A stretch of DNA of 64,000 nt. Source: Synechococcus sp. PCC 7335 (GTDB lineage Bacteria > Cyanobacteriota > Cyanobacteriia > Phormidesmidales > Phormidesmidaceae). The number at the start of each line of letters is the position of its first letter. The stretch's first letter is position 1. Below the pieces are notes generated by a model. The model did no database searches and was not told the DNA's origin. It saw only the letters and a program-made list of their open reading frames with translations. The translations under genes and the position numbers were made by a program. The stretch is from the NCBI RefSeq assembly GCF_000155595.1, contig NZ_DS989904.1:2481290-2545289 (forward strand). The letters run 5' to 3'. Of this stretch, positions 1-64,000 are shown piece by piece.

Positions 1-720
1 ACTCGACAGTACAGTCTCGATATTACCCATACGCAGCGCTTTGTACAGCCGCTGCGGTGGTCGAACCGTAAGGTGAAACAAGCCCGCGACGATACCCACA
101 ATACCTGCCGCGATATGGTGAGCAACTACGCCGCCTGGATTAAACGGGTTGAAGCCAGCCGGCCCCCATTCAGGGGCGACCCCTTGAACATGCCCGGTTA
201 AGCCGTACGGGTCAGAAACCCACATGCCAGGACCCCAAAGACCTGTGAGATGAAACGCTCCGAAACCGAAGCAAAGTAGACCAGAGAGAAATAGGTGAAT
301 GCCAAACATCTTAGGCAAGTCTAGAGCCGGCTCACCCGTACGGGGGTCACGGAAAAGCTCTAGATCCCAGAAAACCCAATGCCAGCAGGCCGCCAAGAAC
401 AGCAGACCAGACAATACGATGTGAGCCAGTGCTACACCCTCAAAAGACCAAAAACCAGGACTTATACCCGTTGCTCCTGTTACGTCCCAGCCGCCCCAAG
501 ATCCTGTTACACCCAAACGGGTCATAAACGGAAGTACGAACATGCCCTGCCGCCACATGGGGTTGAGCACTGGATCGCTTGGATCAAAAGTGGCTAACTC
601 GAATAGGGCCATAGAACCGGCCCAGCCTGCCACGAGTGCCGTATGCATCAAATGTACAGAAATCAAACGTCCCGGGTCATTCAGGACGACTGTATGTACT
701 CGGTACCAAGGTAGACCCAT
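1..720 (-). CDS. psbB: Photosystem II CP47 chlorophyll apoprotein (5' part, cut by window edge)
   Basis: This is the first 240 residues of the CP47 inner antenna, a six-helix thylakoid protein that binds chlorophyll a and passes energy to the photosystem II core. The N-terminus reads [20 protein letters not shown], which is diagnostic of PsbB. The frame stays open to base 1, so the rest lies outside the window. Conserved His residues of the first helices are visible (HLMHT near residue 23, LAHIVL near 100, CWHW near 113). The ATG at 718-720 is preceded by a strong AAGGAGG ribosome binding site. The gene is divergent from the ferredoxin/psbM pair. Identity is essentially certain; only completeness is unknown. 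Confidence 0.98.
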
Positions 721-1117
721 TGACTACGCTCCTCCTTGTTTAACTAAAAAAATGTTGATCGCCTACTTAAACTTGCGTGAACATCAAAAGTTGAGTCCAA
801 ACTTAAGCCTTTGTAAGGCGAAGCCGGCTAATAAAAATTTGATGTCCTGCTAAAAAGACTTCAGATATTACTAAGGCTACCAGATATAGAACCTCTCCAA
901 ACCTGTAAAGTGGCGACTATGCGGCGACTATCTCTTCTTTTTGCCAAAGAAAAAGTAAGAAATTGGACCTGTCTACCCAGGTTTGTACACAAAAATGTAA
1001 AAATGAAGGTGTATAAAGAAGTGTAACTATTCCTCAACCTTTGAGGCAAGCGATTTGACTTAATTACAGTCGGCTCAATTAGTAATGGTGCGGCAAAAAA
1101 CAGGTGGGATATAGCTC
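721..1117. other. Divergent psbB / ferredoxin intergenic region
   Basis: These 397 bases separate psbB (leftward) from the ferredoxin gene (rightward) and must hold both promoters. The psbB ribosome binding site lies directly beside its start. Short open frames here show no family resemblance and no good start signals. The stretch is AT-rich compared with the genes around it. I see no RNA gene in it. Confidence 0.5.
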
Positions 1118-1537
1118 ATGGTTAGTATTAAGTTTGTTAAAGAAAATAAGGAAATTGATGCAGCTATTGGCTCAAACCTGAGGTTCAAGGCTCAGGAAAA
1201 TGGCATTGACATTTACACCTTTATGGGGAAGCTCGCTCAGTGTGGTGGCTATGGTCAGTGCGGTACCTGTGTTGTAGACGTTATAGAAGGTGGGCATAAT
1301 TTGTCTCCCCGAAATGCAGTGGAAGAGCGCATGCTTAAGAAGCGTCCTTCAACCTGCCGGTTGGCTTGTCAAACGGTTGTGAACGGTCCGATTAGCGTTG
1401 TTACGAAGCCTGATAAAAAGGAAAGTTTGAAAAAACTAAAGGCGGAGCAGGCGGCAGGTCAATCTGCTGACGCTGTCGATCAACGTACTGTAGACAAAGG
1501 TGCTTCTTCCGATAGAACTACGGCTTCAGTCGATTAA
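1118..1537 (+). CDS. 2Fe-2S ferredoxin, CX5CX2C type, with C-terminal tail
   Basis: This is a 139-residue [2Fe-2S] ferredoxin, a small soluble electron carrier. Cluster ligands are visible as C42, C48 and C51 (in [10 protein letters not shown]) and C84 (in CRLAC; C80 is also present). The CX5CX2C spacing differs from the CX4CX2C of the main photosynthetic PetF ferredoxin, so this is not PetF. The fold ends near residue 100. After it comes a Lys/Ala/Asp-rich tail of about 40 residues that looks disordered. The gene lies between psbB and psbM, a setting that suggests a link to photosystem II assembly or repair, but the redox partner is unknown. ATG start at 1118. Confidence 0.9.
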
Positions 1538-1669
1538 ACCTTTTTGGATGAGGTTAAGAGTAGCTTCCCGATCAGTGCCTTGCTGTTTAGGTGGAAGGCA
1601 AGCTGACAGAGCTTGAAATGGTATGCTGAAATCATTGGCTACAAATATTTTAGGAGTAGGTAGGGTCTT

Positions 1670-1780
1670 ATGGAAACTAACAAGCTAGGCTTTGTTGCTA
1701 GCGTTTTGTTTGTCTTTGTTCCAACGGTATTTCTGTTGATTTTGTATATTCAAACTGCGAGCAAGAAAACAGGTACCTAG
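1670..1780 (+). CDS. psbM: Photosystem II reaction centre protein PsbM
   Basis: This 36-residue single-helix protein sits at the photosystem II dimer interface in the thylakoid membrane. The translation begins [20 protein letters not shown] and continues with a hydrophobic run to IQTASKK, closely matching PsbM (N-x-[14 protein letters not shown]). The length is normal for the family. A GGAG-like ribosome binding site (TAGGAG) lies about 15 bases upstream. It follows the ferredoxin by 132 bases on the same strand and is followed by an imperfect terminator. Confidence is high because the sequence is conserved across its full length. Confidence 0.95.
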
Positions 1781-1822
1781 ACTGTCGATACATATCATTG
1801 AAACGGCTCAAACCGTACGAAT

Positions 1823-1862
1823 AAAAGCGCTTTAGATATTCATATATCCAAGGGGCTTTTTT
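1823..1862 (+). terminator. Imperfect intrinsic terminator after psbM
   Basis: A bulged hairpin pairs AAAAGC, CTT and GATAT with ATATC, AAG and GCTTTT, and ends in a run of six T. It lies 43 bases past psbM and reaches the last codon of the convergent pxcA gene. It could therefore act on both transcripts. Confidence 0.6.
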
Positions 1863-3210
1863 ACTCGTTCATATTTTTATAGGTAGCAACCGCAGAAGGA
1901 GAAATGCGGTTGAGATACCGGAAGATCCAGTATTTAAAGACAGTGTCGAGGATGACTGGAAAGGTGGCGATAAAAAGGAAGATAAAGTTGCGGTTGGCGG
2001 GTAAGCCGAGGTGTGCGGCCATACCTTCTAATAGCACTTCCCATCCGTGAGGTGAGTGAAAGCCAACGAATATATCAGTGAAAAGAATGATGATAAAAGC
2101 TTTGGCGCTGTCGCTAAGGCCGTAGACAATTTCGTCGATGAAGCCTTTAAGTGTAGCAACTTGCTCACGACAGTTACTCAGTAGCAGGGAGAAACTGAGA
2201 ACCGCGATTATGTCGGCAAAGACATTTTCTACGGCGTCGGCACTGCGCTGGCGATAGTCTTCCTCAATCTCGAAAGCTTTTTGCCTAACACGCTCTTCGA
2301 TCTCTAGTTCACTAAGGCTAGGTGCTTTGCCGATTAGGACTTCAAATCGAAAACGTTCTTCGTACCGCTGGAGCTCATGGAGAGCTTCCTCTTCCATCGC
2401 TACGTTAAGAAAGACCTCCGCTTGAGTGGCATCGCGAGTGTATTCTACAAGCGGAGCCACTAGGAAGTTTTTGCTCAGATATTGAGCTAGTAGCGGTACT
2501 ATAATCAGCTGTAAGACGAAGGTGATAGCGATAGTGGTTTGAGCCTTAGAACTGCGAAAGTTGCGAACAACTTCGACTTCAGCATCAGGATCAAGATCTT
2601 GTTTGATGCGATCAACAGTACGCAAGATAGAGCGCGGTAGAACGCTACTGCTACGGCTAAGCGCTTCGTTCTGGGTCTCATCTGTGGAGACTGAGCTACC
2701 TTTTTTTTGATTAGAAAGACCACTAGAAAGTTGATCGCTCCCTCTTTGAGAGGAACGTGGGGAGAGTGGACTAGCAGCGGTTGCCTGAAGCTGAGTAAGA
2801 GAGAGAACAGAAGCTTGTTCGTATCGTTCTAAGACTTCATCGATGAGCTGGAGCTTTTTGAAAAAGACTGCAGGACCGTTAATTTGATCGAGAGGTAGGT
2901 CATCGGGAAGCGAAACAGCGCGGCGACTAATGCTAGAGAGCTGTAGCGCGTCGCTACTGGTACGAAATTCTGCCATTCGCCGCCGAACAATAGATAGATA
3001 TCTACGGCGATCTTTCTGGAGAATGCGATAGGAGCTAGCGCTGTAGATGCCATTCTCTGGTGTAATGGGATTGCCACCAAAGTAATTTTCTTCGATTTGA
3101 CGGATCTTGAGAGCGGCCTCGTAAGCTTGGTCTAGCGATCTATCAGGTGTTCCAAAGAACCACTGTCGAAGTCGACCAACAATTCCTAGTTGCTGCGAAG
3201 AATTTGTCAT
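1861..3210 (-). CDS. pxcA: Proton extrusion protein PxcA (CemA/CotA family)
   Basis: This 449-residue membrane protein is homologous to chloroplast CemA. In cyanobacteria PxcA supports light-induced sodium-dependent proton extrusion and acclimation to acid stress. The N-terminal half is hydrophilic and Ser-rich (a Ser/Gln/Arg linker near 145-200). The C-terminal half has four hydrophobic segments near residues 225-245, 330-350, 370-390 and 405-430. The family signature FVGFHSPHGWE lies before the last helix. The long hydrophilic N-terminus is typical of cyanobacterial PxcA and longer than CemA. It converges on psbM. No other function is likely. Confidence 0.93.
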   Translation of the reverse strand: MTNSSQQLGIVGRLRQWFFGTPDRSLDQAYEAALKIRQIEENYFGGNPITPENGIYSASSYRILQKDRRRYLSIVRRRMAEFRTSSDALQLSSISRRAVSLPDDLPLDQINGPAVFFKKLQLIDEVLERYEQASVLSLTQLQATAASPLSPRSSQRGSDQLSSGLSNQKKGSSVSTDETQNEALSRSSSVLPRSILRTVDRIKQDLDPDAEVEVVRNFRSSKAQTTIAITFVLQLIIVPLLAQYLSKNFLVAPLVEYTRDATQAEVFLNVAMEEEALHELQRYEERFRFEVLIGKAPSLSELEIEERVRQKAFEIEEDYRQRSADAVENVFADIIAVLSFSLLLSNCREQVATLKGFIDEIVYGLSDSAKAFIIILFTDIFVGFHSPHGWEVLLEGMAAHLGLPANRNFIFLFIATFPVILDTVFKYWIFRYLNRISPSAVATYKNMNE

Positions 3211-3318
3211 TGCCAGCTAAAGCTGCAGCCCATGGGTGATTAGTGCTTATATCTTACGGGGATGACAAGTCATCTTAGTTTATTGTGGACAAAATTAGCA
3301 TTCTAGCTGCTGTTTTGT

Positions 3319-4008
3319 ATGGGCGAGGCTGTTCAAGTTTGGCAAGTGCCGCTGCAGGTATCAAACGATACGCTCGTGCGGTATACGAAATGTTTGTCTG
3401 AAGATGAGATCTCGAGGGCGGCTCGGTTTCATTTCAACTCTGATCGCCGAAAGTTTGTGGTAGCAAGAGGAACGCTGCGTTACTTGCTGGGCGCGCGGTT
3501 TAGATGTAGGGCAGGCGCGATCGCATTTGGCTACAGCAAATATGGCAAACCAGAAATGAGGACTGCCTCAAAGGGCGATCGCCCTTTCCACTTCAATCTC
3601 TCTCACTCAGGGGAAATAGCCTTATGTGCGCTAGGCGGCGATCACGTGGTAGGTGTCGATATTGAAAAGGTAAAACCTATTCAACGCCTTGAAGGGATGT
3701 TAGAGCGCTGCTTAGTAGCACGAGAAAAGGCGGTGGTAGAGTCTTTTGCTACGGAAAAGCAGCCTTTCGCCTTCTTGCAGTATTGGACCTGTAAAGAAGC
3801 CTACCTAAAAGCGATCGGTTTAGGACTGTCACAATCGATGACAACGGTAGAAGTCGATCTAAATCCTCCTCGGTTCGTGCGTGGGCCGGATGGATGTGCG
3901 GCTAGCTGGCAGCTACACGACATAGAAGTCCCTGAGGATTATGTCGCAGCTCTAGTGGTTGCTGGAGAGGGGGCCGTACAAGTTAGATGCTGGCAGCACC
4001 CAAGTTAG
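3319..4008 (+). CDS. 4'-phosphopantetheinyl transferase (Sfp/HetI type)
   Basis: This enzyme moves the phosphopantetheine arm from coenzyme A onto a serine of acyl- or peptidyl-carrier proteins, turning apo into holo forms. At 229 residues it is the usual size of a Sfp-type enzyme. Visible motifs are FNLSHS (92-97), VGVDIE with the Mg-binding Asp/Glu (111-116) and WTCKEAYLKAIG (156-167). Cyanobacteria often have a single broad-range Sfp-type enzyme serving fatty acid and secondary metabolite synthases, so this may be the housekeeping copy. That is inference, since no synthase genes are near. It is divergent from pxcA. Confidence 0.92.
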   Translation: MGEAVQVWQVPLQVSNDTLVRYTKCLSEDEISRAARFHFNSDRRKFVVARGTLRYLLGARFRCRAGAIAFGYSKYGKPEMRTASKGDRPFHFNLSHSGEIALCALGGDHVVGVDIEKVKPIQRLEGMLERCLVAREKAVVESFATEKQPFAFLQYWTCKEAYLKAIGLGLSQSMTTVEVDLNPPRFVRGPDGCAASWQLHDIEVPEDYVAALVVAGEGAVQVRCWQHPS

Positions 4009-4040
4009 CGGTTCTAATCAGTAAGCTATAAGCGATTTGA

Positions 4041-5048
4041 TTAGCGATCAGCTCTTGTGAGTAAGATGACAGATTTAATAGGCCGTCGAATGGGATTATC
4101 TGCGGCATCGACAAGGCCAAAGTAAGTTTGCCTTTCTGCTACGGACAACGCTGAGGAACTCCCACCGTCTAGATTCAATAGCTTGGTGATACCTAGAGAC
4201 TTAGCAAAGTCTGCTAGCTCTAGTAGCGTCATACCGATAGAACTGGCAGACTTTTCGACCATGATTAGCGCGATCGCCCCATCTGGATAAAGCCCAATTG
4301 CACTTCGAGCATTGGGCTGTCGGCTACCAATGGCATCGCGAAATAGAATCCCATCGTCGTAGTCTATGAAGCCTTCTACCCAAGAAGTATCGGCAGGGAG
4401 AAGCTGTGGACCGGCACCAATGGCAGTGTCTATCTCGCAGCCATCGGGCGGCGGCGCGTTGTGGAAAGTGATGTCGTAAACAACAGCTTCCTCGGTGAGG
4501 CTACCTTCGAGACCACCGCGCTCAACGACGCTTGCTTGACGACAGCGATAGACACGAAACTCTGACCGATTGAGAATTTGAGCCATGTACTGACCCAGGT
4601 TTGAATTATTGATCAAGCGTTCGTTATCAGCCGGATCGCTAACGGTCTGTTCTTGGGAGATAAGGTGAGAGGTCGTTTTGCCATTATGAGGATCGAAAAA
4701 TCCACCGTTGATAATGTAGTCGGCATTTGTTCGCTCGGCAAAGGCTTCTATCGTGGCAAGCTCTTGTGCAACAGCGATCGATAGTTGGACGGTCGGTGGT
4801 TGGGTGACTACGTGGGCAATCGCACCTTTGAAATAGCGCTTTTGGTAGCCGTAAGCGCTATCCACGCTATCCGCGCCAAGTCTATCTAGCTTGTTCTTTT
4901 TAAGTTCAGATCGACTAAGTTCAGCTGAAGCCGCTTCGTGTTCTTCAACATCAATCCAGGCTGTAGATACTCCCCTAGCTAGTAGCCAAACACTACCTAA
5001 TCCCAAGATCAGTAGCGCCAACACTAGCCACGAATTACGCGGTGACAT
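4041..5048 (-). CDS. Membrane-anchored phosphodiester glycosidase (NAGPA-like) domain protein
   Basis: The product is 335 residues. One N-terminal transmembrane segment or uncleaved signal (about 7-26) is followed by a charged linker and a domain resembling N-acetylglucosamine-1-phosphodiester alpha-N-acetylglucosaminidase. Family hallmarks are NGGFFDP (114-120), the RQPNARSAIG stretch and LDGGSSS (293-299). Bacterial members are exported and are thought to act on phosphodiester-linked sugars of the envelope; the substrate here is unknown. It converges on the phosphopantetheinyl transferase and stands alone as a transcription unit. Confidence 0.85.
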   Translation of the reverse strand: MSPRNSWLVLALLILGLGSVWLLARGVSTAWIDVEEHEAASAELSRSELKKNKLDRLGADSVDSAYGYQKRYFKGAIAHVVTQPPTVQLSIAVAQELATIEAFAERTNADYIINGGFFDPHNGKTTSHLISQEQTVSDPADNERLINNSNLGQYMAQILNRSEFRVYRCRQASVVERGGLEGSLTEEAVVYDITFHNAPPPDGCEIDTAIGAGPQLLPADTSWVEGFIDYDDGILFRDAIGSRQPNARSAIGLYPDGAIALIMVEKSASSIGMTLLELADFAKSLGITKLLNLDGGSSSALSVAERQTYFGLVDAADNPIRRPIKSVILLTRADR

Positions 5049-5253
5049 TTCTCACTTTCTTACTGTTCTAGCTGCCTTGATAGATGTATCGTAGTCTGCA
5101 CCTAGCTCACCATCATGAGTCACCACTTTGATTGAAACAAGCTAATAAGTTAGCAGTTAGCTCTCGCAATAGAGCCCCAAAATCCTATAAAAAGGGCCTC
5201 TACATAGCGCAGAAGACCCTAGGAGCAAGCTTTTCTTGTTCTAACCGAATACT

Positions 5254-5787
5254 CTAATAAGCATCTTGCAGCTCGTAGAAATCAGGGGAGATATAGTCCT
5301 TCCGTAGTGGCCAACCTTCCCAGTCTTCTGGCATCAATAGACGTTTTAGATTCGGATGCCCTTCATAGATGATGCCAAACAGGTCATAGCATTCGCGCTC
5401 TTGCCAGTCAGCTGACTTCCAGATCCAGTATACAGATGGAATTCGGGGATCTTCTCTGGGCAGGAAGCACTTAATTCGTACCTCAGCTGGCGCATCCGCA
5501 TCGTCACTTAGCTTTGTTAGATCATAGACGCTGACTAGGTCTTGCCCTGGACCAGAATCGTATGCACATTGACAGCGCAGATAGTTGAAGCCATAGGCAT
5601 AGAGCGCAGTCGCAAAGGGTAGCAGAAACTGAGGATCAACCTTAAGAACTTCTATCCCTGCATGATCGCGCTCCATCACCTCATGACCAAAGCCTTGCTC
5701 ACTCAGCCAGGTAGAGACCTCCCCGGCCTCGACAATAGCAGACTCTTCTGACTCTGTAGCCGCATCTTTCTTCTCTGTATCAGCCAT
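5254..5787 (-). CDS. ndhJ: NAD(P)H-quinone oxidoreductase subunit J
   Basis: This is the 177-residue peripheral-arm subunit J of cyanobacterial NDH-1 (homologous to NuoC). It helps link ferredoxin oxidation to plastoquinone reduction in respiration and cyclic electron flow. The complex I 30 kDa signature [12 protein letters not shown] is present, followed by the [22 protein letters not shown] end block that defines the family. The ATG at 5785-5787 is five bases after the ndhK stop, giving the standard ndhC-K-J operon. A short acidic N-terminal extension precedes the conserved part. Confidence 0.97.
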
Positions 5788-5792
5788 CTACC

Positions 5793-6533
5793 TCACGCCT
5801 TTTCCTGCTTAACGTTTGCACCTTCTAATTCGGCTGCCGATTTCTCAACGGGCATTCCCATCGCTTCCATCAGCTCTTTCGGCGGCGTATCCCGCTTACT
5901 AGAAGCCAGATATTCCCCGGTCAAAATAGGTGCAACTACCTTCATTTCGTGAGAGCGAGTATAGAAACGATGTGTCTCTTGGAACTCTGCGCGCTCCTGC
6001 ATAGACTCGTTCGCGATCTTCTTACGCAGCTTGATTACCGCATCAAAGATTGCCTCTGGTCTAGGCGGACAGCCAGGAATATACACATCAACTGGGATGA
6101 TCTTGTCTACGCCGCGCAAAGCAGTTGGAGAATCAGCGCTGAACATACCGCCAGTAATCGTACAGGCGCCCATTGCCATCACATAAGCAGGCTTGGGCAT
6201 CTGTTCGTATAGCCGGACGAGAGCGGGTGCCATCTTCATCGTTACTGTACCTGCCACGATGATCAAATCGGCCTGACGGGGACTAGCCCGAGGGGCTAGA
6301 CCAAAGCGGTCAAAATCAAACCTGGAGCCCAACAGCGCCGCAAATTCAATGAAACAACAGGCCGTGCCGTACAGCAAGGGAAACAAGCTCGAAAGCCTAG
6401 TCCAGTTATAGAGGTCATCGACTGTTGTCAAAATGACGTTCTCGGATAGATCCTGCGTGACACCTGTTTTGGCAGCAGGATTCATAATCCGCTCGCCTGG
6501 ATCTACCAAGGGATTTTGCATATCTGATCTCAT
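5793..6533 (-). CDS. ndhK: NAD(P)H-quinone oxidoreductase subunit K
   Basis: This is the iron-sulfur subunit K of NDH-1 (homologous to NuoB), which holds the terminal 4Fe-4S cluster N2 next to the plastoquinone site. Cluster cysteines are visible in [18 protein letters not shown] and IPGCPPRP. I chose the ATG at 6531-6533 because it has an AGGA ribosome binding site and lies nine bases past the ndhC stop. A GTG at 6551 would add six residues and overlap ndhC. The protein is then 246 residues, the usual length. It is the second gene of ndhC-K-J. Confidence 0.96.
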
Positions 6534-6541
6534 ACCTTTTC

Positions 6542-6904
6542 CTATGACCACTCCAAAGCTCCTTTACGCCATGCGTAGACCAACCCAACCACCAGAATGG
6601 CGATAAAGATGAGCGCTTCTACAAACGCTAAAAGTCCTAACGTGTGAAATGCAACCGCCCAGGGATACAAAAAGACCGTCTCTACATCGAAGATCACAAA
6701 GACCAATGCAAACATGTAGTAGCGAATGTTGAACTGAATCCATGCGCCACCGATAGGCTCACAGCCTGACTCGTAGGTCGTCCGGCTCGCAGGACCAGCA
6801 CTTGCCGGGCGCAATAGCTTGGAAGCGCCTAAAGCGACTACTGGTACGAGAGAGCTGATAATTAGAAAGCCTAGAAAGTACTCGTATCCACTTAAAACAA
6901 ACAC
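6542..6904 (-). CDS. ndhC: NAD(P)H-quinone oxidoreductase subunit 3
   Basis: This 120-residue membrane subunit of NDH-1 (NuoA homologue) has three transmembrane helices (about 5-27, 62-82 and 90-112). The loop [20 protein letters not shown] carries the conserved Cys and Glu of the quinone-site region and identifies the family. It is the first gene of the ndhC-K-J operon, so its promoter should lie in the 306 bases shared with the divergent rubA gene. Confidence 0.97.
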
Positions 6905-7210
6905 AGCGTGCGCCTTGAACCGTTGACAAATATCTTTTTCATTGTAGCGGCCTAAGTCTACCGCAGTGGCTTACTTTGCTACTGTTATCAAAAAATCTGC
7001 GCCAAAACAGGATTGACAGAAATCTATGTACATAACGTAGTTACTAAGCGATCACATCAGCGATCGCAACGCTAGTAACACCTGGTGGCCTGCAAAAAAG
7101 AGCTCGTTTGCCTCACATCGCCCGCTGAGAGAAAACCACTCTATGCAATAATAGTTTACAAATATTTCATATTTTTTCAGTTCGCTACACCGGGCAAGTG
7201 TTTTAATCCC
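6905..7210. other. Divergent ndhC / rubA promoter region
   Basis: These 306 bases lie between ndhC (leftward) and rubA (rightward) and should carry both promoters. The rightward open frame extends back to 7085, but that extension is low in similarity and I do not count it as coding. The stretch just before rubA is AT-rich (ATTTCATATTTTTTCAG). One HIP1-like GCGATCGC lies near 7061. Confidence 0.5.
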
Positions 7211-7651
7211 ATGACTACTGAGCCGACCGCTAATCCTGACTCGGAATCATCTCCAGTCGAGGAAATAATTCCGTTGGTAAAGCCCGAAGGATCTAAAGAA
7301 GAAAAGCCTGAAGGGTCCGAAGAAGGGCCTCCTACTCCTGAGGAGATGGATCGATTTGAGTGTCGCTCTTGTGGCTATACCTACGAACCTACTAAAGGCG
7401 ATAGCCGCAGCGACACCCCGCGGGGCGTTCCGTTTAGAGAACTGCCCTTGGACTGGCGCTGCAGCGTTTGTGGCTCTAGTAAATCGCAGTTCAGTAACAT
7501 CGGTCGGGCAGGTACTGCTTCTGGCTTCAAAGAAAACTTGAGCTATGGATTTGGCGTAAACACGCTGACACCTGGACAGAAAAACGTGCTGATATTTGGC
7601 GCTTTGGGATTAGCTGTGCTGTTTTTCTTGAGTCTGTATGGATTGCGATAG
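7211..7651 (+). CDS. rubA: Membrane-anchored rubredoxin RubA
   Basis: RubA is a thylakoid-bound rubredoxin needed for early photosystem II assembly (and reported for photosystem I). With the ATG at 7211 the product is 146 residues. An acidic, Pro/Glu-rich N-terminus contains a partly repeated KPEGS unit (about 24-38). The iron site is C51/C54 and C84/C87 in a normal rubredoxin fold. A C-terminal transmembrane helix spans about 126-144. The acidic N-terminal arm is longer than the short head I expect for the family. It starts the rubA-ycf48-psbEFLJ cluster, a conserved order that supports the role. An upstream start at 7085 is possible but unlikely. Confidence 0.93.
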   Translation: MTTEPTANPDSESSPVEEIIPLVKPEGSKEEKPEGSEEGPPTPEEMDRFECRSCGYTYEPTKGDSRSDTPRGVPFRELPLDWRCSVCGSSKSQFSNIGRAGTASGFKENLSYGFGVNTLTPGQKNVLIFGALGLAVLFFLSLYGLR

Positions 7652-7828
7652 CGCTCCAGTTAGCTTGTAGAGCAAGTATCTAGGTTCTGTCAGCTAGTGT
7701 TCTGTTGCTTATGATAGATAGCGGCTGACTGAGTTGATTGTGTTGATTGTCCGGTGTCCATATATGTTATGTCCATATATTGAGTGTACGACTATGTTCT
7801 TTCGGATTGATTTTTTGCTGGAGTTGTC

Positions 7829-8878
7829 ATGCAAACGGTTTTAATGTCCTTTCTTATAACTGCTTCTACGGCTGTGAAAGGAGCTATAAGAAAAGGGACG
7901 ATGTTAGCTTTAGTTGCGGTGCTAGCGACTAGCTGTAGCAGTGTATTCCTCTCGGGGACAGAGACTAACCCTTGGGATGTCATTGCGCTGCCAACTGAGG
8001 CTTCTATCTCCGATGTTGCTTTTGCGAGTGATGGAGAACACGGTTGGCTCGTCGGTAGTCGCACAACGCTGCTGGAATCAACTGATGCAGGTAAGACCTG
8101 GGATACTCGCATCTTGGAGTTAGGCGATCAGAATTACACTTTTACTTCGATTGACTTTGAAGGTGATGAGGGTTGGCTAGTTGGTCAGCCTAGCATCATG
8201 CTGCACACTACCGATGGCGGCACGTCATGGTCTAATATTCCTCTCGATCCTAAGTTGCCAGGTCAGCCTCTATTAGTGACTGCAACGGGTGAGAATTCGG
8301 CTGAGCTAGCGACTGATATTGGTGCTATCTACGTGACTGAAGATGGCGGCCAGCAGTGGAAGGGTTTGGTTCAGTCTGCGGTAGGCGTGGTTAGAAATAT
8401 GACTAGAAACTCGGACGGTCGCTATGTGGCGGTCTCGTCTAGAGGTAATTTCTACTCAACCTGGCTACCTGGGCAGGAAGCTTGGCAGCCGCATAACCGA
8501 GAGAACTCAAAACGACTGCAGAATATGGGCTTCACAAAAGACGGCTTGTTGTGGCTGATCGCCAGAGGTGGGCAGATTCAGTTTGGGACTGAGCAGGTCG
8601 AGTATGAGGACTGGAGCGATCCAATCAACCCTGAGTTCGCTTCTAGCTGGGGGCTGTTGGATATTGCCTATCGCACGCCCGAAGAGCTTTGGGTAACCGG
8701 GGGTAGTGGCAATTTGCTAGTCAGCACAGACGGAGGGGAGACTTGGGCCAAGGATAAGGCGGTTGAGAATGTCCCGACGAACTTTTATCGAGCTAAGTTC
8801 CTAGGTCCTGACCGTGGTTATATTTTGGGCCAGCGAGGCTATTTGCTGCGCTATGTCGGAGATGATCTCCCAGCTTGA
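7829..8878 (+). CDS. ycf48: Photosystem II assembly factor Ycf48 (HCF136 homologue)
   Basis: Ycf48 is a lumenal seven-bladed beta-propeller that helps insert newly made D1 into photosystem II. The 349-residue product has repeated blade motifs of the type STDGGETW or TTDGGTSW (for example STDAGKTW, TTDGGTSW, TEDGGQQW, STDGGETW). The N-terminus has a hydrophobic run ending in LATSC, so it is probably a lipoprotein anchored at the lumenal face. The start is uncertain: ATGs at 7829, 7844 and 7901 all keep the signal. It follows rubA and precedes psbE, the usual cyanobacterial order. Confidence 0.95.
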   Translation: MQTVLMSFLITASTAVKGAIRKGTMLALVAVLATSCSSVFLSGTETNPWDVIALPTEASISDVAFASDGEHGWLVGSRTTLLESTDAGKTWDTRILELGDQNYTFTSIDFEGDEGWLVGQPSIMLHTTDGGTSWSNIPLDPKLPGQPLLVTATGENSAELATDIGAIYVTEDGGQQWKGLVQSAVGVVRNMTRNSDGRYVAVSSRGNFYSTWLPGQEAWQPHNRENSKRLQNMGFTKDGLLWLIARGGQIQFGTEQVEYEDWSDPINPEFASSWGLLDIAYRTPEELWVTGGSGNLLVSTDGGETWAKDKAVENVPTNFYRAKFLGPDRGYILGQRGYLLRYVGDDLPA

Positions 8879-9081
8879 GCGAGGCACTGGCGCTGCGATT
8901 TTCAACCTTCAGTTGAGAATTTCAGCTATATGTAGCATCAGCAAAAATGGAGAAGTGATGGAGAAAGGAGATTCTTGAATATTTTTCCATCACTTGCTTG
9001 TGAGTATGGCTGAGAGTTACGTATGATAACTATACATACCGCACATTTTTCGAAAAGATTTAGTTAGGAGATCTAAAAGAT

Positions 9082-9324
9082 ATGGCTGGCGTTACCGGCG
9101 AAAGACCTTTTGGTGACATAGTCACTAGTGTCCGCTACTGGATTATTCATAGCATCACTATTCCAGCTCTGTTCATTGCTGGTTGGTTGTTTGTTTCGAC
9201 TGGGCTTGCTTACGACGCATTTGGCACCCCTCGTCCTAATGAATACTATCCAAGCAATCAGATGGAGCTACCGATCGTGGACGATCGCTACAACCCTGAT
9301 CGCACATTGAAATACCAAGACTAG
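9082..9324 (+). CDS. psbE: Cytochrome b559 alpha subunit
   Basis: This 80-residue protein is the alpha chain of cytochrome b559, a core photosystem II subunit that shares a heme with PsbF. The axial heme ligand is H23 in [14 protein letters not shown], within a single transmembrane helix; a lumenal domain follows. A TTAGGAG ribosome binding site precedes the ATG. A 203-base gap after ycf48 may hold a separate psbEFLJ promoter. Length and sequence are normal. Confidence 0.98.
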
Positions 9325-9373
9325 TTCGCTGCATTGAATTCCTGATCAAGACGATTTCCCCCGGAGACTTTCC

Positions 9374-9508
9374 ATGACAAGTGGCAACCCTAACGAACCC
9401 ATTTCCTATCCGATTTTTACCGTGCGCTGGCTGTCTGTACATGCTTTAGCTGTGCCTTCAGTATTCTTCCTAGGCGCGATCGCAGCCATGCAGTTCATTC
9501 AACGCTAG
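9374..9508 (+). CDS. psbF: Cytochrome b559 beta subunit
   Basis: This 44-residue beta chain of cytochrome b559 supplies the second axial heme ligand, H23 in [18 protein letters not shown], within its single transmembrane helix. It starts 49 bases after psbE with a GGAG site upstream and ends 21 bases before psbL. Full-length similarity to PsbF makes the call secure. Confidence 0.97.
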
Positions 9509-9529
9509 CCCTAAAGGAGATACATTCCC

Positions 9530-9652
9530 ATGGCAGATAGACCCACTAACCCAAATAAGCAGCCCGTAGAGCTAAACCGAACGTCCTTATACTTAGGTTT
9601 GCTCGTTGTCTTTGTAACCGGATTGCTGTTTTCTAGCTACTTCTTTAACTAG
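9530..9652 (+). CDS. psbL: Photosystem II protein PsbL
   Basis: This 40-residue single-helix protein lies at the photosystem II monomer interface and supports acceptor-side electron flow. Its translation has the PsbL pattern: a polar head with [20 protein letters not shown] and a helix ending in SSYFFN. An AAAGGAG ribosome binding site precedes the ATG. It is the third gene of psbEFLJ. Confidence 0.97.
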
Positions 9653-9736
9653 GTTTGAGCTAAGTTCAAAAACTAGGTATTTGGTAAACAAGCTACCTAG
9701 AGACGTTTTCTTTTGTTGTGAGTAGGATTAGGTTCC

Positions 9737-9856
9737 ATGTTTCAAAACGGTAAGATTCCTCTTTGGATCGTCGCGACTGTCGCTGGCATTGGTGTTCTCG
9801 GTGTCGTTGGCATCTTCTTCTACGGTTCCTACGTAGGTACTGGCTCTGCTGTCTAA
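9737..9856 (+). CDS. psbJ: Photosystem II protein PsbJ
   Basis: This 39-residue single-helix subunit lies next to cytochrome b559 and affects plastoquinone exchange and late assembly steps. The translation [20 protein letters not shown] followed by a Gly-rich helix and the end [11 protein letters not shown] is typical PsbJ. It is the last gene of the operon and is followed 22 bases later by a strong terminator. Confidence 0.97.
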
Positions 9857-9878
9857 CTATGACATTTGAGTGGCTTCA

Positions 9879-9917
9879 AAAAAGGCCATCCGATTAGATT
9901 AATCGGATGGCCTTTTT
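9879..9917 (+). terminator. Strong intrinsic terminator after psbEFLJ
   Basis: A perfect 17-bp inverted repeat (AAAAAGGCCATCCGATT and its complement) with a five-base loop ends in a T run. The A run on the other side lets it work in both directions, so it can also stop readthrough from psaI coming from the right. Confidence 0.93.
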
Positions 9918-10008
9918 AATAGTCTGACTCTTAGCTGTTTTGTAAGTAGCTACATAGCGAGGCTATGCGAGATGTAGGTCTTGCATTCGCACTGAACTAC
10001 TTTATGAA

Positions 10009-10179
10009 CTACACGACATCTGTTTGGCTATCTTCGGACACCTGACCCCAAGGTGCAGACTCACCACCAGTTGTCGCCTGACCCCGTTCGATGTATAGAA
10101 AGAGGGCAGCCATCGCGATCGCAGGGAATACCAAACCAACAGTAGGCACTAAAATAGTGGGCAGAAAAGAAGCCGACAT
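10009..10179 (-). CDS. psaI: Photosystem I subunit VIII (PsaI) with extended C-terminus
   Basis: This 56-residue single-helix protein resembles PsaI, a photosystem I subunit that helps hold PsaL in the trimerisation domain. The stretch [20 protein letters not shown] followed by MAALFLYIE matches the family core (ASFLP, VP, FP, LLFxYIE). Known PsaI is near 38-40 residues; this one has about 24 extra hydrophilic residues at the C-terminus (Gly/Ser/Asp/Glu-rich). It stands alone, convergent with psbJ and without psaL beside it. The call rests on the helix only, so confidence is moderate to good. Confidence 0.75.
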
Positions 10180-10602
10180 GTTCACTGATCCTCGTTTTGA
10201 AACTAACTGAACATCATTACCTTACTCTGAATCTGGAGCGCAATCATCTTTCCTTAGTTGAAGTTAAAGTTTTATTGCTGATGCCCTATACCGACACTTC
10301 TGGCAAGTAATCCTTTTGGCACATCCATGTGGCCCCTACAGCTATGTGGCCTCTACTAATAATGGCTAAACCAACAAGCTAAATAGGATCCTGAAGCTGG
10401 ATAGATCCTGGTCAACAAGCGATGAGTGATAGGAAGTCGATAATATAATCAATCGAGCTTGATACTGATACATCTTCTGAAAGATAGATCCAATGTCTCT
10501 CCTACGAGAGGCAGGATCAGCTTATACCCTAGGTTACAGTGGGGTCACAAGGGGGGATCAACTGCTAAATCCCTTTACAATTACTCACTGGAGATTTTTA
10601 TT
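10180..10602. other. Gene-free region between psaI and a GlsB-like gene
   Basis: These 423 bases lie upstream of both psaI (leftward) and the small membrane gene (rightward), so both promoters are expected here. The rightward open frame runs back to 10459, but that part does not look like protein. No tRNA or clear hairpin terminator is visible. Confidence 0.45.
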
Positions 10603-10857
10603 ATGGGCATTCTTGCTTGGGTTATTTTAGGGTTATTGGCTGGTGCGATCGCTCGCGCTATTTACCCTGGCCATCAGGGTTTGGGTATTCTTGGAACTAT
10701 GGTTTTAGGTATCATCGGTGCGGTTGTTGGTGGTTTTATTGCTAACGCTGTAGTTGGCGTCGGAGCAGGCTTATCTATCCCTGGCGTCATTGTCGCCGTG
10801 CTGGGTGCTATCCTTACTTTGTTCATCTACTACGCGGTTACAAAGCGTACTGCATGA
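10603..10857 (+). CDS. GlsB/YeaQ/YmgE family small membrane protein
   Basis: This 84-residue protein consists of three Gly-rich hydrophobic helices (about 3-20, 28-50 and 57-78). It has the family pattern of a Gly-Ala-Ile-Ala-Arg segment, a PG turn and GxxGxxxGAxxGG. Members are called transglycosylase-associated or stress-response proteins, but their molecular function is not established. The ATG at 10603 is chosen over the upstream start at 10459, because the conserved region begins exactly here and the upstream residues look random. Confidence 0.85.
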   Translation: MGILAWVILGLLAGAIARAIYPGHQGLGILGTMVLGIIGAVVGGFIANAVVGVGAGLSIPGVIVAVLGAILTLFIYYAVTKRTA

Positions 10858-11005
10858 TCATTAATAACATCAACAGATGTCGTGCATAATCGCTAAGCAT
10901 CGGTGATGAATTGAAGCTGTGAGCCAAGCGTTCTCGTTTCTTTTCTATACCAAACACACTTGAACTAAATACGCTTGAGAGAGGGTCAATCGGACGGATG
11001 TCTGG

Positions 11006-12514
11006 TTGGCCTTTTCGGCTTTAGAATACTGTGGTGACTTTTATCCCAATAGCTTGCTCTCGCTAATGAAAGAAACTCAGTCCATCGCCCGTTCCGATGA
11101 AGATTCGCAGCATTGGGTAGAAAAACTTCAGAATTATCCTGCTCTTAAAGAACAGGTTGTCGACTTTGTTTTTGATGCGGAAGATGAGATAGCCGTTTCA
11201 CTAGAAAAATTTTCAGCAAAACAGCTCTCCCGCTGGGCATCACCGAAGCTGGTGGGCCTTGACCGGGCAGAGCTAGCCACAGACATGTTTATCACCGAGG
11301 GGCAGATAAGAGGTCAGCCCGTTATTCAGCAGTTTCTAGCCACTGATTCGGTGCTGGCAAGCGAGGTTCAAGCCTGGCTAAGTCAGTGGACAGATAGCTT
11401 TACCGGACTCTTTGAAGTAACTGGTGTGGACTCGGCAGACGAAGAAGTCGGCGGAATCGGCGATCGCTACCAACTGATGAACTGGCTGACGGAGAAAAGC
11501 TATAGCGTCTACCCAAACACTCTGCAGTCTACTGACATGCTAAAGCGCCTCAAGATAGGTGAAATTGTGCTAGCTAGATTGGTGCCGCTGACCGCTGACG
11601 AATGGACATTCGCAGGATCAATCACACTGCTAGGAAAGCTGGGCAAGCCTAAGCTAGCAGTAGCGATTGGCAACTTCAAAAAATGGTTTCCAGAACAGCT
11701 CTATGGCGATGCCCCTGAACTCAAAGAGGCTGCGTGGGACTCGGTAAAGCAGCAGTACGAGGATTTCATCGATATTTTCGGACCGACGCCTGTGACACTG
11801 CCAGGTAAGGAACTGAATGAAAAGCTGCAGACTTATCAGCAGGAATCTGCAGAAAAGCAGCTAGCGAGCGCTGGTATAGATAGTGATAAATCCTTCTTAG
11901 AGATGGCGAAAGCACAAAATCTGTCAGACGCAGAAATCGACGAAGCGCTGGCGGCGGTAGGTGATGACAACAAGGCAGCAAAGGCGATATTGACGAGTAA
12001 GCAATCACTCAAAATGGTGATGCCAAAAGTAGAGCTGCCTGACAATTTACGCAAGGCTCAGTCGGTGACGGTATTTTCTCATCCCCGCTGGGGGCAGTCG
12101 TTTTTACCGGACTATCATAGGCTGGAGACTCTAGCGAATATAGCCAAGAGTGATCGCACTGAAGAGAACACAGCAGAGTTGCGATCGCTCGTGCTGAAAT
12201 ACCTAGAAGGCGAGCAGGCCAATGCCCACGTTTGGCAGCACATTCAAGCGAACTTTGGTGAGACCGTCGAGCCCCTAGTCCAAGAGCTGATGGCATCGCC
12301 CAAACTCAATATTCAAACAGACTTTGAGAAGATGCTGGCGTCCTACGATAAGCTGCTAACACCCACGCTGCCCGAAAGCGCCAACGTCCCGATCCACCTG
12401 CACAATCTCTTTCAAGATGCCTTGAAAAAGGTCGGGAAAAGCGCAGGCCAGGAAAAGTCTGCGAAAAAGAAGTCCGCGAAAAAAACAAGACAGAAGAAAG
12501 GAGGGTTCGGCTAA
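11006..12514 (+). CDS. Conserved hypothetical protein, 502 residues
   Basis: I do not recognise this protein. It is soluble-looking and mostly helical and acidic, with no signal peptide or membrane segment. A segment near residues 296-330 (AKAQNLSDAEIDEALAAVGD) resembles a UBA-like three-helix unit, weakly. The end is very basic, with KKKSAKK-type repeats, which suggests contact with nucleic acid or membrane. The start is unclear: the frame opens with TTG at 11006, and the first ATG is at 11066, which would give 482 residues. It converges on the photolyase gene, ending six bases from it. Confidence 0.75.
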   Translation: MAFSALEYCGDFYPNSLLSLMKETQSIARSDEDSQHWVEKLQNYPALKEQVVDFVFDAEDEIAVSLEKFSAKQLSRWASPKLVGLDRAELATDMFITEGQIRGQPVIQQFLATDSVLASEVQAWLSQWTDSFTGLFEVTGVDSADEEVGGIGDRYQLMNWLTEKSYSVYPNTLQSTDMLKRLKIGEIVLARLVPLTADEWTFAGSITLLGKLGKPKLAVAIGNFKKWFPEQLYGDAPELKEAAWDSVKQQYEDFIDIFGPTPVTLPGKELNEKLQTYQQESAEKQLASAGIDSDKSFLEMAKAQNLSDAEIDEALAAVGDDNKAAKAILTSKQSLKMVMPKVELPDNLRKAQSVTVFSHPRWGQSFLPDYHRLETLANIAKSDRTEENTAELRSLVLKYLEGEQANAHVWQHIQANFGETVEPLVQELMASPKLNIQTDFEKMLASYDKLLTPTLPESANVPIHLHNLFQDALKKVGKSAGQEKSAKKKSAKKTRQKKGGFG

Positions 12515-12519
12515 CCCTA

Positions 12520-13971
12520 TCAGCTGGCTTTCTGGGCTTTGTACCTTTCTTTAAAGATAGCTTGCTGCTCTTTGTGATCAACAACTTTGCAAGGATAGCC
12601 AGTCCCTTCTAAATCATTTGAATCGATCTTGCCGCTAACAAGCGCTCCCGTATCGAGATGACGAATTTCAGGTAGCCACTCACGGATATACTCAGCTTCT
12701 GGGTCGTATTTTTTGGCTTGGCTAGCTGGGTTGAAAATTCTTAACGGTTTAGGATCCATGCCGCTAGAGGCGCTCCACTGCCAACCGCCGTTGTTAGCAG
12801 ATAGATCGCCATCGAACAAATGCTGCATGAAGTACTTCTCGCCCCAGCGCCAATCGATAATCAGATCTTTGGTCAAGAAACTAGCAACTATCATCCGACA
12901 GCGGTTGTGCATCCAGCCAGTTTGGTTAAGCTGGCGCATAGCAGCGTCCACAATTGGGTAGCCAGTTTTGCCCTCACACCAGGCTTGAAAAAGATCTTCG
13001 TCATTGTCCCAAGGAAAATCTTTGAGCGGTTCACGATAGGGGCCTTCAGCTAAGTTTGGAAAGGTGTACATGACGCTTTGATAAAACTCTCTCCAAGCTA
13101 GTTCCTGCTGCCAGGTGCGAATATTACGATGAGTTTCTTCGCTGCGAGCCCGGCTGTAGGCATCGCTAGCGGCTTCCCAAACAGTGCGGATGCCTAGAGT
13201 GCCAAACTTGAGCGCAGCGCTGAGGGTAGAAGTACCCGCAATAGACGGATAGTCACGCTGCTGATCGTACTCTGCGATCACCCGTCTGTCGTCGCAAAAC
13301 TTTTCCAACTGTGCCAGCGCAGCAGCTTCTCCAGGCTGCAATAGAAGCTCGTTTTCCCACTCGTATCCCAGCGCCTTAGCTGTGGGCAAGTCAATATTTC
13401 CAGCTTTATTCGCCAAGGACTTTTCGTGCGGGCTAAGGCCAGTCGCTGCGGCAAACGTCGAAGCAGGCGGCTGCTTCTCTTGTCTAATCCATTTACGCCA
13501 GAAGGGTGTATAAACCTTATACGGCTCACCAGCTCCGGTTTTTAGTGCGTCAGGCGGAAGAAGAAGCTGGTCCCAGTATTGAGTAGAGCTTTCAATATCT
13601 CTGTCTTTCAAGGCGCTAGCGACGTTCGGATCGCGTTCTCTAGCATAGGGTTCCACATCACGGTTCCAGTAGACAGCCGCAGCACCCAAGGCGCTTGCGA
13701 GGTTGGGTATTGCTTCTTCGGGTTTGCCCTTGAGGATAAGCAGTTCACTACCCGCCGACTGATAGTTTTCTTGAAGCTCAGCCAGCGAGCCGATCATGTA
13801 GCTCACCCGAGCTGGTGCAATGTCGTCCCCATTCAAGATTCCAGGGTCTAGGCAGAAGACCCCAACGACCTTTGGTGTGCGCTTTCGTGCGGCGGCTAGT
13901 CCTAAATTGTCTCGAATTCGCAAATCCCGTCGATGCCAAAACAGCACCAAATCGTCTGCCATAACCTGCAT
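12520..13971 (-). CDS. phr: Deoxyribodipyrimidine photolyase (class I CPD photolyase)
   Basis: This flavoenzyme uses blue light to split cyclobutane pyrimidine dimers in DNA. The 483-residue product has an N-terminal antenna domain (about 6-135, starting LVLFWHRRDLRIRDNLGL) and a C-terminal FAD domain. The FAD domain carries TGYPIVDAAMRQL, WMHNRCRMIVASFL, the WRWGEKYF block and NNGGWQWSASSGMD, the hallmark of bacterial class I photolyases. The antenna cofactor is probably 8-HDF or a folate; it cannot be read with certainty. The annotated start includes MQV before MADD; the ATG at the fourth codon (13962) is equally possible. Confidence 0.95.
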   Translation of the reverse strand: MQVMADDLVLFWHRRDLRIRDNLGLAAARKRTPKVVGVFCLDPGILNGDDIAPARVSYMIGSLAELQENYQSAGSELLILKGKPEEAIPNLASALGAAAVYWNRDVEPYARERDPNVASALKDRDIESSTQYWDQLLLPPDALKTGAGEPYKVYTPFWRKWIRQEKQPPASTFAAATGLSPHEKSLANKAGNIDLPTAKALGYEWENELLLQPGEAAALAQLEKFCDDRRVIAEYDQQRDYPSIAGTSTLSAALKFGTLGIRTVWEAASDAYSRARSEETHRNIRTWQQELAWREFYQSVMYTFPNLAEGPYREPLKDFPWDNDEDLFQAWCEGKTGYPIVDAAMRQLNQTGWMHNRCRMIVASFLTKDLIIDWRWGEKYFMQHLFDGDLSANNGGWQWSASSGMDPKPLRIFNPASQAKKYDPEAEYIREWLPEIRHLDTGALVSGKIDSNDLEGTGYPCKVVDHKEQQAIFKERYKAQKAS

Positions 13972-14060
13972 TTAATGAAAAAGTATCGGGACTTAGTATA
14001 GCGAGATTAAGCTTTGACTCTGTTCGGCCTGTGGGCTGGAATGAAGGAACTAGACAGCAG

Positions 14061-14612
14061 CTAGATTCTTAGGATCGCTCTAGCCATATAGAATGCGGCA
14101 ATAGACTTAGCATCTATGGGCGTGCCAGCTAGAATCTCTTTTTCTAAAGCCTCTGCGTCCATCAGCAAGACTTCAAGATCTTCGTCTTCTTCTAGCTGAG
14201 GACCATCAGGCAGCTTTTCTAGATCGGTGGCCAGGTATGCATGAATGATTTCGTCAGAATAACCGGGTGCGTTTGGAAACTTACCAAGATGTTTCCAGGT
14301 AGCGGCTTTATAGCCAGTTTCTTCCTGGATCTCTCTTTGGATTGTGACTAGTGGTTTTTCGTCAATTTCGACTGTACCTGCTGGAAACTCTAGCAAACGC
14401 GTTTGCAAGGCAAAGCGATACTGACGGACTAAGACAAATTGATTACTGCTGGTTACTGGGACAGCCATCGAGCCGCCTGGATGCCTGATACACTCCCAAT
14501 CACCGACTGACTGATTCGGTAGTCGAAACCTTGCAACCTCAAAGTTGAACTTTTTGCCTTCATAGAACAGGCGATGCTTCAATAGCTGAGGGGGTTCTTG
14601 TCCAAAGGTCAT
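14061..14612 (-). CDS. NUDIX hydrolase (ADP-ribose pyrophosphatase type)
   Basis: This 183-residue enzyme hydrolyses nucleoside diphosphates linked to another group, most likely ADP-ribose. The NUDIX box runs from about residue 79 to 101 (AGTVEIDEKP then REIQEETGY), with all Mg-binding glutamates present. The upstream QYRFALQTRLLEFPAG segment is typical of the ADP-ribose branch. It lies 99 bases downstream of folK on the same strand and may share its transcript. The exact substrate cannot be read from sequence. Confidence 0.88.
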   Translation of the reverse strand: MTFGQEPPQLLKHRLFYEGKKFNFEVARFRLPNQSVGDWECIRHPGGSMAVPVTSSNQFVLVRQYRFALQTRLLEFPAGTVEIDEKPLVTIQREIQEETGYKAATWKHLGKFPNAPGYSDEIIHAYLATDLEKLPDGPQLEEDEDLEVLLMDAEALEKEILAGTPIDAKSIAAFYMARAILRI

Positions 14613-14711
14613 AGCAATCAGGGTATGCAGGGCTAGATTGATTGCTAGTTTAGTGTCTTTCGGAACGCTTCTCTGTCGTGTTTGCGACCATGTTTGCGAC
14701 GCTCACCTTGC

Positions 14712-15269
14712 TCACCCTGCAAGTTGCTCGAAACTAACCTGGTCTATGACCTGACCTATTGGTTGCTGTAAAAGCTTGGCTAAGCACGCTTCTACGGTGA
14801 TTTGAACAATGGGGTGTTGCCACTTTGGGGCAACGTCTGTAAGGGGCACTAAAACAAAAAGCCTTTCATGTAGGCGAGGATGAGGAATCGTAAGCCCCGG
14901 TCTATTGATGATATGGCTGCCGTAACTGCCGTATAAGAGTAAGTCAAGATCTAATGACCTAGGTCCCCATCTTTCTCTACGTACTCTGCCAAACTGCTGC
15001 TCTACGGCTAGCAAATAGCTAAGGAGTTGTTGCGCCGATAGCTCTGTCTCGATAGTGATACAGGCATTGATGTAGTCAGGCTGCGGCGGGCCGATGGCGG
15101 CAGTTTTGTAGAAGTGCGATCGCCCTACCACAGTGGTATGCACAGCGCTATCAATGACCTCAATTGCCGCCAACAGAATCTTCTGCGACTCACCAAGGTT
15201 ACTTCCTAAGCCAATAGCTGCTGGTAGCCAGGAAGTGCGATCACTATCGGTTTTAGATGGATGATTCAT
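14712..15269 (-). CDS. folK: 2-amino-4-hydroxy-6-hydroxymethyldihydropteridine diphosphokinase
   Basis: FolK transfers pyrophosphate from ATP to 6-hydroxymethyl-7,8-dihydropterin in folate synthesis. The 185-residue product shows IGLGSNLGES (19-28), QPDYINACITIET (63-75) and the signature RRERWGPRSLDLDLLLYG (97-114) with catalytic Asp residues. Length is normal. It is followed by the NUDIX gene, which is of interest because a NUDIX hydrolase acts on dihydroneopterin triphosphate in the same pathway, though this one looks like the ADP-ribose type. Confidence 0.94.
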   Translation of the reverse strand: MNHPSKTDSDRTSWLPAAIGLGSNLGESQKILLAAIEVIDSAVHTTVVGRSHFYKTAAIGPPQPDYINACITIETELSAQQLLSYLLAVEQQFGRVRRERWGPRSLDLDLLLYGSYGSHIINRPGLTIPHPRLHERLFVLVPLTDVAPKWQHPIVQITVEACLAKLLQQPIGQVIDQVSFEQLAG

Positions 15270-15336
15270 TGAAGCGAGAAAGATTGAAAGCGCTAGGGAA
15301 AGACTACTCTCCCTAGCTTCACAAGGCTAAATCAAG

Positions 15337-15666
15337 CTAAGCATCTCCGCTTAAAGCACCTCTGACTCTGCTAATTAGCTGATCTGCAGTTAAGACTCCC
15401 TCTATACGATCTAAAGGTTGACCTCCTTTAAACAAGACCAACGTCGGCAGGGCGTGAATGTTGTGCTCAGAGGCAATTTGAGGATATTTCTCAGTATCAA
15501 TCTTGGCAATCTTGACCTCGCCCTTCATCTGGGCGCCGACATCGACCAAGATCTTCGCCATCATTTGGCAAGGACCACACCAGTCAGCATAGAAATCAAC
15601 CAAGACTGGCTGCTCAGCGCTACCCACCAAATCCTCAAAGCTCTTGAATTCTTGTTTGACTGCCAT
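15337..15666 (-). CDS. trxA: Thioredoxin
   Basis: This is a 109-residue protein disulfide reductase of the cytoplasm, reduced by ferredoxin- or NADPH-thioredoxin reductase. The active site WCGPCQ gives C30 and C33, and the cis-Pro motif ALPTLVLFKGG is present. The fold is a single full-length thioredoxin domain with no extension. It lies 67 bases upstream of folK on the same strand. Cyanobacteria carry several thioredoxins; which type (m, x or y) is not settled here, although WCGPCQM fits the y or m groups. Confidence 0.94.
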   Translation of the reverse strand: MAVKQEFKSFEDLVGSAEQPVLVDFYADWCGPCQMMAKILVDVGAQMKGEVKIAKIDTEKYPQIASEHNIHALPTLVLFKGGQPLDRIEGVLTADQLISRVRGALSGDA

Positions 15667-15886
15667 AGACTTTAATAAAACCTAGAAAAAGAACCCTTCT
15701 ATGCTAGACGCCTACCTCAGCGACAAGGTCTTTGTAACGTAATGTTTTAAGACTGTTCAATCAATTGATAAGCGTAATAGTTGACCTAACTCCAATAGAG
15801 CAGCACGACTAGAGCAGCACAACCGCAGGGCAATTGCTTCGCTCCCCCCTGGCGGCTTACAGTGATTGGGCTGACACGTATTTTAA

Positions 15887-16651
<765 letters not shown>

Positions 16652-16657
16652 TACGGT

Positions 16658-16681
16658 CCTACAGTGTGGCCTACAGTGTGG
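16658..16681. repeat. 12-bp perfect tandem duplication after fabG
   Basis: The unit CCTACAGTGTGG occurs twice head to tail, with partial copies after it (GCCTACAAT, TTCTACAC). It fills the short gap between the convergent fabG and dcd genes. It looks like a replication-slippage product rather than a regulatory site. Confidence 0.85.
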
Positions 16682-16696
16682 GCCTACAATACGGTT

Positions 16697-17296
16697 CTAC
16701 ACTCTGGCGATAGTGACTACTTCGGGCTGATCTTGGTACTTTCCTCGTCTTGTGTCATAGCTGACCTGACAAGGCTCCCCCTCTAAGAACAAGAGTTGGA
16801 CAACGCCTTCGTTTGCATAGATACGACAGTCGGCGCTAGAGGAATTAGAAAATTCTAAGGTTAGATAGCCGCGCCAGCCGGCTTCAGCAGGTGTGAGATT
16901 GGCGATAATACCGCAGCGGGCGTAGGTGCTCTTACCAATGCAGATGGTGGTGATGTTGTCAGGTATCTGTAGCCTCTCTAAAGCAACCCCTAACCCATAG
17001 GAATGGGCTGGCAAAATGAAATAGCTGCCGTTTTTGTCTGTTCTGAGCTGTGTAGGCTCTAAATTCTCGGGGTTGAAGTTCTTAGGATCGATAACGGTAC
17101 CAGGAACATGGCGGAAGATTCGAAATTCGTTAGGTGAAAGGCGAATGTCATAGCCGTAAGAAGAAAGCCCGTAGCTGATGACGGGTGTTTCACGGCCTTG
17201 AGTAGACAGCTCTACGCGACGAATGAGCGAAGCTTCAAAGGGAGAGATCATGCCTTCACGAGCAGCATGCTTGATCCATGTATCGTTTTTAATCAT
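16697..17296 (-). CDS. dcd: dCTP deaminase
   Basis: This enzyme deaminates dCTP to dUTP, feeding dTTP synthesis. The 199-residue product (ATG at 17294-17296) has SSYGYDIRLS, the PAHSYGLGVALE segment, GKSTYARCG and the TPAEAGWRGYLTLEF motif of the trimeric dCTP deaminase/dUTPase family. The open frame extends 17 codons upstream into the CobO-like gene; the conserved N-terminus MIKNDTWIK supports the internal ATG. It lies four bases after that gene and is probably co-transcribed with it. Confidence 0.94.
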   Translation of the reverse strand: MIKNDTWIKHAAREGMISPFEASLIRRVELSTQGRETPVISYGLSSYGYDIRLSPNEFRIFRHVPGTVIDPKNFNPENLEPTQLRTDKNGSYFILPAHSYGLGVALERLQIPDNITTICIGKSTYARCGIIANLTPAEAGWRGYLTLEFSNSSSADCRIYANEGVVQLLFLEGEPCQVSYDTRRGKYQDQPEVVTIARV

Positions 17297-17300
17297 TGAT

Positions 17301-17879
17301 TTACACCAAGTAGTTACGGCGGAACTGGGTGACTTGATCGGCCACATCCAACAGGGATTCTGGCATTTGTGCGCCAGTGAAGATGACTTCTACATGAGAG
17401 GGCCGATCTTTTATGAGCGTTAGCACCTCGTTTTCTAAGACCAGACCAAAATCAATCGCTAGACTGAGCTCATCAAGCACGATTAGTCCGTATACACCTC
17501 CTCGTACGGCAAGCTGGGCATGTGCCCACAGTGCTTGCACCGCCGCTCTTGTCTGATCATCTACCTCTGGATCTTTTATACAAGTTGGGCTCCCACAACG
17601 AACCCAGTCTAGGTTTTGACCCATACTCATAGGATTCTCAGGACCCTGGTCAATACCCCCTTTTAAGAACTGCATAATTAGGACGGGTATCCCTTGCTCA
17701 GCTACTCGCATCGCCTGCACCATTACGTTGGTAAAGAAGGTTCGGTGTTGTGAGGTAAACACCTGCACGGTTCCTTCGATAGCGCTAAGTAGTGGATGGC
17801 GTAGCGGACGGCCCTGGGCCGGAATGGGCACTGGAGGATTATCGAGCGGGTTAGGAAGTACTCTAAGCGGGGAAACCAT
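17301..17879 (-). CDS. CobO/BtuR-like protein with degenerate P-loop
   Basis: The protein resembles cob(I)yrinic acid a,c-diamide adenosyltransferase. It keeps IMQFLKGG, the VLDELSLAID Walker-B-like strand and the ending TGAQMPESLLDVADQVTQFR. However, where CobO has a Gly/Lys-rich P-loop (GEGKGKTT) this protein reads FTSQHRTFF, with neither lysine nor glycines. ATP and corrinoid chemistry of the normal kind is therefore doubtful, and it may be a repurposed homologue. I used the ATG at 17879 (192 residues); the frame continues upstream to a GTG at 17948, so the start is uncertain. It is followed directly by dcd. Confidence 0.8.
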   Translation of the reverse strand: MVSPLRVLPNPLDNPPVPIPAQGRPLRHPLLSAIEGTVQVFTSQHRTFFTNVMVQAMRVAEQGIPVLIMQFLKGGIDQGPENPMSMGQNLDWVRCGSPTCIKDPEVDDQTRAAVQALWAHAQLAVRGGVYGLIVLDELSLAIDFGLVLENEVLTLIKDRPSHVEVIFTGAQMPESLLDVADQVTQFRRNYLV

Positions 17880-18113
17880 GAAGCGATGGCAGCGAAATAA
17901 CAGGCGGCGAAGTAAAAAGCAGTCGCACGACAGCATAGCTTCGACCACCCAAATATAGCGTAGTTGATGTTCTTTTATGGAAACAATACGCTATATGTCG
18001 AATATCTATCGAAATTGAACACTATTAGAGGCTAGGTGTCATTCAAGACCGAGGTTATCTCGGAGTATGATTCAGCACGACCCCTTTAATGTCCCTATTC
18101 CCTTAGATTACCT

Positions 18114-18839
18114 ATGCCTTGGCAACGCCCTGACCAACGACAGCCCGATCAGCTGCGTCCTTTCAAGTTTGAACGACAGTTTACTCAGTATTCAGCTGGC
18201 TCTGTACTAGCTCATTGCGGTAATACGAGGGTGCTGTGTACGGCATCTGTTTTAGAAGGGGTGCCTCGTTTCCTAAAGGATTCTGGACAGGGATGGCTGA
18301 CGGCAGAGTATCGAATGCTACCGGGTTCGACACAGACTCGGAAGTCCAGAGAGTTTATGAAGCTCTCTGGGCGAACGCAGGAAATTCAGCGACTAATCGG
18401 ACGAAGTTTGCGAGCGGCTCTAGATATGGAGGCGCTAGGCGAGCGGACCATCACTATCGATGCGGACGTGTTGCAGGCTGATGGCGGGACTAGGACAACC
18501 TCTATTACAGGGGCATATGTGGCTTTGGAAGATGCGATCGCTCACCTCATCAAAACCAACGAGCTCACTACCTCGCCCCTACGCCACCAAATTGCGGCTA
18601 CATCAGTCGGCTTGATAGAAGGCGATCCTTTTCTTGACCTTAACTATCCTGAAGATTTCGCTGCCGATATCGATTTCAATGTAGTGATGAACGAAAAGCT
18701 CGAATTTATAGAGGTACAGGGCACGGCTGAGGCGGGAAGTTTTACGCGATCACAGCTCAATGCCATGCTTGAGTACGCCGAGAAAGGAATTTCGCAGCTG
18801 ATGCAAATACAAAAAGCGACCTTAAGTGAAAGTTTGTAG
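18114..18839 (+). CDS. rph: Ribonuclease PH
   Basis: RNase PH is a phosphate-dependent 3'-5' exoribonuclease that trims tRNA and other RNA ends. The 241-residue product begins with the family block [13 protein letters not shown], then [11 protein letters not shown], the [19 protein letters not shown] active region, [12 protein letters not shown] and [20 protein letters not shown]. The hexameric exoribonuclease core is complete. ATG start at 18114. It stands alone, divergent from the CobO-like/dcd pair. Confidence 0.96.
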
Positions 18840-19145
18840 TTTTTAGCACCGGCTCAAAGTCTTGACTTGGCGTTGGTTATCTATCAACCTTTCTATCGAA
18901 GTCCCGACAGATATCATCTTCTAGGTACTGTAAGGAACGGTTCGTAGAAGGGGCTGAGGTATTGGAAGCATTATTCCATCAGGCTGCTCAAGCAAGGTTG
19001 AGGCGCAAAGTGATCGCATCGGACGCAGCTTCGACTGTAACTGGCTACCCAGATCTGACATTTTCCTTAGAATAGTGAACCTATATGTTCTTAAAGCTTA
19101 TGCGGCTTCGCTATTCTGGATACTACGAAGCTCCTACATTTTCCT
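18840..19145. other. Gap between rph and the TonB-like gene
   Basis: These 306 bases contain no convincing gene or hairpin. The last part before 19146 is presumably the promoter of the TonB-like gene; I cannot place a clear -10 box. Confidence 0.4.
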
Positions 19146-20240
19146 ATGAAGCTCATTCAATTCATTCGCCCTCTTTTTTTAGTGGCTCTTGGTCTGCATG
19201 GGCTGATATTGTTCTTGCCGTTGGGTGAGGAATCAGAAGTCGCTATCGTAGACGATCTATCTTTCTCTGAGGAACCGGACCTATTAGAGTCTGCTTCAGA
19301 TAACTTGCTGGAGAGTCAGTCGAGTCCTCAAGCCCCGGAGCAGCTACCCATCAGCAATCCCGATGCACTAGTGATCGCCAGTAGGAAAGCTGCTGCACAA
19401 CCCAATACCACTCGTGCATCTGTCCCTACTCAGACCGCTGTTCGTCGCCCCAGTCCATCGCCTAATCGCTCACCTAATAGCGTCGCTAACAGAGCCAGTA
19501 GTCGCAGCGCTGAATCAGCTGCTAATGATTCGCAAAGTAGTGAGGACGGCTCAGCGAATATCACCGCTACTCAGACACCGATAGCCAACACTACGAGACC
19601 CCGTCGCCCTCCTACTAACAATATTCCAGATCTCTCTGAGACCGTGAGCAACAGTCTGTTGAACGACAGTCAATCAGCTACATCGGTCGATGTAGACAAT
19701 TCGCCTTCAGTAGCAGACTTAGTGGCAAAACTGACAAATCCCATATCAGACTCGCGGCTAAACTCTTTACTAGATCAAATCAGCGATCTGGCTAAATCAT
19801 TAACCTATAGTGAGGAGAATACAGACGATAGTAGCGCTAATCAAAATCGAGCCAGTTGGAAGGCCGATATTCAAAAGCAAGCCAATGTCGGTGCGGTAGA
19901 GAGCATCACTCCAACTGAAATTGCGGATCTAACCGAGGTCACCTATCCGATTGAGTCCCCTAAACAAGCGGGTATGCAAGCGCGATCGCTCAGTCTTTGT
20001 TTAGAAGAAGAGCCTCATGACGCTGAAGTCGGTGTTCGATTCGATTCGCAAGGCAACGTTGCAGACGAGCCCTTTTTGATCCGCAGTACGGGCTATAGCG
20101 CGCTCAACGATGAGATCATTGCTACCGTCGCAAGCTACCAAGATTTTCCACCTAGCCGTCATTCCAAAGCCTATCTCTTGGAATTCAAGGTTGATTACGA
20201 TGCTGAAGCCTGTGTCAGCTTAGAAGAATTGAAAGAATAG
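19146..20240 (+). CDS. TonB-like protein: N-terminal helix, Ser/Pro-rich linker, C-terminal TonB-like domain
   Basis: The 364-residue product has one N-terminal membrane helix (about 7-25) and a long low-complexity linker rich in Ser, Asn, Pro and Thr (about 40-260). It ends in a compact C-terminal domain reading VGVRFDSQGNV, RSTGYSALNDEIIATV and FPPS, the pattern of TonB C-terminal domains. This layout suggests an inner-membrane protein reaching across the periplasm, as in TonB-dependent uptake. No exbB/exbD or receptor gene lies nearby, and the usual proline-rich rigid rod is replaced by a Ser/Asn-rich one. Family call moderate, function inferred. Confidence 0.7.
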   Translation: MKLIQFIRPLFLVALGLHGLILFLPLGEESEVAIVDDLSFSEEPDLLESASDNLLESQSSPQAPEQLPISNPDALVIASRKAAAQPNTTRASVPTQTAVRRPSPSPNRSPNSVANRASSRSAESAANDSQSSEDGSANITATQTPIANTTRPRRPPTNNIPDLSETVSNSLLNDSQSATSVDVDNSPSVADLVAKLTNPISDSRLNSLLDQISDLAKSLTYSEENTDDSSANQNRASWKADIQKQANVGAVESITPTEIADLTEVTYPIESPKQAGMQARSLSLCLEEEPHDAEVGVRFDSQGNVADEPFLIRSTGYSALNDEIIATVASYQDFPPSRHSKAYLLEFKVDYDAEACVSLEELKE

Positions 20241-20330
20241 GTGAACGTCAAACTACCAGTACTCAACTGCCAAGCTTGAATCCTCTAGCGTTCGCTTCCT
20301 TAAAGCTATACTCCTACAGTCAGACTGAAA

Positions 20331-21161
20331 TCAAACTTTGGTGCGGTCCGTCAGAATCTCATATCCACTCTCTGTGACTAGCACCGTGTGCTCCCACTGC
20401 GCCGACCAAGCGCGATCACGTGTTACAACTGTCCAGCGATCGCTCAAAGTTCGAGTGTGCTGACTTCCCGCATTTAAGATGGGCTCAATCGCCAGCGTCA
20501 TACCTGCTTTTAAGGTCACATTCGGTGCTTGATTAGTGCGAAAGTTAAACACGGCTGGCTCTTCGTGTAAATTGTGGCCCACGCCATGGCCGGTAAATTC
20601 TTCGACAACGCTAAACCGATTCGCCTTCACCGAATCCTCTATAGCTCCAGCAATATCTAATAGCGTATTTCCTGGCTTTACCTGCTCAATCCCAGCATAC
20701 AGTGCTGCTTCGGCTGCCGCTGCTAGCCGCTGTGCCTCGGGTTTTACCTTTCCTACTGCAATCGTGATGCAAGAGTCGCCATGGAATCCATCAAAGTAGG
20801 CACCGGTGTCAATTTTGACGAGATCGCCATCGTTGATTTTCTTTCGCTTGCGAGGAATGCCGTGTACCACCTCATTGTTCACGCTCGCACAGATAGATGC
20901 TGGAAAGCCATGATAGCCCTTGAAGCTAGGTGTCGCGCCCATCTCACGAATCCGCTTCTCAGCATAGTCATCTAGATCAGCAGTTGTCATTCCCGCTTGA
21001 GTCAGATCATTGATCTCTTTTAGCACCGTTGCCACAATTTTAGAAGCCACTCTCATCGTCTCAATTTCCATCGCTGATTTTAATTCGATGCGTCTACCAG
21101 AGATCCCTTGGAGCGCAGGCGGAAAAGAGATTTTGGGTAATAGGCTAGTCAGAAAATTCAT
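20331..21161 (-). CDS. map: Methionine aminopeptidase, type I
   Basis: This metalloenzyme removes the initiator methionine from new proteins. Metal ligands are present: D in [16 protein letters not shown] (two Asp), H in [13 protein letters not shown] in AIEPILNAG, and the last Glu in the WEHTVLV segment; [20 protein letters not shown] is the substrate pocket. I chose the ATG at 21159-21161 (276 residues). A further start 19 codons upstream adds an unconserved segment. An N-terminal extension of about 30 residues before the catalytic fold ([20 protein letters not shown]) is a mild oddity. Cyanobacteria have several map genes; this is one. Confidence 0.93.
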
Positions 21162-21446
21162 GGAAACGATCACTTTAGGAAAGGCAAATGTGGTGTAGAT
21201 ATATCGTAACGGTTCCAATAGAGTGAAGTGTGAAAACAGAACAAACTCTCAACCGTCATCAACTCAACCGTCATAAAAAAGGTATTTCGTAGGTAGGCGG
21301 TTGTAGGTAGGTATTCTTCAATAGCTTAAAGCAGCTATCTTCCAGGCGCTAGAACTTGAACCCTATGCTTGCTTTTTCAAAAAAGATCTCGAACTTCTGC
21401 GTTTATGCTATATCCTTAAAGACTGTGCGCTTTTACAAAGGCTGAG

Positions 21447-21809
21447 ATGAACGCTGAAGCAATAATTCGCTCGATTGAGGCGGAACAAATTAAAGACGAT
21501 CTACCCAAGATCTATGTTGGGGACACGATTCGTGTCGGTGTGCGAATTGTCGAGGGCGGCAAAGAGCGCGTCCAGCCCTATGAAGGGACTGTCATTGCTA
21601 TGCGTAATGGTGGCATCAACGAAACCATCACCGTTCGTCGCATCTTCCAGGGTGTAGGCGTGGAGCGGGTATTTTTGCTCCATGCTCCAAGAGTTGCTAG
21701 TATTAAGGTGATTCGCCGAGGGAAGGCGCGTCGGGCTAAGCTGTATTATTTGCGTGATCGCATCGGTAAAGCAACTCGTCTGAAACAGCGCTTTGACCGC
21801 TCTCTCTAG
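21447..21809 (+). CDS. rplS: 50S ribosomal protein L19
   Basis: L19 lies at the interface of the two ribosomal subunits. The 120-residue product shows [50 protein letters not shown] and the basic end [16 protein letters not shown], all typical. It opens the run rplS-tRNA-Trp-secE-nusG-rplK-rplA-rplJ-rplL. Length is normal. Confidence 0.97.
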
Positions 21810-21947
21810 CTTACGTGGCTAGCTTGAAGCTCTATGCTAATGAACGACAGCCTTAGGTGACCTACGTTCTACTGCTTAAAGCTTGCTAGTTGGAACTGAT
21901 CGGCTGAGTCTTTTGGGTTGGGTGCGACTTGTAGCCAACCGACGTAT

Positions 21948-22020
21948 GCGTCCTTAGTTCAGTTGGTAGAACGTCGGTCTCCAAAACCGAATGTCGGGGG
22001 TTCGAGTCCCTCAGGGCGTG
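21948..22020 (+). tRNA. trnW: tRNA-Trp (anticodon CCA)
   Basis: A 73-base cloverleaf is visible. The acceptor stem GCGTCCT pairs with AGGGCGT, with G as discriminator. The D arm is TAGTTCAGTTGGTAGA. The anticodon arm is TCGGT-CTCCAAA-ACCGA with anticodon CCA, and the T arm is GGGGGTTCGAGTCCCTC. CCA is not encoded. It lies between rplS and secE, a common cyanobacterial position. Confidence 0.97.
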
Positions 22021-22113
22021 TTTCCCATCCTTCTATGTGTTTTACGCGCTTTAATTGATTAAAGTGCTCAAGTTAAGTGCTTACTGTTGTGGGTAGGCAA
22101 GGAATCATAACCA

Positions 22114-22371
22114 GTGGCTAAGAAAGATACTAAGCAGGCTGAGAACAAAGCTAAGGCCAGTAAGAAATCCGTCGAGCTAGAAAAAAGCGATAGCTTTAGT
22201 GCTAACGCTTTTGCCCAAGGCACTCGTGAAGAGTTAACTAAGGTAATCTGGCCAACACGTCAGCAGTTGATCAGTGAGTCGGCTGCGGTGATTCTGATGG
22301 TTGGCCTATCCGCAACGCTAATCTACTTCGTAGACAAGCTATTTGGTTGGGCCTCGCGCCAGATCTTTTAA
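22114..22371 (+). CDS. secE: Preprotein translocase subunit SecE
   Basis: SecE clamps the SecY channel in the plasma and thylakoid membranes. The 85-residue product has a Lys-rich N-terminus, the conserved FAQGTREELTKVIWPTRQQ segment and one membrane helix (about 57-77). It starts with GTG at 22114. It lies just before nusG, the near-universal pairing, and is the short single-helix form usual outside enteric bacteria. Confidence 0.95.
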   Translation: MAKKDTKQAENKAKASKKSVELEKSDSFSANAFAQGTREELTKVIWPTRQQLISESAAVILMVGLSATLIYFVDKLFGWASRQIF

Positions 22372-22501
22372 GGCAGGTTTTGGTGCTGTAGTCTTAGGTG
22401 CTGTATTGGACACTTATCAGCTATAGGACATTACTGCAGCTAATACATTCCCCTTCACAGTATTATTTAGGTTTTTTAGCGAACTTTGAGCGAGTCTGAT
22501 T

Positions 22502-23158
22502 ATGGCTGTCGACGATCTTAACTACGACGAGTCTCAAGCCCTTGAGGAGAAAGAGTCTGACGGACAAGTAGAGGAAAAAGTCACTGTACGGACCCAAAGG
22601 CCTCGATGGTATGCGGTCCAAGTCGCTTCTGGATGTGAGAAAAAAGTCAAACTCACTCTAGAGCAACGTGTGAAAACTTTTGATCTATCCAATGTGATTT
22701 TGGAGGTAGAAATCCCTCAAACGCCTGCTGTCAAGATGCGAAAAGACGGTAGCCGTCACAGCATCGAGGAAAAAGTTTTTCCAGGATATGTGCTTATTCG
22801 TATGGCCCTAGATGACGACGCGTGGCAGGTAGTAAAGAACACGCCTCACGTCATCAACTTTGTGGGCGCAGAGCAGCGCAGAGCGCAAGGCCGCGGTAGA
22901 GGCCATGTAAAACCGATGCCTCTAAGTGCTGGCGAAGTCAAAAGAATCTTTAAGCAGACTCAAGAGCAAGCACCCGTTGTCAAAATCGATATGGCAGCAG
23001 GTGATAAAATCACCGTGCTCTCGGGTCCGTTTAAAGACTTTGAGGGCGAGGTGGTTGAAGTGAGCCCAGAGCGCAGTAAGCTGAAGGCTTTGCTCTCTAT
23101 CTTTGGCCGCGATACGCCCGTAGAGCTTGAGTTCAATCAAGTGAAAAAAGAGAGCTGA
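22502..23158 (+). CDS. nusG: Transcription termination/antitermination protein NusG
   Basis: NusG binds RNA polymerase and links it to Rho or the ribosome. The 218-residue product has an acidic N-terminal extension (1-33), the NGN domain starting RWYAVQVASGCEKKV with FPGYVLIRM and TPHVINFVG, and the KOW domain AAGDKITVLSGPFKDFEGEV. The acidic extension of about 30 residues is common in cyanobacterial NusG. It sits between secE and rplK. Confidence 0.96.
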   Translation: MAVDDLNYDESQALEEKESDGQVEEKVTVRTQRPRWYAVQVASGCEKKVKLTLEQRVKTFDLSNVILEVEIPQTPAVKMRKDGSRHSIEEKVFPGYVLIRMALDDDAWQVVKNTPHVINFVGAEQRRAQGRGRGHVKPMPLSAGEVKRIFKQTQEQAPVVKIDMAAGDKITVLSGPFKDFEGEVVEVSPERSKLKALLSIFGRDTPVELEFNQVKKES

Positions 23159-23225
23159 TCTTCGATCATCATGCTCTTTAGAAGTGACCTAGTTTCACGA
23201 CCGTTAAGTAAGTAAGAGTTAATCA

Positions 23226-23651
23226 ATGGCAAAAAAGGTAGTTGCGCTCATCAAACTGGCTATTCCCGCCGGTAAGGCGAACCCTGCCCCACCGATTGGT
23301 CCCGCTTTGGGTCAGCACGGTGTGAATATCATGGCGTTTTGTAAAGATTACAATTCCAGGACGGCTGATAAAGCAGGGTTAATTGTCCCAGTTGAAATTT
23401 CTGTCTTTGAAGATAGAAGTTTCACCTTTATTCTTAAAACCCCGCCTGCCTCTGTTTTGATCAAAAAGGCGGCTAAGATCGAAAAGGGATCGGGTAATCC
23501 TAGAACTGAGAAAGTCGGTTCGATTACTCGTGCTCAATTGCAAGAAATTGCTGAAACGAAGATGCCTGATCTTAATGCTAACGACATTGAGATGGCGATG
23601 AATATTATCGAAGGCACTGCGCGAAATATGGGCGTAGAGGTTGCAGGCTAG
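23226..23651 (+). CDS. rplK: 50S ribosomal protein L11
   Basis: L11 forms the GTPase-associated stalk base with 23S rRNA. The 141-residue product shows the classic N-terminal block [20 protein letters not shown] and the RNA-binding end [20 protein letters not shown]. Length is exactly typical. It follows nusG by 67 bases. Confidence 0.98.
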
Positions 23652-23838
23652 ATTTTGGTCCTAAATCCACGGCTTTAATTTCACGATCTTAATTTCACAG
23701 TTTTTCCCATTTCAAAGCCTGCAAGCTTTAAGATCTTGTATCTATAGACAAAGATCATAGATAAGGATCGCTTGCAGCAATTCAGTAAATACTACCGGGG
23801 GAGAGGCAGTTGTCTCGCTATTGACCCCAAAAGGAACT

Positions 23839-24567
23839 ATGGCAAAGATATCTAAGCGTATGCAGGCGCTCTATGAAAAGGTAGATGCGGAGCTTGACTA
23901 TCAACCTTTAGAAGCCGTCAATCTCCTGAAGGAAACGGCAACTGCAAAATTCACTGAAACAGCAGAAGCTCACATTCGATTGGGAATCGATCCTAAGTAC
24001 ACCGATCAGCAGCTACGAACAACCGTTGCCTTACCAAAAGGAACTGGCCAAGATGTGCGCGTCGCTGTTGTTGCTCGTGGCGAAAAGGTGAACGAAGCTA
24101 GTGAAGCAGGTGCAACCATTGCTGGTTCTGAGGAGCTAATTGAGGATATCAGCAAAGGCATGATGGATTTTGATGTGCTGGTTGCTACGCCAGACATGAT
24201 GCCAAAAGTCGCTAAGCTTGGTCGGGTGCTAGGCCCCCGCGGGCTAATGCCTTCACCCAAAGGTGGGACCGTCACTTTCGAGCTTGCTAGCGCGATTGAA
24301 GAATTTAAAGCAGGTAAGCTTGAATTTCGTGCTGACAAAACTGGCATCGTTCATGTTAAGTTTGGAAAGGTTGATTTTTCAGCAGAAGATCTACTAGAGA
24401 ACTTAAAGGCACTGCAGGAGACGATTGATCGCAACCGTCCTTCCGGAGCTAAGGGGCGCTTCTGGCGCTCGGTATCTGTATCGTCGACTATGGGTCCATC
24501 TATTTCTGTAGATGTCTCGGCCTTACGCGATCTAAAGCTAGGCGAGCTAGTTTCCAGCGAAAGCTGA
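23839..24567 (+). CDS. rplA: 50S ribosomal protein L1
   Basis: L1 forms the mobile L1 stalk and can repress its own mRNA. Signatures include [50 protein letters not shown] and [11 protein letters not shown] took the ATG at 23839 (242 residues); the open frame begins with TTG at 23821, but an AAAGGA site precedes the ATG, and MAKISKRM is the usual N-terminus. The 187 bases before it carry a G-rich run (CCGGGGGAGAGGCAG) that could be the L1 target, which is inference. Confidence 0.97.
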
Positions 24568-24914
24568 TCGAACTTCGTTTGTGAGAGAAATACCACCGCT
24601 TTGCTGCGCTTTTGTGGATAGAGTTCTTAGTTAGGCTAAGCATTCGATGCGCATAAGTACGTTGGCATTGCGGGTAATGCGATGCAGATGGAAGAAAATT
24701 AGTCCTGGAATCTAACACGGATTCCGATAGTGTATAGCTCACAACCTTCAACAATCGAATATAGCGACCAGAGACAGTAGGTGTCACTAGCTATTTTAAC
24801 TATCGGCTTTTTGCGGTTAGTTGTTTTAGAGACTGAGACTTAATCTCCTACCGAGGTTTGCGATTGATAGCTAAGCTCTATGCAAGACTGCGCGAGACTG
24901 CTTCGATACGTATG

Positions 24915-24939
24915 CCCCAATCTGGTTTCTAGATTGGGG
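24915..24939 (+). terminator. Attenuator-like hairpin in the rplJ leader
   Basis: CCCCAATCT and AGATTGGGG form a perfect 9-bp stem around a seven-base loop. Only three T follow, so it is a weak terminator and more likely a leader stem or attenuator. Confidence 0.6.
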
Positions 24940-24978
24940 TTTATGTGTGTGAGGAATATACGAAAAATCTAAACAAAA

Positions 24979-24987
24979 AAGGAGGTG
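24979..24987 (+). promoter_or_regulatory. Near-perfect Shine-Dalgarno of rplJ
   Basis: The sequence AAGGAGGTG lies seven bases before the rplJ ATG at 24995 and matches the 16S rRNA end almost completely. Most other genes here have much weaker sites, which fits high translation of L10. Confidence 0.85.
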
Positions 24988-24994
24988 ACATAGA

Positions 24995-25516
24995 ATGGGA
25001 AGAACTCTAGCGAATAAGCAGGCGCTCGTCGCTGAGATGAAAGATCTTTTAGAAGCGTCAGAATCGGCTTTTGTAATTGACTACAAGGGGCTATCAGTAG
25101 CCCAGATTAGCGATTTGCGTGGTCGTCTACGTGAGTCTGGTGCGACCTGCAAGATCTCTAAGAACACGTTGCTCAAACGGGCGATCGCTGACCAAGACCA
25201 GTGGCAAGAGCTAGAATCTTTGCTAACAGGAACGTCAGCTGTTCTGTTGACCAAAGAAGATATTGGTTCTGCGGTCAAAGCATACAAGAAGTTTCAGAAA
25301 GATACTAAGAAAACTGAGCTACGCGGCGGTGTCTTAGAAGGCAAACTGCTGAGCCAGAAAGATGCTGAAGCACTTGCTGATCTACCTACAAAGGACGAGC
25401 TGTACGCAAAGATCGCGGTTGGCATCAATGCTGTCGCGACAAAGCTAGCACTCGGGATCAAGGAAGTTCCCGCTTCGATTGGTCGGGGTATCAAAGCCTA
25501 CGCCGAGAAAGAATAG
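24995..25516 (+). CDS. rplJ: 50S ribosomal protein L10
   Basis: L10 anchors the L7/L12 stalk to the ribosome and, with L12, binds its own leader. The 173-residue product has the family N-terminus (LANKQALVAEMKDLLEASES), FVIDYKGLSVAQISDLR and KNTLLKRAI, and an Ala-rich end helix for L12 binding. It is preceded by a strong ribosome binding site and followed 182 bases later by rplL. Confidence 0.97.
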   Translation: MGRTLANKQALVAEMKDLLEASESAFVIDYKGLSVAQISDLRGRLRESGATCKISKNTLLKRAIADQDQWQELESLLTGTSAVLLTKEDIGSAVKAYKKFQKDTKKTELRGGVLEGKLLSQKDAEALADLPTKDELYAKIAVGINAVATKLALGIKEVPASIGRGIKAYAEKE

Positions 25517-25698
25517 CTTTCAACAGAGCGCATGCTTTCAACAGAGCATGTTCAAAAGCGCATATAGGTTCGCCACTTTGCCTTATACGTTATCAATCAG
25601 TGAACGTTTTGCTTCGAGAGCGTAAAAGTGGTCGGCTGGCGTACGGATGTACTCGGCGCTAGCGATATAACTAACAACTAACTAAAGGAGAGACAGTC

Positions 25699-26082
25699 AT
25701 GTCTACTGCAACTGACGAAATTTTGGAAAAGCTGAAAACTCTATCGCTACTAGAAGCCTCTGAGTTGGTTTCTCAGATTGAAGAAGCTTTTGGCGTAAGC
25801 GCGGCTGCACCTGTTGCAGTTGCCGGTGGTGGCGGTGGTGCAGCCGCGGCTGAAGAAGTCGAAGAAAAGACTGAGTTCGACGTTGTCCTCGATGAGGTTC
25901 CAGGTGATAAGAAGATTGCTATTCTGAAGGCGGTTCGCTCGATGACGGGCTTAGGTCTAAAAGAAGCCAAAGGAATGGTGGAATCTGCGCCAGTCACTGT
26001 TAAGGAAGCAGTTGCTAAAGACGCCGCTGAAGAAGCTAAGAAGACTTTGGAAGACGCAGGCGCTAAAGTTACTGTTAAATAG
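25699..26082 (+). CDS. rplL: 50S ribosomal protein L7/L12
   Basis: L7/L12 is the multi-copy stalk protein that recruits translation GTPases. The 127-residue product has the N-terminal dimerisation part ([20 protein letters not shown]), an Ala/Gly hinge (about 34-56) and the C-terminal domain with [20 protein letters not shown]. It has an AAAGGAG site and ends the cluster; a hairpin terminator follows 30 bases later. Confidence 0.98.
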
Positions 26083-26110
26083 GTTCGAAAACACCTAGTA
26101 CTAGCGATAA

Positions 26111-26590
26111 CTAAGGGGAGTCAGCGTTGCTGTCTCCCTTTTGCGCATTCTTGAATGCCTGTTCAACAAACTGAGTAAACGATTCAAAGTCGATAAAGTC
26201 TTGTTTTAGCTCTGGCCACTCTCGGTAGATAAGTTGGCAGCCTAATGTTCTTTGCATGTCTTTACGCCAAACGTCCCAGATAGAATCATCGAGATATTCC
26301 TGATAAGCAAGATAGTCTACAGCTTGGATAACAAATAAGTACCGGCGAACAGCGGCGGTGAGTTCGGGGGTGCGAGGTGGCAGTTTATCGTCGTCAAAGC
26401 GGTTGTAGAAGGCATTGTGAGGAAAGCTATCTACCGCATTCTGATGCCGCTCAAAGTAGAGATTGAACGTATCGACGTTCCATTGCCTCTTGCTAAGTTT
26501 AGTGTTGGAGCGAATAGAAAGCGCCGCAAAGATAACGGAGATAACGCCGGCAATTTGCGAAAGTTGGGCGCTGATCTCAAGCCAATCCAT
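26111..26590 (-). CDS. Small membrane-anchored hypothetical protein
   Basis: I do not recognise this 159-residue protein. It has one N-terminal hydrophobic helix (about 9-27), followed by a basic patch (NTKLSKRQW) and a soluble, aromatic-rich helical domain with conserved-looking Trp and Tyr residues. The layout resembles single-pass bacterial proteins of unknown role such as the DUF4760 group, but that is weak. Its start codon lies inside the first unit of a 16-bp tandem repeat, so upstream control DNA has been altered by duplication. It converges on rplL. Confidence 0.65.
   Translation of the reverse strand: MDWLEISAQLSQIAGVISVIFAALSIRSNTKLSKRQWNVDTFNLYFERHQNAVDSFPHNAFYNRFDDDKLPPRTPELTAAVRRYLFVIQAVDYLAYQEYLDDSIWDVWRKDMQRTLGCQLIYREWPELKQDFIDFESFTQFVEQAFKNAQKGDSNADSP
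26113..26142 (+). terminator. Terminator after rplL
   Basis: AAGGGGAGTCAGC pairs with GCTGTCTCCCTT with one bulge and one mismatch, and ends in TTTT. It lies 30 bases after rplL and overlaps the last codons of the convergent hypothetical gene. Confidence 0.7.
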
Positions 26591-26647
26591 AGTTACCCCA
26601 ATCCATAGTTACCTCAACCCATAGTTGTCCCGATCCATAGTTGCCTT
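26584..26647. repeat. Four tandem copies of a 16-bp unit
   Basis: Units at 26584, 26600, 26616 and 26632 follow the pattern AATCCATAGTTACCCC with one to four changes in later copies. The first unit contains the start codon of the hypothetical gene to the left, and the last runs into the end of hpnB. On the minus strand each unit carries an ATGGATTG-like start context. Confidence 0.9.
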
Positions 26648-26649
26648 TG

Positions 26650-27837
26650 CTAGCTAACACGACTATCGCTATACATTCGCCCTTTCCATTCGCTACCCTT
26701 ACCGGTCCAGTATTGCAGCGCCGAATCTATTGTCATCAGCGTATAGAGCAGTGCGATGATAGGCAGTAAAAATGCCATCCAGGCGGGTCTTTTGTATAAG
26801 CGTAGCGTTGGCCAGTAAGCAAACGCCATCATTAGCCAACCGAGTAAGCCTAAGAGCGCGATCACTCTAGAGCCTACTACCAAACCCACCAAAAATCCCA
26901 ACGGTGGCCCCCAGTACACCAACGCCATGCCAATAACTGTTCCTACTAACAAAAAAGGAGAGTAGTGCAATTGTGTATAGGCACTTCGCGCTACCATCTG
27001 CCACAGGCTTTCCAGGCTAGGATAGGGGCGGAGACTTTTTACTTCGTTGCTTAGACCTAGCCAGATAGGGCCGTTCTTTTTTACCGCTGCGCCTAGCGCA
27101 CAGTCATCAATCAGCGCTTTTCGAATGACCTGTAAACCGTTAATTCTTGAAAGTGCGTCGAACCGTAATAGGACACATCCTCCTGCTGCTGCGGCTGTTT
27201 TCTTCTGAGGATTGTTCACCCATGGAAACGGGTAGAGTAGCTGAAAGAAGAAGATAAAAGCAGGAATCAACAGGTCTTCCCAGAAACTTTGAGTTCGTAG
27301 CTGCACCATCAAAGAAACTAGGTCTAGCTTTTCAGATTCTGCCTTCGTGACTAGCCGCTGCAAATTATCAGATGAATGTTCAATATCGGCATCGGTAAAT
27401 AGGACATAATCTGGTTGATTTGATTGCCGCCTTAAGTATTGAAAGCCCTGTTCTAATGCCCATAGTTTGCCCGTCCAGCCAGTCGGTAAAGCTGTTCCTG
27501 AAAGAACGGTGAGAATTTCTGTTCTATCTAGCTTCTGTGCGGTTTGAATTGCAATTTGAGCAGTTTTGTCCGTACTTTTGTCGTCGATCAGCAGAATGGA
27601 AAGTGTTCCAGGGTAGGTTTGGGTGAGATGCGATCGCACTACTTTCTCGATCAAAGCCGCCTCATTCCTAGCCGGGATTACGACTGCGACCGAAGGCCAC
27701 ATCCCCTGTAGGTCATTGATTGATGACGTTTCGCGACTAAGCTGTTGGTCTGCTCGCCAAAACTGTCCCCATAGCAGTAGTAGCACTACCCAAATAATTA
27801 CAGCTAGAGTAGTCGACCAGAAGAAAGCAGTTTCCAT
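26650..27837 (-). CDS. hpnB: Hopanoid-associated glycosyltransferase HpnB
   Basis: This is a 395-residue membrane glycosyltransferase of family 2. An N-terminal membrane helix (about 5-25) precedes the GT-A domain with VVIPARNEAALIEKVV, LIDDKSTDKT, the FTDADIEH metal site and the DDCALGAAV motif, and three or so C-terminal helices (about 295-380) follow. The match to HpnB, linked with hopanoid gene clusters, is supported by the divergent squalene-hopene cyclase only 70 bases away. The sugar acceptor is not certain; HpnB's exact reaction is poorly defined. Confidence 0.88.
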   Translation of the reverse strand: METAFFWSTTLAVIIWVVLLLLWGQFWRADQQLSRETSSINDLQGMWPSVAVVIPARNEAALIEKVVRSHLTQTYPGTLSILLIDDKSTDKTAQIAIQTAQKLDRTEILTVLSGTALPTGWTGKLWALEQGFQYLRRQSNQPDYVLFTDADIEHSSDNLQRLVTKAESEKLDLVSLMVQLRTQSFWEDLLIPAFIFFFQLLYPFPWVNNPQKKTAAAAGGCVLLRFDALSRINGLQVIRKALIDDCALGAAVKKNGPIWLGLSNEVKSLRPYPSLESLWQMVARSAYTQLHYSPFLLVGTVIGMALVYWGPPLGFLVGLVVGSRVIALLGLLGWLMMAFAYWPTLRLYKRPAWMAFLLPIIALLYTLMTIDSALQYWTGKGSEWKGRMYSDSRVS

Positions 27838-27907
27838 TTTATCGTTGAAGAATTTGCACTATGCTATCTCAATGCCGCCTCCGGCGATGTCAACAAAATC
27901 CTAAAGC

Positions 27908-29869
27908 ATGTCAATCTCAGCTCTACAAACAGATCGTCTTTCACAGACGCTGACTCAATCCGTCGTGGCAGCTCAGCAACATCTGCTTTCCATCCAAAAC
28001 CCAGAAGGCTATTGGTGGGCCAATCTCGAATCGAATGCTAGTATCACCGCCGAAGTTGTCCTACTACATAAGATATGGGGGACTTTAGACAGCCAGCCCT
28101 TAGCCAAACTAGAAAACTACCTTCGCGCTCAGCAAAAAACGCACGGCGGGTGGGAGCTTTATTGGAATGATGGAGGCGAGCTGAGTACTTCTGTTGAAGC
28201 GTACATGGGACTGAGGTTGTTAGGGGTACCCGCTAGCGATCCGGCCCTAGTCAAAGCAAAGCAATTTATCTTGCATCGAGGCGGTGTTAGCAAGACTCGT
28301 ATTTTCACTAAGTTTCATCTAGCCCTGATTGGTTGCTATCGTTGGCAAGGACTCCCTTCTTTGCCAGCCTGGGTGATGCAGTTAGAGTCGCCGTTCCCGT
28401 TTAGCATTTATGAGCTGTCTAGCTGGGCAAGAGGAAGTACGGTACCACTGCTGATTGTCTTCGACAAAAAGCCTGTTTACCCCCTGCAACCTAGCCCCAC
28501 TCTCGATGAACTCTTCACAGAAAGTGCAGAGAATGTTCGTTGGGAACTCGAAGAGAAAGGAGACTGGAGTGATGCTTTCCTATGGTTGGATAAAGCCTTT
28601 AAGCTAGCTGAATCTGTTGATCTTGTTCCTTTTAGAGAAGAAAGTATTCGCAAAGCGGAAAAGTGGGTTCTAGAACGACAGGAACCGTCTGGGGATTGGG
28701 GCGGTATCATTCCGGCTATGCTAAATTCGATGCTGGCGCTGCGAGCGCTAGGCTATAGTGTCAGCGATCCGGTGGTGCGTCGTGGATTTCAGGCCATTGA
28801 TAACTTCATGGTGGAATCTGAGACAGAATGCTGGGCGCAGCCTTGTATCTCACCAGTTTGGGATACCGGTCTAGCAGTGCGATCGCTCACTGATTCTGGA
28901 CTTTCACCCAACCATCCGGCTTTGGTGAAAGCAGGCGAATGGCTCCTTGACAAACAGATTTTGAGCTATGGTGATTGGTCCGTCAAAAATCCTCAGGGTC
29001 AGCCCGGAGGCTGGGCGTTTGAGTTTGAGAACAGCTTCTATCCTGATGTCGATGATACGGCGGTAGTGGCAATGGCGCTGCAAGACATTACGCTACCCAA
29101 TGAACCGCTAAAGAGACGAGCGATCGCCCGAGCTGTTCGTTGGATTGCCACTATGCAGTGCAAAACCGGGGGGTGGGCAGCCTTTGATATCAATAACGAC
29201 CAAGACTGGCTCAACGATATCCCCTACGGCGACTTGCGAGCCATGATCGATCCAAGCACGGCTGATATTACTGGCCGAGTGTTAGAGATGCACGGTCGAT
29301 TCGCTGCTGACTTAGATCTAGCCAATAGCTATGCAGCAGATCTAAGTCCCTATCGTCTCTCTAGGGGACTCAACTATCTAATCAAAGAGCAGGAGCTAGA
29401 TGGCAGCTGGTTTGGTCGTTGGGGCGTTAATTATATCTATGGCACTGGACAAGCGCTGTCCGCTTTGGCGCTGATTGCACCCGAGCGCTGTCGCATTCAA
29501 ATAGAGCGCGGTATCGCGTGGTTTGTCAGTGTGCAAAATGCAGATGGCGGCTGGGGCGAGACCTGTGAAAGCTACAAAGATAAAAGCTTGAAAGGAAAGG
29601 GCATTAGCACTGCCTCACAAACCGCTTGGGCTCTTTTAGGGCTGCTGGATGTTAGCTTTTGCTTAGATCCAGCTGCTAAGATTGCTGTGGATAGAGGCAT
29701 ACAGTATCTAGTAAGCACGCAATCAGAAGGCACCTGGCAAGAGGAATCGTTTACTGGCACTGGCTTTCCTCAGCACTTCTACCTACGCTATCGGCTGTAC
29801 TGCCATTATTTTCCACTGATGGCTTTGGGTCGATATCAGCGGGTGATCAATTCAAGCGCAGGAATATAA
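27908..29869 (+). CDS. shc: Squalene-hopene cyclase
   Basis: This membrane-associated enzyme cyclises squalene to hopene and hopanol, the first step to hopanoids that stiffen membranes. The 653-residue product has the protonating DVDD motif (about residues 380-383, in YPDVDDTAVVAMAL). It also has many QW repeats such as QNPEGYWWANLE, QKTHGGWELYW, QEPSGDWGG, CKTGGWAAFD, ELDGSWFGRWG and NADGGWGE. Size is normal for bacterial cyclases. It shares a 70-base divergent gap with hpnB, so both are probably controlled together. Confidence 0.97.
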   Translation: MSISALQTDRLSQTLTQSVVAAQQHLLSIQNPEGYWWANLESNASITAEVVLLHKIWGTLDSQPLAKLENYLRAQQKTHGGWELYWNDGGELSTSVEAYMGLRLLGVPASDPALVKAKQFILHRGGVSKTRIFTKFHLALIGCYRWQGLPSLPAWVMQLESPFPFSIYELSSWARGSTVPLLIVFDKKPVYPLQPSPTLDELFTESAENVRWELEEKGDWSDAFLWLDKAFKLAESVDLVPFREESIRKAEKWVLERQEPSGDWGGIIPAMLNSMLALRALGYSVSDPVVRRGFQAIDNFMVESETECWAQPCISPVWDTGLAVRSLTDSGLSPNHPALVKAGEWLLDKQILSYGDWSVKNPQGQPGGWAFEFENSFYPDVDDTAVVAMALQDITLPNEPLKRRAIARAVRWIATMQCKTGGWAAFDINNDQDWLNDIPYGDLRAMIDPSTADITGRVLEMHGRFAADLDLANSYAADLSPYRLSRGLNYLIKEQELDGSWFGRWGVNYIYGTGQALSALALIAPERCRIQIERGIAWFVSVQNADGGWGETCESYKDKSLKGKGISTASQTAWALLGLLDVSFCLDPAAKIAVDRGIQYLVSTQSEGTWQEESFTGTGFPQHFYLRYRLYCHYFPLMALGRYQRVINSSAGI

Positions 29870-29923
29870 CGTTCGCGACTTTGCTTCACAGATTCTCAGA
29901 TTTATGCCGGATATAATGATGGG

Positions 29924-30874
29924 ATGAAAAGCAATGCTCAAAACAGGGTTAAACTATCGCAGCTACAGATCTTAGTAGCAGTAGCTGAGTATGGAAACTT
30001 TAGTGAAGCAGCGCTGAGTCTAGGGATTTCTCAGTCGGCGGTAAGTCATGCGATCGCCTCGCTTGAGAACTACCTAGGCATTGTTCTATTTAATCGAGGA
30101 AGGCATGGAGCAATCCTTACGCCAGTTGGCGATCGCATTCTTATGCATGCCAAGACTATTACCAACAGCACAGATGCGATACTGCAAGAAGCGGCCGCTG
30201 CTAAAGGATTAGAGAAAGGCCAGGTCCGTATTGCGAGCTTTCGCAGTATTTCGACTCATATCTTACCTAAAGCAATTAAAACGTTTCATCAAAAGCTGCC
30301 AGGAATTACGATCAGCTTAACTGAACACGACACTAACAAAGCCGTTGAGCAAGCACTCAAAGAAGGTCGAGCAGATATTGGAATTGTGTTAATGCCGGCT
30401 GGGGAGGGACTCACCGCTTGGGAGCTGCTACAGGACGAGTTTGTTGTTCTTTTATCACCCGATACTCACCTTGAAGGCAACAGTCTTACCTGGCGCGAAC
30501 TATCTGAGCAACCTTTGATCATGTCGCCGATAGATTATCCGGCGATGCGCCCAGTGTACGAACATATTAATGCACTGGGCTACTGGCTAAATGTTGTTAA
30601 TGAAGTCGAAACGGATGCTGCTATTGTCAATCTAGTAGAACAGGGACTAGGTGGCACTATCCTACCGAAGCTAGCAGCTGAGCCTATTCCTGAAGCGGTT
30701 CAGGTTTTCTCTTTGCCTGAACCTTTGATGAGAATGATTGGGGTGGCGATCGCCACAGAGACATTACAGCCTCCACCGGTCTACGCCCTACTCGAAACGT
30801 TAAAAGAGATTGCTACCAGTAATGTCGCGACCCAGACAACTCATAAAACCCAACCCCTTTATATGAAGGGATGA
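29924..30874 (+). CDS. LysR-family transcriptional regulator
   Basis: This is a 316-residue LysR-type regulator. The N-terminal helix-turn-helix (about 12-66) reads LQILVAVAEYGNFSEAALSL and SQSAVSHAIASLENYLGIVL; the effector domain follows (about 95-300). It lies 54 bases after shc on the same strand but looks functionally tied to the purine genes that follow on the right, since LysR proteins usually control a neighbouring set. The effector is unknown; a purine or ureide is a reasonable guess. Confidence 0.9.
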   Translation: MKSNAQNRVKLSQLQILVAVAEYGNFSEAALSLGISQSAVSHAIASLENYLGIVLFNRGRHGAILTPVGDRILMHAKTITNSTDAILQEAAAAKGLEKGQVRIASFRSISTHILPKAIKTFHQKLPGITISLTEHDTNKAVEQALKEGRADIGIVLMPAGEGLTAWELLQDEFVVLLSPDTHLEGNSLTWRELSEQPLIMSPIDYPAMRPVYEHINALGYWLNVVNEVETDAAIVNLVEQGLGGTILPKLAAEPIPEAVQVFSLPEPLMRMIGVAIATETLQPPPVYALLETLKEIATSNVATQTTHKTQPLYMKG

Positions 30875-31050
30875 GCCATTGCTGCCGACATATCTAGTAG
30901 CTGTTGATGGTGCCAGCCTTTGCCATCCTTTTTCAAGGAAGCGCTAGTTTTGCCCGCTCCGTAAGCTTGTTCTAAACTCTTGGAAAGATGCACTAGTTGA
31001 GTATTCGACCAACTATTAGATTTTATATTTTTTAAGAAAGTTTGTTTCAT
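30859..31050 (-). CDS. Possible small protein, 63 residues
   Basis: An open frame with ATG at 31048-31050 gives a basic, soluble product (MKQTFLKNIKSNSWSNTQL at the start; SLKKDGKGWHHQQLLDM later). The composition looks protein-like, but I recognise no family. It overlaps the end of the LysR gene by 16 bases in the opposite direction. It could be a real small gene or a chance frame. Confidence 0.35.
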   Translation of the reverse strand: MKQTFLKNIKSNSWSNTQLVHLSKSLEQAYGAGKTSASLKKDGKGWHHQQLLDMSAAMAHPFI

Positions 31051-31183
31051 CGCGTGAAAGCTGCAAAGCCAGCCTAATGACCTACGCCACAATTATAGGA
31101 AACTGTATTGGAATATACCAAAAGCTGTCGTTGTCTTATCCATAAGAAGCTTAGATGGTAGCACCACACGCTATCACCTACTA

Positions 31184-31540
31184 CTAACTACCTCGGTAAG
31201 TACTGTAAGACCAAGGCGATGCCAGCAACGGTACATGATAGTGGCTCGTCGCCTCGGCAATTCCAAATCGAATGGGAATAATATCTAGAAAGGGGGGAGT
31301 AGGTAAGACATCCGTTTGCTGAGCAAAGTAATCTCCTGCCATGAATAGCAGCTCATAGTTGCCCGTTATCATTGCTTCAGCTATCAACAAAGGACTGTCT
31401 GTTCGACCATCCGCGTTAGTCGTGTGACTAGAGACTTTTTGATATCTGTTCTCTTCTAATTTCCATAACTCTATCGTCATGCCTGCTGCCGGACAGCCGT
31501 TTGCAGTATCTAGTACGTGGGTAGTGAGTTTACCTTCCAT
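31184..31540 (-). CDS. uraH: 5-hydroxyisourate hydrolase (transthyretin-like)
   Basis: This enzyme opens 5-hydroxyisourate to OHCU, the step after urate oxidation. The 118-residue product has the catalytic elements TTHVLD (His near position 8), the DGRTDSPL segment and the C-terminal YRGS tetrapeptide that marks true hydrolases from plain transthyretin. It follows the urate hydroxylase gene by ten bases on the same strand, giving two consecutive pathway steps in one operon. Confidence 0.95.
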   Translation of the reverse strand: MEGKLTTHVLDTANGCPAAGMTIELWKLEENRYQKVSSHTTNADGRTDSPLLIAEAMITGNYELLFMAGDYFAQQTDVLPTPPFLDIIPIRFGIAEATSHYHVPLLASPWSYSTYRGS

Positions 31541-31550
31541 AACGCTTTGT

Positions 31551-32714
31551 TTACCCCATAGGTCCTGCTAGAATCGTTCTAGAAATTGCATCCATAATCT
31601 TTTTGCCATCTTCTTGAGCAAGCTCAGCGTACCACTGCTCTGTTTTCTCAGGTTCTTTCGCATGTGTCATATTAGATCGCTTCCTAGCGCCTAAGACAAT
31701 TCCTGCGACTCTCTCCTTTCGGCTCGCTTCGTAGCGCATTAGCGCATCTTCTACGCTCAAGTTAGTTGTTAACAAACAGTTGGCCAGTGCCCAAGCATCT
31801 TCCATTGCCTGACAGCCGCCTTGACCTAGATCTGGTGAGGTGCTGTGAGCTGCATCACCAATGAGCGCCACCCGACCTTTGACGAGTGCCTCCAAAGGTT
31901 CGATATCGTGAATTTCCACTCGGTTGGTCTTGTCAGGATCAAGTTGTTGAATCAGATTTTGTACGGGTTCAGCCCAGCCTTCGAAGTGTTTGGATAGTTC
32001 TTGTTTAAAGCGGTTGGGCTCTCTTTCAGTCCCCTTTGGTAAGGGCACATCAAAAAAGAAATAGAAGCGATCGCTCCCTACTGGCATTACAGAAGCCCGC
32101 TGACCGTTGCCTACATAGATATCCCAGCTATCGAGCGGGGCGAGGTCCTCACTGGCAGGGACTAGCCCGTTCCAGTTTACATAGCCCACATATCGCCGTT
32201 CAGACGGATGGCCCAATACGTGGGTGCGAATAATAGAATGGGTGCCATCCGCACCGACCACAATGTCAGCGATCGCTTTGTGCCCATCTTCAAAGATAGC
32301 CGTTGCCCCGTCAGCGGTTTGTTCTACTGCAACGCAGCGTTTGTTTAGCTGTACATTCTCTTCACCCACTGCTTTTAGCAGCATCATCTGCAAGTCTGTT
32401 CTAGAGACTGGGTAAGGTGGCTGACCTACCTCTTCTATCAACGGCGATAGACTAAACCTGGTGAGCAATTTGCCCGATTTGGCATAGTAAGCCATCTGCT
32501 TCATTGGTCCCCCTATCCGGGAAATCTCTGGCCCTAGCCCCAGCCGATTGAGTACCTTGACTCCGTTGGACCACAGCGAGATTCCAGCGCCTGCTGGACG
32601 CAATTCTTTGACCCGATCATAGATTTCTACCTCATAGCCAGCCCTTTGCATTGCGATCGCACTTGTTAACCCCCCCATGCCTGCACCGACCACAACAACC
32701 TTCAGATTTTCCAT
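31551..32714 (-). CDS. hpxO: FAD-dependent urate hydroxylase (HpxO type)
   Basis: This flavoprotein monooxygenase hydroxylates urate to 5-hydroxyisourate using NAD(P)H, in place of the cofactor-free uricase. The 387-residue product has the FAD-binding GAGMGG (10-15), VGADGTHS and GDAAHSTSPDLGQGG. The arginine and tyrosine that define HpxO among related hydroxylases (R204 and Y216 in Klebsiella) line up with R206 (NGQRASVMPVG) and Y218 (DRFYFFF). The neighbouring 5-hydroxyisourate hydrolase makes the assignment strong. Confidence 0.93.
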   Translation of the reverse strand: MENLKVVVVGAGMGGLTSAIAMQRAGYEVEIYDRVKELRPAGAGISLWSNGVKVLNRLGLGPEISRIGGPMKQMAYYAKSGKLLTRFSLSPLIEEVGQPPYPVSRTDLQMMLLKAVGEENVQLNKRCVAVEQTADGATAIFEDGHKAIADIVVGADGTHSIIRTHVLGHPSERRYVGYVNWNGLVPASEDLAPLDSWDIYVGNGQRASVMPVGSDRFYFFFDVPLPKGTEREPNRFKQELSKHFEGWAEPVQNLIQQLDPDKTNRVEIHDIEPLEALVKGRVALIGDAAHSTSPDLGQGGCQAMEDAWALANCLLTTNLSVEDALMRYEASRKERVAGIVLGARKRSNMTHAKEPEKTEQWYAELAQEDGKKIMDAISRTILAGPMG

Positions 32715-32870
32715 ATGAAAATATCAGACTCCGTAAAGTAAAAAGAAGTAAACAGACTGCAATGTTTGTACTGTATTTTAATTATCTTGAATGAGAGCGG
32801 ATAGATTGTCCGCATGCATAGATACCTAAAGTAAGCTAATTTTACGTGAGCTAATTTTTGCAAGGTGATC

Positions 32871-33077
32871 ATGGAAGAGAATAAAGCAATCGCTGAACAA
32901 CTAAATCCAGCAGACGAGCAGCCTAAGACAGAAGTTACGCTCACAGACGAGCAGCTAGAAGAGGTGGCAGGCGGCGGTAGCCATAAACAGATTGAAGAGC
33001 ATTTTGAAGAAGACCAAAACGCGGCAGTTCCCGGTAATACTACTATCGATAGGGGACCTGAGCCACAGGTGATTTAG
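32871..33077 (+). CDS. Small double-glycine-leader peptide (putative exported peptide/RiPP-like precursor)
   Basis: This 68-residue acidic peptide has LTDEQLEEVAGGG (24-36), the classic leader of peptides cut after Gly-Gly by C39-peptidase ABC transporters. The part after the cut (about 33 residues, GSHKQIEEHFEEDQ onward) has no Cys and ends DRGPEPQVI, so it is not a typical lantibiotic core. The ATG at 32871 has an AAGG site five bases upstream; a GTG at 32865 is also in frame. It is divergent from the urate hydroxylase. No maturation enzyme or transporter gene is nearby. Confidence 0.75.
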   Translation: MEENKAIAEQLNPADEQPKTEVTLTDEQLEEVAGGGSHKQIEEHFEEDQNAAVPGNTTIDRGPEPQVI

Positions 33078-33331
33078 TTCTTTTCAGGCGTTTGGTAGAG
33101 CGGTGCATGCGTTTTTTGTACTTCATTTTCTCTAACGGCAGATAAAACTGCTCTTTGCGAAGGCAATCAGCACCGTTACTTCCCTATTTCTTCTGCAGCA
33201 TTATGTATCTTCTGTCACGTTTCGGTTTTGCGTTTTCCTCATAATGGTCCTGTAGTCGGCGCTTTACCTAATTCATTTTGCTGAGCGAATGCACTAGGTA
33301 GATTAGCCTGGGAAAGCAGGAAAGGTATCTA

Positions 33332-34744
33332 ATGAGCCAACCTAACAGATTTGTCGAAACTCCAGATGAGACTGTCGCTGATTTGCCACCCGCACCCGTA
33401 ATTGCAGTCCCAACAGACTTAATCTACGGCTTAGAAGATAGACCGCCGCTTAGGGAGGCAATCTTTGCCGCCGTTCAGCACGTTTTAGCCAGCTTTATTG
33501 GTATCATCACACCCTCTCTAATCATCGGGGGCGCTCTGGACCTACCCCCAGAAGATAGAGCCTACATCATTAGTATGTCTCTATTTATCTCAGGCATTGC
33601 CACCTTTATTCAGGCAAAGAAGATCGGACCTGTTGGCTCTGGTTTGCTGAGTATTCAAGGAACGAGCTTTGCTTTTATCGGACCGATTATCGGCGCTGGG
33701 CTAGCGGCAACAGCAGGGGGGGCAACGCCGACCGAAGCTCTAGGACTCATCTTTGGACTGTGCTTTGTCGGCGCGTTTATTGAAATGATCTTCAGTCAGT
33801 TCTTAGAGGTTATTAGCCGAATTATTACGCCGCTAGTCACTGGCACAGTGGTCATGCTGATCGGTTTAACGCTGACTAACGCTGGCATATTAGCTATGGG
33901 CGGCGGCGCACTAGCTAAGAACAATGAGACGTTTGGCAGCGCTCAGAATATCTTTCTCTCTTTGTTTGTGCTCGCTATTATCCTTATTCTTAACAGTAGT
34001 AGCAACACTTTTTTGCGGATGGCTTCTATCGCCATTGGTTTGATTGTTGGCTACATTCTTGGCATCTTCTTAGGCATTGTTGATCTTAGTAGCCTAGGAT
34101 CTCTATCTTTGTTTGCGCTACCTCAGCCTTTTCGCTATGGCTTTGGATTTGACTTTGCCGCCTTTATTCCATTCGCTTTTCTCTATTTGATCACTACGAT
34201 TGAATCGATTGGTGATTTGACAGCTACCTCTGTAGTAACGGGACAGCCCATCAAGGGAAAGGTTTACTTCAATCGAATTCGTGGCGGTGTGCTAGGCGAT
34301 GGGATTAACTCTGCGATCGCAGGTGCATTCAACTGCTTTCCTAACACCACCTTTAGTCAAAACAACGGCGTCATTCAGCTCACGGGCATCGGCAGCCGCT
34401 ACGTTGGCTACTTCATCGCAGCTATTTTTGCTTTGTTAGGTTTGTTCCCAATTGTCGGCGGCGTGTTACAGGCGATTCCGCAGCCTGTGCTAGGCGGTGC
34501 CACAATTTTGATGTTTGGCAGCGTAGCCGCAGCCGGAATGAAAATCATCTCTACGATTGAGCTAGGCAGACGAGAGACTTTAATTCTGGCGACTTCTCTT
34601 GGTCTAGGGCTAGGCGTAACCTTTGATCCAGACTTTCTAGTGGGTCTGCCGCCCTTGGCGCAAAATATCTTTGCTTCTGGCATCTCAACCGGTGGAATTT
34701 GCGCCCTGGTGCTCAATATTCTTCTACCTGGTGAGCGTCGATAA
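33332..34744 (+). CDS. NCS2-family purine permease (xanthine/urate type)
   Basis: This is a 470-residue integral membrane transporter of the nucleobase-ascorbate (NCS2) family with about 12-14 helices. Key motifs are QHVLASFIGIITPSLI, the substrate loop QGTSFAFIGP, TTIESIGDLTATS, and the signature QNNGVIQLTGIGSRYVG (Q-N-x-G-x4-T-G). Its position between the urate-breaking genes and an M20 ureido-hydrolase suggests a substrate of xanthine or urate rather than uracil. An AGGAAAGG site precedes the ATG. Confidence 0.9.
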   Translation: MSQPNRFVETPDETVADLPPAPVIAVPTDLIYGLEDRPPLREAIFAAVQHVLASFIGIITPSLIIGGALDLPPEDRAYIISMSLFISGIATFIQAKKIGPVGSGLLSIQGTSFAFIGPIIGAGLAATAGGATPTEALGLIFGLCFVGAFIEMIFSQFLEVISRIITPLVTGTVVMLIGLTLTNAGILAMGGGALAKNNETFGSAQNIFLSLFVLAIILILNSSSNTFLRMASIAIGLIVGYILGIFLGIVDLSSLGSLSLFALPQPFRYGFGFDFAAFIPFAFLYLITTIESIGDLTATSVVTGQPIKGKVYFNRIRGGVLGDGINSAIAGAFNCFPNTTFSQNNGVIQLTGIGSRYVGYFIAAIFALLGLFPIVGGVLQAIPQPVLGGATILMFGSVAAAGMKIISTIELGRRETLILATSLGLGLGVTFDPDFLVGLPPLAQNIFASGISTGGICALVLNILLPGERR

Positions 34745-34831
34745 CCGTTTCTAGGCTGTGAGATATAGCGAGTATCGCAATAGAATGAGTCACGAAGATT
34801 CATCCGGTCCAAAAATTGGCTCAACCCTAAT

Positions 34832-36073
34832 ATGACTAAAACGCTATCTCTGACGGTGAATGGCGATCGCCTCAACCAGACGCTCGAAGACCTAGCTAGC
34901 ATTGGTAAACAGGCCGACAATACTATCAGACGTCTAGCATTTTCTCCTGAAGATCTAGCGGCTAGGCAGCAGCTATCTGACTGGATGGAGGCGGCCGGAA
35001 TGTCAGTACGAATTGATGCGGGTGGTAATGTGATTGGGCGCTATCCGGGACAAGATCCTGAAGCAAGAGTCTTAGCGACTGGCTCCCATATCGATACGGT
35101 GTTTTCTGGTGGTCGCTTTGACGGTTCGCTCGGGGTGATTGCTGGCTTAGAAGTGGTGCGAGTACTAGCCGAGAATGACCTCCAGCTCTTCCATCCTTTT
35201 GAGGTGATTGCCTTTGCCGATGAAGAGCGGACCATGATCGGTGCTAAGGCGATCGCCGGCACAGCAGTGACAGACCCCGATCGTTATGACACAGTCGATA
35301 ATGAGCCTATTCAGTCCTGTTTAGAAAGAGCAGGCGGTGATTGGAACAATCTTCAATCTGCTCGTCGCTCTCGCGAAGATATTGCCTGCTTTGTGGAACT
35401 GCACGTAGAGCAAGGCGGCATATTAGAGGCGGTAGAATGCGAGATTGGAGTTGTCGAAGGAATCGTCGGTCAGCAGCGATATCGAATCACAATTGAGGGC
35501 CGCACTAACCACGCTGGGACTACGCCGATGAATATGCGCCGCGATGCGCTGACTACGGCTTCTCATTTGATTTTGGCGATTGAAGATATTGCCAAGCATT
35601 TTCCGGGTGACCCAGTAGCGACGGTCGGCACGCTTGAGATCTGGCCAAATTCGATCAATACGGTGCCCGGTTCAGTCAAACTGAGCCTAGATATGCGGGA
35701 TCTATCTCAAGATGTGATTACTCATATGAGTGAACAACTGCGTCGCAAGATCGAAACTGTTGCAGTGGCAACTCGTACCCGCATTCGCATTCGACCCGAG
35801 CTACAGGTAGAGCCGACGCTGGCTGCAGACAAGGTGCAGGCCATTATTGTAGAAAGCTGCAAAGAACTGGACTTGAGCTATACCCATCTTCCTAGCCGTG
35901 CTAGTCATGACGCTCAAGAGATTGGGCGCTTTACCGATATGGGCATGATCTTTGTGCCCAGTAAAGAGGGCATTAGCCATTCGGGTGATGAATATACGTC
36001 GCCAGAACAATGTATTAAAGGCGCTAATGTCTTGCTGCGATCGCTATTAAAGCTCGATCAGCTCTACCGATAG
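34832..36073 (+). CDS. M20-family amidohydrolase (allantoate/ureidoglycolate or N-carbamoyl-amino acid hydrolase)
   Basis: This 413-residue zinc amidohydrolase has the metal ligands of its family: His/Asp in GSHIDTVFSGGRFDGSLGV, Glu in FADEER, His in ELHVEQGG, and the final His in SRASHDAQE. The dimerisation domain (about 210-330, with RTNHAGTTPM) is present. Members hydrolyse allantoate, ureidoglycolate, or N-carbamoyl-amino acids. The neighbouring urate and purine genes favour an allantoate or ureidoglycolate substrate. It follows the permease by 87 bases on the same strand. Confidence 0.85.
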   Translation: MTKTLSLTVNGDRLNQTLEDLASIGKQADNTIRRLAFSPEDLAARQQLSDWMEAAGMSVRIDAGGNVIGRYPGQDPEARVLATGSHIDTVFSGGRFDGSLGVIAGLEVVRVLAENDLQLFHPFEVIAFADEERTMIGAKAIAGTAVTDPDRYDTVDNEPIQSCLERAGGDWNNLQSARRSREDIACFVELHVEQGGILEAVECEIGVVEGIVGQQRYRITIEGRTNHAGTTPMNMRRDALTTASHLILAIEDIAKHFPGDPVATVGTLEIWPNSINTVPGSVKLSLDMRDLSQDVITHMSEQLRRKIETVAVATRTRIRIRPELQVEPTLAADKVQAIIVESCKELDLSYTHLPSRASHDAQEIGRFTDMGMIFVPSKEGISHSGDEYTSPEQCIKGANVLLRSLLKLDQLYR

Positions 36074-36209
36074 GCTCTGCTGATAAAGCGAGTGAGACAG
36101 ATGAACCAACCTTAATAGTCTATACAGAAGCTAGAAAAACATAGAGTTTTCTCTTTCTCCAGCCGGTGTGCTGACCGGTATCATAGCTGTGTAGGTCAAG
36201 GACGTTCTC

Positions 36210-38414
36210 ATGACGGTAGCTGTTTCTATCCCCAATTTCTGTGAAGGCATCCAACATTTCGGATCTTCCACCCCTGATTTTGAGCAATATGGAAAAACAG
36301 CGGTGATCGCCCCCGATCAGCAGGCGATCGCCTCCCCTACAGATCCTGCTGCCGTTTACCAAACCCGCTTAGCTGCCGATGCTCTGCGCTATCTGACACT
36401 GCACACCACCGCTAGCAAGCAGTCTGGTCACCCTGGTGGCTTTGCCAGCATCGCCGATGTGATTGCTTCACTGATCATGTTGGGCTACAAAAACCTAATC
36501 ACCGAAGTCGGTCACCATGCCCCTGGCTTCTACAGCACCGTTTTTCTAGATACGTCTTTAGAACAAATGGGGATTAAGACCGTTCAGCAAATGGGCGATC
36601 GCTTTCGAGAAACTCACGGCTTGCTCGGTCACCTCTCCGGTCAGATTCCGGGGTTGCTCAGTCCGGCAGGTCCACTTGGTCAGGGTCAGCACTTCGCGAT
36701 GGCTGCGGCCAAACTTCATCCCGATCAGCTCTTTCCAGTCACTATTGGAGATGGAGGCTTAGGTGAACCTTACATTATGAGCAGCTTTGGCCATTTCAAC
36801 ACCATCTATCCAAATATCACGAACTACCTACCAATCCTAGTTTGGAACGGCTTTTCCCAAGAGCACCACAGCATTGTCTCGACCTACACAAACGAGCAGA
36901 TGATTGCCTTTTGGGAAGGAAATGGCTTTGCCAAAGTCATCCTAGTTGATGCTAAAGCGTACGATGATGCCAACCAAGAGGGTGCTTATGTAGATAGCAC
37001 CAACTTTTCTGACAAGCAGCGCACCGTCTTTACCCAAGCGATTCTAGAAGCTACGGACGCAGCGGCGAAGTCGGCGCTAGGCGGTACCCAAACCGTTTTG
37101 ATCGTAAAGCAGCTAAAAGGGGCAGGCGTTCACAAAAGAGGCTCACAGTCTCACAACCTGTACGCTGGTGATAGCTTGGACAAAGATTATATCGTCAGTG
37201 CTTTGAAAGCAAGAGCGCTGCCCCCTGAGGGCTGGGCACTAGTTAGAGAGAACTTCTCTCGCTCTCATGGTGGACCTGCCGCTAAAACTGCTGTCACTGA
37301 ATCTGAGCTGCCGCTATCTGATTTAGGCTCGCTTCCACTGAGTGAATTTGATCTAGGAGAGGATAACAAGCAGGTTGCTACGACAGCGATGGGCACCTTG
37401 GTTGCCCATGTTGGTCAACAAGATCCAAACTTTGTTGTTACTAACGCTGATGGTAACGCGGCTTCTGGTATCAACAATATTAACCAGGCGCTGAAGATTA
37501 TTCATCCGACAACAGACGACACTTATTTTCAGGGGCCAAAGGGTCAGGTTTACGAGCCGCTCAGTGAAGACGCCTGCGCTGGGCTAGCGGCAGCTCAGGC
37601 TTTGATGGGTGCCCGTAGCCTGTGGTGTTCTTACGAATCTTTTGCAATCAACGGCCTACCGATTTGGCAGACAACAACTCAGGCAATGGCCGAATTGCGT
37701 AGACCAACGCCGTCTACGATTTGCTTGTTTACTGCTGGCTCATTAGAGCAAGGACGCAACGGCTGGACTCATCAACGGCCAGAGATCGAGAATTACTTTG
37801 CAGCAATGATGAAGAATGGAAATATCTTTCCGCTATTTCCGATTGATGCCAACAGCATTCAGGTTTGCTATGACTGGGCTGTGACAACTAAGAACAAAGG
37901 CATTCCTATTACCGCTAGCAAATCTCCTTTACCCATTCGCACCACCTTTGATCAAACTCGCACTGCCTTAGAAAAAGGTGCAATTGAGCTACAAGAAACA
38001 CCCGGAGAAAGAACAGTTGTCTTTGGCGTGGTTGGCGATATGATGCTAATTCCTGTTTTAGAAGCCGTAACAGCATTAAACGAACGCGGCATTGGCAGTA
38101 AAGTCATCAGCATTGTCAACCCAAGAAGGCTGTATCGCCCTAGCGATGTCGCTTGGGAGAGCTGTGCTCAGGCTGATGGAGGTTTTTTGAGCGATGCAGA
38201 GTTTGAAGAACTGTTTGACGGGGATGCACTGATTGGCGTAACTGGCGGATCGAGCGCGATGGTAGAGCCGCTCATGCTCAGAAGCAACGCACCACGTGAC
38301 GTATTCTCTTGGAAGCGCGGAGAGACGGCTGCGAGTGCCCGTCAGCTCTTTTCCCTAAATGGTCTAACGGCGAATGCTCTAGCTCAACGAGCACAAGCTC
38401 TCTTGGAGGCTTAG
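36210..38414 (+). CDS. Transketolase/phosphoketolase-superfamily TPP enzyme
   Basis: This 734-residue enzyme has transketolase-type sites: SGHPGG (72-77), GHHAPG (101-106), GPLGQGQ (154-160) and the TPP/Mg motif GDGG (180-183). The segment NYLPILVWNGFSQEHH recalls phosphoketolase, and a pyrimidine-binding second domain and C-terminal domain follow. It sits between transketolase (about 670) and phosphoketolase (about 800) in length, and the phosphoketolase GDGEAETG is changed to GDGGLGEP. The exact reaction is unknown. It is followed three bases later by a four-carbon-acid kinase. An AAGGA site precedes the ATG. Confidence 0.8.
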   Translation: MTVAVSIPNFCEGIQHFGSSTPDFEQYGKTAVIAPDQQAIASPTDPAAVYQTRLAADALRYLTLHTTASKQSGHPGGFASIADVIASLIMLGYKNLITEVGHHAPGFYSTVFLDTSLEQMGIKTVQQMGDRFRETHGLLGHLSGQIPGLLSPAGPLGQGQHFAMAAAKLHPDQLFPVTIGDGGLGEPYIMSSFGHFNTIYPNITNYLPILVWNGFSQEHHSIVSTYTNEQMIAFWEGNGFAKVILVDAKAYDDANQEGAYVDSTNFSDKQRTVFTQAILEATDAAAKSALGGTQTVLIVKQLKGAGVHKRGSQSHNLYAGDSLDKDYIVSALKARALPPEGWALVRENFSRSHGGPAAKTAVTESELPLSDLGSLPLSEFDLGEDNKQVATTAMGTLVAHVGQQDPNFVVTNADGNAASGINNINQALKIIHPTTDDTYFQGPKGQVYEPLSEDACAGLAAAQALMGARSLWCSYESFAINGLPIWQTTTQAMAELRRPTPSTICLFTAGSLEQGRNGWTHQRPEIENYFAAMMKNGNIFPLFPIDANSIQVCYDWAVTTKNKGIPITASKSPLPIRTTFDQTRTALEKGAIELQETPGERTVVFGVVGDMMLIPVLEAVTALNERGIGSKVISIVNPRRLYRPSDVAWESCAQADGGFLSDAEFEELFDGDALIGVTGGSSAMVEPLMLRSNAPRDVFSWKRGETAASARQLFSLNGLTANALAQRAQALLEA

Positions 38415-38417
38415 GTC

Positions 38418-39758
38418 ATGGCAGAAGATACAACGAATCAAGATCAGCCAAAGATAATTGTTCTAGATGACGATCCGACGGGTTCGCAGACGGTGCACAG
38501 CTGTCTGCTGCTGCTGAAGTGGGATGTGGAAACGCTGCTAACGGGATTAGAGGATGAGTCGCCGATCTTCTTTGTGCTGACGAATACGCGATCGCTCACG
38601 CCAGAAACCGCTGCTGCTGTCACGGCCGAGGTTTGTGACAATCTCAAGCAGGCCCTTACTAAAACCAACACCACTAATTTCCTACTGGTTAGTCGATCAG
38701 ACTCTACCTTACGGGGACATTATCCAGTCGAAACCGACGTTATTGCAGAGCATCTAGGCCCCTTTGATGCACACTTTCTTACACCGACTTTCTTCGAAGC
38801 GGGTAGAGTAACTGTAGAGGGTACTCACTATATTGAGTCCAATGGTCAGCGGGTTCCTACCCATGATACAGAATTTGCTAAAGACTCTGTGTTTGGCTAT
38901 AGCACTAGCTACCTACCCGACTATGTAGAAGAAAAAACAAAGGGTAGAATACCGGCTAGTGAAGTAGAGCAGTTCACCTTAAAAGATATTCGTCGGGGCA
39001 GCTTAGATAGACTGCTCATGCTGAAAGGAAATCGATGCGTGGCAGTCGATGGAGAAACGCAAAGCGACTTAGATAAATTCGCTAAAGATCTACTTGCCGC
39101 TGCTGCTCAAGGCAAAAAGTTTTTGTTCCGTAGTGCCGCTAGTCTGCTGACCTCTCTGGCGAATTTACCCCCGCAGCCTACTGCGCCTGAACAGATGTAT
39201 CAGCTCACCCATTCCTTAGCGGGCGCAGTTGTCGTCGGCTCTCATGTCAAAAAAACAACTCGTCAGCTAGAGGCCCTTCTAGATGCGCCCAATACGGTAG
39301 GTGTAGAAGTGGATGTGTTACAGCTAAGAGATAATCCAGATACGGGACACCAGCAGCTGTTGAGTTCTCTTCTTAAAGAGATAGAAGACGCTCACGCTCA
39401 AGGTAAGACGCCCGTTATCTACACTAGCCGAACAGAGCTGACTTTTGATAATCCGCAGACTCGGCTGGCCTTCGGCGATGAAATTTCAGCCCTACTTGTG
39501 GAGGTAGTTCAGGCTTTGCCAAGGGATATTGGCTTTTTAATTAGTAAAGGTGGGATCACTTCAAATAACACGCTGAGCAAAGGTCTAGAGTTGACCTCTG
39601 CTAAACTACTTGGGCAAGTAATTCCAGGTGTGTCTGTGGTGATAACGCCTGCGGACCATCCTGAGTTTGTTGATTTGCCAGTTGTTGTTTTTCCTGGCAA
39701 TGTAGGTGATGATTCTGCTTTAGCGCTAGCTTACAAACGATTGGCTAACATAAAATAG
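38418..39758 (+). CDS. Four-carbon acid sugar kinase family protein (DUF1537)
   Basis: This 446-residue protein has the family N-terminus (VLDDDPTGSQTVHS), a central VSRSDSTLRGHYPVE block and the C-terminal ISKGGITSN and FPGNVGDDSALA motifs of the nucleotide domain. Known members (OtnK, DtnK) phosphorylate D-erythronate, threonate and related four-carbon acids with ATP. Its stop-to-start distance of three bases from the TPP enzyme indicates coupled translation and a shared pathway. The real substrate here is not known. Confidence 0.87.
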   Translation: MAEDTTNQDQPKIIVLDDDPTGSQTVHSCLLLLKWDVETLLTGLEDESPIFFVLTNTRSLTPETAAAVTAEVCDNLKQALTKTNTTNFLLVSRSDSTLRGHYPVETDVIAEHLGPFDAHFLTPTFFEAGRVTVEGTHYIESNGQRVPTHDTEFAKDSVFGYSTSYLPDYVEEKTKGRIPASEVEQFTLKDIRRGSLDRLLMLKGNRCVAVDGETQSDLDKFAKDLLAAAAQGKKFLFRSAASLLTSLANLPPQPTAPEQMYQLTHSLAGAVVVGSHVKKTTRQLEALLDAPNTVGVEVDVLQLRDNPDTGHQQLLSSLLKEIEDAHAQGKTPVIYTSRTELTFDNPQTRLAFGDEISALLVEVVQALPRDIGFLISKGGITSNNTLSKGLELTSAKLLGQVIPGVSVVITPADHPEFVDLPVVVFPGNVGDDSALALAYKRLANIK

Positions 39759-39780
39759 TACTGGCGAATGACAATGTTTG

Positions 39781-39966
39781 TCACTTGGCTGAAGTCGCAG
39801 TTTTTAGCTGAAAGTCTTTTAAAACAACAGGCTGAGTGACTAGCGTTTCATGGATGCGTTTAAAGACGCTATAGTCATCAACGTTGTTCCTTTCTTGTGG
39901 TATGGATACTCCGTTAGAAGACCTTGGGTAGAAGGCCTTGGGAACTTGTTCTTCTGGTAACTTCAC
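39781..39966 (-). CDS. Possible small hypothetical protein, 61 residues
   Basis: An open frame beginning with GTG codes for a charged, soluble 61-residue product with no recognised motif. It lies 41 bases downstream of the secreted hypothetical protein on the same strand. There is no clear ribosome binding site, so it may be chance. Confidence 0.25.
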   Translation of the reverse strand: MKLPEEQVPKAFYPRSSNGVSIPQERNNVDDYSVFKRIHETLVTQPVVLKDFQLKTATSAK

Positions 39967-40007
39967 TGAAATGATTTCTATCTAAAAACTTTCTATCTCG
40001 AAGATCT

Positions 40008-40826
40008 CTATCTAGAAACAATCAGCTCACATATGTATGGCTCTGCTGATTCAGAACTTAACTCCTTACAGAAGTAGCTACCACGTAAGAAAACAGGACG
40101 AACAATCGAAGGATCGCGTCCGTTTTCTTCTAGTGCTAACGCCTCGATATAGTTATCCACATCTTCGGTATGAAAGACTCTGAGCTGATAGCCTTCGACA
40201 ATTGCTGCTGAGCCAAATTGCCGAACAAACGCATAGCGATCAAAGTAAGTGAACTGAGACCATAAACCAGCATCGATGATGACGTCTACGTATCTGAGCC
40301 CATCGTTTGTTCTGTAGGTACTCCACTGTGTAATTGCGGCTTCGTTTTGGCCTCTCTTATTAGGACCATAGCGTTCATTGAGCTGATCTTCTATCCAGGC
40401 GAAGGATGGCTCGCTAAGCTGAGTATCCGAGAGTCGGGTACTAGCAGAAATCAACTCTCCTCGATCCTTTGGAAGAAAGAGAGGAAGCGCTTGCATATTA
40501 GCTAGTCTAGATTGTAGTTCTGCTAGCTCTGCGCTTAAGCCTCCTATCGGCGCAACCCCCTGAGGCGGATCTAAATAACTATCAGGAACAGTAGGAAGAT
40601 TATCTGGGACAGTAGGAATTCCATCCGGTTCGAGTTGGGCTATAGAAGACCGAGTAAGAATATTTGGATGTTCATGGAAAGGTTTATAGAAAGTTTCTGA
40701 ATGAGGTTCAACGAAAGCCATAGCAGAGGCCCTAGTAGATATTACGAGAGCGCAGCTAATTACACCTAGCAGTATGCTAGCTAAGCGCTTGTGCTTTCTT
40801 TTAAGCCACTCCGGTACATCCTCCAT
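40008..40826 (-). CDS. Secreted hypothetical protein
   Basis: This 272-residue protein carries a signal sequence: basic start (KRKHKR), hydrophobic core (LASILLGVISCALVI) and a likely cut near TRASAMA. A Pro-rich stretch follows (about 58-95, with the near-repeat IPTVPDN, LPTVPDS). The rest is a compact domain with two Cys near the end that could form a disulfide in the periplasm. I recognise no family. It lies downstream of the radical SAM gene on the same strand, 39 bases away. Confidence 0.7.
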   Translation of the reverse strand: MEDVPEWLKRKHKRLASILLGVISCALVISTRASAMAFVEPHSETFYKPFHEHPNILTRSSIAQLEPDGIPTVPDNLPTVPDSYLDPPQGVAPIGGLSAELAELQSRLANMQALPLFLPKDRGELISASTRLSDTQLSEPSFAWIEDQLNERYGPNKRGQNEAAITQWSTYRTNDGLRYVDVIIDAGLWSQFTYFDRYAFVRQFGSAAIVEGYQLRVFHTEDVDNYIEALALEENGRDPSIVRPVFLRGSYFCKELSSESAEPYICELIVSR

Positions 40827-40864
40827 TGTGTTTTCTGAGCTGTTCTAATTAGATTAGCTTGACT

Positions 40865-43615
40865 CTAGATAGGTTTAGATAAAACTGGTAGGTTCAAGAT
40901 CAGCTGAGATCGGTGAATATGACCAAGGACCAAGGACTGAGCACTCACCGACTCCATCATCGTGACAATTCCTTTCGGGCGTAGTAAAGTGCCGTCGTTT
41001 CGACAGCTGCCTACGTAGCGCACAGTAACCTGACCAGTAGCCGTTAGTTTCTGTTGAGCGCTGTTTGGTAATGATGTCAGCAAAGCAGGTTCTACAATTT
41101 CAAGCTCGTAGAGATGCGATCGCAAATTTACCTGCTTGGTCTTTCCTGATTTAGTTGTCTTTGTCTGCATAATTTCCTCAGCTCCTAGCACTTGTGCTAT
41201 CCACATTTGCCAGTTTGCTGGGTCATTCAAATTGTCTACCGCTTCAACCGATATCGCGAGTAAGTATTCCGCCAGGGCTAAGCTTTTGGTTGCAGAGGGC
41301 ATCTGTAACGAAACCTCCTCTACTGCGTACAATGGCACGTCCACAGGCAGCTGCGCCTGTAGCCGCGCTTGAAATTCAGCTGGGTCCACTCGCTCTGTCA
41401 GTTCGAAATCAATGATCTCGCCTGTGCTAGTTATTCCCAAAGGCAGTGCATTTGCTAAAGAAATGCGGGGCCCCGGATGAAAGCCACCAGTGAACGCAAT
41501 CGGCAAGGCAGCTCGCCGAATCGCCCGGTCCATCAGCCGCGCAAAATCTAGATGGCCGATCAACGCTATGTCCCCTAGCTTGCCCGCTTGAATTCTAATC
41601 CGCTGGGCTCTGTCCTGATTGGGCCGGAAATGACCAACGAACTGCGGAATTTCTAGGGGAGGGACGACGATATTATGACCAAAATCAGGACCGCAGATAC
41701 CGCAATGAGAACAGCCTTCAAAAGAGCAGTCTGGAACTACCGCAGCTTCTAGTGCCCGCTTGAGATCGTCTTGTAGCCAGGATTTCTCAATGCCAGTATC
41801 GATATGATCCCATGGCAACGGTTTTTCAAGAACGGCCAGCATCGCGTCGCTGACATCTTGACCTTTACCCTCTGTCGTGGCGATGTTTTCATCTAGGTTC
41901 CATTCGCCACTTTCGACCTGACGATACTGCCAGTCTAGGCCTGCCTCTGCAATGGCCTGCGTCCAAGCGCCGAAAGCATTCTCCAAACTCTCCCACCAGG
42001 CATCCATTCCAGCGCCTAGCTCCCAGGCCCGGCGAACGACTAAGGAGAGCCGGCGATCGCCGCGACCCACAAAATTCTCCATTGCCGAGATGCGTACGTC
42101 GGTAAAGTTTGCCTTTACACCCCGAATAGCGTCCAGCTCAGATTTTAGCAACGCCTGCTTACGCCTAAATTCTTCTGTCGATACCGAGTGCCACTGAAAC
42201 GGCGTATGCGGCTTTGGAGTTAGATTAGAGATCGTGATATTGAACTTTAGCGCCCGACGGCCTTTAATAAAGCACTCTCGACGCAGCCATCGTACCGTCT
42301 CGGCAACACCCAGCACGTCTACGTCCGTCTCGCCTGGTAAGCCAATCATAAAGTACAGCTTTACGCGCTCCCAGCCCTGCTCGTAGGCAGTCTTTACACC
42401 GCGCAGCAGCTCCTCATTGGTCAGCCCCTTATTGATAATATCGCGCATTCGCTGTGTACCAGCTTCTGGCGCAAAGGTCAGTCCTGTCTGTCGCAGGCCG
42501 CCTACGATATTGGCAATATTCTCGTCAAACCGGTCAACCCGCTGACTGGGCAACGACAGGTTGATATTGTCATTCTGCAGTCGATTCTTGATCTCCAAAC
42601 CGACTGCAGGCAGCGCTAGGTAGTCCGAACAGCTCAAAGATAGTAGCGAGAACTCGTTATACCCGGTCTCGCGCATGCCTTTCTCGATGGTATCGATGAC
42701 CTGCTCTGGCGGAACGTCTCTAGCCGGACGGGTCAGCATCCCGGGCTGACAAAAGCGACAGCCCCGAGTGCAGCCCCGACGAATCTCTACCGTTAGGCGA
42801 TCATGAACCGTTTCTACGTAGGGAACTAGCCCAATAGAATACTCTGGCATCGGCGGTGCGACCCGGCGCAGTATTCTATTAGGAACATCCGGTCGGTTGG
42901 GATGCACTGAGCCATCTGTTACCATGTCGTAAAACCGAGGCACATAGACACCCGGGACCTGCGCTAAGTCTAGTAGAATCTCCTCACGACTAAGTCCTGC
43001 AGCCTTGCCTTCTTCTAGCACTAGCCCTACTTCTGGCAATAGCTCTTCGCCATCGCCCAGGGCGATAAAATCAAAGAAATCGGCATACGGTTCGGGGTTA
43101 GATGTGGCCGTTCCTCCGCCCGCAAAGATCAATGGCCAGCTACCATCTGCTACATTCCACTGACCATCGGATTGCAGGCGATCGCGCTCTTTCCAAGTCA
43201 GCGGTATTTGAGCTAGAGAAAGCATCTCAAGGATGTTAGTAGCGCCTAGCTCGTAGCTGAGACTAAAGCCGAGAATGTCGAAATCTGTGAGAGAGCGGCG
43301 AGATTCTACAGCAAACAGTGGAATCTGGCGATCGCGCAGCTTCTGAGTGAGATCTGGTGCTGGAAGGTAGGCGCGATCGCAGAGCTGCCGAGGCTGAGCA
43401 TTCAAGATGCTGTACAGAATAATGTGACCTAGATTGGACGCGCCTACTTCATATATCTCTGGATAGGTCAGTACCCATCGCACCGCCGCCGTAGACCAAG
43501 ACTTATGGATAGCGCCTCGTTCATTGCCCAAGTACCTAGCCGGACGAGAAATATCAGCTTTGAGTAGATCAGTGACAGTCTCAGAGAACGATATAGGGGT
43601 GAATGCAGGAAGCAC
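40865..43615 (-). CDS. Radical SAM protein, TIGR03960/TIGR03936 fusion type
   Basis: This is a large radical SAM protein of about 916 residues. A B12-binding-like N-terminal domain precedes the cluster motif CTRGCRFC (CX3CX2C, in RRGCTRGCRFCQPGMLTRP). Then comes the SAM barrel, a Cys-rich link (CSFEGCSHCGICG) and a C-terminal DUF2344 part with GGFHPGPRISLANALPLG. The role is not established; DUF2344 proteins of other bacteria lie near RNase G and ribosomal genes. No ATG fits: I used GTG at 43615, because the conserved part (ISRPARYLG) starts about 20 codons later. A TTG at 43780 is possible. Confidence 0.85.
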   Translation of the reverse strand: MLPAFTPISFSETVTDLLKADISRPARYLGNERGAIHKSWSTAAVRWVLTYPEIYEVGASNLGHIILYSILNAQPRQLCDRAYLPAPDLTQKLRDRQIPLFAVESRRSLTDFDILGFSLSYELGATNILEMLSLAQIPLTWKERDRLQSDGQWNVADGSWPLIFAGGGTATSNPEPYADFFDFIALGDGEELLPEVGLVLEEGKAAGLSREEILLDLAQVPGVYVPRFYDMVTDGSVHPNRPDVPNRILRRVAPPMPEYSIGLVPYVETVHDRLTVEIRRGCTRGCRFCQPGMLTRPARDVPPEQVIDTIEKGMRETGYNEFSLLSLSCSDYLALPAVGLEIKNRLQNDNINLSLPSQRVDRFDENIANIVGGLRQTGLTFAPEAGTQRMRDIINKGLTNEELLRGVKTAYEQGWERVKLYFMIGLPGETDVDVLGVAETVRWLRRECFIKGRRALKFNITISNLTPKPHTPFQWHSVSTEEFRRKQALLKSELDAIRGVKANFTDVRISAMENFVGRGDRRLSLVVRRAWELGAGMDAWWESLENAFGAWTQAIAEAGLDWQYRQVESGEWNLDENIATTEGKGQDVSDAMLAVLEKPLPWDHIDTGIEKSWLQDDLKRALEAAVVPDCSFEGCSHCGICGPDFGHNIVVPPLEIPQFVGHFRPNQDRAQRIRIQAGKLGDIALIGHLDFARLMDRAIRRAALPIAFTGGFHPGPRISLANALPLGITSTGEIIDFELTERVDPAEFQARLQAQLPVDVPLYAVEEVSLQMPSATKSLALAEYLLAISVEAVDNLNDPANWQMWIAQVLGAEEIMQTKTTKSGKTKQVNLRSHLYELEIVEPALLTSLPNSAQQKLTATGQVTVRYVGSCRNDGTLLRPKGIVTMMESVSAQSLVLGHIHRSQLILNLPVLSKPI

Positions 43616-43748
43616 AGCAGTTACAGCAAAAGATACTAGGGCCTTAACTATATCGCAAACCCCGTATTGCAAACCCCATATCGCTAGTTGACCTTTTTCC
43701 CCAGCGGTTATCTGGCGATCTACTGCTAACTTGCTAAACCGACTTATT

Positions 43749-44072
43749 CTATGCCGCCATAGGTACAGGTTCTTGATCAACCATGGTAAAGAGACGATCG
43801 AGCTGAGTGAGTTCTAGAACAATGCGAATAGAAGGAGGCGCAGAGTAGATACTTAAACGGTCGTAGAAAGGCTTAGCTTCGTTAAGAGCAGCCATTAGCG
43901 AAACGAGTCCGGCATTATCCATTGACTCTACCTTACTCATATCCACAACTAATTCGCTGGCATGATCTAAGGCCATTGCATCAGTCAACTGTTGCTGCAA
44001 ACTAAGTGCACTCTCCGCATTAAGTACACCAGTTGGGCAGATAACCGTAACAGGGCTATTCAGGCTGGACAT
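43749..44072 (-). CDS. STAS-domain protein lacking the phospho-serine
   Basis: This 107-residue protein is a single STAS domain of the anti-sigma-factor-antagonist type. The conserved core reads LVVDMSKVESMDNAGLVSLM. Classical antagonists such as SpoIIAA have Asp-Ser-Ser/Thr-Gly-Leu here, with the Ser phosphorylated by a partner kinase; this one has D-N-A-G-L and cannot be switched that way. It sits directly upstream of the radical SAM gene. No partner kinase or phosphatase gene lies nearby. Confidence 0.85.
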   Translation of the reverse strand: MSSLNSPVTVICPTGVLNAESALSLQQQLTDAMALDHASELVVDMSKVESMDNAGLVSLMAALNEAKPFYDRLSIYSAPPSIRIVLELTQLDRLFTMVDQEPVPMAA

Positions 44073-44628
44073 CTTTATCTTTTCCTCAATTGACTTTGAT
44101 TAAATGGCTCGAAGCAACCACTTTTGTGGGCTCAGAACTGACGATTTTGACAATGAGCTACTTGGTACTTAGGTCGCTAGTAAGTAGGTAAACCATAGTC
44201 ACCTGTCAATAGCTAGATACTCAAACCGGAACACCAAAAGATGTCCAATAGAGCAGTCAGCAAAGTACACTACCTCAGTACTAATGACCTCAGTATTAAT
44301 AGGGAGTTAAGTGCTAATCGAGACTAAGGTGCCATTGAGCACCTGATCTACCTGTTCCTTATTTACTTTGAGCCTAAGACTTTGGAACCTGCCTACTAAC
44401 TTAATGACTTAGGCTCAAGCAGACTAGAAGACAATGGTATATTTGTCTGAATCTTGTTCTACTTTGCCGTTCCTCTAAAGTTTTCAGTAAGACTACTTAA
44501 AGCTAGTTTTCCTAGAATTTTCAGAATTTTCAGTCTCACTGGCTACAAACGCTCTAGAGACCCTTTTGGCAGATGAGATCCCTATGACAAATTAAATGAC
44601 AAATTAAGCTGTGGCAGATAGCGATGGT
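44073..44628. other. Gene-free AT-rich region with small repeats
   Basis: These 556 bases lie upstream of the STAS gene and downstream of the hypothetical gene to the right. No convincing gene is seen. An 11-bp repeat (ATGACAAATTA) occurs twice around 44584-44606, and AGAATTTTC is repeated near 44515-44533. The STAS promoter is expected here. The gap is unusually long for this compact segment. Confidence 0.5.
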
Positions 44629-45054
44629 TCACGAAGATAGCTCGCTGGCTGAAGTGAAACGGAAAATATCAGTGTGCGTTTTCCAAAAGCTGTGGATAAA
44701 TTCGCTAAGCTGACGACTGCTATGCTGAGTATCACTATTTGGCGTTAGTTTGAGCTGAACAATCAGCGAGAAAAAATCGAGATCGTAGGTGAGTTGAAAG
44801 GGCGTAAGCGGCCAAATTATATCTGGACAACCTTCTAGGTCATATAGTTTCAGACTGGACTGTTCGGGAGATTGGACTGCGTCTGAGATCATATCTTGAC
44901 GTTTAGCCGATGTAGCACCTTCTGGCAGTCCTCGAATCAAGAGTGTAGGACGTGCCCAACACAGCCGCCTTTGACTGACAATCTGAATTGCTTCGACATA
45001 TAGTCGAGATGAGCCATGCTCTAAGTAGAGAATTTGAGAGGGAACAACGCTCAT
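44629..45054 (-). CDS. Conserved-looking hypothetical protein, 141 residues
   Basis: I do not recognise this protein. From the ATG at 45052-45054 (MSVVPSQILYLEHGSSRLYV) it is a soluble, mixed alpha/beta-looking product with a central RPTLLIRGLPEG segment and a strand-rich middle (DIIWPLTPFQLTYDLDFFSL). The frame extends 24 codons upstream, but that part looks random. It is divergent from clpS. Confidence 0.7.
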   Translation of the reverse strand: MSVVPSQILYLEHGSSRLYVEAIQIVSQRRLCWARPTLLIRGLPEGATSAKRQDMISDAVQSPEQSSLKLYDLEGCPDIIWPLTPFQLTYDLDFFSLIVQLKLTPNSDTQHSSRQLSEFIHSFWKTHTDIFRFTSASELSS

Positions 45055-45365
45055 GAGAATAAGGGGGTTTGAAGGATGCAATCTAAAAGGATTCACCAAA
45101 GAACCGAAGTGAAGTATTAATCTCAATTCGTATCGACTTATTTTCTTTGGCTAAGATATATTAATATTTTTGAAATACCTACACACTACCATCTTACAAG
45201 TGCTCTCGCATCTCTTGAGTTCAGATCTGTGTAGCAGAGAAAGAGCTAGCAAATTGTGGAGATTTTTCTCTTTGCTGGGCGGTTCTAGCGCGATCACTCA
45301 CAATAATGAGAGTCAGCTTTACTTCAGTGGCAAAGTTTCAGTAGCAAAGTTTCAGATTGGATGAT
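45055..45365. other. Promoter region between a hypothetical gene and clpS
   Basis: These 311 bases contain the divergent promoters of the hypothetical gene and clpS. A direct repeat of the type GGCAAAGTTTCAG/AGCAAAGTTTCAG lies at about 45330-45355, just before clpS. No gene is seen. Confidence 0.5.
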
Positions 45366-45659
45366 ATGTCTACTTCTATTAGCACAATCGAAAAACCGTC
45401 GGTTTCAACTGTTCGTAAAATTGCCCCTCGTTACCGGGTGCTTTTGCACAACGACGATTTCAACAGCATGGAGTATGTGGTAGAGGCCTTGATTGAAACA
45501 GTCCCTTCGCTCACCGCACCTCAAGCGATAGATATTATGATGCAGACGCACAATACGGGGATCGGTCTAGTGATCGTCTGCGAGATGGAACATGCTGAGT
45601 TTTACTGTGAGGGACTCAAGGGTAAGGGGTTGACCAGTACGATCGAACCTGAAGAATAG
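45366..45659 (+). CDS. clpS: ATP-dependent Clp protease adaptor ClpS
   Basis: ClpS brings N-end-rule substrates to the ClpC/ClpP protease. The 97-residue product has the binding loop LLHNDDFNSMEYVVEAL and the family block MMQTHNTGIGLVIVCEMEHA. I chose the ATG at 45366; an in-frame TTG lies three codons upstream. It is followed seven bases later by the CPBP protease gene, so the two are probably co-transcribed. Cyanobacteria often have two ClpS forms; this one looks like the classical ClpS1. Confidence 0.93.
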   Translation: MSTSISTIEKPSVSTVRKIAPRYRVLLHNDDFNSMEYVVEALIETVPSLTAPQAIDIMMQTHNTGIGLVIVCEMEHAEFYCEGLKGKGLTSTIEPEE

Positions 45660-45666
45660 AGGATAG

Positions 45667-46557
45667 GTGGCTGGGTTGCGTGTGATCGCGCTTCTAGAGG
45701 GCAAAGTAGAAAATTGGGCGAAGAAAAGGGATGCGTGGCTACGTATTGGCTTTTTTCTTTTTGTACTAGGGTTAGTTTGGTTGCCTTTCGGCGCCGTTGT
45801 TTATCTCCCTAATAGCTGGCTATGGGGATCAGATACTGCTGAGATTGCGGTCCTAGCACTGCTATATATCGGCTTTTTGCTGGGTCTGTCTCCTTGGGGC
45901 AGGCGCATTCATGCTTGGCAGCATCCATTTCAGCGCTGCGGTCTAATCATTCAGGCACAAACTGGTCGCGATTTGCTGGTGGCTTTGGCTATTGGAGTGC
46001 TGGGTGTCTTTGGTCTGTTCGGAATAGAGACGCTTTTGGGTTGGGCTGTGCCTAGCTCGCCCAGTCCACGACTAGTGAGATTTATTTTTGAAGGCCTAGG
46101 AATGGCGCTGCTAGTCGGTTTTGCAGAAGAGATGCTGTTTCGAGGGTGGGTACTCGCTGAGCTAGAGAAAGATTACAGCTCATCGAGTGCGCTGTGGATG
46201 AGTGCTCTTTTCTTTGCAGCGACGCATTTTATCAAGCCATGGACTGAGATTATGCGGACGCTTCCGCAGTTTTTGGGGTTGGTGTTATTGGGTATGGCTT
46301 TGGTATGGGCAAGGCGATCGCCCACGGGTGTCAAAGGGCAGCAGACAACTCGCTTAGGCTATCCAATCGGCCTACATGCTGGATTGATCTGGGGATACTA
46401 CATCGTGAATGTGGGTGGTCTAAGCGAATATACAAACCGCGTCCCAGAATGGATCACAGGAATTGATCGCAACCCGCTTGCCGGGTTAATGGGTCTGATT
46501 TTACTGGGATTGATTGCTAGAGAGTTTGCTAAAACCGCCAAGGAAGACACAGCATAG
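45667..46557 (+). CDS. CPBP-family intramembrane glutamic protease
   Basis: This 296-residue membrane protein has about seven helices and the ABI/CPBP motifs EEMLFRGW (EExxxR), FFAATHF (FxxxH) and the last His in GLHAGLIWGYY. Family members act as intramembrane proteases (Rce1-like) or in bacteriocin self-protection. It starts with GTG at 45667, seven bases after clpS. Substrate unknown. Confidence 0.87.
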   Translation: MAGLRVIALLEGKVENWAKKRDAWLRIGFFLFVLGLVWLPFGAVVYLPNSWLWGSDTAEIAVLALLYIGFLLGLSPWGRRIHAWQHPFQRCGLIIQAQTGRDLLVALAIGVLGVFGLFGIETLLGWAVPSSPSPRLVRFIFEGLGMALLVGFAEEMLFRGWVLAELEKDYSSSSALWMSALFFAATHFIKPWTEIMRTLPQFLGLVLLGMALVWARRSPTGVKGQQTTRLGYPIGLHAGLIWGYYIVNVGGLSEYTNRVPEWITGIDRNPLAGLMGLILLGLIAREFAKTAKEDTA

Positions 46558-46580
46558 AGAGGAAGACACGAACAGCGTCC

Positions 46581-47504
46581 TTAGACAGCACCTAGTACAG
46601 AGGCTAGTAGTGCCTGCTGGGCGTGCATTCGATTTTCCGCTTCGTTCCAAATGCGTGATTGTTTGCCTTCCATCACGGCTTCAGTGATCTCTTCACCCCG
46701 ATGAGCCGGCAGACAGTGCAGCACGATTGCACTCTTATCGGCGATCGCCAAAGCAGATTCGTTTATCTGATAAGGCTCAAACGCAGGAATGCGCGTTTCG
46801 GCCAAGTCTTCTTGTCCCATACTGGCCCAAACATCGGTATAGAGCGCATGGGCTCCTTCAGCTGCCGCTCTAGGATCGCTAGTGACGATAACTTCGCTAC
46901 GGCCCTGGGCGATCGCTTCAGCCTTTTTCACGATGGTTTCATCTGGTTCATAGCCTGCTGGCGTGGCGACCCGAATGTTCATCCCGACAAGCGCGCAACC
47001 CAGGATCAATGAATGTGCAACGTTGTTGCCATCCCCTAGATATGTCATCGTCAGCCCGGCTAGCTGCTTAAACTCTTCTTGGACAGTTTGTAGATCTGCC
47101 AATATTTGGCAAGGATGCTCTAGATCAGTAAGGGCATTAATGATGGGGATATCAGCATGATGAGCAAATTCTTCTACTTCAGCTTGGTCGAAGGTACGAA
47201 TAGCAAGCACATCTAGATAGCGATCGAGCACGCGAGCAGTGTCAGCGGTGGGTTCGCCTCTGCCGATTTGCGTGAGGTTGGCATTGAGATCAATCACCTG
47301 TCCACCTAGCTTATACATAGCAGCAGTAAAGCTGACACGGGTTCTAGTGGAAGCTTTTCTAAAAACAAGTCCTAGAATTCTTTGGGGGCACTGTGGGGTG
47401 ATTTCTCTAGATTTTATTTTGGCAGCAGTGGTCAGCAGATACTGCATTTCATCTGGTGTGAGATCTGTGAGGCTGAGAAGATTTCTACCCTGGAGTGCTG
47501 CCAT
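46581..47504 (-). CDS. argF: Ornithine carbamoyltransferase
   Basis: ArgF joins ornithine and carbamoyl phosphate to give citrulline in arginine synthesis. The 307-residue product has STRTRVSF (carbamoyl phosphate site), HPCQILADLQT, the LGDGNNVAHSL block and HCLPAHRGEEIT (ornithine site). I chose the ATG at 47502-47504 with the normal N-terminus MAALQGRNLLSL; the open frame runs 55 codons further but that part is not conserved. Confidence 0.96.
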   Translation of the reverse strand: MAALQGRNLLSLTDLTPDEMQYLLTTAAKIKSREITPQCPQRILGLVFRKASTRTRVSFTAAMYKLGGQVIDLNANLTQIGRGEPTADTARVLDRYLDVLAIRTFDQAEVEEFAHHADIPIINALTDLEHPCQILADLQTVQEEFKQLAGLTMTYLGDGNNVAHSLILGCALVGMNIRVATPAGYEPDETIVKKAEAIAQGRSEVIVTSDPRAAAEGAHALYTDVWASMGQEDLAETRIPAFEPYQINESALAIADKSAIVLHCLPAHRGEEITEAVMEGKQSRIWNEAENRMHAQQALLASVLGAV

Positions 47505-47729
47505 GGAGGTTTCCTTCGGTGTGTGATGTGGGCTATTGGTATTGTGAGCTTTTGAATGTATTACTTTAGCGGGTGGGGTTAGTGAGTTTGCGCAAAGTAA
47601 AAAACTATCAGATGTTTTGTGAGAGGGAAAGGGGTCAGGAACGATGAATGAGGAATGATGAGTGATCAATTGAGTGATAAATTTGTGTGCTCAATGAGGA
47701 CTAGTCAGTGATAAGTAGGAGAGGTTGCA

Positions 47730-48350
47730 GTGGGCGTGTATTCGAGCGTGATTTTTCCTCGGCTGATGGAGCTATCGATGTCGTCGGAGTCAATGACGGG
47801 CTATCGACAGCAGCTCTTGGCCAAGGTATCGGGAAATGTTCTAGAAATTGGCTTTGGGACAGGACTGAATTTGCCCCACTATCCAGAGACGGTAAATGCT
47901 TTGACGACAGTGGAGCCGAATGAAGGTATGAATGCGATCGCACAAAAAAGAATCGAGGCTAGCCCAATCAACGTCAACACTACTTCGCTGAATGGTGAAG
48001 CCCTTTGCTTACCCGACGAAAGCTTTGACAATGTCGTTTGCACTTGGACACTGTGCAGCATTCCCAACGCTGAAAAAGCACTCAGCGAGGTTTACCGAGT
48101 ACTCAAATCAGGTGGCAAATTTTTCTTTATTGAGCATGGGCTCAGCGATGAGCAGACCATCCAGACCTGGCAAAACAGACTAACGCCTATTCAGAGAATC
48201 GTCGGCAGTGGCTGCCGTCTCAATCGCAAAATTGATCAGCTAGTTGCTGACGTCTTTGATGAGGTCGCTGTTGAAGAATTTTATGCAGACAATTTACCGA
48301 AGATAATGGGCTATTTCTATCAGGGCATAGCTACCAAAAAACAATCGTGA
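47730..48350 (+). CDS. SAM-dependent methyltransferase, class I
   Basis: This 206-residue methyltransferase has the SAM-binding motif VLEIGFGTGLNL (about 37-48), an acidic strand (VEPNEGM) and VVCTWTLCSI and VLKSGGKFFFIEHG. It resembles small bacterial methyltransferases of the thiol/arsenite or UbiE-like group. The substrate is unknown. It starts with GTG at 47730 after an AGGAGAGG site. Confidence 0.85.
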   Translation: MGVYSSVIFPRLMELSMSSESMTGYRQQLLAKVSGNVLEIGFGTGLNLPHYPETVNALTTVEPNEGMNAIAQKRIEASPINVNTTSLNGEALCLPDESFDNVVCTWTLCSIPNAEKALSEVYRVLKSGGKFFFIEHGLSDEQTIQTWQNRLTPIQRIVGSGCRLNRKIDQLVADVFDEVAVEEFYADNLPKIMGYFYQGIATKKQS

Positions 48351-48822
48351 AGCGATGAATTTTCTTGAGTTCTACGCATCTGTATAATCGCTGCTTAGCC
48401 TGTATCTTTGCGGTGACGATGGGCTGTTTGAAGATGATGGGCTATTTGAATAAGAGTACTTTGATAATCATCCAACTTGAATAGGTACAAGCCTGAGACA
48501 TAGAAAACCGAACACGATCACAACCATCGGTCTGTATACAGGTGGTCTGCTTCTAATTGTGTTTGCTGTGTCGCTGCTGCTACAAGCAATGGGCCTGTTC
48601 TTGATTCCAATACTGTCTATATGACCCTAATTCTGCGGCTCGTTAGCATTTGCCCTGACCCTGCGTAGGTTGCTTAGAATCTAGCAGCAACGCTATGTTC
48701 GATGCTGCCATTCGCTGTTTAGGTCAATTAGCTTAGTTCGAGCAGCTGAGTTCGATAAACTCAGCTCGATTAGCTCAGCCAACACAGCGATCGCAAACAA
48801 TATTTGCCAGGGGTAGCACTGC
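48351..48822. other. Gap with degenerate hydrophobic frame and a perfect hairpin
   Basis: These 472 bases carry no firm gene. A hydrophobic reading frame (about 48500-48624, with TGGLLLIVFAVSLLL) lacks a usable start codon and may be a decayed small membrane protein. Further right, AGCTGAGTT pairs perfectly with AACTCAGCT (48744-48766), amid several GCTGAG/CTCAGC repeats, but without a T run. Confidence 0.5.
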
Positions 48823-49308
48823 TTACTTTTTCTTGCTAGGCGGATTAAGCGCATTATCTAGTACTTCGCGAGCTGATTCAGCTTCGTCCTTAGCATCGCG
48901 ATACTTTAGATTTGTCTGGGCAAATGTCTTGAGCGTCTTGAACCCGCTGTTGAGTTCCTCGATTTGCTCTTCTTCTATCACCTCATCAGTAAAGAGTAGA
49001 TCGATTAGCTCGCGCACTTTGAGTGCTTCTTCGCGAGACCCCTGCACTTTTACCTTTAGCTTAGACAGGTTGCTGAGGGTTTGCACTGCATCGACAACTG
49101 CATTTTCTTCGTCGGTAGGTTCGGTCTTAGGTTCTTTCACTTCGATAAATTCCTTTGGGTTGAAACCGTCGTCAAGCTCGGTGGGAAGTTCTCCTTCATC
49201 AAGAAGTGCTATAAGCTGATCCATGGCCTTTTCACGAGCTTTGTTTGAGTCGCGACCAGGAACATCGATTAAGACTTCTGGACTTTGAGCAAGCGTATAT
49301 TGAACCAT
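48823..49308 (-). CDS. Acidic hypothetical protein, 161 residues
   Basis: I do not recognise this protein. It is strongly acidic and predicted to be helical, with Glu/Asp-rich stretches (PKTEPTDEENAVVDAVQTL; DEVIEEEQIEELN) and a basic C-terminal KKK. The N-terminus (MVQYTLAQSPEVLIDVPGRD) lacks a signal. It looks cytoplasmic. Similar small acidic proteins are common in cyanobacteria. It is a single-gene unit. Confidence 0.75.
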   Translation of the reverse strand: MVQYTLAQSPEVLIDVPGRDSNKAREKAMDQLIALLDEGELPTELDDGFNPKEFIEVKEPKTEPTDEENAVVDAVQTLSNLSKLKVKVQGSREEALKVRELIDLLFTDEVIEEEQIEELNSGFKTLKTFAQTNLKYRDAKDEAESAREVLDNALNPPSKKK

Positions 49309-49636
49309 AATTCCCAGGTAGTAATCTTGTACTGTTATTTTAGCGGATGAGGTTAAAAGTCATGAACTAGATTTTCTAGCTTGATTGGCTGCTATCAAGC
49401 GATTGGCCATGGTGATACTTAGTACGCCTTTTCGCGCTGATATGCAAGCAGTCCGTTTAAAAAACGTTCAGGTTGCCGGGCACATTTTGCACAAGAATTG
49501 TCTAGGAATGCCTTAGCCACTTTTTTCTGATCGTTTTTCTGTTCAAAGATGATGTTACAAAAAGCTGGCTGGGCTATCTAGAAGATAACTAGATACATCT
49601 ACTCAGTTCTGCTGCTGATCTTTTGTTGTCTTCGAT
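49309..49636. other. Divergent promoter region
   Basis: These 328 bases separate the acidic hypothetical gene and the secreted SGNH-like gene, which point away from each other. Both promoters should be here. No gene or strong hairpin is seen. Confidence 0.45.
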
Positions 49637-50848
49637 ATGTGTCTGGTTATGGCCAATTCAGTTGCGTCGAATAATATGCATTCTACGCGTTTGCTAAGGA
49701 AATTCGGGATGATTTTATTGAGTGCTGGCCTATGCGGCATCGGGTTGATGACCGCAGCAATTGCTCAGATAGGATCACCTTCTACTATCAAGCAAACACC
49801 TGCTTTAGATCTACAGCCGCGATCGCCAGGAGATGTCCGAGCTATACCTGCAGTGCCTAGATCTGGAGCATTGAGCAGTTTTCCCTCGCTGGGCAGCACA
49901 GTGTTTGATGCACAGCTAGCTGGCTATCGCTCTTATCTAGAAACAATAGGAACGCCAGATATTCTGATTGTGGGTAGTTCACGATCCCTGCAGGGAATCG
50001 ATCCAACAGAGCTCCGCTATCAGCTGTCTCTGCAGGGCGCTGACGATGTAAAAGTGTATAACTTCAGTGTGAACGGGGCGACGGCGCAAGTTGTGAATTT
50101 TGTGGTAAGTGAGCTATTGCCAGGAGCGCTGCCTAAGATGATTGTCTGGGGAGACGGATCGAGAGCTTTTAATGATGGTAGACGCGATCGCACTTGGGAA
50201 AGTCTAATCGCCTCCCCTGGCTACCAGGCTGTACAAAGCGGAGAAAAACCGACTATCGCGAATGAGTCTGAAGCGCTTACTTCAGATCTAGAACCAGGTC
50301 AAGCGTTAGATCTAGAAACAATGAAAACTGAGCCAGAGAGCGATGGACAAGGCCTTACTGACTCAAAGATAAGGACAGGGATAAGTACAGGTGAGATTGA
50401 CCGCTTTGGATTTTCTGCGGTGAGCGATCGCTTCAATCCAGTTGTCTATTATCAGGAGTTTACCAATATTCAAGGACAATATGACGAAGCCTATTCTCCG
50501 TTTGTGCTAGAAGGAAGCCAAGCGGACGCACTAGGTCAGCTCGCAACTTTTTTAGAACAGCGAGGTTCGCACCTATTTTTTGTAAATCTGCCGCTCAGCG
50601 ATAGTTATCTAGATGCGTATCGACTCAATTATGAGACCCAGTTCCAAGATTTTTTGGTAGTGCAGAGCGATCGCTATCGCTTTCAGGTGATAGATTTGCT
50701 AACTCAATGGCTGTCTCAGCCGGAGTTGTTTGCTGATCCTAGTCATATCAATCGATACGGAGCAGCTGTAATTGGCCAAGAGCTTGCCAGAAACCCTAAC
50801 TTTCTTCTCACCATCGGCTCAACTGACGCAGCGACAACCCCTCGATAG
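49637..50848 (+). CDS. Secreted SGNH/GDSL-like protein
   Basis: This 403-residue protein has a signal sequence (hydrophobic core near 25-42, ending MTAAIAQ, a likely cut site) and an SGNH-hydrolase-like layout. The block with ILIVGSSRSLQGIDP is the Ser site, NFSVNGATAQVVN is the Asn/Gly block, and ADPSHINRYGAAVIG carries the C-terminal Asp/His pair. Such proteins are often envelope esterases or polysaccharide-modifying enzymes. Alternative starts lie at 49649 and 49676. Its stop codon sits in the first copy of a 25-bp tandem repeat. Confidence 0.72.
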   Translation: MCLVMANSVASNNMHSTRLLRKFGMILLSAGLCGIGLMTAAIAQIGSPSTIKQTPALDLQPRSPGDVRAIPAVPRSGALSSFPSLGSTVFDAQLAGYRSYLETIGTPDILIVGSSRSLQGIDPTELRYQLSLQGADDVKVYNFSVNGATAQVVNFVVSELLPGALPKMIVWGDGSRAFNDGRRDRTWESLIASPGYQAVQSGEKPTIANESEALTSDLEPGQALDLETMKTEPESDGQGLTDSKIRTGISTGEIDRFGFSAVSDRFNPVVYYQEFTNIQGQYDEAYSPFVLEGSQADALGQLATFLEQRGSHLFFVNLPLSDSYLDAYRLNYETQFQDFLVVQSDRYRFQVIDLLTQWLSQPELFADPSHINRYGAAVIGQELARNPNFLLTIGSTDAATTPR

Positions 50849-50885
50849 AACTTTCTATATAACCCCTCGATAGAACTTTCTATAT
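50836..50885. repeat. 25-bp perfect tandem duplication at a gene end
   Basis: The unit AACCCCTCGATAGAACTTTC plus TATAT occurs twice head to tail with no change. The first copy carries the TAG stop of the SGNH-like gene, so the second lies just outside it. The perfect match suggests a recent duplication. Confidence 0.93.
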
Positions 50886-51340
50886 AACTATTAGTCATCC
50901 TCAAATCATGTTCAGGTCCTATTGAGCGTTTGATATGAGCGTTCAACAAAAGAGCAAACAGAATCAATTCTCACAGCAGCGCTAAGCTACGATATTCTTA
51001 CGGCAACCCTAAACTACGACAACCGACAATTAAAAACCTATCAAACTGTTGTCTAGATCACAGCACCATGTTTTTAAGCCTTCTATATTTACCTCAACGT
51101 TACGACCAGAAAGCGCTGTTCAACGCTAGTGAAAATCACATTCTGGCCGATGCGTCTCTTGGAACATTAGCTTTATAGAAGATAGTTCTAGAGGCCATTC
51201 TTCCAAGGTTTTAAACAGAAGCTTCTAAAGGCGTTATAGAAACAACATTTAATCATTCATGGAACCCTCGGGCTCAGCTACTGCTGGGCTTCTTTTTTGT
51301 CTGCTATCCGGCCTAAACCTTCTGGCTTAGATCTTCTGAT
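50849..51340. other. Gap with orphan terminator, possible small RNA
   Basis: These 492 bases hold no protein gene. A clear rightward intrinsic terminator at 51270-51298 stands about 420 bases beyond the nearest rightward gene. This is far for an mRNA end, so a small RNA transcribed rightward in this gap is possible. Confidence 0.5.
51270..51298 (+). terminator. Orphan intrinsic terminator
   Basis: GCTCAGC pairs with GCTGGGC (one G-T pair) around a four-base loop, followed by TTC and six T. It lies in the plus direction, while the gene to its right is on the minus strand. Confidence 0.8.
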
Positions 51341-52354
51341 CTAAACCTTTTGAGCGATGATCGTCCGATGACGAGGACTATTGGCAACGATACGCGGTGC
51401 AGAAAATCCAGCGTCTTGAAAAACTTGATTCATATCCAAGGAAAAATACTGATCTAAGTAGGGTTCTGTGCTTTTGAGTAGCGTAAACACATAGGGTGGG
51501 AGCTCGCGATAGATTTTACTGGCTGGATTCATATCCATGATGGCAAAGTGCCCGCCTGGGCGAACCAACCGATTTGCTTCGGCGATGATGTCTTTAGCCG
51601 CAGAGCTGGGCAGCTCATGAAAGACTAGGAACGCGGAAACTAAGTCTGCAGAACTTGCATCTAGCCCTGTATTTTCAGCCGCCGCGTGCTTCCAATGAAC
51701 AGATCCAGTCTTCTCTAGCTGCTTTAGTCGGTATTGGCCTACCGCTAAGAAATAAGGCGAGAGTTCAATCCCAGTGACCCGGGCGTTCGGAAAGGCTTCT
51801 CCAATAGCTACGCTGCTCATGCCAATACCACATCCCAAGTCAACAATGTCTTTAGGAGTTTCCGCTGATATCTCGTCGAAATACTCCTTCAAAATCTGGT
51901 GATAGCTAGCTCGTAAACTTTTATCCCCGTTGATGCCTGAGCGTTCATCCGTCCAAATTTGGGCATGTACAGCTCGCGCAGCCGCATCAACTTCCATTGC
52001 CGGCAGCCATCCTAGATTACCTTCGTCATAGGCATGAAACTTGGTGGTGTAATAAGGTGGGTAGTCAATAGTCGGATCTGCGATCGCTCTTAGCTCTTCC
52101 TCCCAAATTGGATTGATCTTTTCCCTTGCTAGCTGGCCTGCTGGTAGCGGGCTTGAGCTTTGCGCAGATTCATCACTTCGCCTCTCTAGTTCCTTGACCT
52201 CATCTCGCCAATACACTCCGATTGTTTCCGCTCGGTCCATCATCATCTTGCGAGCTCTTTGCCTGGCAAACTTTGCTAAAGGCTTCACACTCAACAGTCC
52301 ATTGACCAAAGAGATCTTCAAAGAATCCGAGAGAGATGTCGTAGCCGTGTTCAT
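51341..52354 (-). CDS. SAM-dependent methyltransferase
   Basis: This 337-residue protein has a class I methyltransferase domain in its middle: DIVDLGCGIGMSSVAIGEAF (SAM loop), ARVTGIELSPYFL and VRPGGHFAIMD. An N-terminal helical region of about 130 residues precedes it. I chose the ATG at 52352-52354 (MNTATTSLSDSLKISL); the frame extends 17 codons more. Proteins of this shape occur in cyanobacteria, but the substrate is unknown. Confidence 0.83.
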   Translation of the reverse strand: MNTATTSLSDSLKISLVNGLLSVKPLAKFARQRARKMMMDRAETIGVYWRDEVKELERRSDESAQSSSPLPAGQLAREKINPIWEEELRAIADPTIDYPPYYTTKFHAYDEGNLGWLPAMEVDAAARAVHAQIWTDERSGINGDKSLRASYHQILKEYFDEISAETPKDIVDLGCGIGMSSVAIGEAFPNARVTGIELSPYFLAVGQYRLKQLEKTGSVHWKHAAAENTGLDASSADLVSAFLVFHELPSSAAKDIIAEANRLVRPGGHFAIMDMNPASKIYRELPPYVFTLLKSTEPYLDQYFSLDMNQVFQDAGFSAPRIVANSPRHRTIIAQKV

Positions 52355-52555
52355 AGAGCAATACCTATCAGCAGCAAAGATTGAAAGTAAAAAGACCGTA
52401 AGCAAATTTTCGAAGAAACGCAGCAGCCTAGCTCACCCGTATTATCTTTACGAGCCTATCAAGTTTGGTGTTCAGTCGATAGCGAGCTGGAATAAACCCT
52501 TACAAAAAGAATTCTCAGCCATAAACGTTCAAGAAAACGTTAATTTAGGCTAATA

Positions 52556-55183
52556 ATGCTTCACGACTTCACCATGGAAAATATCTACGAGCGCCTACTC
52601 GATCAAGCTGGTCGGAAAACGTTTGAGCTACCCGGTGCCTACCCTCATTACAACCCTGATCGACCTGGTCAAGTAGAACATATTGCGCTAGACCTTGTCT
52701 TCGATGTCCCAAAGAAGAGCTACAGTGGCAGTTGCAGCGTCACTATCAAGCCAGTTGTTGATGGCGTTAGCAGCCTCACGATGGACGCTGTAGATCTCAA
52801 CATCAAGTCCGTCAAAGTCGGCAAGATTAAGCAATCGTTTGACTACGACGGCCAGCAGCTAAAAGTCGTGCTTAAAACCCCGACAACCGCAGACAAATCC
52901 TTCACATTGACCATTGATTACGCCGTCGAAAATCCACAGCGTGGCCTCTACTTTGTCGGTCCAGATCAGCACTATCCTGACAAACCCACTCAGATCTGGA
53001 CTCAAGGAGAAGATGAAGATTCCCGTTTTTGGTTCCCTTGCTTTGATTATCCAGGGCAGCTTGCTACCTCTGAGATTCGCGCTCAGGTCCCTCAGAAATT
53101 CAAAGTAGTTTCTAATGGTGAACTGGTCTCTACGAAGAGCAAAGGCACCAACACGATCTATCACTGGAAACTAGACAAGCCGCATCCTAGCTATCTGATG
53201 ACGCTAGCGATTGGCGAATTCGATGAGATTGAAGATGAATGGCAAGGCAGACCTGTTCGCTACTTTTTTGAGCAAGGGCGCGAGGTAGAGGCCAAGCTAA
53301 CGATGGGCAAAACGCCTCAAATGCTAGATGCACTTAGCAGTTGGTTCGGCTACACTTACCCGTTCTCCAAGTACGATCAGGTGTGCGTTAGCGACTTTAT
53401 CTTTGGTGGTATGGAGAACACCACTACCACGCTGCTAACCGATCGCTGCCTAATCGATCAAAGAGCAGCGATTGACAATCTGCGAGCTGAAACTCTGGTC
53501 GCTCACGAACTGGCTCATCAATGGTTTGGTGATTTGATTGTGATTAATCACTGGTCACAGGCATGGGTGAAAGAGGGCGCTGCTACTTATTCAGAAGTAC
53601 TGTGGATAGAAAAGACCCAAGGACAAGATGAGGCGTTTTATTACCATCTCAATCACGCTCGTGCCTACCTGAGTGAAGATAAGAGTCGCTATCGCCGCCC
53701 CCTCGTGACTCATATCTACCGCGAGGCAATTGAGCTGTACGATCGACATATCTACGAGAAAGGATCCTGTGTGTATCACATGATTCGGATGGAGCTAGGG
53801 GATGAATTATTCACTAGAGCCATGCGGACACTGTTAGAAGACAATGCGCACAGTACGGTTGAAACAGTTGATCTGCTGCGGGCCATCGATAAGGCCACCG
53901 GGCGCAATCTAAGGTTTTTGTTCGATCAATATGTGTATCGGGGAGGTCATCCTGATTATAAGGTTGGCTATAGCTGGGATAGCGATAGTAATCTAGCCAA
54001 ACTAACCGTCACTCAGACTCAGGTAGAAGATGGCAAGTCGCAGGTACAAGAAGGTCTGTTTGATCTGAAGGTGCCGATTGGATTTGGCTATCTAAAAGCG
54101 GGGGCAAAAGACACAAAGCCAGAGCTAAAGATTTTCAAGGTGCGAGTGCACGAACGAGAGCAGGCCCTGTATTTCCCGCTGGAAGCGAAACCCGACTTTG
54201 TGAGCTTTGATGTCGGCAATCATCTGCTGAAAACGGTTGAATTGGCTTACCCAATAGCAGAGCTGAAGGCACAGCTGCAGGCTGATCCTGACCCGATCTC
54301 TAGACTGTTGGCAGCCGAAGCACTGGCGAAAAAAGGAAGCTTGGAGGCTGTCGCTAGCCTAGAGCAGGCATTGAAGGATGAGCCGTTTTGGGCGGTGCGA
54401 GCAGAGGTCGCTGAACAGCTAGGTTCGGTGCAGCTAGCACAAGCAGAAGCGGCGCTGACCAAAGGGTTAAAAGACAAGCATCCAAAAGTGCGACGCGCAG
54501 TAGTCACCGCTTTAGGCAAAGTGAAAACAACAGATAGCTACAAGGCATTGAAAAGTGTGGTTGAAAAAGGGGACGAAAGCTATTACGTAGAGGCTAGTGC
54601 AGTGCGATCGCTTGGCAAAGTCGGTACGGCAACGCTTGATGGCAAGGACAAAGAAAAGAAGACTTTGAAGCTGCTAGATATGGTTCTAAAAGAGAGAGCC
54701 GGGTGGAATGAAGTGGTCAGAAGCGGGGCGATCGCCGGACTTAGCCAGTTCAAAAGCTCTGAGGCAGCGTTAGATCTGTTGCTTCCTTACACTGAGCTAG
54801 GTGTTCCACAGCCACTGAGATTAGCGGCCATTCGAGCATTGGGCACGATCTCTACTGGCCAGGAAAAAATTGCAACAGAAAAAATACTAGAGAGACTAGC
54901 GGCACTAGCAAGAGAGGATTTCTTTCTTACGCAAGTAGCTACGGTGGGCGCACTAGCTCAGATGGAAGTAAGCGGTGCGGTTGCTATTTTACGTACGCTG
55001 GCGGACCATAGCCCCGATGGACGGGTAAAACGGCGGGCAGACGAAGCGGCGCAAAAAGTGCAAAAGAAGATTGATTCGGACGGTGCGATCGCTGACTTAC
55101 GTCAAGAACTTGATGAGGTTAAACAAACTAACAAGGATCTCAAGAGCCGACTAGAAACACTAGAAGCAAAATCAAAGAACTAA
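52556..55183 (+). CDS. M1-family aminopeptidase with C-terminal HEAT repeats
   Basis: This zinc metallopeptidase is 875 residues. Zinc ligands are H317 and H321 in HELAHQ, with E318 catalytic and E340 in WVKEGAAT. The exopeptidase motif reads GGMENT instead of the usual GAMEN. After the catalytic part (to about 560), a HEAT-repeat region (about 570-830) replaces the usual C-terminal aminopeptidase domain, ending in a coiled coil (LRQELDEVKQTNKDLKSRLE). The HEAT repeats suggest a protein-binding partner. The true start could be the sixth codon later (MENIYERLL). Confidence 0.92.
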   Translation: MLHDFTMENIYERLLDQAGRKTFELPGAYPHYNPDRPGQVEHIALDLVFDVPKKSYSGSCSVTIKPVVDGVSSLTMDAVDLNIKSVKVGKIKQSFDYDGQQLKVVLKTPTTADKSFTLTIDYAVENPQRGLYFVGPDQHYPDKPTQIWTQGEDEDSRFWFPCFDYPGQLATSEIRAQVPQKFKVVSNGELVSTKSKGTNTIYHWKLDKPHPSYLMTLAIGEFDEIEDEWQGRPVRYFFEQGREVEAKLTMGKTPQMLDALSSWFGYTYPFSKYDQVCVSDFIFGGMENTTTTLLTDRCLIDQRAAIDNLRAETLVAHELAHQWFGDLIVINHWSQAWVKEGAATYSEVLWIEKTQGQDEAFYYHLNHARAYLSEDKSRYRRPLVTHIYREAIELYDRHIYEKGSCVYHMIRMELGDELFTRAMRTLLEDNAHSTVETVDLLRAIDKATGRNLRFLFDQYVYRGGHPDYKVGYSWDSDSNLAKLTVTQTQVEDGKSQVQEGLFDLKVPIGFGYLKAGAKDTKPELKIFKVRVHEREQALYFPLEAKPDFVSFDVGNHLLKTVELAYPIAELKAQLQADPDPISRLLAAEALAKKGSLEAVASLEQALKDEPFWAVRAEVAEQLGSVQLAQAEAALTKGLKDKHPKVRRAVVTALGKVKTTDSYKALKSVVEKGDESYYVEASAVRSLGKVGTATLDGKDKEKKTLKLLDMVLKERAGWNEVVRSGAIAGLSQFKSSEAALDLLLPYTELGVPQPLRLAAIRALGTISTGQEKIATEKILERLAALAREDFFLTQVATVGALAQMEVSGAVAILRTLADHSPDGRVKRRADEAAQKVQKKIDSDGAIADLRQELDEVKQTNKDLKSRLETLEAKSKN

Positions 55184-55492
55184 AGAAGGCGCACTGGAGA
55201 TAACACGCTGCTTACCTGAAGCTATCTTGGCTTTACCGAGCAATAGACATCTCTGCAAAAGGGTCTCTATAGCGTTCGTTCCTTAGCTAGAGACCTTAGC
55301 TAGGGGATAGTTCTCTGTCTGCAAGCATTCGAAACAATAGGTCAGGTGACTAGCGTTCCTCGTCCGCATAGCCTTCTTTGTGAGTATGCAACTAAGGAAC
55401 GCTATCTTTGCAGGCTAACAGATCGTTAGTTTACCCCACTAGATATGGAGGGAATACTCAGACCAACCTCATTAGTGCCCATCTAAAGGTCC
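55184..55492. other. Gap with long imperfect inverted repeat
   Basis: The arms CTGCAAAAGGGTCTCTATAG... (55253-55286) and CTAAGGAACGCTATCTTTGC... (55392-55413) pair imperfectly; the left arm carries about 12 extra bases in the middle. A third AGCGTTCCT copy lies near 55346. It lies upstream of the FIST gene. No gene is seen. Confidence 0.55.
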
Positions 55493-56647
55493 ATGTTGAA
55501 ACTTGTCGTTGGTCATAGTAATGATCCTGATTCCCGAGCGGCGATCGCAGATATATTAGAGCAACTACACGTAGCGCTAGCTGGAGACTTGCCACTGGCA
55601 GGCTTACTGTTTGCCGCGATTAATTTTGAGCATACTCGAGTCCTTCAGGAGATTGCAGCGGCCTTTCCAGATATCGAACTAATTGGCGGTACCACCGACG
55701 GAGAGATATCCTCTGTGCTGGGATTTGAGCAGGACTCACTTACACTGGCTGTCTTTTGCTCAGATACGATTACGATCAGTGCGGGTATGGGTCGTAACGT
55801 CTCAAAAGATGTGAACGCCGCGACTCAAAATGCTGTTCAGCAGGCTAGCAGCTCTCATACAGAAGATATTCAATTTTGCATTAGTCTTCCAGAAAGCTTG
55901 ACCAGTGATAGTTGGATGATTTTGGAAAGCTTAAAGGGATCTTTGGGAACGCAAGTGCCAATTTTCGGAGGATTGACTGCTGACCAGTGGCGATCCCAAC
56001 AAACTTATCAGTTCTTCAAATCTGAAGTATGCAGCGATGCAGTGCCTATCTTACTATTCTCAGGGCCGATTCTATTTTCTCATGGGGTTGCTAGCGGTTG
56101 GCAGCCTATCGGTAAAGCCGGCAAGGTCACTAGAGCGCAGAACAACGTAGTCTATGAGATCGACAATCAACCGGCCCTAACGTTCTATCAGCGGTATCTA
56201 GGTAGTTTGCCGCCGTCTTCAGAATATCCGCTCGCTTTGCTGGATGCTGATAGCGATCGCTACTATATGCGAGCTCCTAGTGGAATATACGATTCAACAA
56301 CTGGTAGCATCACCTTTTTTGGAGATGTTCCAAAAGAATCTATCGTACATATCACTGACACAAGCCATGATGATATTCTTAGAGCCTCTAGAGAATCCAC
56401 TCAGCAGGCTTTAGCCTCCTATCCAGGGAAAGCTCCAGCCGCCGCTTTGTTCTTTTCTTGTGCTAGTCGAAGACAAATTCTAGGCAGCCGTACCAAAGAA
56501 GAATATACACAAGCTCAGCAACTTTTGAACAAGACGCTACCCAGCTGTGGCTTCTATACGAACGGAGAGATCTCACCGCTTCAGCCCAAAGGCGACACCT
56601 ACATGCATAACGAAACATTTATCACATTGCTGCTAGGAGATACTTAA
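55493..56647 (+). CDS. FIST-domain sensor protein
   Basis: This 384-residue protein is built of FIST_N and FIST_C domains, thought to bind small ligands such as amino acids in signal transduction. The start (MLKLVVGHSNDPDSR) and blocks such as LIGGTTDGEISSVLGFEQDS and FSHGVASGWQP mark the family; SCASRRQILGSRTKEEY is near the end. It overlaps the next histidine kinase gene by one base, so it is the likely sensor for it. A same-length paralogue lies at 61329-62483. Confidence 0.92.
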   Translation: MLKLVVGHSNDPDSRAAIADILEQLHVALAGDLPLAGLLFAAINFEHTRVLQEIAAAFPDIELIGGTTDGEISSVLGFEQDSLTLAVFCSDTITISAGMGRNVSKDVNAATQNAVQQASSSHTEDIQFCISLPESLTSDSWMILESLKGSLGTQVPIFGGLTADQWRSQQTYQFFKSEVCSDAVPILLFSGPILFSHGVASGWQPIGKAGKVTRAQNNVVYEIDNQPALTFYQRYLGSLPPSSEYPLALLDADSDRYYMRAPSGIYDSTTGSITFFGDVPKESIVHITDTSHDDILRASRESTQQALASYPGKAPAAALFFSCASRRQILGSRTKEEYTQAQQLLNKTLPSCGFYTNGEISPLQPKGDTYMHNETFITLLLGDT

Positions 56648-57708
56648 TGTCTTTGAGCTCTCATCAATCCCGGCCAGCAATTGAGTCCTTAGAAAAGGAG
56701 AATCGGATTCTACGTAGAAAGCTAGGGCGGGCGGAAGCTACTATTCTTCAGTTAGAAGAAACAACTCGTAAGAAAGAAGCTTTGCTGCGGCAGGTGATCA
56801 ACGAATTCAAAGAATCGCAGACATTCCTAGAACAGCAGAGCTATGAATTAGAACAAACCTGTATCAATCTAAAATTCGCTCAAGCTCAGCTTATCCAAGC
56901 TGAAAAAATGTCTGCATTAGGTCAGCTAGTAGCCGGGGTTGCTCACGAAATCAACAACCCTGTCAACTTTATCTACGGTAATCTTAGTCATCTAGAGGAC
57001 TACATTCATAGCCTGCTTAGCTTCCTAAAACTCTACGAGGCACGCTACCCTAATCCGGATGCGAATATCCGACAGCAAGGCGAGGAGATGGATATCGCTT
57101 TCATCAAAGAAGATGCACAAAATATCCTATCCTCAATGACGATAGGAACTGAACGCATTCGTGAGATCGTGCTATCGCTTAGGAACTTTTCAAGGATGGA
57201 TGAAGCGGAGTGCAAGTTCGTGGATATTCATGAGGGAATAGAAAGTACGCTGCAAATCTTACAACATCGGCTAAAGGCTCAGTCTAATCGAGCTGAAATC
57301 AAGATTGTTCGAGACTTTGGCGATCTACCGTTGGTCGAGTGCTTTGCCGGTCAGCTCAATCAGGTGGTGATGAATATTATCGCCAATGCTATCGATGCTA
57401 TAGAGACATCCTTACATAACAACTCTCTAGATCGAGAGGAGCTACAAATTATGCTGCAAACTAAAGCTAGCGCTGATAGCGTAGTGATCAGTATTGCCGA
57501 TAACGGTACTGGCATGCCGTTGACTGTTAGAGAACGTATCTTTGAGCCGTTTTTCACAACCAAACCAGTAGGCAAAGGAACGGGTATGGGCATGGCGATT
57601 AGCTACCAAATTATTGTCGAAAAACATTCTGGTAAAATCGAATGCTTTTCTGATCAAGGCGTAGGCACCAAGTTCGTTATTACAATTCCTATTCAATTGG
57701 CCGATTAG
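56647..57708 (+). CDS. Sensor histidine kinase partner of FIST protein
   Basis: This 353-residue cytoplasmic kinase has no membrane segment. An N-terminal coiled coil (about 10-85) leads to the H-box [18 protein letters not shown] with H100. The N-box [11 protein letters not shown], the G1 box DNGTGM and the [11 protein letters not shown] block follow. It overlaps the FIST gene by one base, so input comes from the FIST partner, probably by direct contact. There is no response regulator gene nearby. Its paralogue lies at 60274-61323. Confidence 0.93.
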
Positions 57709-58019
57709 CCTAAACTACGAAGCAGTCACTGTCAGTCTCGCGAAACCATTCAGCCGAGGCTGGTTTTTGCATTGCGAGGCTGGTTTTTGCATTGCATAGA
57801 GCGATAGACTGGTTCGTAAGCTAATTAAGCTGCGAATCCGCAAGAGTCTATTCAACTTGCTCGAACGTAGACAGTGCGTTTGACTTAGGGATGGCGGGTT
57901 AGTTGTGGAATAAGTTTCAGCTATAGCGACTTCTAAAGGGTCGGACGGCAACCACTTGACAACTAAGTTAGCTTGTTCCTTGAATTTTTATTCTATCTGT
58001 TATCAGGAGATGCATATAT
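57709..58019. other. Gap with 20-bp tandem duplication before ltrA
   Basis: These 311 bases lie between the kinase and ltrA. Their left part has a small hairpin (CAGC-CGAG-GCTG then GTTTTTG), which may be a terminator, and a 20-bp duplicate. The right part should hold the ltrA promoter. Confidence 0.5.
57756..57795. repeat. 20-bp perfect tandem duplication
   Basis: The unit GAGGCTGGTTTTTGCATTGC occurs twice, head to tail, without change. It repeats the 3' half of the terminator-like hairpin after the kinase gene. Confidence 0.93.
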
Positions 58020-59195
58020 ATGTCTCGACTGCGTCATCATCCGCTGCGGCTGTTGCCTCAGCAAAACTATGAGAGCGATCGCCATGCAACTTGGTTAGAG
58101 CTATTTTTCGATCTAGTTTTTGTGCTGGCGATCGCAGAACTTGCTCATATGCTTCATGGCGATCTTACTTGGACAGGCATTGTTAGCTTCGCGATTTTAT
58201 TTGTACCAGTTTGGTGGCTATGGATTGATTTCAGCTATTTCGCCGATCAGTTCAACATAGAGCGAGGAATTTATCGCGTTATTCTGCTAGGAACTATGTT
58301 CGGGCTGATTGTTATGGCACTGTCTGTTTCCCATGCCTTGGACGGAGGATCAGCCAGGTTTGCGATCATCTACACGATCCTGCGCTTTATTATTACCGCT
58401 TTGTACATACAAGCTTGGCGAACTGTACCACCGTTTAGATCGCTTACCCGACGCTATGCAACGAGTTTTTCAATATCGCTTGTTTTGTGGGTATTCTCAA
58501 TCTTTGTGCCTGAGCCAGCTCGGTTCTGGTTGTGGGCGATCGCGCTAACAATCGAAATCGGAAATGGCCCTATTACCTATCTTACCGTCCGTGATGTTCC
58601 TGCCCAAAACTCACATATGGATGAGCGCTTTGGATTATTTACCATCATTGTACTAGGAGAAGCGATCGTTGCTGTCGCTGCGGGTGTGGCCGGAACCAAT
58701 TGGGGATGGCAAAGTGTTCTATTAGGTGCGAGCGGTTTTGTAATCGCCGTCAGTTTTTGGTGGATGTACTTTGAGCGGGCCGACGAGTCGGCTATCAACC
58801 AGGCGCTAAAAGGGAGCAAGATGGCGCTACTTCGTTCATATGTCTACGGATACTCTCATGTGTTTGCTTTTATGGGAATTGCCATGACTAGCGTAGGCAT
58901 CCAGGTCGCGATCGAAACTACTCCAAATGCTGACTTGTCATTCGAGACAAGAACTATACTATGCGGCGGAATCGCTATTTTTCTAATAGGAGTGACTTTG
59001 CTACAGTGGGCCTCTCCTTGTTCTTTGCCACGAAAGGCGATCCTACTACGCATTTGCTTAGCGATTCTATCGCTCTGTCTGATCTCTCCTATATCAGTAC
59101 TCTCTCCGGTTGGACTAGTTTTATTATTGAGTATCTCTTTAGTGAGCCTAAACTGGCAAGATGGTGTGTCTTTGCCTGAAGCGAAAGTTAGTTGA
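58020..59195 (+). CDS. ltrA: Low-temperature-requirement protein A (LtrA family)
   Basis: LtrA is a membrane protein named for growth of Listeria at low temperature; its molecular role is unclear. The 391-residue product has about ten hydrophobic segments and the family start ESDRHATWLELFFDLVFVLA followed by IAELAHML. ERFGLFTIIVLGEAIVAVAAG is the second conserved block. An AGGAG site is close to the ATG. It lies between the two FIST/kinase pairs and just left of the IS element. Confidence 0.88.
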   Translation: MSRLRHHPLRLLPQQNYESDRHATWLELFFDLVFVLAIAELAHMLHGDLTWTGIVSFAILFVPVWWLWIDFSYFADQFNIERGIYRVILLGTMFGLIVMALSVSHALDGGSARFAIIYTILRFIITALYIQAWRTVPPFRSLTRRYATSFSISLVLWVFSIFVPEPARFWLWAIALTIEIGNGPITYLTVRDVPAQNSHMDERFGLFTIIVLGEAIVAVAAGVAGTNWGWQSVLLGASGFVIAVSFWWMYFERADESAINQALKGSKMALLRSYVYGYSHVFAFMGIAMTSVGIQVAIETTPNADLSFETRTILCGGIAIFLIGVTLLQWASPCSLPRKAILLRICLAILSLCLISPISVLSPVGLVLLLSISLVSLNWQDGVSLPEAKVS

Positions 59196-59240
59196 TAGAT
59201 GACAGTCGGTTGCCGTAGGTAAGCAGCAAATTAGCTGTAT

Positions 59241-60217
59241 AACGTCAGTTCGGGTTAAGCAGCAGGGGGAAGTTCCCATTCCATATGGAGAGAAGGCTTC
59301 TTCGGTTGGTGGCAATAAGCAATCAGTCCACAGAGGATGTTGACCCAGCAGTTGACCGGACTACGGTGACGAGAATGCTCTATCTGCGAAATGTTCTTCA
59401 GTTGGTCGATAATCGTTTCGATGATGGAACGTTTGCGCGAGAGTAGCTTGTCAGTTAGCCGCACTAGCTGGTTCTTCATGTTGCGCCGAGGCTTAGCAAA
59501 GAACTCGATGTTGAACGCGTCGAGTAGTTGCTTGGCCAGCTGCTTCGATACATAGCCTTTGTCTGCGCAGACTTTTCCCCATAGTCCAGTAAGTAAGTCA
59601 AAGGCGGGCTCACGGTCGTCCGTATTGCCCGGGGTCAGGGTGAGGTTGAGTAGTTCACCGCACTCGTTCACCACGAGGTGTAGCTTGAAGCCATAGAACC
59701 AGCCGACAGAGGTTTTGCCCCTAGCTGCCGTATCTTTGCAGACCTTATGCTGCCAGATCCGACGGTTGTGGCAGACCGATAGACTGGTCGCATCGATAAA
59801 ACTAATGCCTGTACAACGGCCGAAGCAGCGCTTCAGATAACAACACAAGGGAAACAAACAAGAGGGCGTCCATTCGACAAAGCGGTTATAGCTGACTAGC
59901 GTTGGAAACGCTTGCTTCCAGTACTGGCATACATGATGAACGTAGTAGTGTTTGAAGGTGCGGTAGTGGCTTTGGTGAAAGCCGATGAGTATCGTCATCA
60001 CTTCGCTTAGGCTCAGCGAACGAGCGCGTTGTCGCGTCTTTAGATGGTGGCTTAGCAGTTGACGCTGCCAGAGGGGTTCAAACACTTGGCAGAAGTCATC
60101 GACGTGGCAGAACAGTTCTTCTAAGCTGAACATAGTGGAGGATAGGGCTGATGGGTTTTACAACTTCAGCTTACCTATCCTCCTTTCTTCGAGCTTTCCT
60201 TATCCCGAACTGACGTT
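59241..60217 (-). mobile_element. IS982-family insertion sequence, complete
   Basis: The element is about 977 bases. Its ends AACGTCAGTTCGGG (59241-59254) and the inverted copy (60204-60217) are perfect for 14 bases and continue as TTAAG/ATAAG, so 18 of 19 match. A four-base direct repeat GTAT flanks both ends (59237-59240 and 60218-60221), a possible target duplication; the true ends could lie a few bases further out. One transposase gene fills it. Confidence 0.9.
59255..60133 (-). CDS. IS982-family transposase
   Basis: The 292-residue transposase has the family start ([20 protein letters not shown]), the first catalytic Asp in [33 protein letters not shown], the second Asp in [13 protein letters not shown], and the catalytic Glu in [22 protein letters not shown]. 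The frame is intact, so the element may still be active. The gene spans nearly the whole element and ends 14 bases from its left end. Confidence 0.93.
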
Positions 60218-60273
60218 GTATAGCAACGTTTACATACACGAGCGTAGTGTTTCAAAATCATGGGCTAAAAAGA

Positions 60274-61323
60274 TTACTCATGCAAAGGTAAACAGATAGT
60301 AAATTCTGTTCCTTTTCCTTTGGAAGATTTGAGCAGTAGCTGTCCGTGATGTTTGTCTACTACAATTTGATAGCTAATTGCCATTCCCATACCCGTGCCT
60401 TTCCCGACAGGTTTGGTAGTAAAGAAGGGATCGAATATTTTTCCTCTGGTCGCTTCATCCATACCAGGGCCGTTGTCTGCGATTGTAATGATTGCCTGAT
60501 TTTCCTGACGGGCAGTTGAGATTGTGATCTCAGCATTCGTTGCTTGGTTCTCTGCTTGATTTTCTTCTAGTGCGTCAATTGCATTGACCAAAATGTTCAT
60601 GAACACCTGATTAATCTGTCCTGCATAGCAGGCTACAGGTGGCAAATCACCATAGTTTTTCGTGATCGTAATTGCTGATGAGGACTTTTCTTTTTGCTTT
60701 AGTCGATGCGCTAGGATGATTAAAGTGCTATCTAATCCGTCGTGGAGATCGACTGTTTTATACTCGGCTTCATCCATCCGCGAGAACGTTCGTAGAGAGA
60801 GGACTATCTGCCGAATGCGCTCAGCGCCTAGCCGCATAGACTGCATGGCCTTGGGCAAATCTTCTAGGAGAAATTCTAATTCAATCTCTTGCGTGCAGCT
60901 TTGTACGGCGGGTAAGGGCTCCGGGTAGCAGCGCTGATATACCGATAGTAAAGTAAATAGATCCTCAATATACTGCTCTGTGTGTTCAACGTTGCCATAG
61001 ATGAAGCTCACTGGATTGTTGATCTCATGAGCAACACCGGCTACTAATACGCCCAAAGAGGACATTCTCTCTGCCATTAGCAAACGCGATTGCATGGCCT
61101 GTAAGTCTGCTAACGCTTTTTCTAGTTCTTGACTTCGGTGTCTAAGTGTTGCCCTAGAAGTTTGTAGCTCATGAATAGTTTTACTTAAAAGTGATTCTGC
61201 CTGCTGCCTGCTGCGATGCCATCGCTCTAGATTTCGTTCGTTAAGGCTTAGTTTCCGCTGGAGCCTCCGGTTCTCGGTTTCTAAAGTCCTCAGACGTTGC
61301 TCAAGCGGCTCACTTTCTGGCAT
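60274..61323 (-). CDS. Sensor histidine kinase (paralogue of the one at 56647)
   Basis: The 349-residue kinase mirrors the other copy: N-terminal coiled coil (about 5-85), H-box [18 protein letters not shown] with H99, N-box [12 protein letters not shown]1 box DNGPGM and [15 protein letters not shown]. It lacks membrane segments. It follows its FIST partner by five bases. It differs clearly in the coiled coil, while the H-box and ATP boxes stay close. Its end lies 57 bases from the IS element. Confidence 0.93.
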
Positions 61324-61328
61324 TTGTA

Positions 61329-62483
61329 CTACTCCGTTCCGATCACAACCGTCACTAATGTCTCTTGGTGATAGCGTACTTGACCGCCAATTTCTAGAGG
61401 ACCAATCTCTCCATAGGTGTAAAAGCCAGCTACAGGAACAGTGGTTTCTATAAACTGTTGACCAAGCTCATACTCTTCCTTAGTTCGGTAACCAAGCAGC
61501 CATCGGCGGGCCGCGCAGGAAAATAGTAAAACTGCGGCTGGTTTTTCACCAGGATAACCCGCTAGGGCCTGTTCAATGGATTCTTGGCTAGCAGCTACGA
61601 TATGATCACCGGTAGCGTAGGTAATTTGGACTTGGGCTTGTTCTGGAATTTCGTCTGTAAAAAGAATGTCGCCAGCTTCTAGATCCCAATGGTTTGAAGC
61701 GCGAAGATAGAAGCGATCGCTATCTTCTTCGAAAATGGCCAAGGGGTATTCTCCAGAGATAGGGAAATCGCCTAGATAGTCTTGATAAAACTTTGTGGCG
61801 GGCTGATGATCGATCTCATGAACAACCGGACTATCACACTTAGTAATCCTAGCTTTTCGACTAAGCGGTTGCCAGCCACTAGCGACGCCATGTGACACCT
61901 TTAGATTTCCAAAGAATACTAGAATAGGCAGCCCATTTTGGACAACTTCGTCCTGGAAAAACTGGTAGGTCTGCTCAAATTGAAAATGATCGCCTGCTCG
62001 CCCGCCAACAATCGGTACGCCGGTAGGCAGTAGCTTTTGTAACTGTCTTAGCGCTGGTTCTGTGCCATCTGCAATACCATCTGGGATAGTGATACAAAGC
62101 TTTGCACTATCTAGTTCATTTTCAAGCCCTAGGGATGCAATTGCTTGTTTGGCGGCAGCGTCAGCATCCTTTGACAAGCCTCGGCCTAGTCCAGCCCGAA
62201 TCGTTACAGTCTTCGAGCAAAACATCATCATCGTCAGCGAGTCTTCCTGAAACCCTAGGACTGAAGATATCTCTCCATAGGTTGTACCTCCGACCACAGA
62301 CATTTCCGGAAACCTGTCTCGAATACGAGAAAGAATTAGGGCGTGATCAAAATCGATTGCTGCCAACAAAATGCTAGCCTGAGGCTTGCGACCTTCAAGC
62401 TGAGCCACGCATTGAGCTAGAACTTCGGAAATTGCCTCCTCAGAATCTATGTGGACGCTATGGCCAACAACTACTTTGAGCAT
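61329..62483 (-). CDS. FIST-domain sensor protein (paralogue of the one at 55493)
   Basis: With the ATG at 62481-62483 (after a GGAAGA site) the product is 384 residues, the same length as its paralogue, and starts MLKVVVGHSVHIDSEEA against MLKLVVGHSNDPDSR. Shared blocks include GGTTYGEISSVLGFQEDS, KVSHGVASGWQP, EIDHQPATKFYQDYLG and SCAARRWLLGYRTKEEY. The open frame begins four codons earlier with TTG. Ligand-binding surfaces have diverged, so the two copies may sense different molecules. Confidence 0.92.
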   Translation of the reverse strand: MLKVVVGHSVHIDSEEAISEVLAQCVAQLEGRKPQASILLAAIDFDHALILSRIRDRFPEMSVVGGTTYGEISSVLGFQEDSLTMMMFCSKTVTIRAGLGRGLSKDADAAAKQAIASLGLENELDSAKLCITIPDGIADGTEPALRQLQKLLPTGVPIVGGRAGDHFQFEQTYQFFQDEVVQNGLPILVFFGNLKVSHGVASGWQPLSRKARITKCDSPVVHEIDHQPATKFYQDYLGDFPISGEYPLAIFEEDSDRFYLRASNHWDLEAGDILFTDEIPEQAQVQITYATGDHIVAASQESIEQALAGYPGEKPAAVLLFSCAARRWLLGYRTKEEYELGQQFIETTVPVAGFYTYGEIGPLEIGGQVRYHQETLVTVVIGTE

Positions 62484-62868
62484 ATCTTCTTCCAACTTGA
62501 CTACACGCTAGCCCTTGTACAAAGCTGCTTTTGCCGACAGACCTACGCGACGAGCATTAAAACCCTCATAGGCACATCCTTCTAAGTTAACTACAAATCG
62601 TAACTTAGGACATCCGAATATTTGCGAAGAAAAATCGATAAGCGCCAAAATCAATCAAGCTTCCAAAGTTTTCTGGCACGTTTTTCCAAGGCATTACTTT
62701 AGCAACTAGCAGCTCTGCGGCTGGGTCGTTCGCTGTCCTTTTACCAAGACCCTCACTTTAGAAACATATAAGCATTCAGTATATCCGTACTGAGGCAGAG
62801 CATAGATATCAAAGATGTTTGTTAATTATAAAGCCTTACATCTTCAATCTCTAAAAAGAGAAGCTTGA
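62484..62868. other. Divergent FIST / crtO intergenic region
   Basis: These 385 bases separate the FIST gene (leftward) from crtO (rightward) and should hold both promoters. No gene, repeat or terminator stands out. The last part is AT-rich (TTTGTTAATTATAAAG), and an AAAAGAG site precedes crtO. Confidence 0.45.
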
Positions 62869-64000
62869 ATGGAAAATTATGACGTAGTGATTATCGGTGC
62901 GGGACACAATGGTCTTGTTTGCGCTGCTTATCTATTAAAGGCGGGCTACAGTGTCGCTTTATTAGAGAAAAGATCAATCCCAGGCGGGGCAGCGACGACC
63001 GAGGAGCTGATGCCGGAGGAGGCTCCAGGATTTATGTTCAATCGCTGTGCCATCGACCATGAGTTTATTCACCTAGGCCCAGTGATAGAAGAACTAGAGC
63101 TTCACAAGTATGGCCTCGAATATCTGTTTTGTGACCCCACAGTTTTCTGCCCCCATCCAGATGGGAAATACTTCCTATCGTACAAATCTGTTGATAAAAC
63201 CTGCGAAGAAATCGCTCAGTTCAGTCGCCGTGATGCCGAAAAATATAGAGAATTTATTGACTTCTGGCAGCGATTCACTAAAGCAATTCAACCAGTCTTC
63301 AATGCTCCTCCCCAAGCTATCTTCGATATCCTTGGAAACTATGACATCAAAAGCATTCAGAACTTGTTGAGTATTTTGGGTGGACCTCACAAGTCACTAG
63401 ATCTAATTCGTACGATGTTGACCAGTCCTAAGGATCTTCTAGATGAGTACTTTGATTCTGAGTTTTTGAAAGCGCCTTTGTCCAGATTGGCTTCTGAGTT
63501 TGGAGCCCCCCCTTCGCAAAAAACGATTTCTGTTGGCGGCATGATGATGTCGATGCGGCACAATCCTGGAATGGCAAGGCCAAAAGGTGGAACAGGTGCG
63601 TTGATACAGGCACTGTTGAAGCTTGTAAAAGCCCAAGGCGGTGTTGTATTGACTGAGCAAAACGTTAAACGAATTCTAGTCGATGGCAAGCGCGCAGTGG
63701 GTGTGGAGGTGCAAAATGGAACGGAGTATCGCGCTAAACACGGTGTGATCTCGAATATTGATGCTAAACGAGTATTCCTACAGCTTCTAGAATCAGAGGA
63801 TGTGGCGGCAGTTGATAAAGATCTTCAAGAACGGTTAGACAGAAGAATCGTCAACAACAATGAAACAATCTTGCGGATTGACTGTGCTCTTTCAGAAGTA
63901 CCTCGATTTGAACACCACAATCACCGAGACGAGTATTTGGTTGGATCTGTTCTCATTGCCGACTCGGTGCGTCATGTTGAGATTGCGCACCAGGAGCCAG
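62869..64000 (+). CDS. crtO: Beta-carotene ketolase CrtO type (5' part, cut by window edge)
   Basis: CrtO is a FAD oxidoreductase related to phytoene desaturases that adds a keto group to beta-carotene, giving echinenone. The first 377 residues are visible. The FAD motif GAGHNG (10-15) is followed by LLEKRSIPGGAATTEELMP. Strong CrtO-type blocks are FNRCAIDHEFIHLGPV, GLEYLFCDPTVFCPHPDG and MARPKGGTGALIQALLKLV. The frame is open to the window end, so the C-terminus lies outside. The match to cyanobacterial CrtO is far closer than to plain phytoene dehydrogenase. Echinenone is also the carotenoid of the orange carotenoid protein. Confidence 0.93.
   Translation, partial: MENYDVVIIGAGHNGLVCAAYLLKAGYSVALLEKRSIPGGAATTEELMPEEAPGFMFNRCAIDHEFIHLGPVIEELELHKYGLEYLFCDPTVFCPHPDGKYFLSYKSVDKTCEEIAQFSRRDAEKYREFIDFWQRFTKAIQPVFNAPPQAIFDILGNYDIKSIQNLLSILGGPHKSLDLIRTMLTSPKDLLDEYFDSEFLKAPLSRLASEFGAPPSQKTISVGGMMMSMRHNPGMARPKGGTGALIQALLKLVKAQGGVVLTEQNVKRILVDGKRAVGVEVQNGTEYRAKHGVISNIDAKRVFLQLLESEDVAAVDKDLQERLDRRIVNNNETILRIDCALSEVPRFEHHNHRDEYLVGSVLIADSVRHVEIAHQEP

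Follow-up and report, generated by a model that had tools for sequence, protein, structure and literature searches.

The 64,000-nucleotide stretch of Synechococcus sp. PCC 7335 analyzed here (the window) carries, in the divergent spacer between the genes for the urate hydroxylase HpxO and a xanthine-type permease, a gene for a 68-residue peptide that is probably an unmodified double-glycine precursor exported in trans. The gene has the coding statistics of a translated frame, its leader matches those of other double-glycine peptides, the same genome holds exporter genes, and the leaders of many sister peptides are linked to NHLM genes in relatives. Works marked "in part" below are cited from the portions of them that were available.

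Precursor gene, leader, and purine neighborhood

The precursor consists of the leader MEENKAIAEQLNPADEQPKTEVTLTDEQLEEVAGG followed by the core GSHKQIEEHFEEDQNAAVPGNTTIDRGPEPQVI (Table 1); an alternative GTG start at 32865 would make it 2 residues longer. Reading of the frame and its composition confirmed what the first-pass annotation had described, namely, a 68-residue open reading frame with a double-glycine leader and a Cys-free, acidic core. Under a codon model trained on 15 window genes, the gene scored a log-odds of 0.413 bits per codon, higher than 99 of 100 same-length in-frame pieces (themselves cut from those same training genes) and higher than 200 of 200 off-frame pieces; it looks coding. 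Searches of one open literature library, judged by their listings, turned up none that names the peptide.

Table 1. Coordinates and model matches of the peptide gene, its neighbors, the exporter locus, and the larger repeat proteins
Feature	Position	Strand	Basis or remark
Double-glycine precursor peptide gene, 68 aa plus stop	32871..33077	+	ATG at 32871
Likely ribosome-binding site, AAGG	32862..32865	+	5 bases 5' of the ATG; read from the sequence
Leader, residues 1-35	32871..32975	+	L24 (-12), L29 (-7), V32 (-4), G34-G35
Predicted exported core, residues 36-68, 33 aa	32976..33074	+	
Segment without blastn match at this locus of G002, holding the peptide gene	32748..33202		
FAD-dependent urate hydroxylase HpxO, divergent neighbor	31551..32714	-	NF033623, 632.9 bits (cut-off 500)
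NCS2-family xanthine-type permease, downstream neighbor	33332..34744	+	TIGR03173, 435.4 bits (cut-off 414.15)
C39 ABC transporter of L015			TIGR03796, 1102.5 bits (cut-off 853.3)
Second ABC transporter of L015			TIGR03797, 989.4 bits (cut-off 709.4)
Twin cNMP-binding protein of L015			TIGR03896, 233.6 bits (cut-off 161.05)
Short HlyD of L015	L015:7208-7930		TIGR03794, 105.6 bits (below cut-off 156.2)
Larger repeat proteins, own genome	L086:2920-3396; L087:3501-3977; L088:2911-3333		
Larger repeat proteins, relatives	L064, L065, L076, L082		

The leader ends in LTDEQLEEVAGG. An HMM built from the leaders of nine other peptides, with the window peptide left out, gave it 17.5 bits, a score reached by 0 of 20,000 shuffles (best, 8.9 bits), and a leader regex, composed after the peptide had been seen, matched once in the six frames of the window and in 0 of 60 base-shuffled windows. 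The leader determinants of the C39 peptidase LahT150 are hydrophobic residues at -4, -7, and -12, plus GG (PMC6363468, in part). V-4, L-7, L-12, and GG of the window peptide agree with these determinants, as in the leader of a double-glycine (C39) substrate; at position -8 it carries Gln in place of the Glu of the ComA consensus given in the same source, which counts against export. Two curated models matched the peptide below their cut-offs: NF038167 (CTB family bacteriocin) at 22.8 bits (E 7.4e-5; cut-off 32) and TIGR03793 (NHLP leader) at 16.8 bits (E 0.0046; cut-off 50.9), the latter over profile positions 47-77 of 77 only. Modeled alone, the peptide showed a helix at residues 26-34, over the leader end (mean pLDDT 65, pTM 0.22), a model that is given no weight here. 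In the DNA, 31 bases of the leader are 90% identical to the leader of a sister gene at C1:2713634-2713664.

The whole peptide was confined to its own genome both among 63 genomes of the order (1 of 63, E up to 0.01) and among 386 genomes sampled across the phylum (1 of 386, E up to 0.02); a pattern scan of genome and viral contig collections found it nowhere else, nor did searches of plasmid and phage collections. Relatives of the core were likewise absent from these 63 and 386 genomes, from the genome, viral, phage, and plasmid collections, and from the same spacer of four relatives. When matches in 58 relatives were admitted up to E 0.1, they came from five genomes, one of them its own; in two of the other four (G002 and G037) they were sister-type double-glycine peptides, and in two (G048 and G049) they were stretches of larger proteins. 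Homologues with the same split of leader and core, the absence of which the first-pass annotation had named as a refutation, were recovered for the leader and the split, both common to other peptides, and not for the core.

Other neighbors of the peptide gene encode a LysR-type regulator (29924), a hydroxyisourate hydrolase (31184), and an allantoate-amidohydrolase-like amidase (34832), and since neighboring genes are those of purine breakdown, the earlier label "purine island" is a fair name. The gene does diverge from that of HpxO, as had been described, with hpxO starting at 32714 on the minus strand, 156 bases away. The promoter region that the two were said to share found no support in a sigma-70-type scan of 32650-33400 (0 sites, 1.0 expected). 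NtcA-type sites (GTA-N8-TAC) were tried and set aside, numbering 8 in the window against 8.4 expected; the spacer next to the peptide contained no such site. The link of the peptide to purines is positional only.

The spacer itself varies among relatives. In 31 examined loci with a relative of the permease, both genes occurred within the DNA examined in 10 and were divergent in 5 of these, with start-to-start distances between HpxO and permease of 618 bases in the window (L020), 401 in L022, 290 in L028, 163 in L029, and 2412 in L090, the last belonging to genome G002, which is the closest of the relatives found and has a 96% identical permease. Searches of this spacer in the four relatives (L022, L028, L029, and L090) revealed no double-glycine leader; a looser pattern allowing GS gave one match in L028, on the other strand, whose sequence (MVASYLDILSGS) is by eye not leader-like. 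The DNA in common with G002 ends at window position 32747 and resumes at 33203, so that the peptide gene lies inside a segment with no match there. Elsewhere in its own genome, this segment has two short matches; the first falls in the leader of a sister and the second within a long frame that is unrelated. In place of the peptide gene, G002 has a large gene between hpxO and the permease gene (L090:14118-16058), which we take to encode an SLH-domain porin. Elsewhere in the window, a 734-aa protein (36210-38414) has a partial phosphoketolase match (best, 91.5 bits; cut-off 777) and may be a different thiamine-diphosphate enzyme.

Exporter and sister peptides in the same genome

Searched genome-wide, the Pfam C39 model (E up to 0.001) matched two places, both outside the window, which upholds the earlier statement that the window has no C39 peptidase; NHLM parts were not found in it either, a point against export of the peptide. 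One place is an NHLM cassette at locus L015 (C1 2.877-2.879 Mb, about 0.36 Mb from the peptide gene; Table 1). The C39 domain of its transporter (L015:4816-7206, minus strand) could be aligned with LahT150 (6mpz) at E 1e-38, and Cys, His, and Asp, presumably the catalytic residues, fall in register, so the genome that encodes the peptide also encodes a C39 exporter with all three. The presence of this NHLM C39 export locus supports the first-pass suggestion of an exported peptide, which had been made to depend on a C39-type exporter being present in the genome. The other place was rejected as a second C39 exporter: it is a long-type protein of 1017 aa (C1 3.02 Mb) with a C39 score of 28 bits (Pfam cut-off 22), and when it is aligned, weakly (E 0.12), with PCAT1, the catalytic positions contain no Cys or His. 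The PDB chain of PCAT1 itself carries Ala in place of the catalytic Cys. Further exporters could have been missed because the genome is 95.25% complete. Short HlyD proteins, of about 200-240 aa against a model of 421 positions, occur in six loci (L015, L092, L094, L097, L098, and L099); the best stretch of the one in the PCC 7335 genome covers model positions 1-55 only, and therefore the periplasmic hairpin may be absent.

The peptide had been called an orphan, which holds locally; genome-wide it does not, as four peptides of the leader type are known, one of them beside the exporter. As the sole query against its own genome, the window peptide returned itself and weak matches at E 0.054, 0.199, and 2.52, the first two being sister peptides and the third not. 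NF038167 picked out four places, all below cut-off (the window peptide, those two sisters, and one more), and leader alignment A2 recovered the four at E < 1e-11, with further matches at E 1.35 and 9.07 in long frames; since the four are themselves rows of A2, the latter search shows no more than the lack of an obvious fifth member. One sister (L015:9461-9637) lies 2.3 kb from the C39 transporter gene, and the other two, at C1 2.7136 and 3.597 Mb, are away from exporter genes. Neither around these two nor in the window was there an NHLM transporter, HlyD, or twin cNMP-binding gene, the exception near the distant sisters being a generic ABC ATPase match in L016 (26-27% identity). Nif11-type proteins gave five matches in the genome.

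The cores of two of the three sisters consist of a repeat that is 18 or 20 residues long (SVDDVQDTRLEHLDNQTK and similar), and that of the third ends in GHGHGHGHHH. The core end of the sister at 3.597 Mb (L017:7297-7590), KKKKFFGFGHGHGHGHHH, is a possible metal-binding tail. Beside this sister is a response regulator (L017:8081-8710) that is 48% identical to one beside the exporter-linked peptide, a resemblance in sequence that hints at common control.

A scan with nine sister peptides found 11 loci, spread over seven genomes (Phormidesmis, Leptolyngbya, Leptolyngbyaceae, Adonisia, and Leptothoe). A short HlyD gene was present at 6 of the 11, in six different genomes; one further locus, at a contig end, had a response regulator; and four (L101, L105, L107, and L108) had no HlyD, cNMP-binding, or regulator gene in the flanking DNA examined, which counts against the export reading. 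For a second repeat type (VDFDQLRRENLDKD and alike), a twin cNMP-binding gene lay within about 1.5 kb at 7 of 9 places, these being the places given a locus (L063 and L085 counted as one), with at least 4 further G012/G022 matches left out. From these counts, the leader tends to accompany an NHLM exporter, and distant precursors recur. Two single frames (L063:660-944 and L077:1483-1791) contain two tandem double-glycine leaders, each followed by VDFDQLRRENLDKD-type repeats, an arrangement suggestive of a single precursor with two cleavages.

Larger proteins that start, by eye, with a Sec-type signal peptide are likewise made of the sister-peptide repeat (KSVDDVQDTRLEHLDNQT; Table 1). An HMM of ten double-glycine cores gave those of the PCC 7335 genome 238.6 (L086), 250.6 (L087), and 206.0 bits (L088), the best of 2000 shuffles each being 12.9, 9.9, and 9.7 bits, respectively. 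In a Pfam scan, L086 passed one cut-off, that of DUF5388 (27.9 vs 26.1 bits, over 36 residues), and L087 passed none. A single repeat module thus seems to leave the cell by both a double-glycine and a Sec-like route, and this common repeat may merit more attention than the window peptide itself.

Fate of the core and competing explanations

The core is acidic and hydrophilic (net charge -5, pI 4.48, GRAVY -1.11) and contains 0 Cys, one Ser, and two Thr, and the 33-mer would have a mass of about 3644 Da; because the site reads GGG, the cut could fall one Gly later. It does not show the build of the 18-residue repeat that marks the RLEHLDNQ-repeat double-glycine peptides. A degenerate copy of the sister repeat was plausible by eye (HKQIEEH vs HKTRLEH) but was not borne out by shuffles: an HMM of ten sister cores gave the window core -0.2 bits, which 423 of 5000 shuffles equaled or exceeded, and the corresponding Smith-Waterman figure was 852 of 3000.

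For export in trans, the 35-residue leader would form a short helix and in this shape dock on the C39 peptidase of the NHLM transporter, whose gene is ~0.36 Mb away; cleavage behind GG would follow, and the acidic core of 33 residues would then leave the cytoplasm. This exporter, encoded elsewhere in the genome, is apparently able to cut the leader, and therefore the peptide is probably cut and secreted; we infer its recognition, cleavage, and export, as well as its lack of modification. As to what the core might do outside the cell, we can only guess at signaling, a place at the surface or in the matrix (as for the EbfG proteins), or competition.

The same leader could introduce a modified RiPP or a narrow-spectrum bacteriocin whose modifying enzyme is encoded elsewhere in the genome. 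NHLP and Nif11 precursors can be encoded at a distance from the genes for their modification and export (PMC2887384, in part), and the weak leader matches to the NHLP (E 0.0046) and CTB bacteriocin (E 7.4e-5) models point the same way, but a core that is acidic, hydrophilic (GRAVY -1.11), free of Cys, and endowed with one Ser and two Thr, in a genome with 0 matches in a LANC_like search, makes such a product rather improbable. The peptide does not have the features of a lanthipeptide precursor, and lanthionine modification is unlikely because the core has no Cys and the genome no LANC_like gene.

The frame is intact and its codon statistics are strong, the ribosome-binding site is plausible, and V-4, L-7, L-12, and GG are all kept in the leader, which argues against an unexported or decaying stray precursor, that is, a sister leader copied by recombination into the urate/permease spacer and now functionless. 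We consider this unlikely, even though the 31 leader bases with 90% identity to sister DNA are what recombination would leave, no orthologue was found in the genomes searched, and the segment is unmatched at this locus of the nearest relative. Shortness and the lack of an orthologue of the whole peptide would suit a chance open reading frame as well; the codon statistics and the comparisons of leader HMM with shuffles and of regex with shuffled windows make that extremely improbable. It would be a long shot to suppose a scattered double-glycine set with one NHLM exporter and separate local controls, in which the window peptide is a urate- or purine-induced nitrogen-status signal or a lineage-specific surface peptide. 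Export in trans of an unmodified precursor is our preferred reading; if exported, the window peptide adds to the small secreted cyanobacterial peptides without known function. Whether a single C39 exporter handles cores with nothing in common could be tested cleanly on this case.

Comparison with known export systems

Wang, Fewer, and Sivonen sought precursors within 20 kb of clusters in 2011 (PMC3140520, in part); a survey of that type would miss three of the four precursors known here for one leader type, which are more than 20 kb away. Like the group V clusters of that work, L015 has a short-type C39 transporter, an additional ABC transporter, a bimodular CAP_ED protein, and HlyD; unlike in those clusters, the window peptide lies outside the exporter cluster. 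Its leader region aligns with those of the CTB family bacteriocins (NF038167) and the NHLP leader family (TIGR03793), whereas its scores, unlike those of their members, are below the curated cut-offs.

Being small and of the double-glycine kind, the window peptide can be likened, by description, to EbfG1-4 of Synechococcus elongatus, the efficient secretion of which needs the Cys of the C39 transporter PteB and the mature parts of which have no homology to proteins of other cyanobacteria (PMC4997328, in part). Unlike the window peptide gene, the ebfG genes lie together, have gene numbers next to that of the transporter gene, and function in the formation of biofilms (PMC4997328, in part). HetC of Nostoc PCC 7120 is a C39 exporter with a substrate possibly encoded elsewhere in the genome, as here, and differs in being another type of transporter, in having its own cNMP-binding domain, and in its role in heterocyst differentiation (PMC10986499, in part). 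Because distant double-glycine precursors have been reported (PMC2887384, in part), this kind of gene is already known, and on our best reading the window peptide is an ordinary kind of gene in cyanobacteria.
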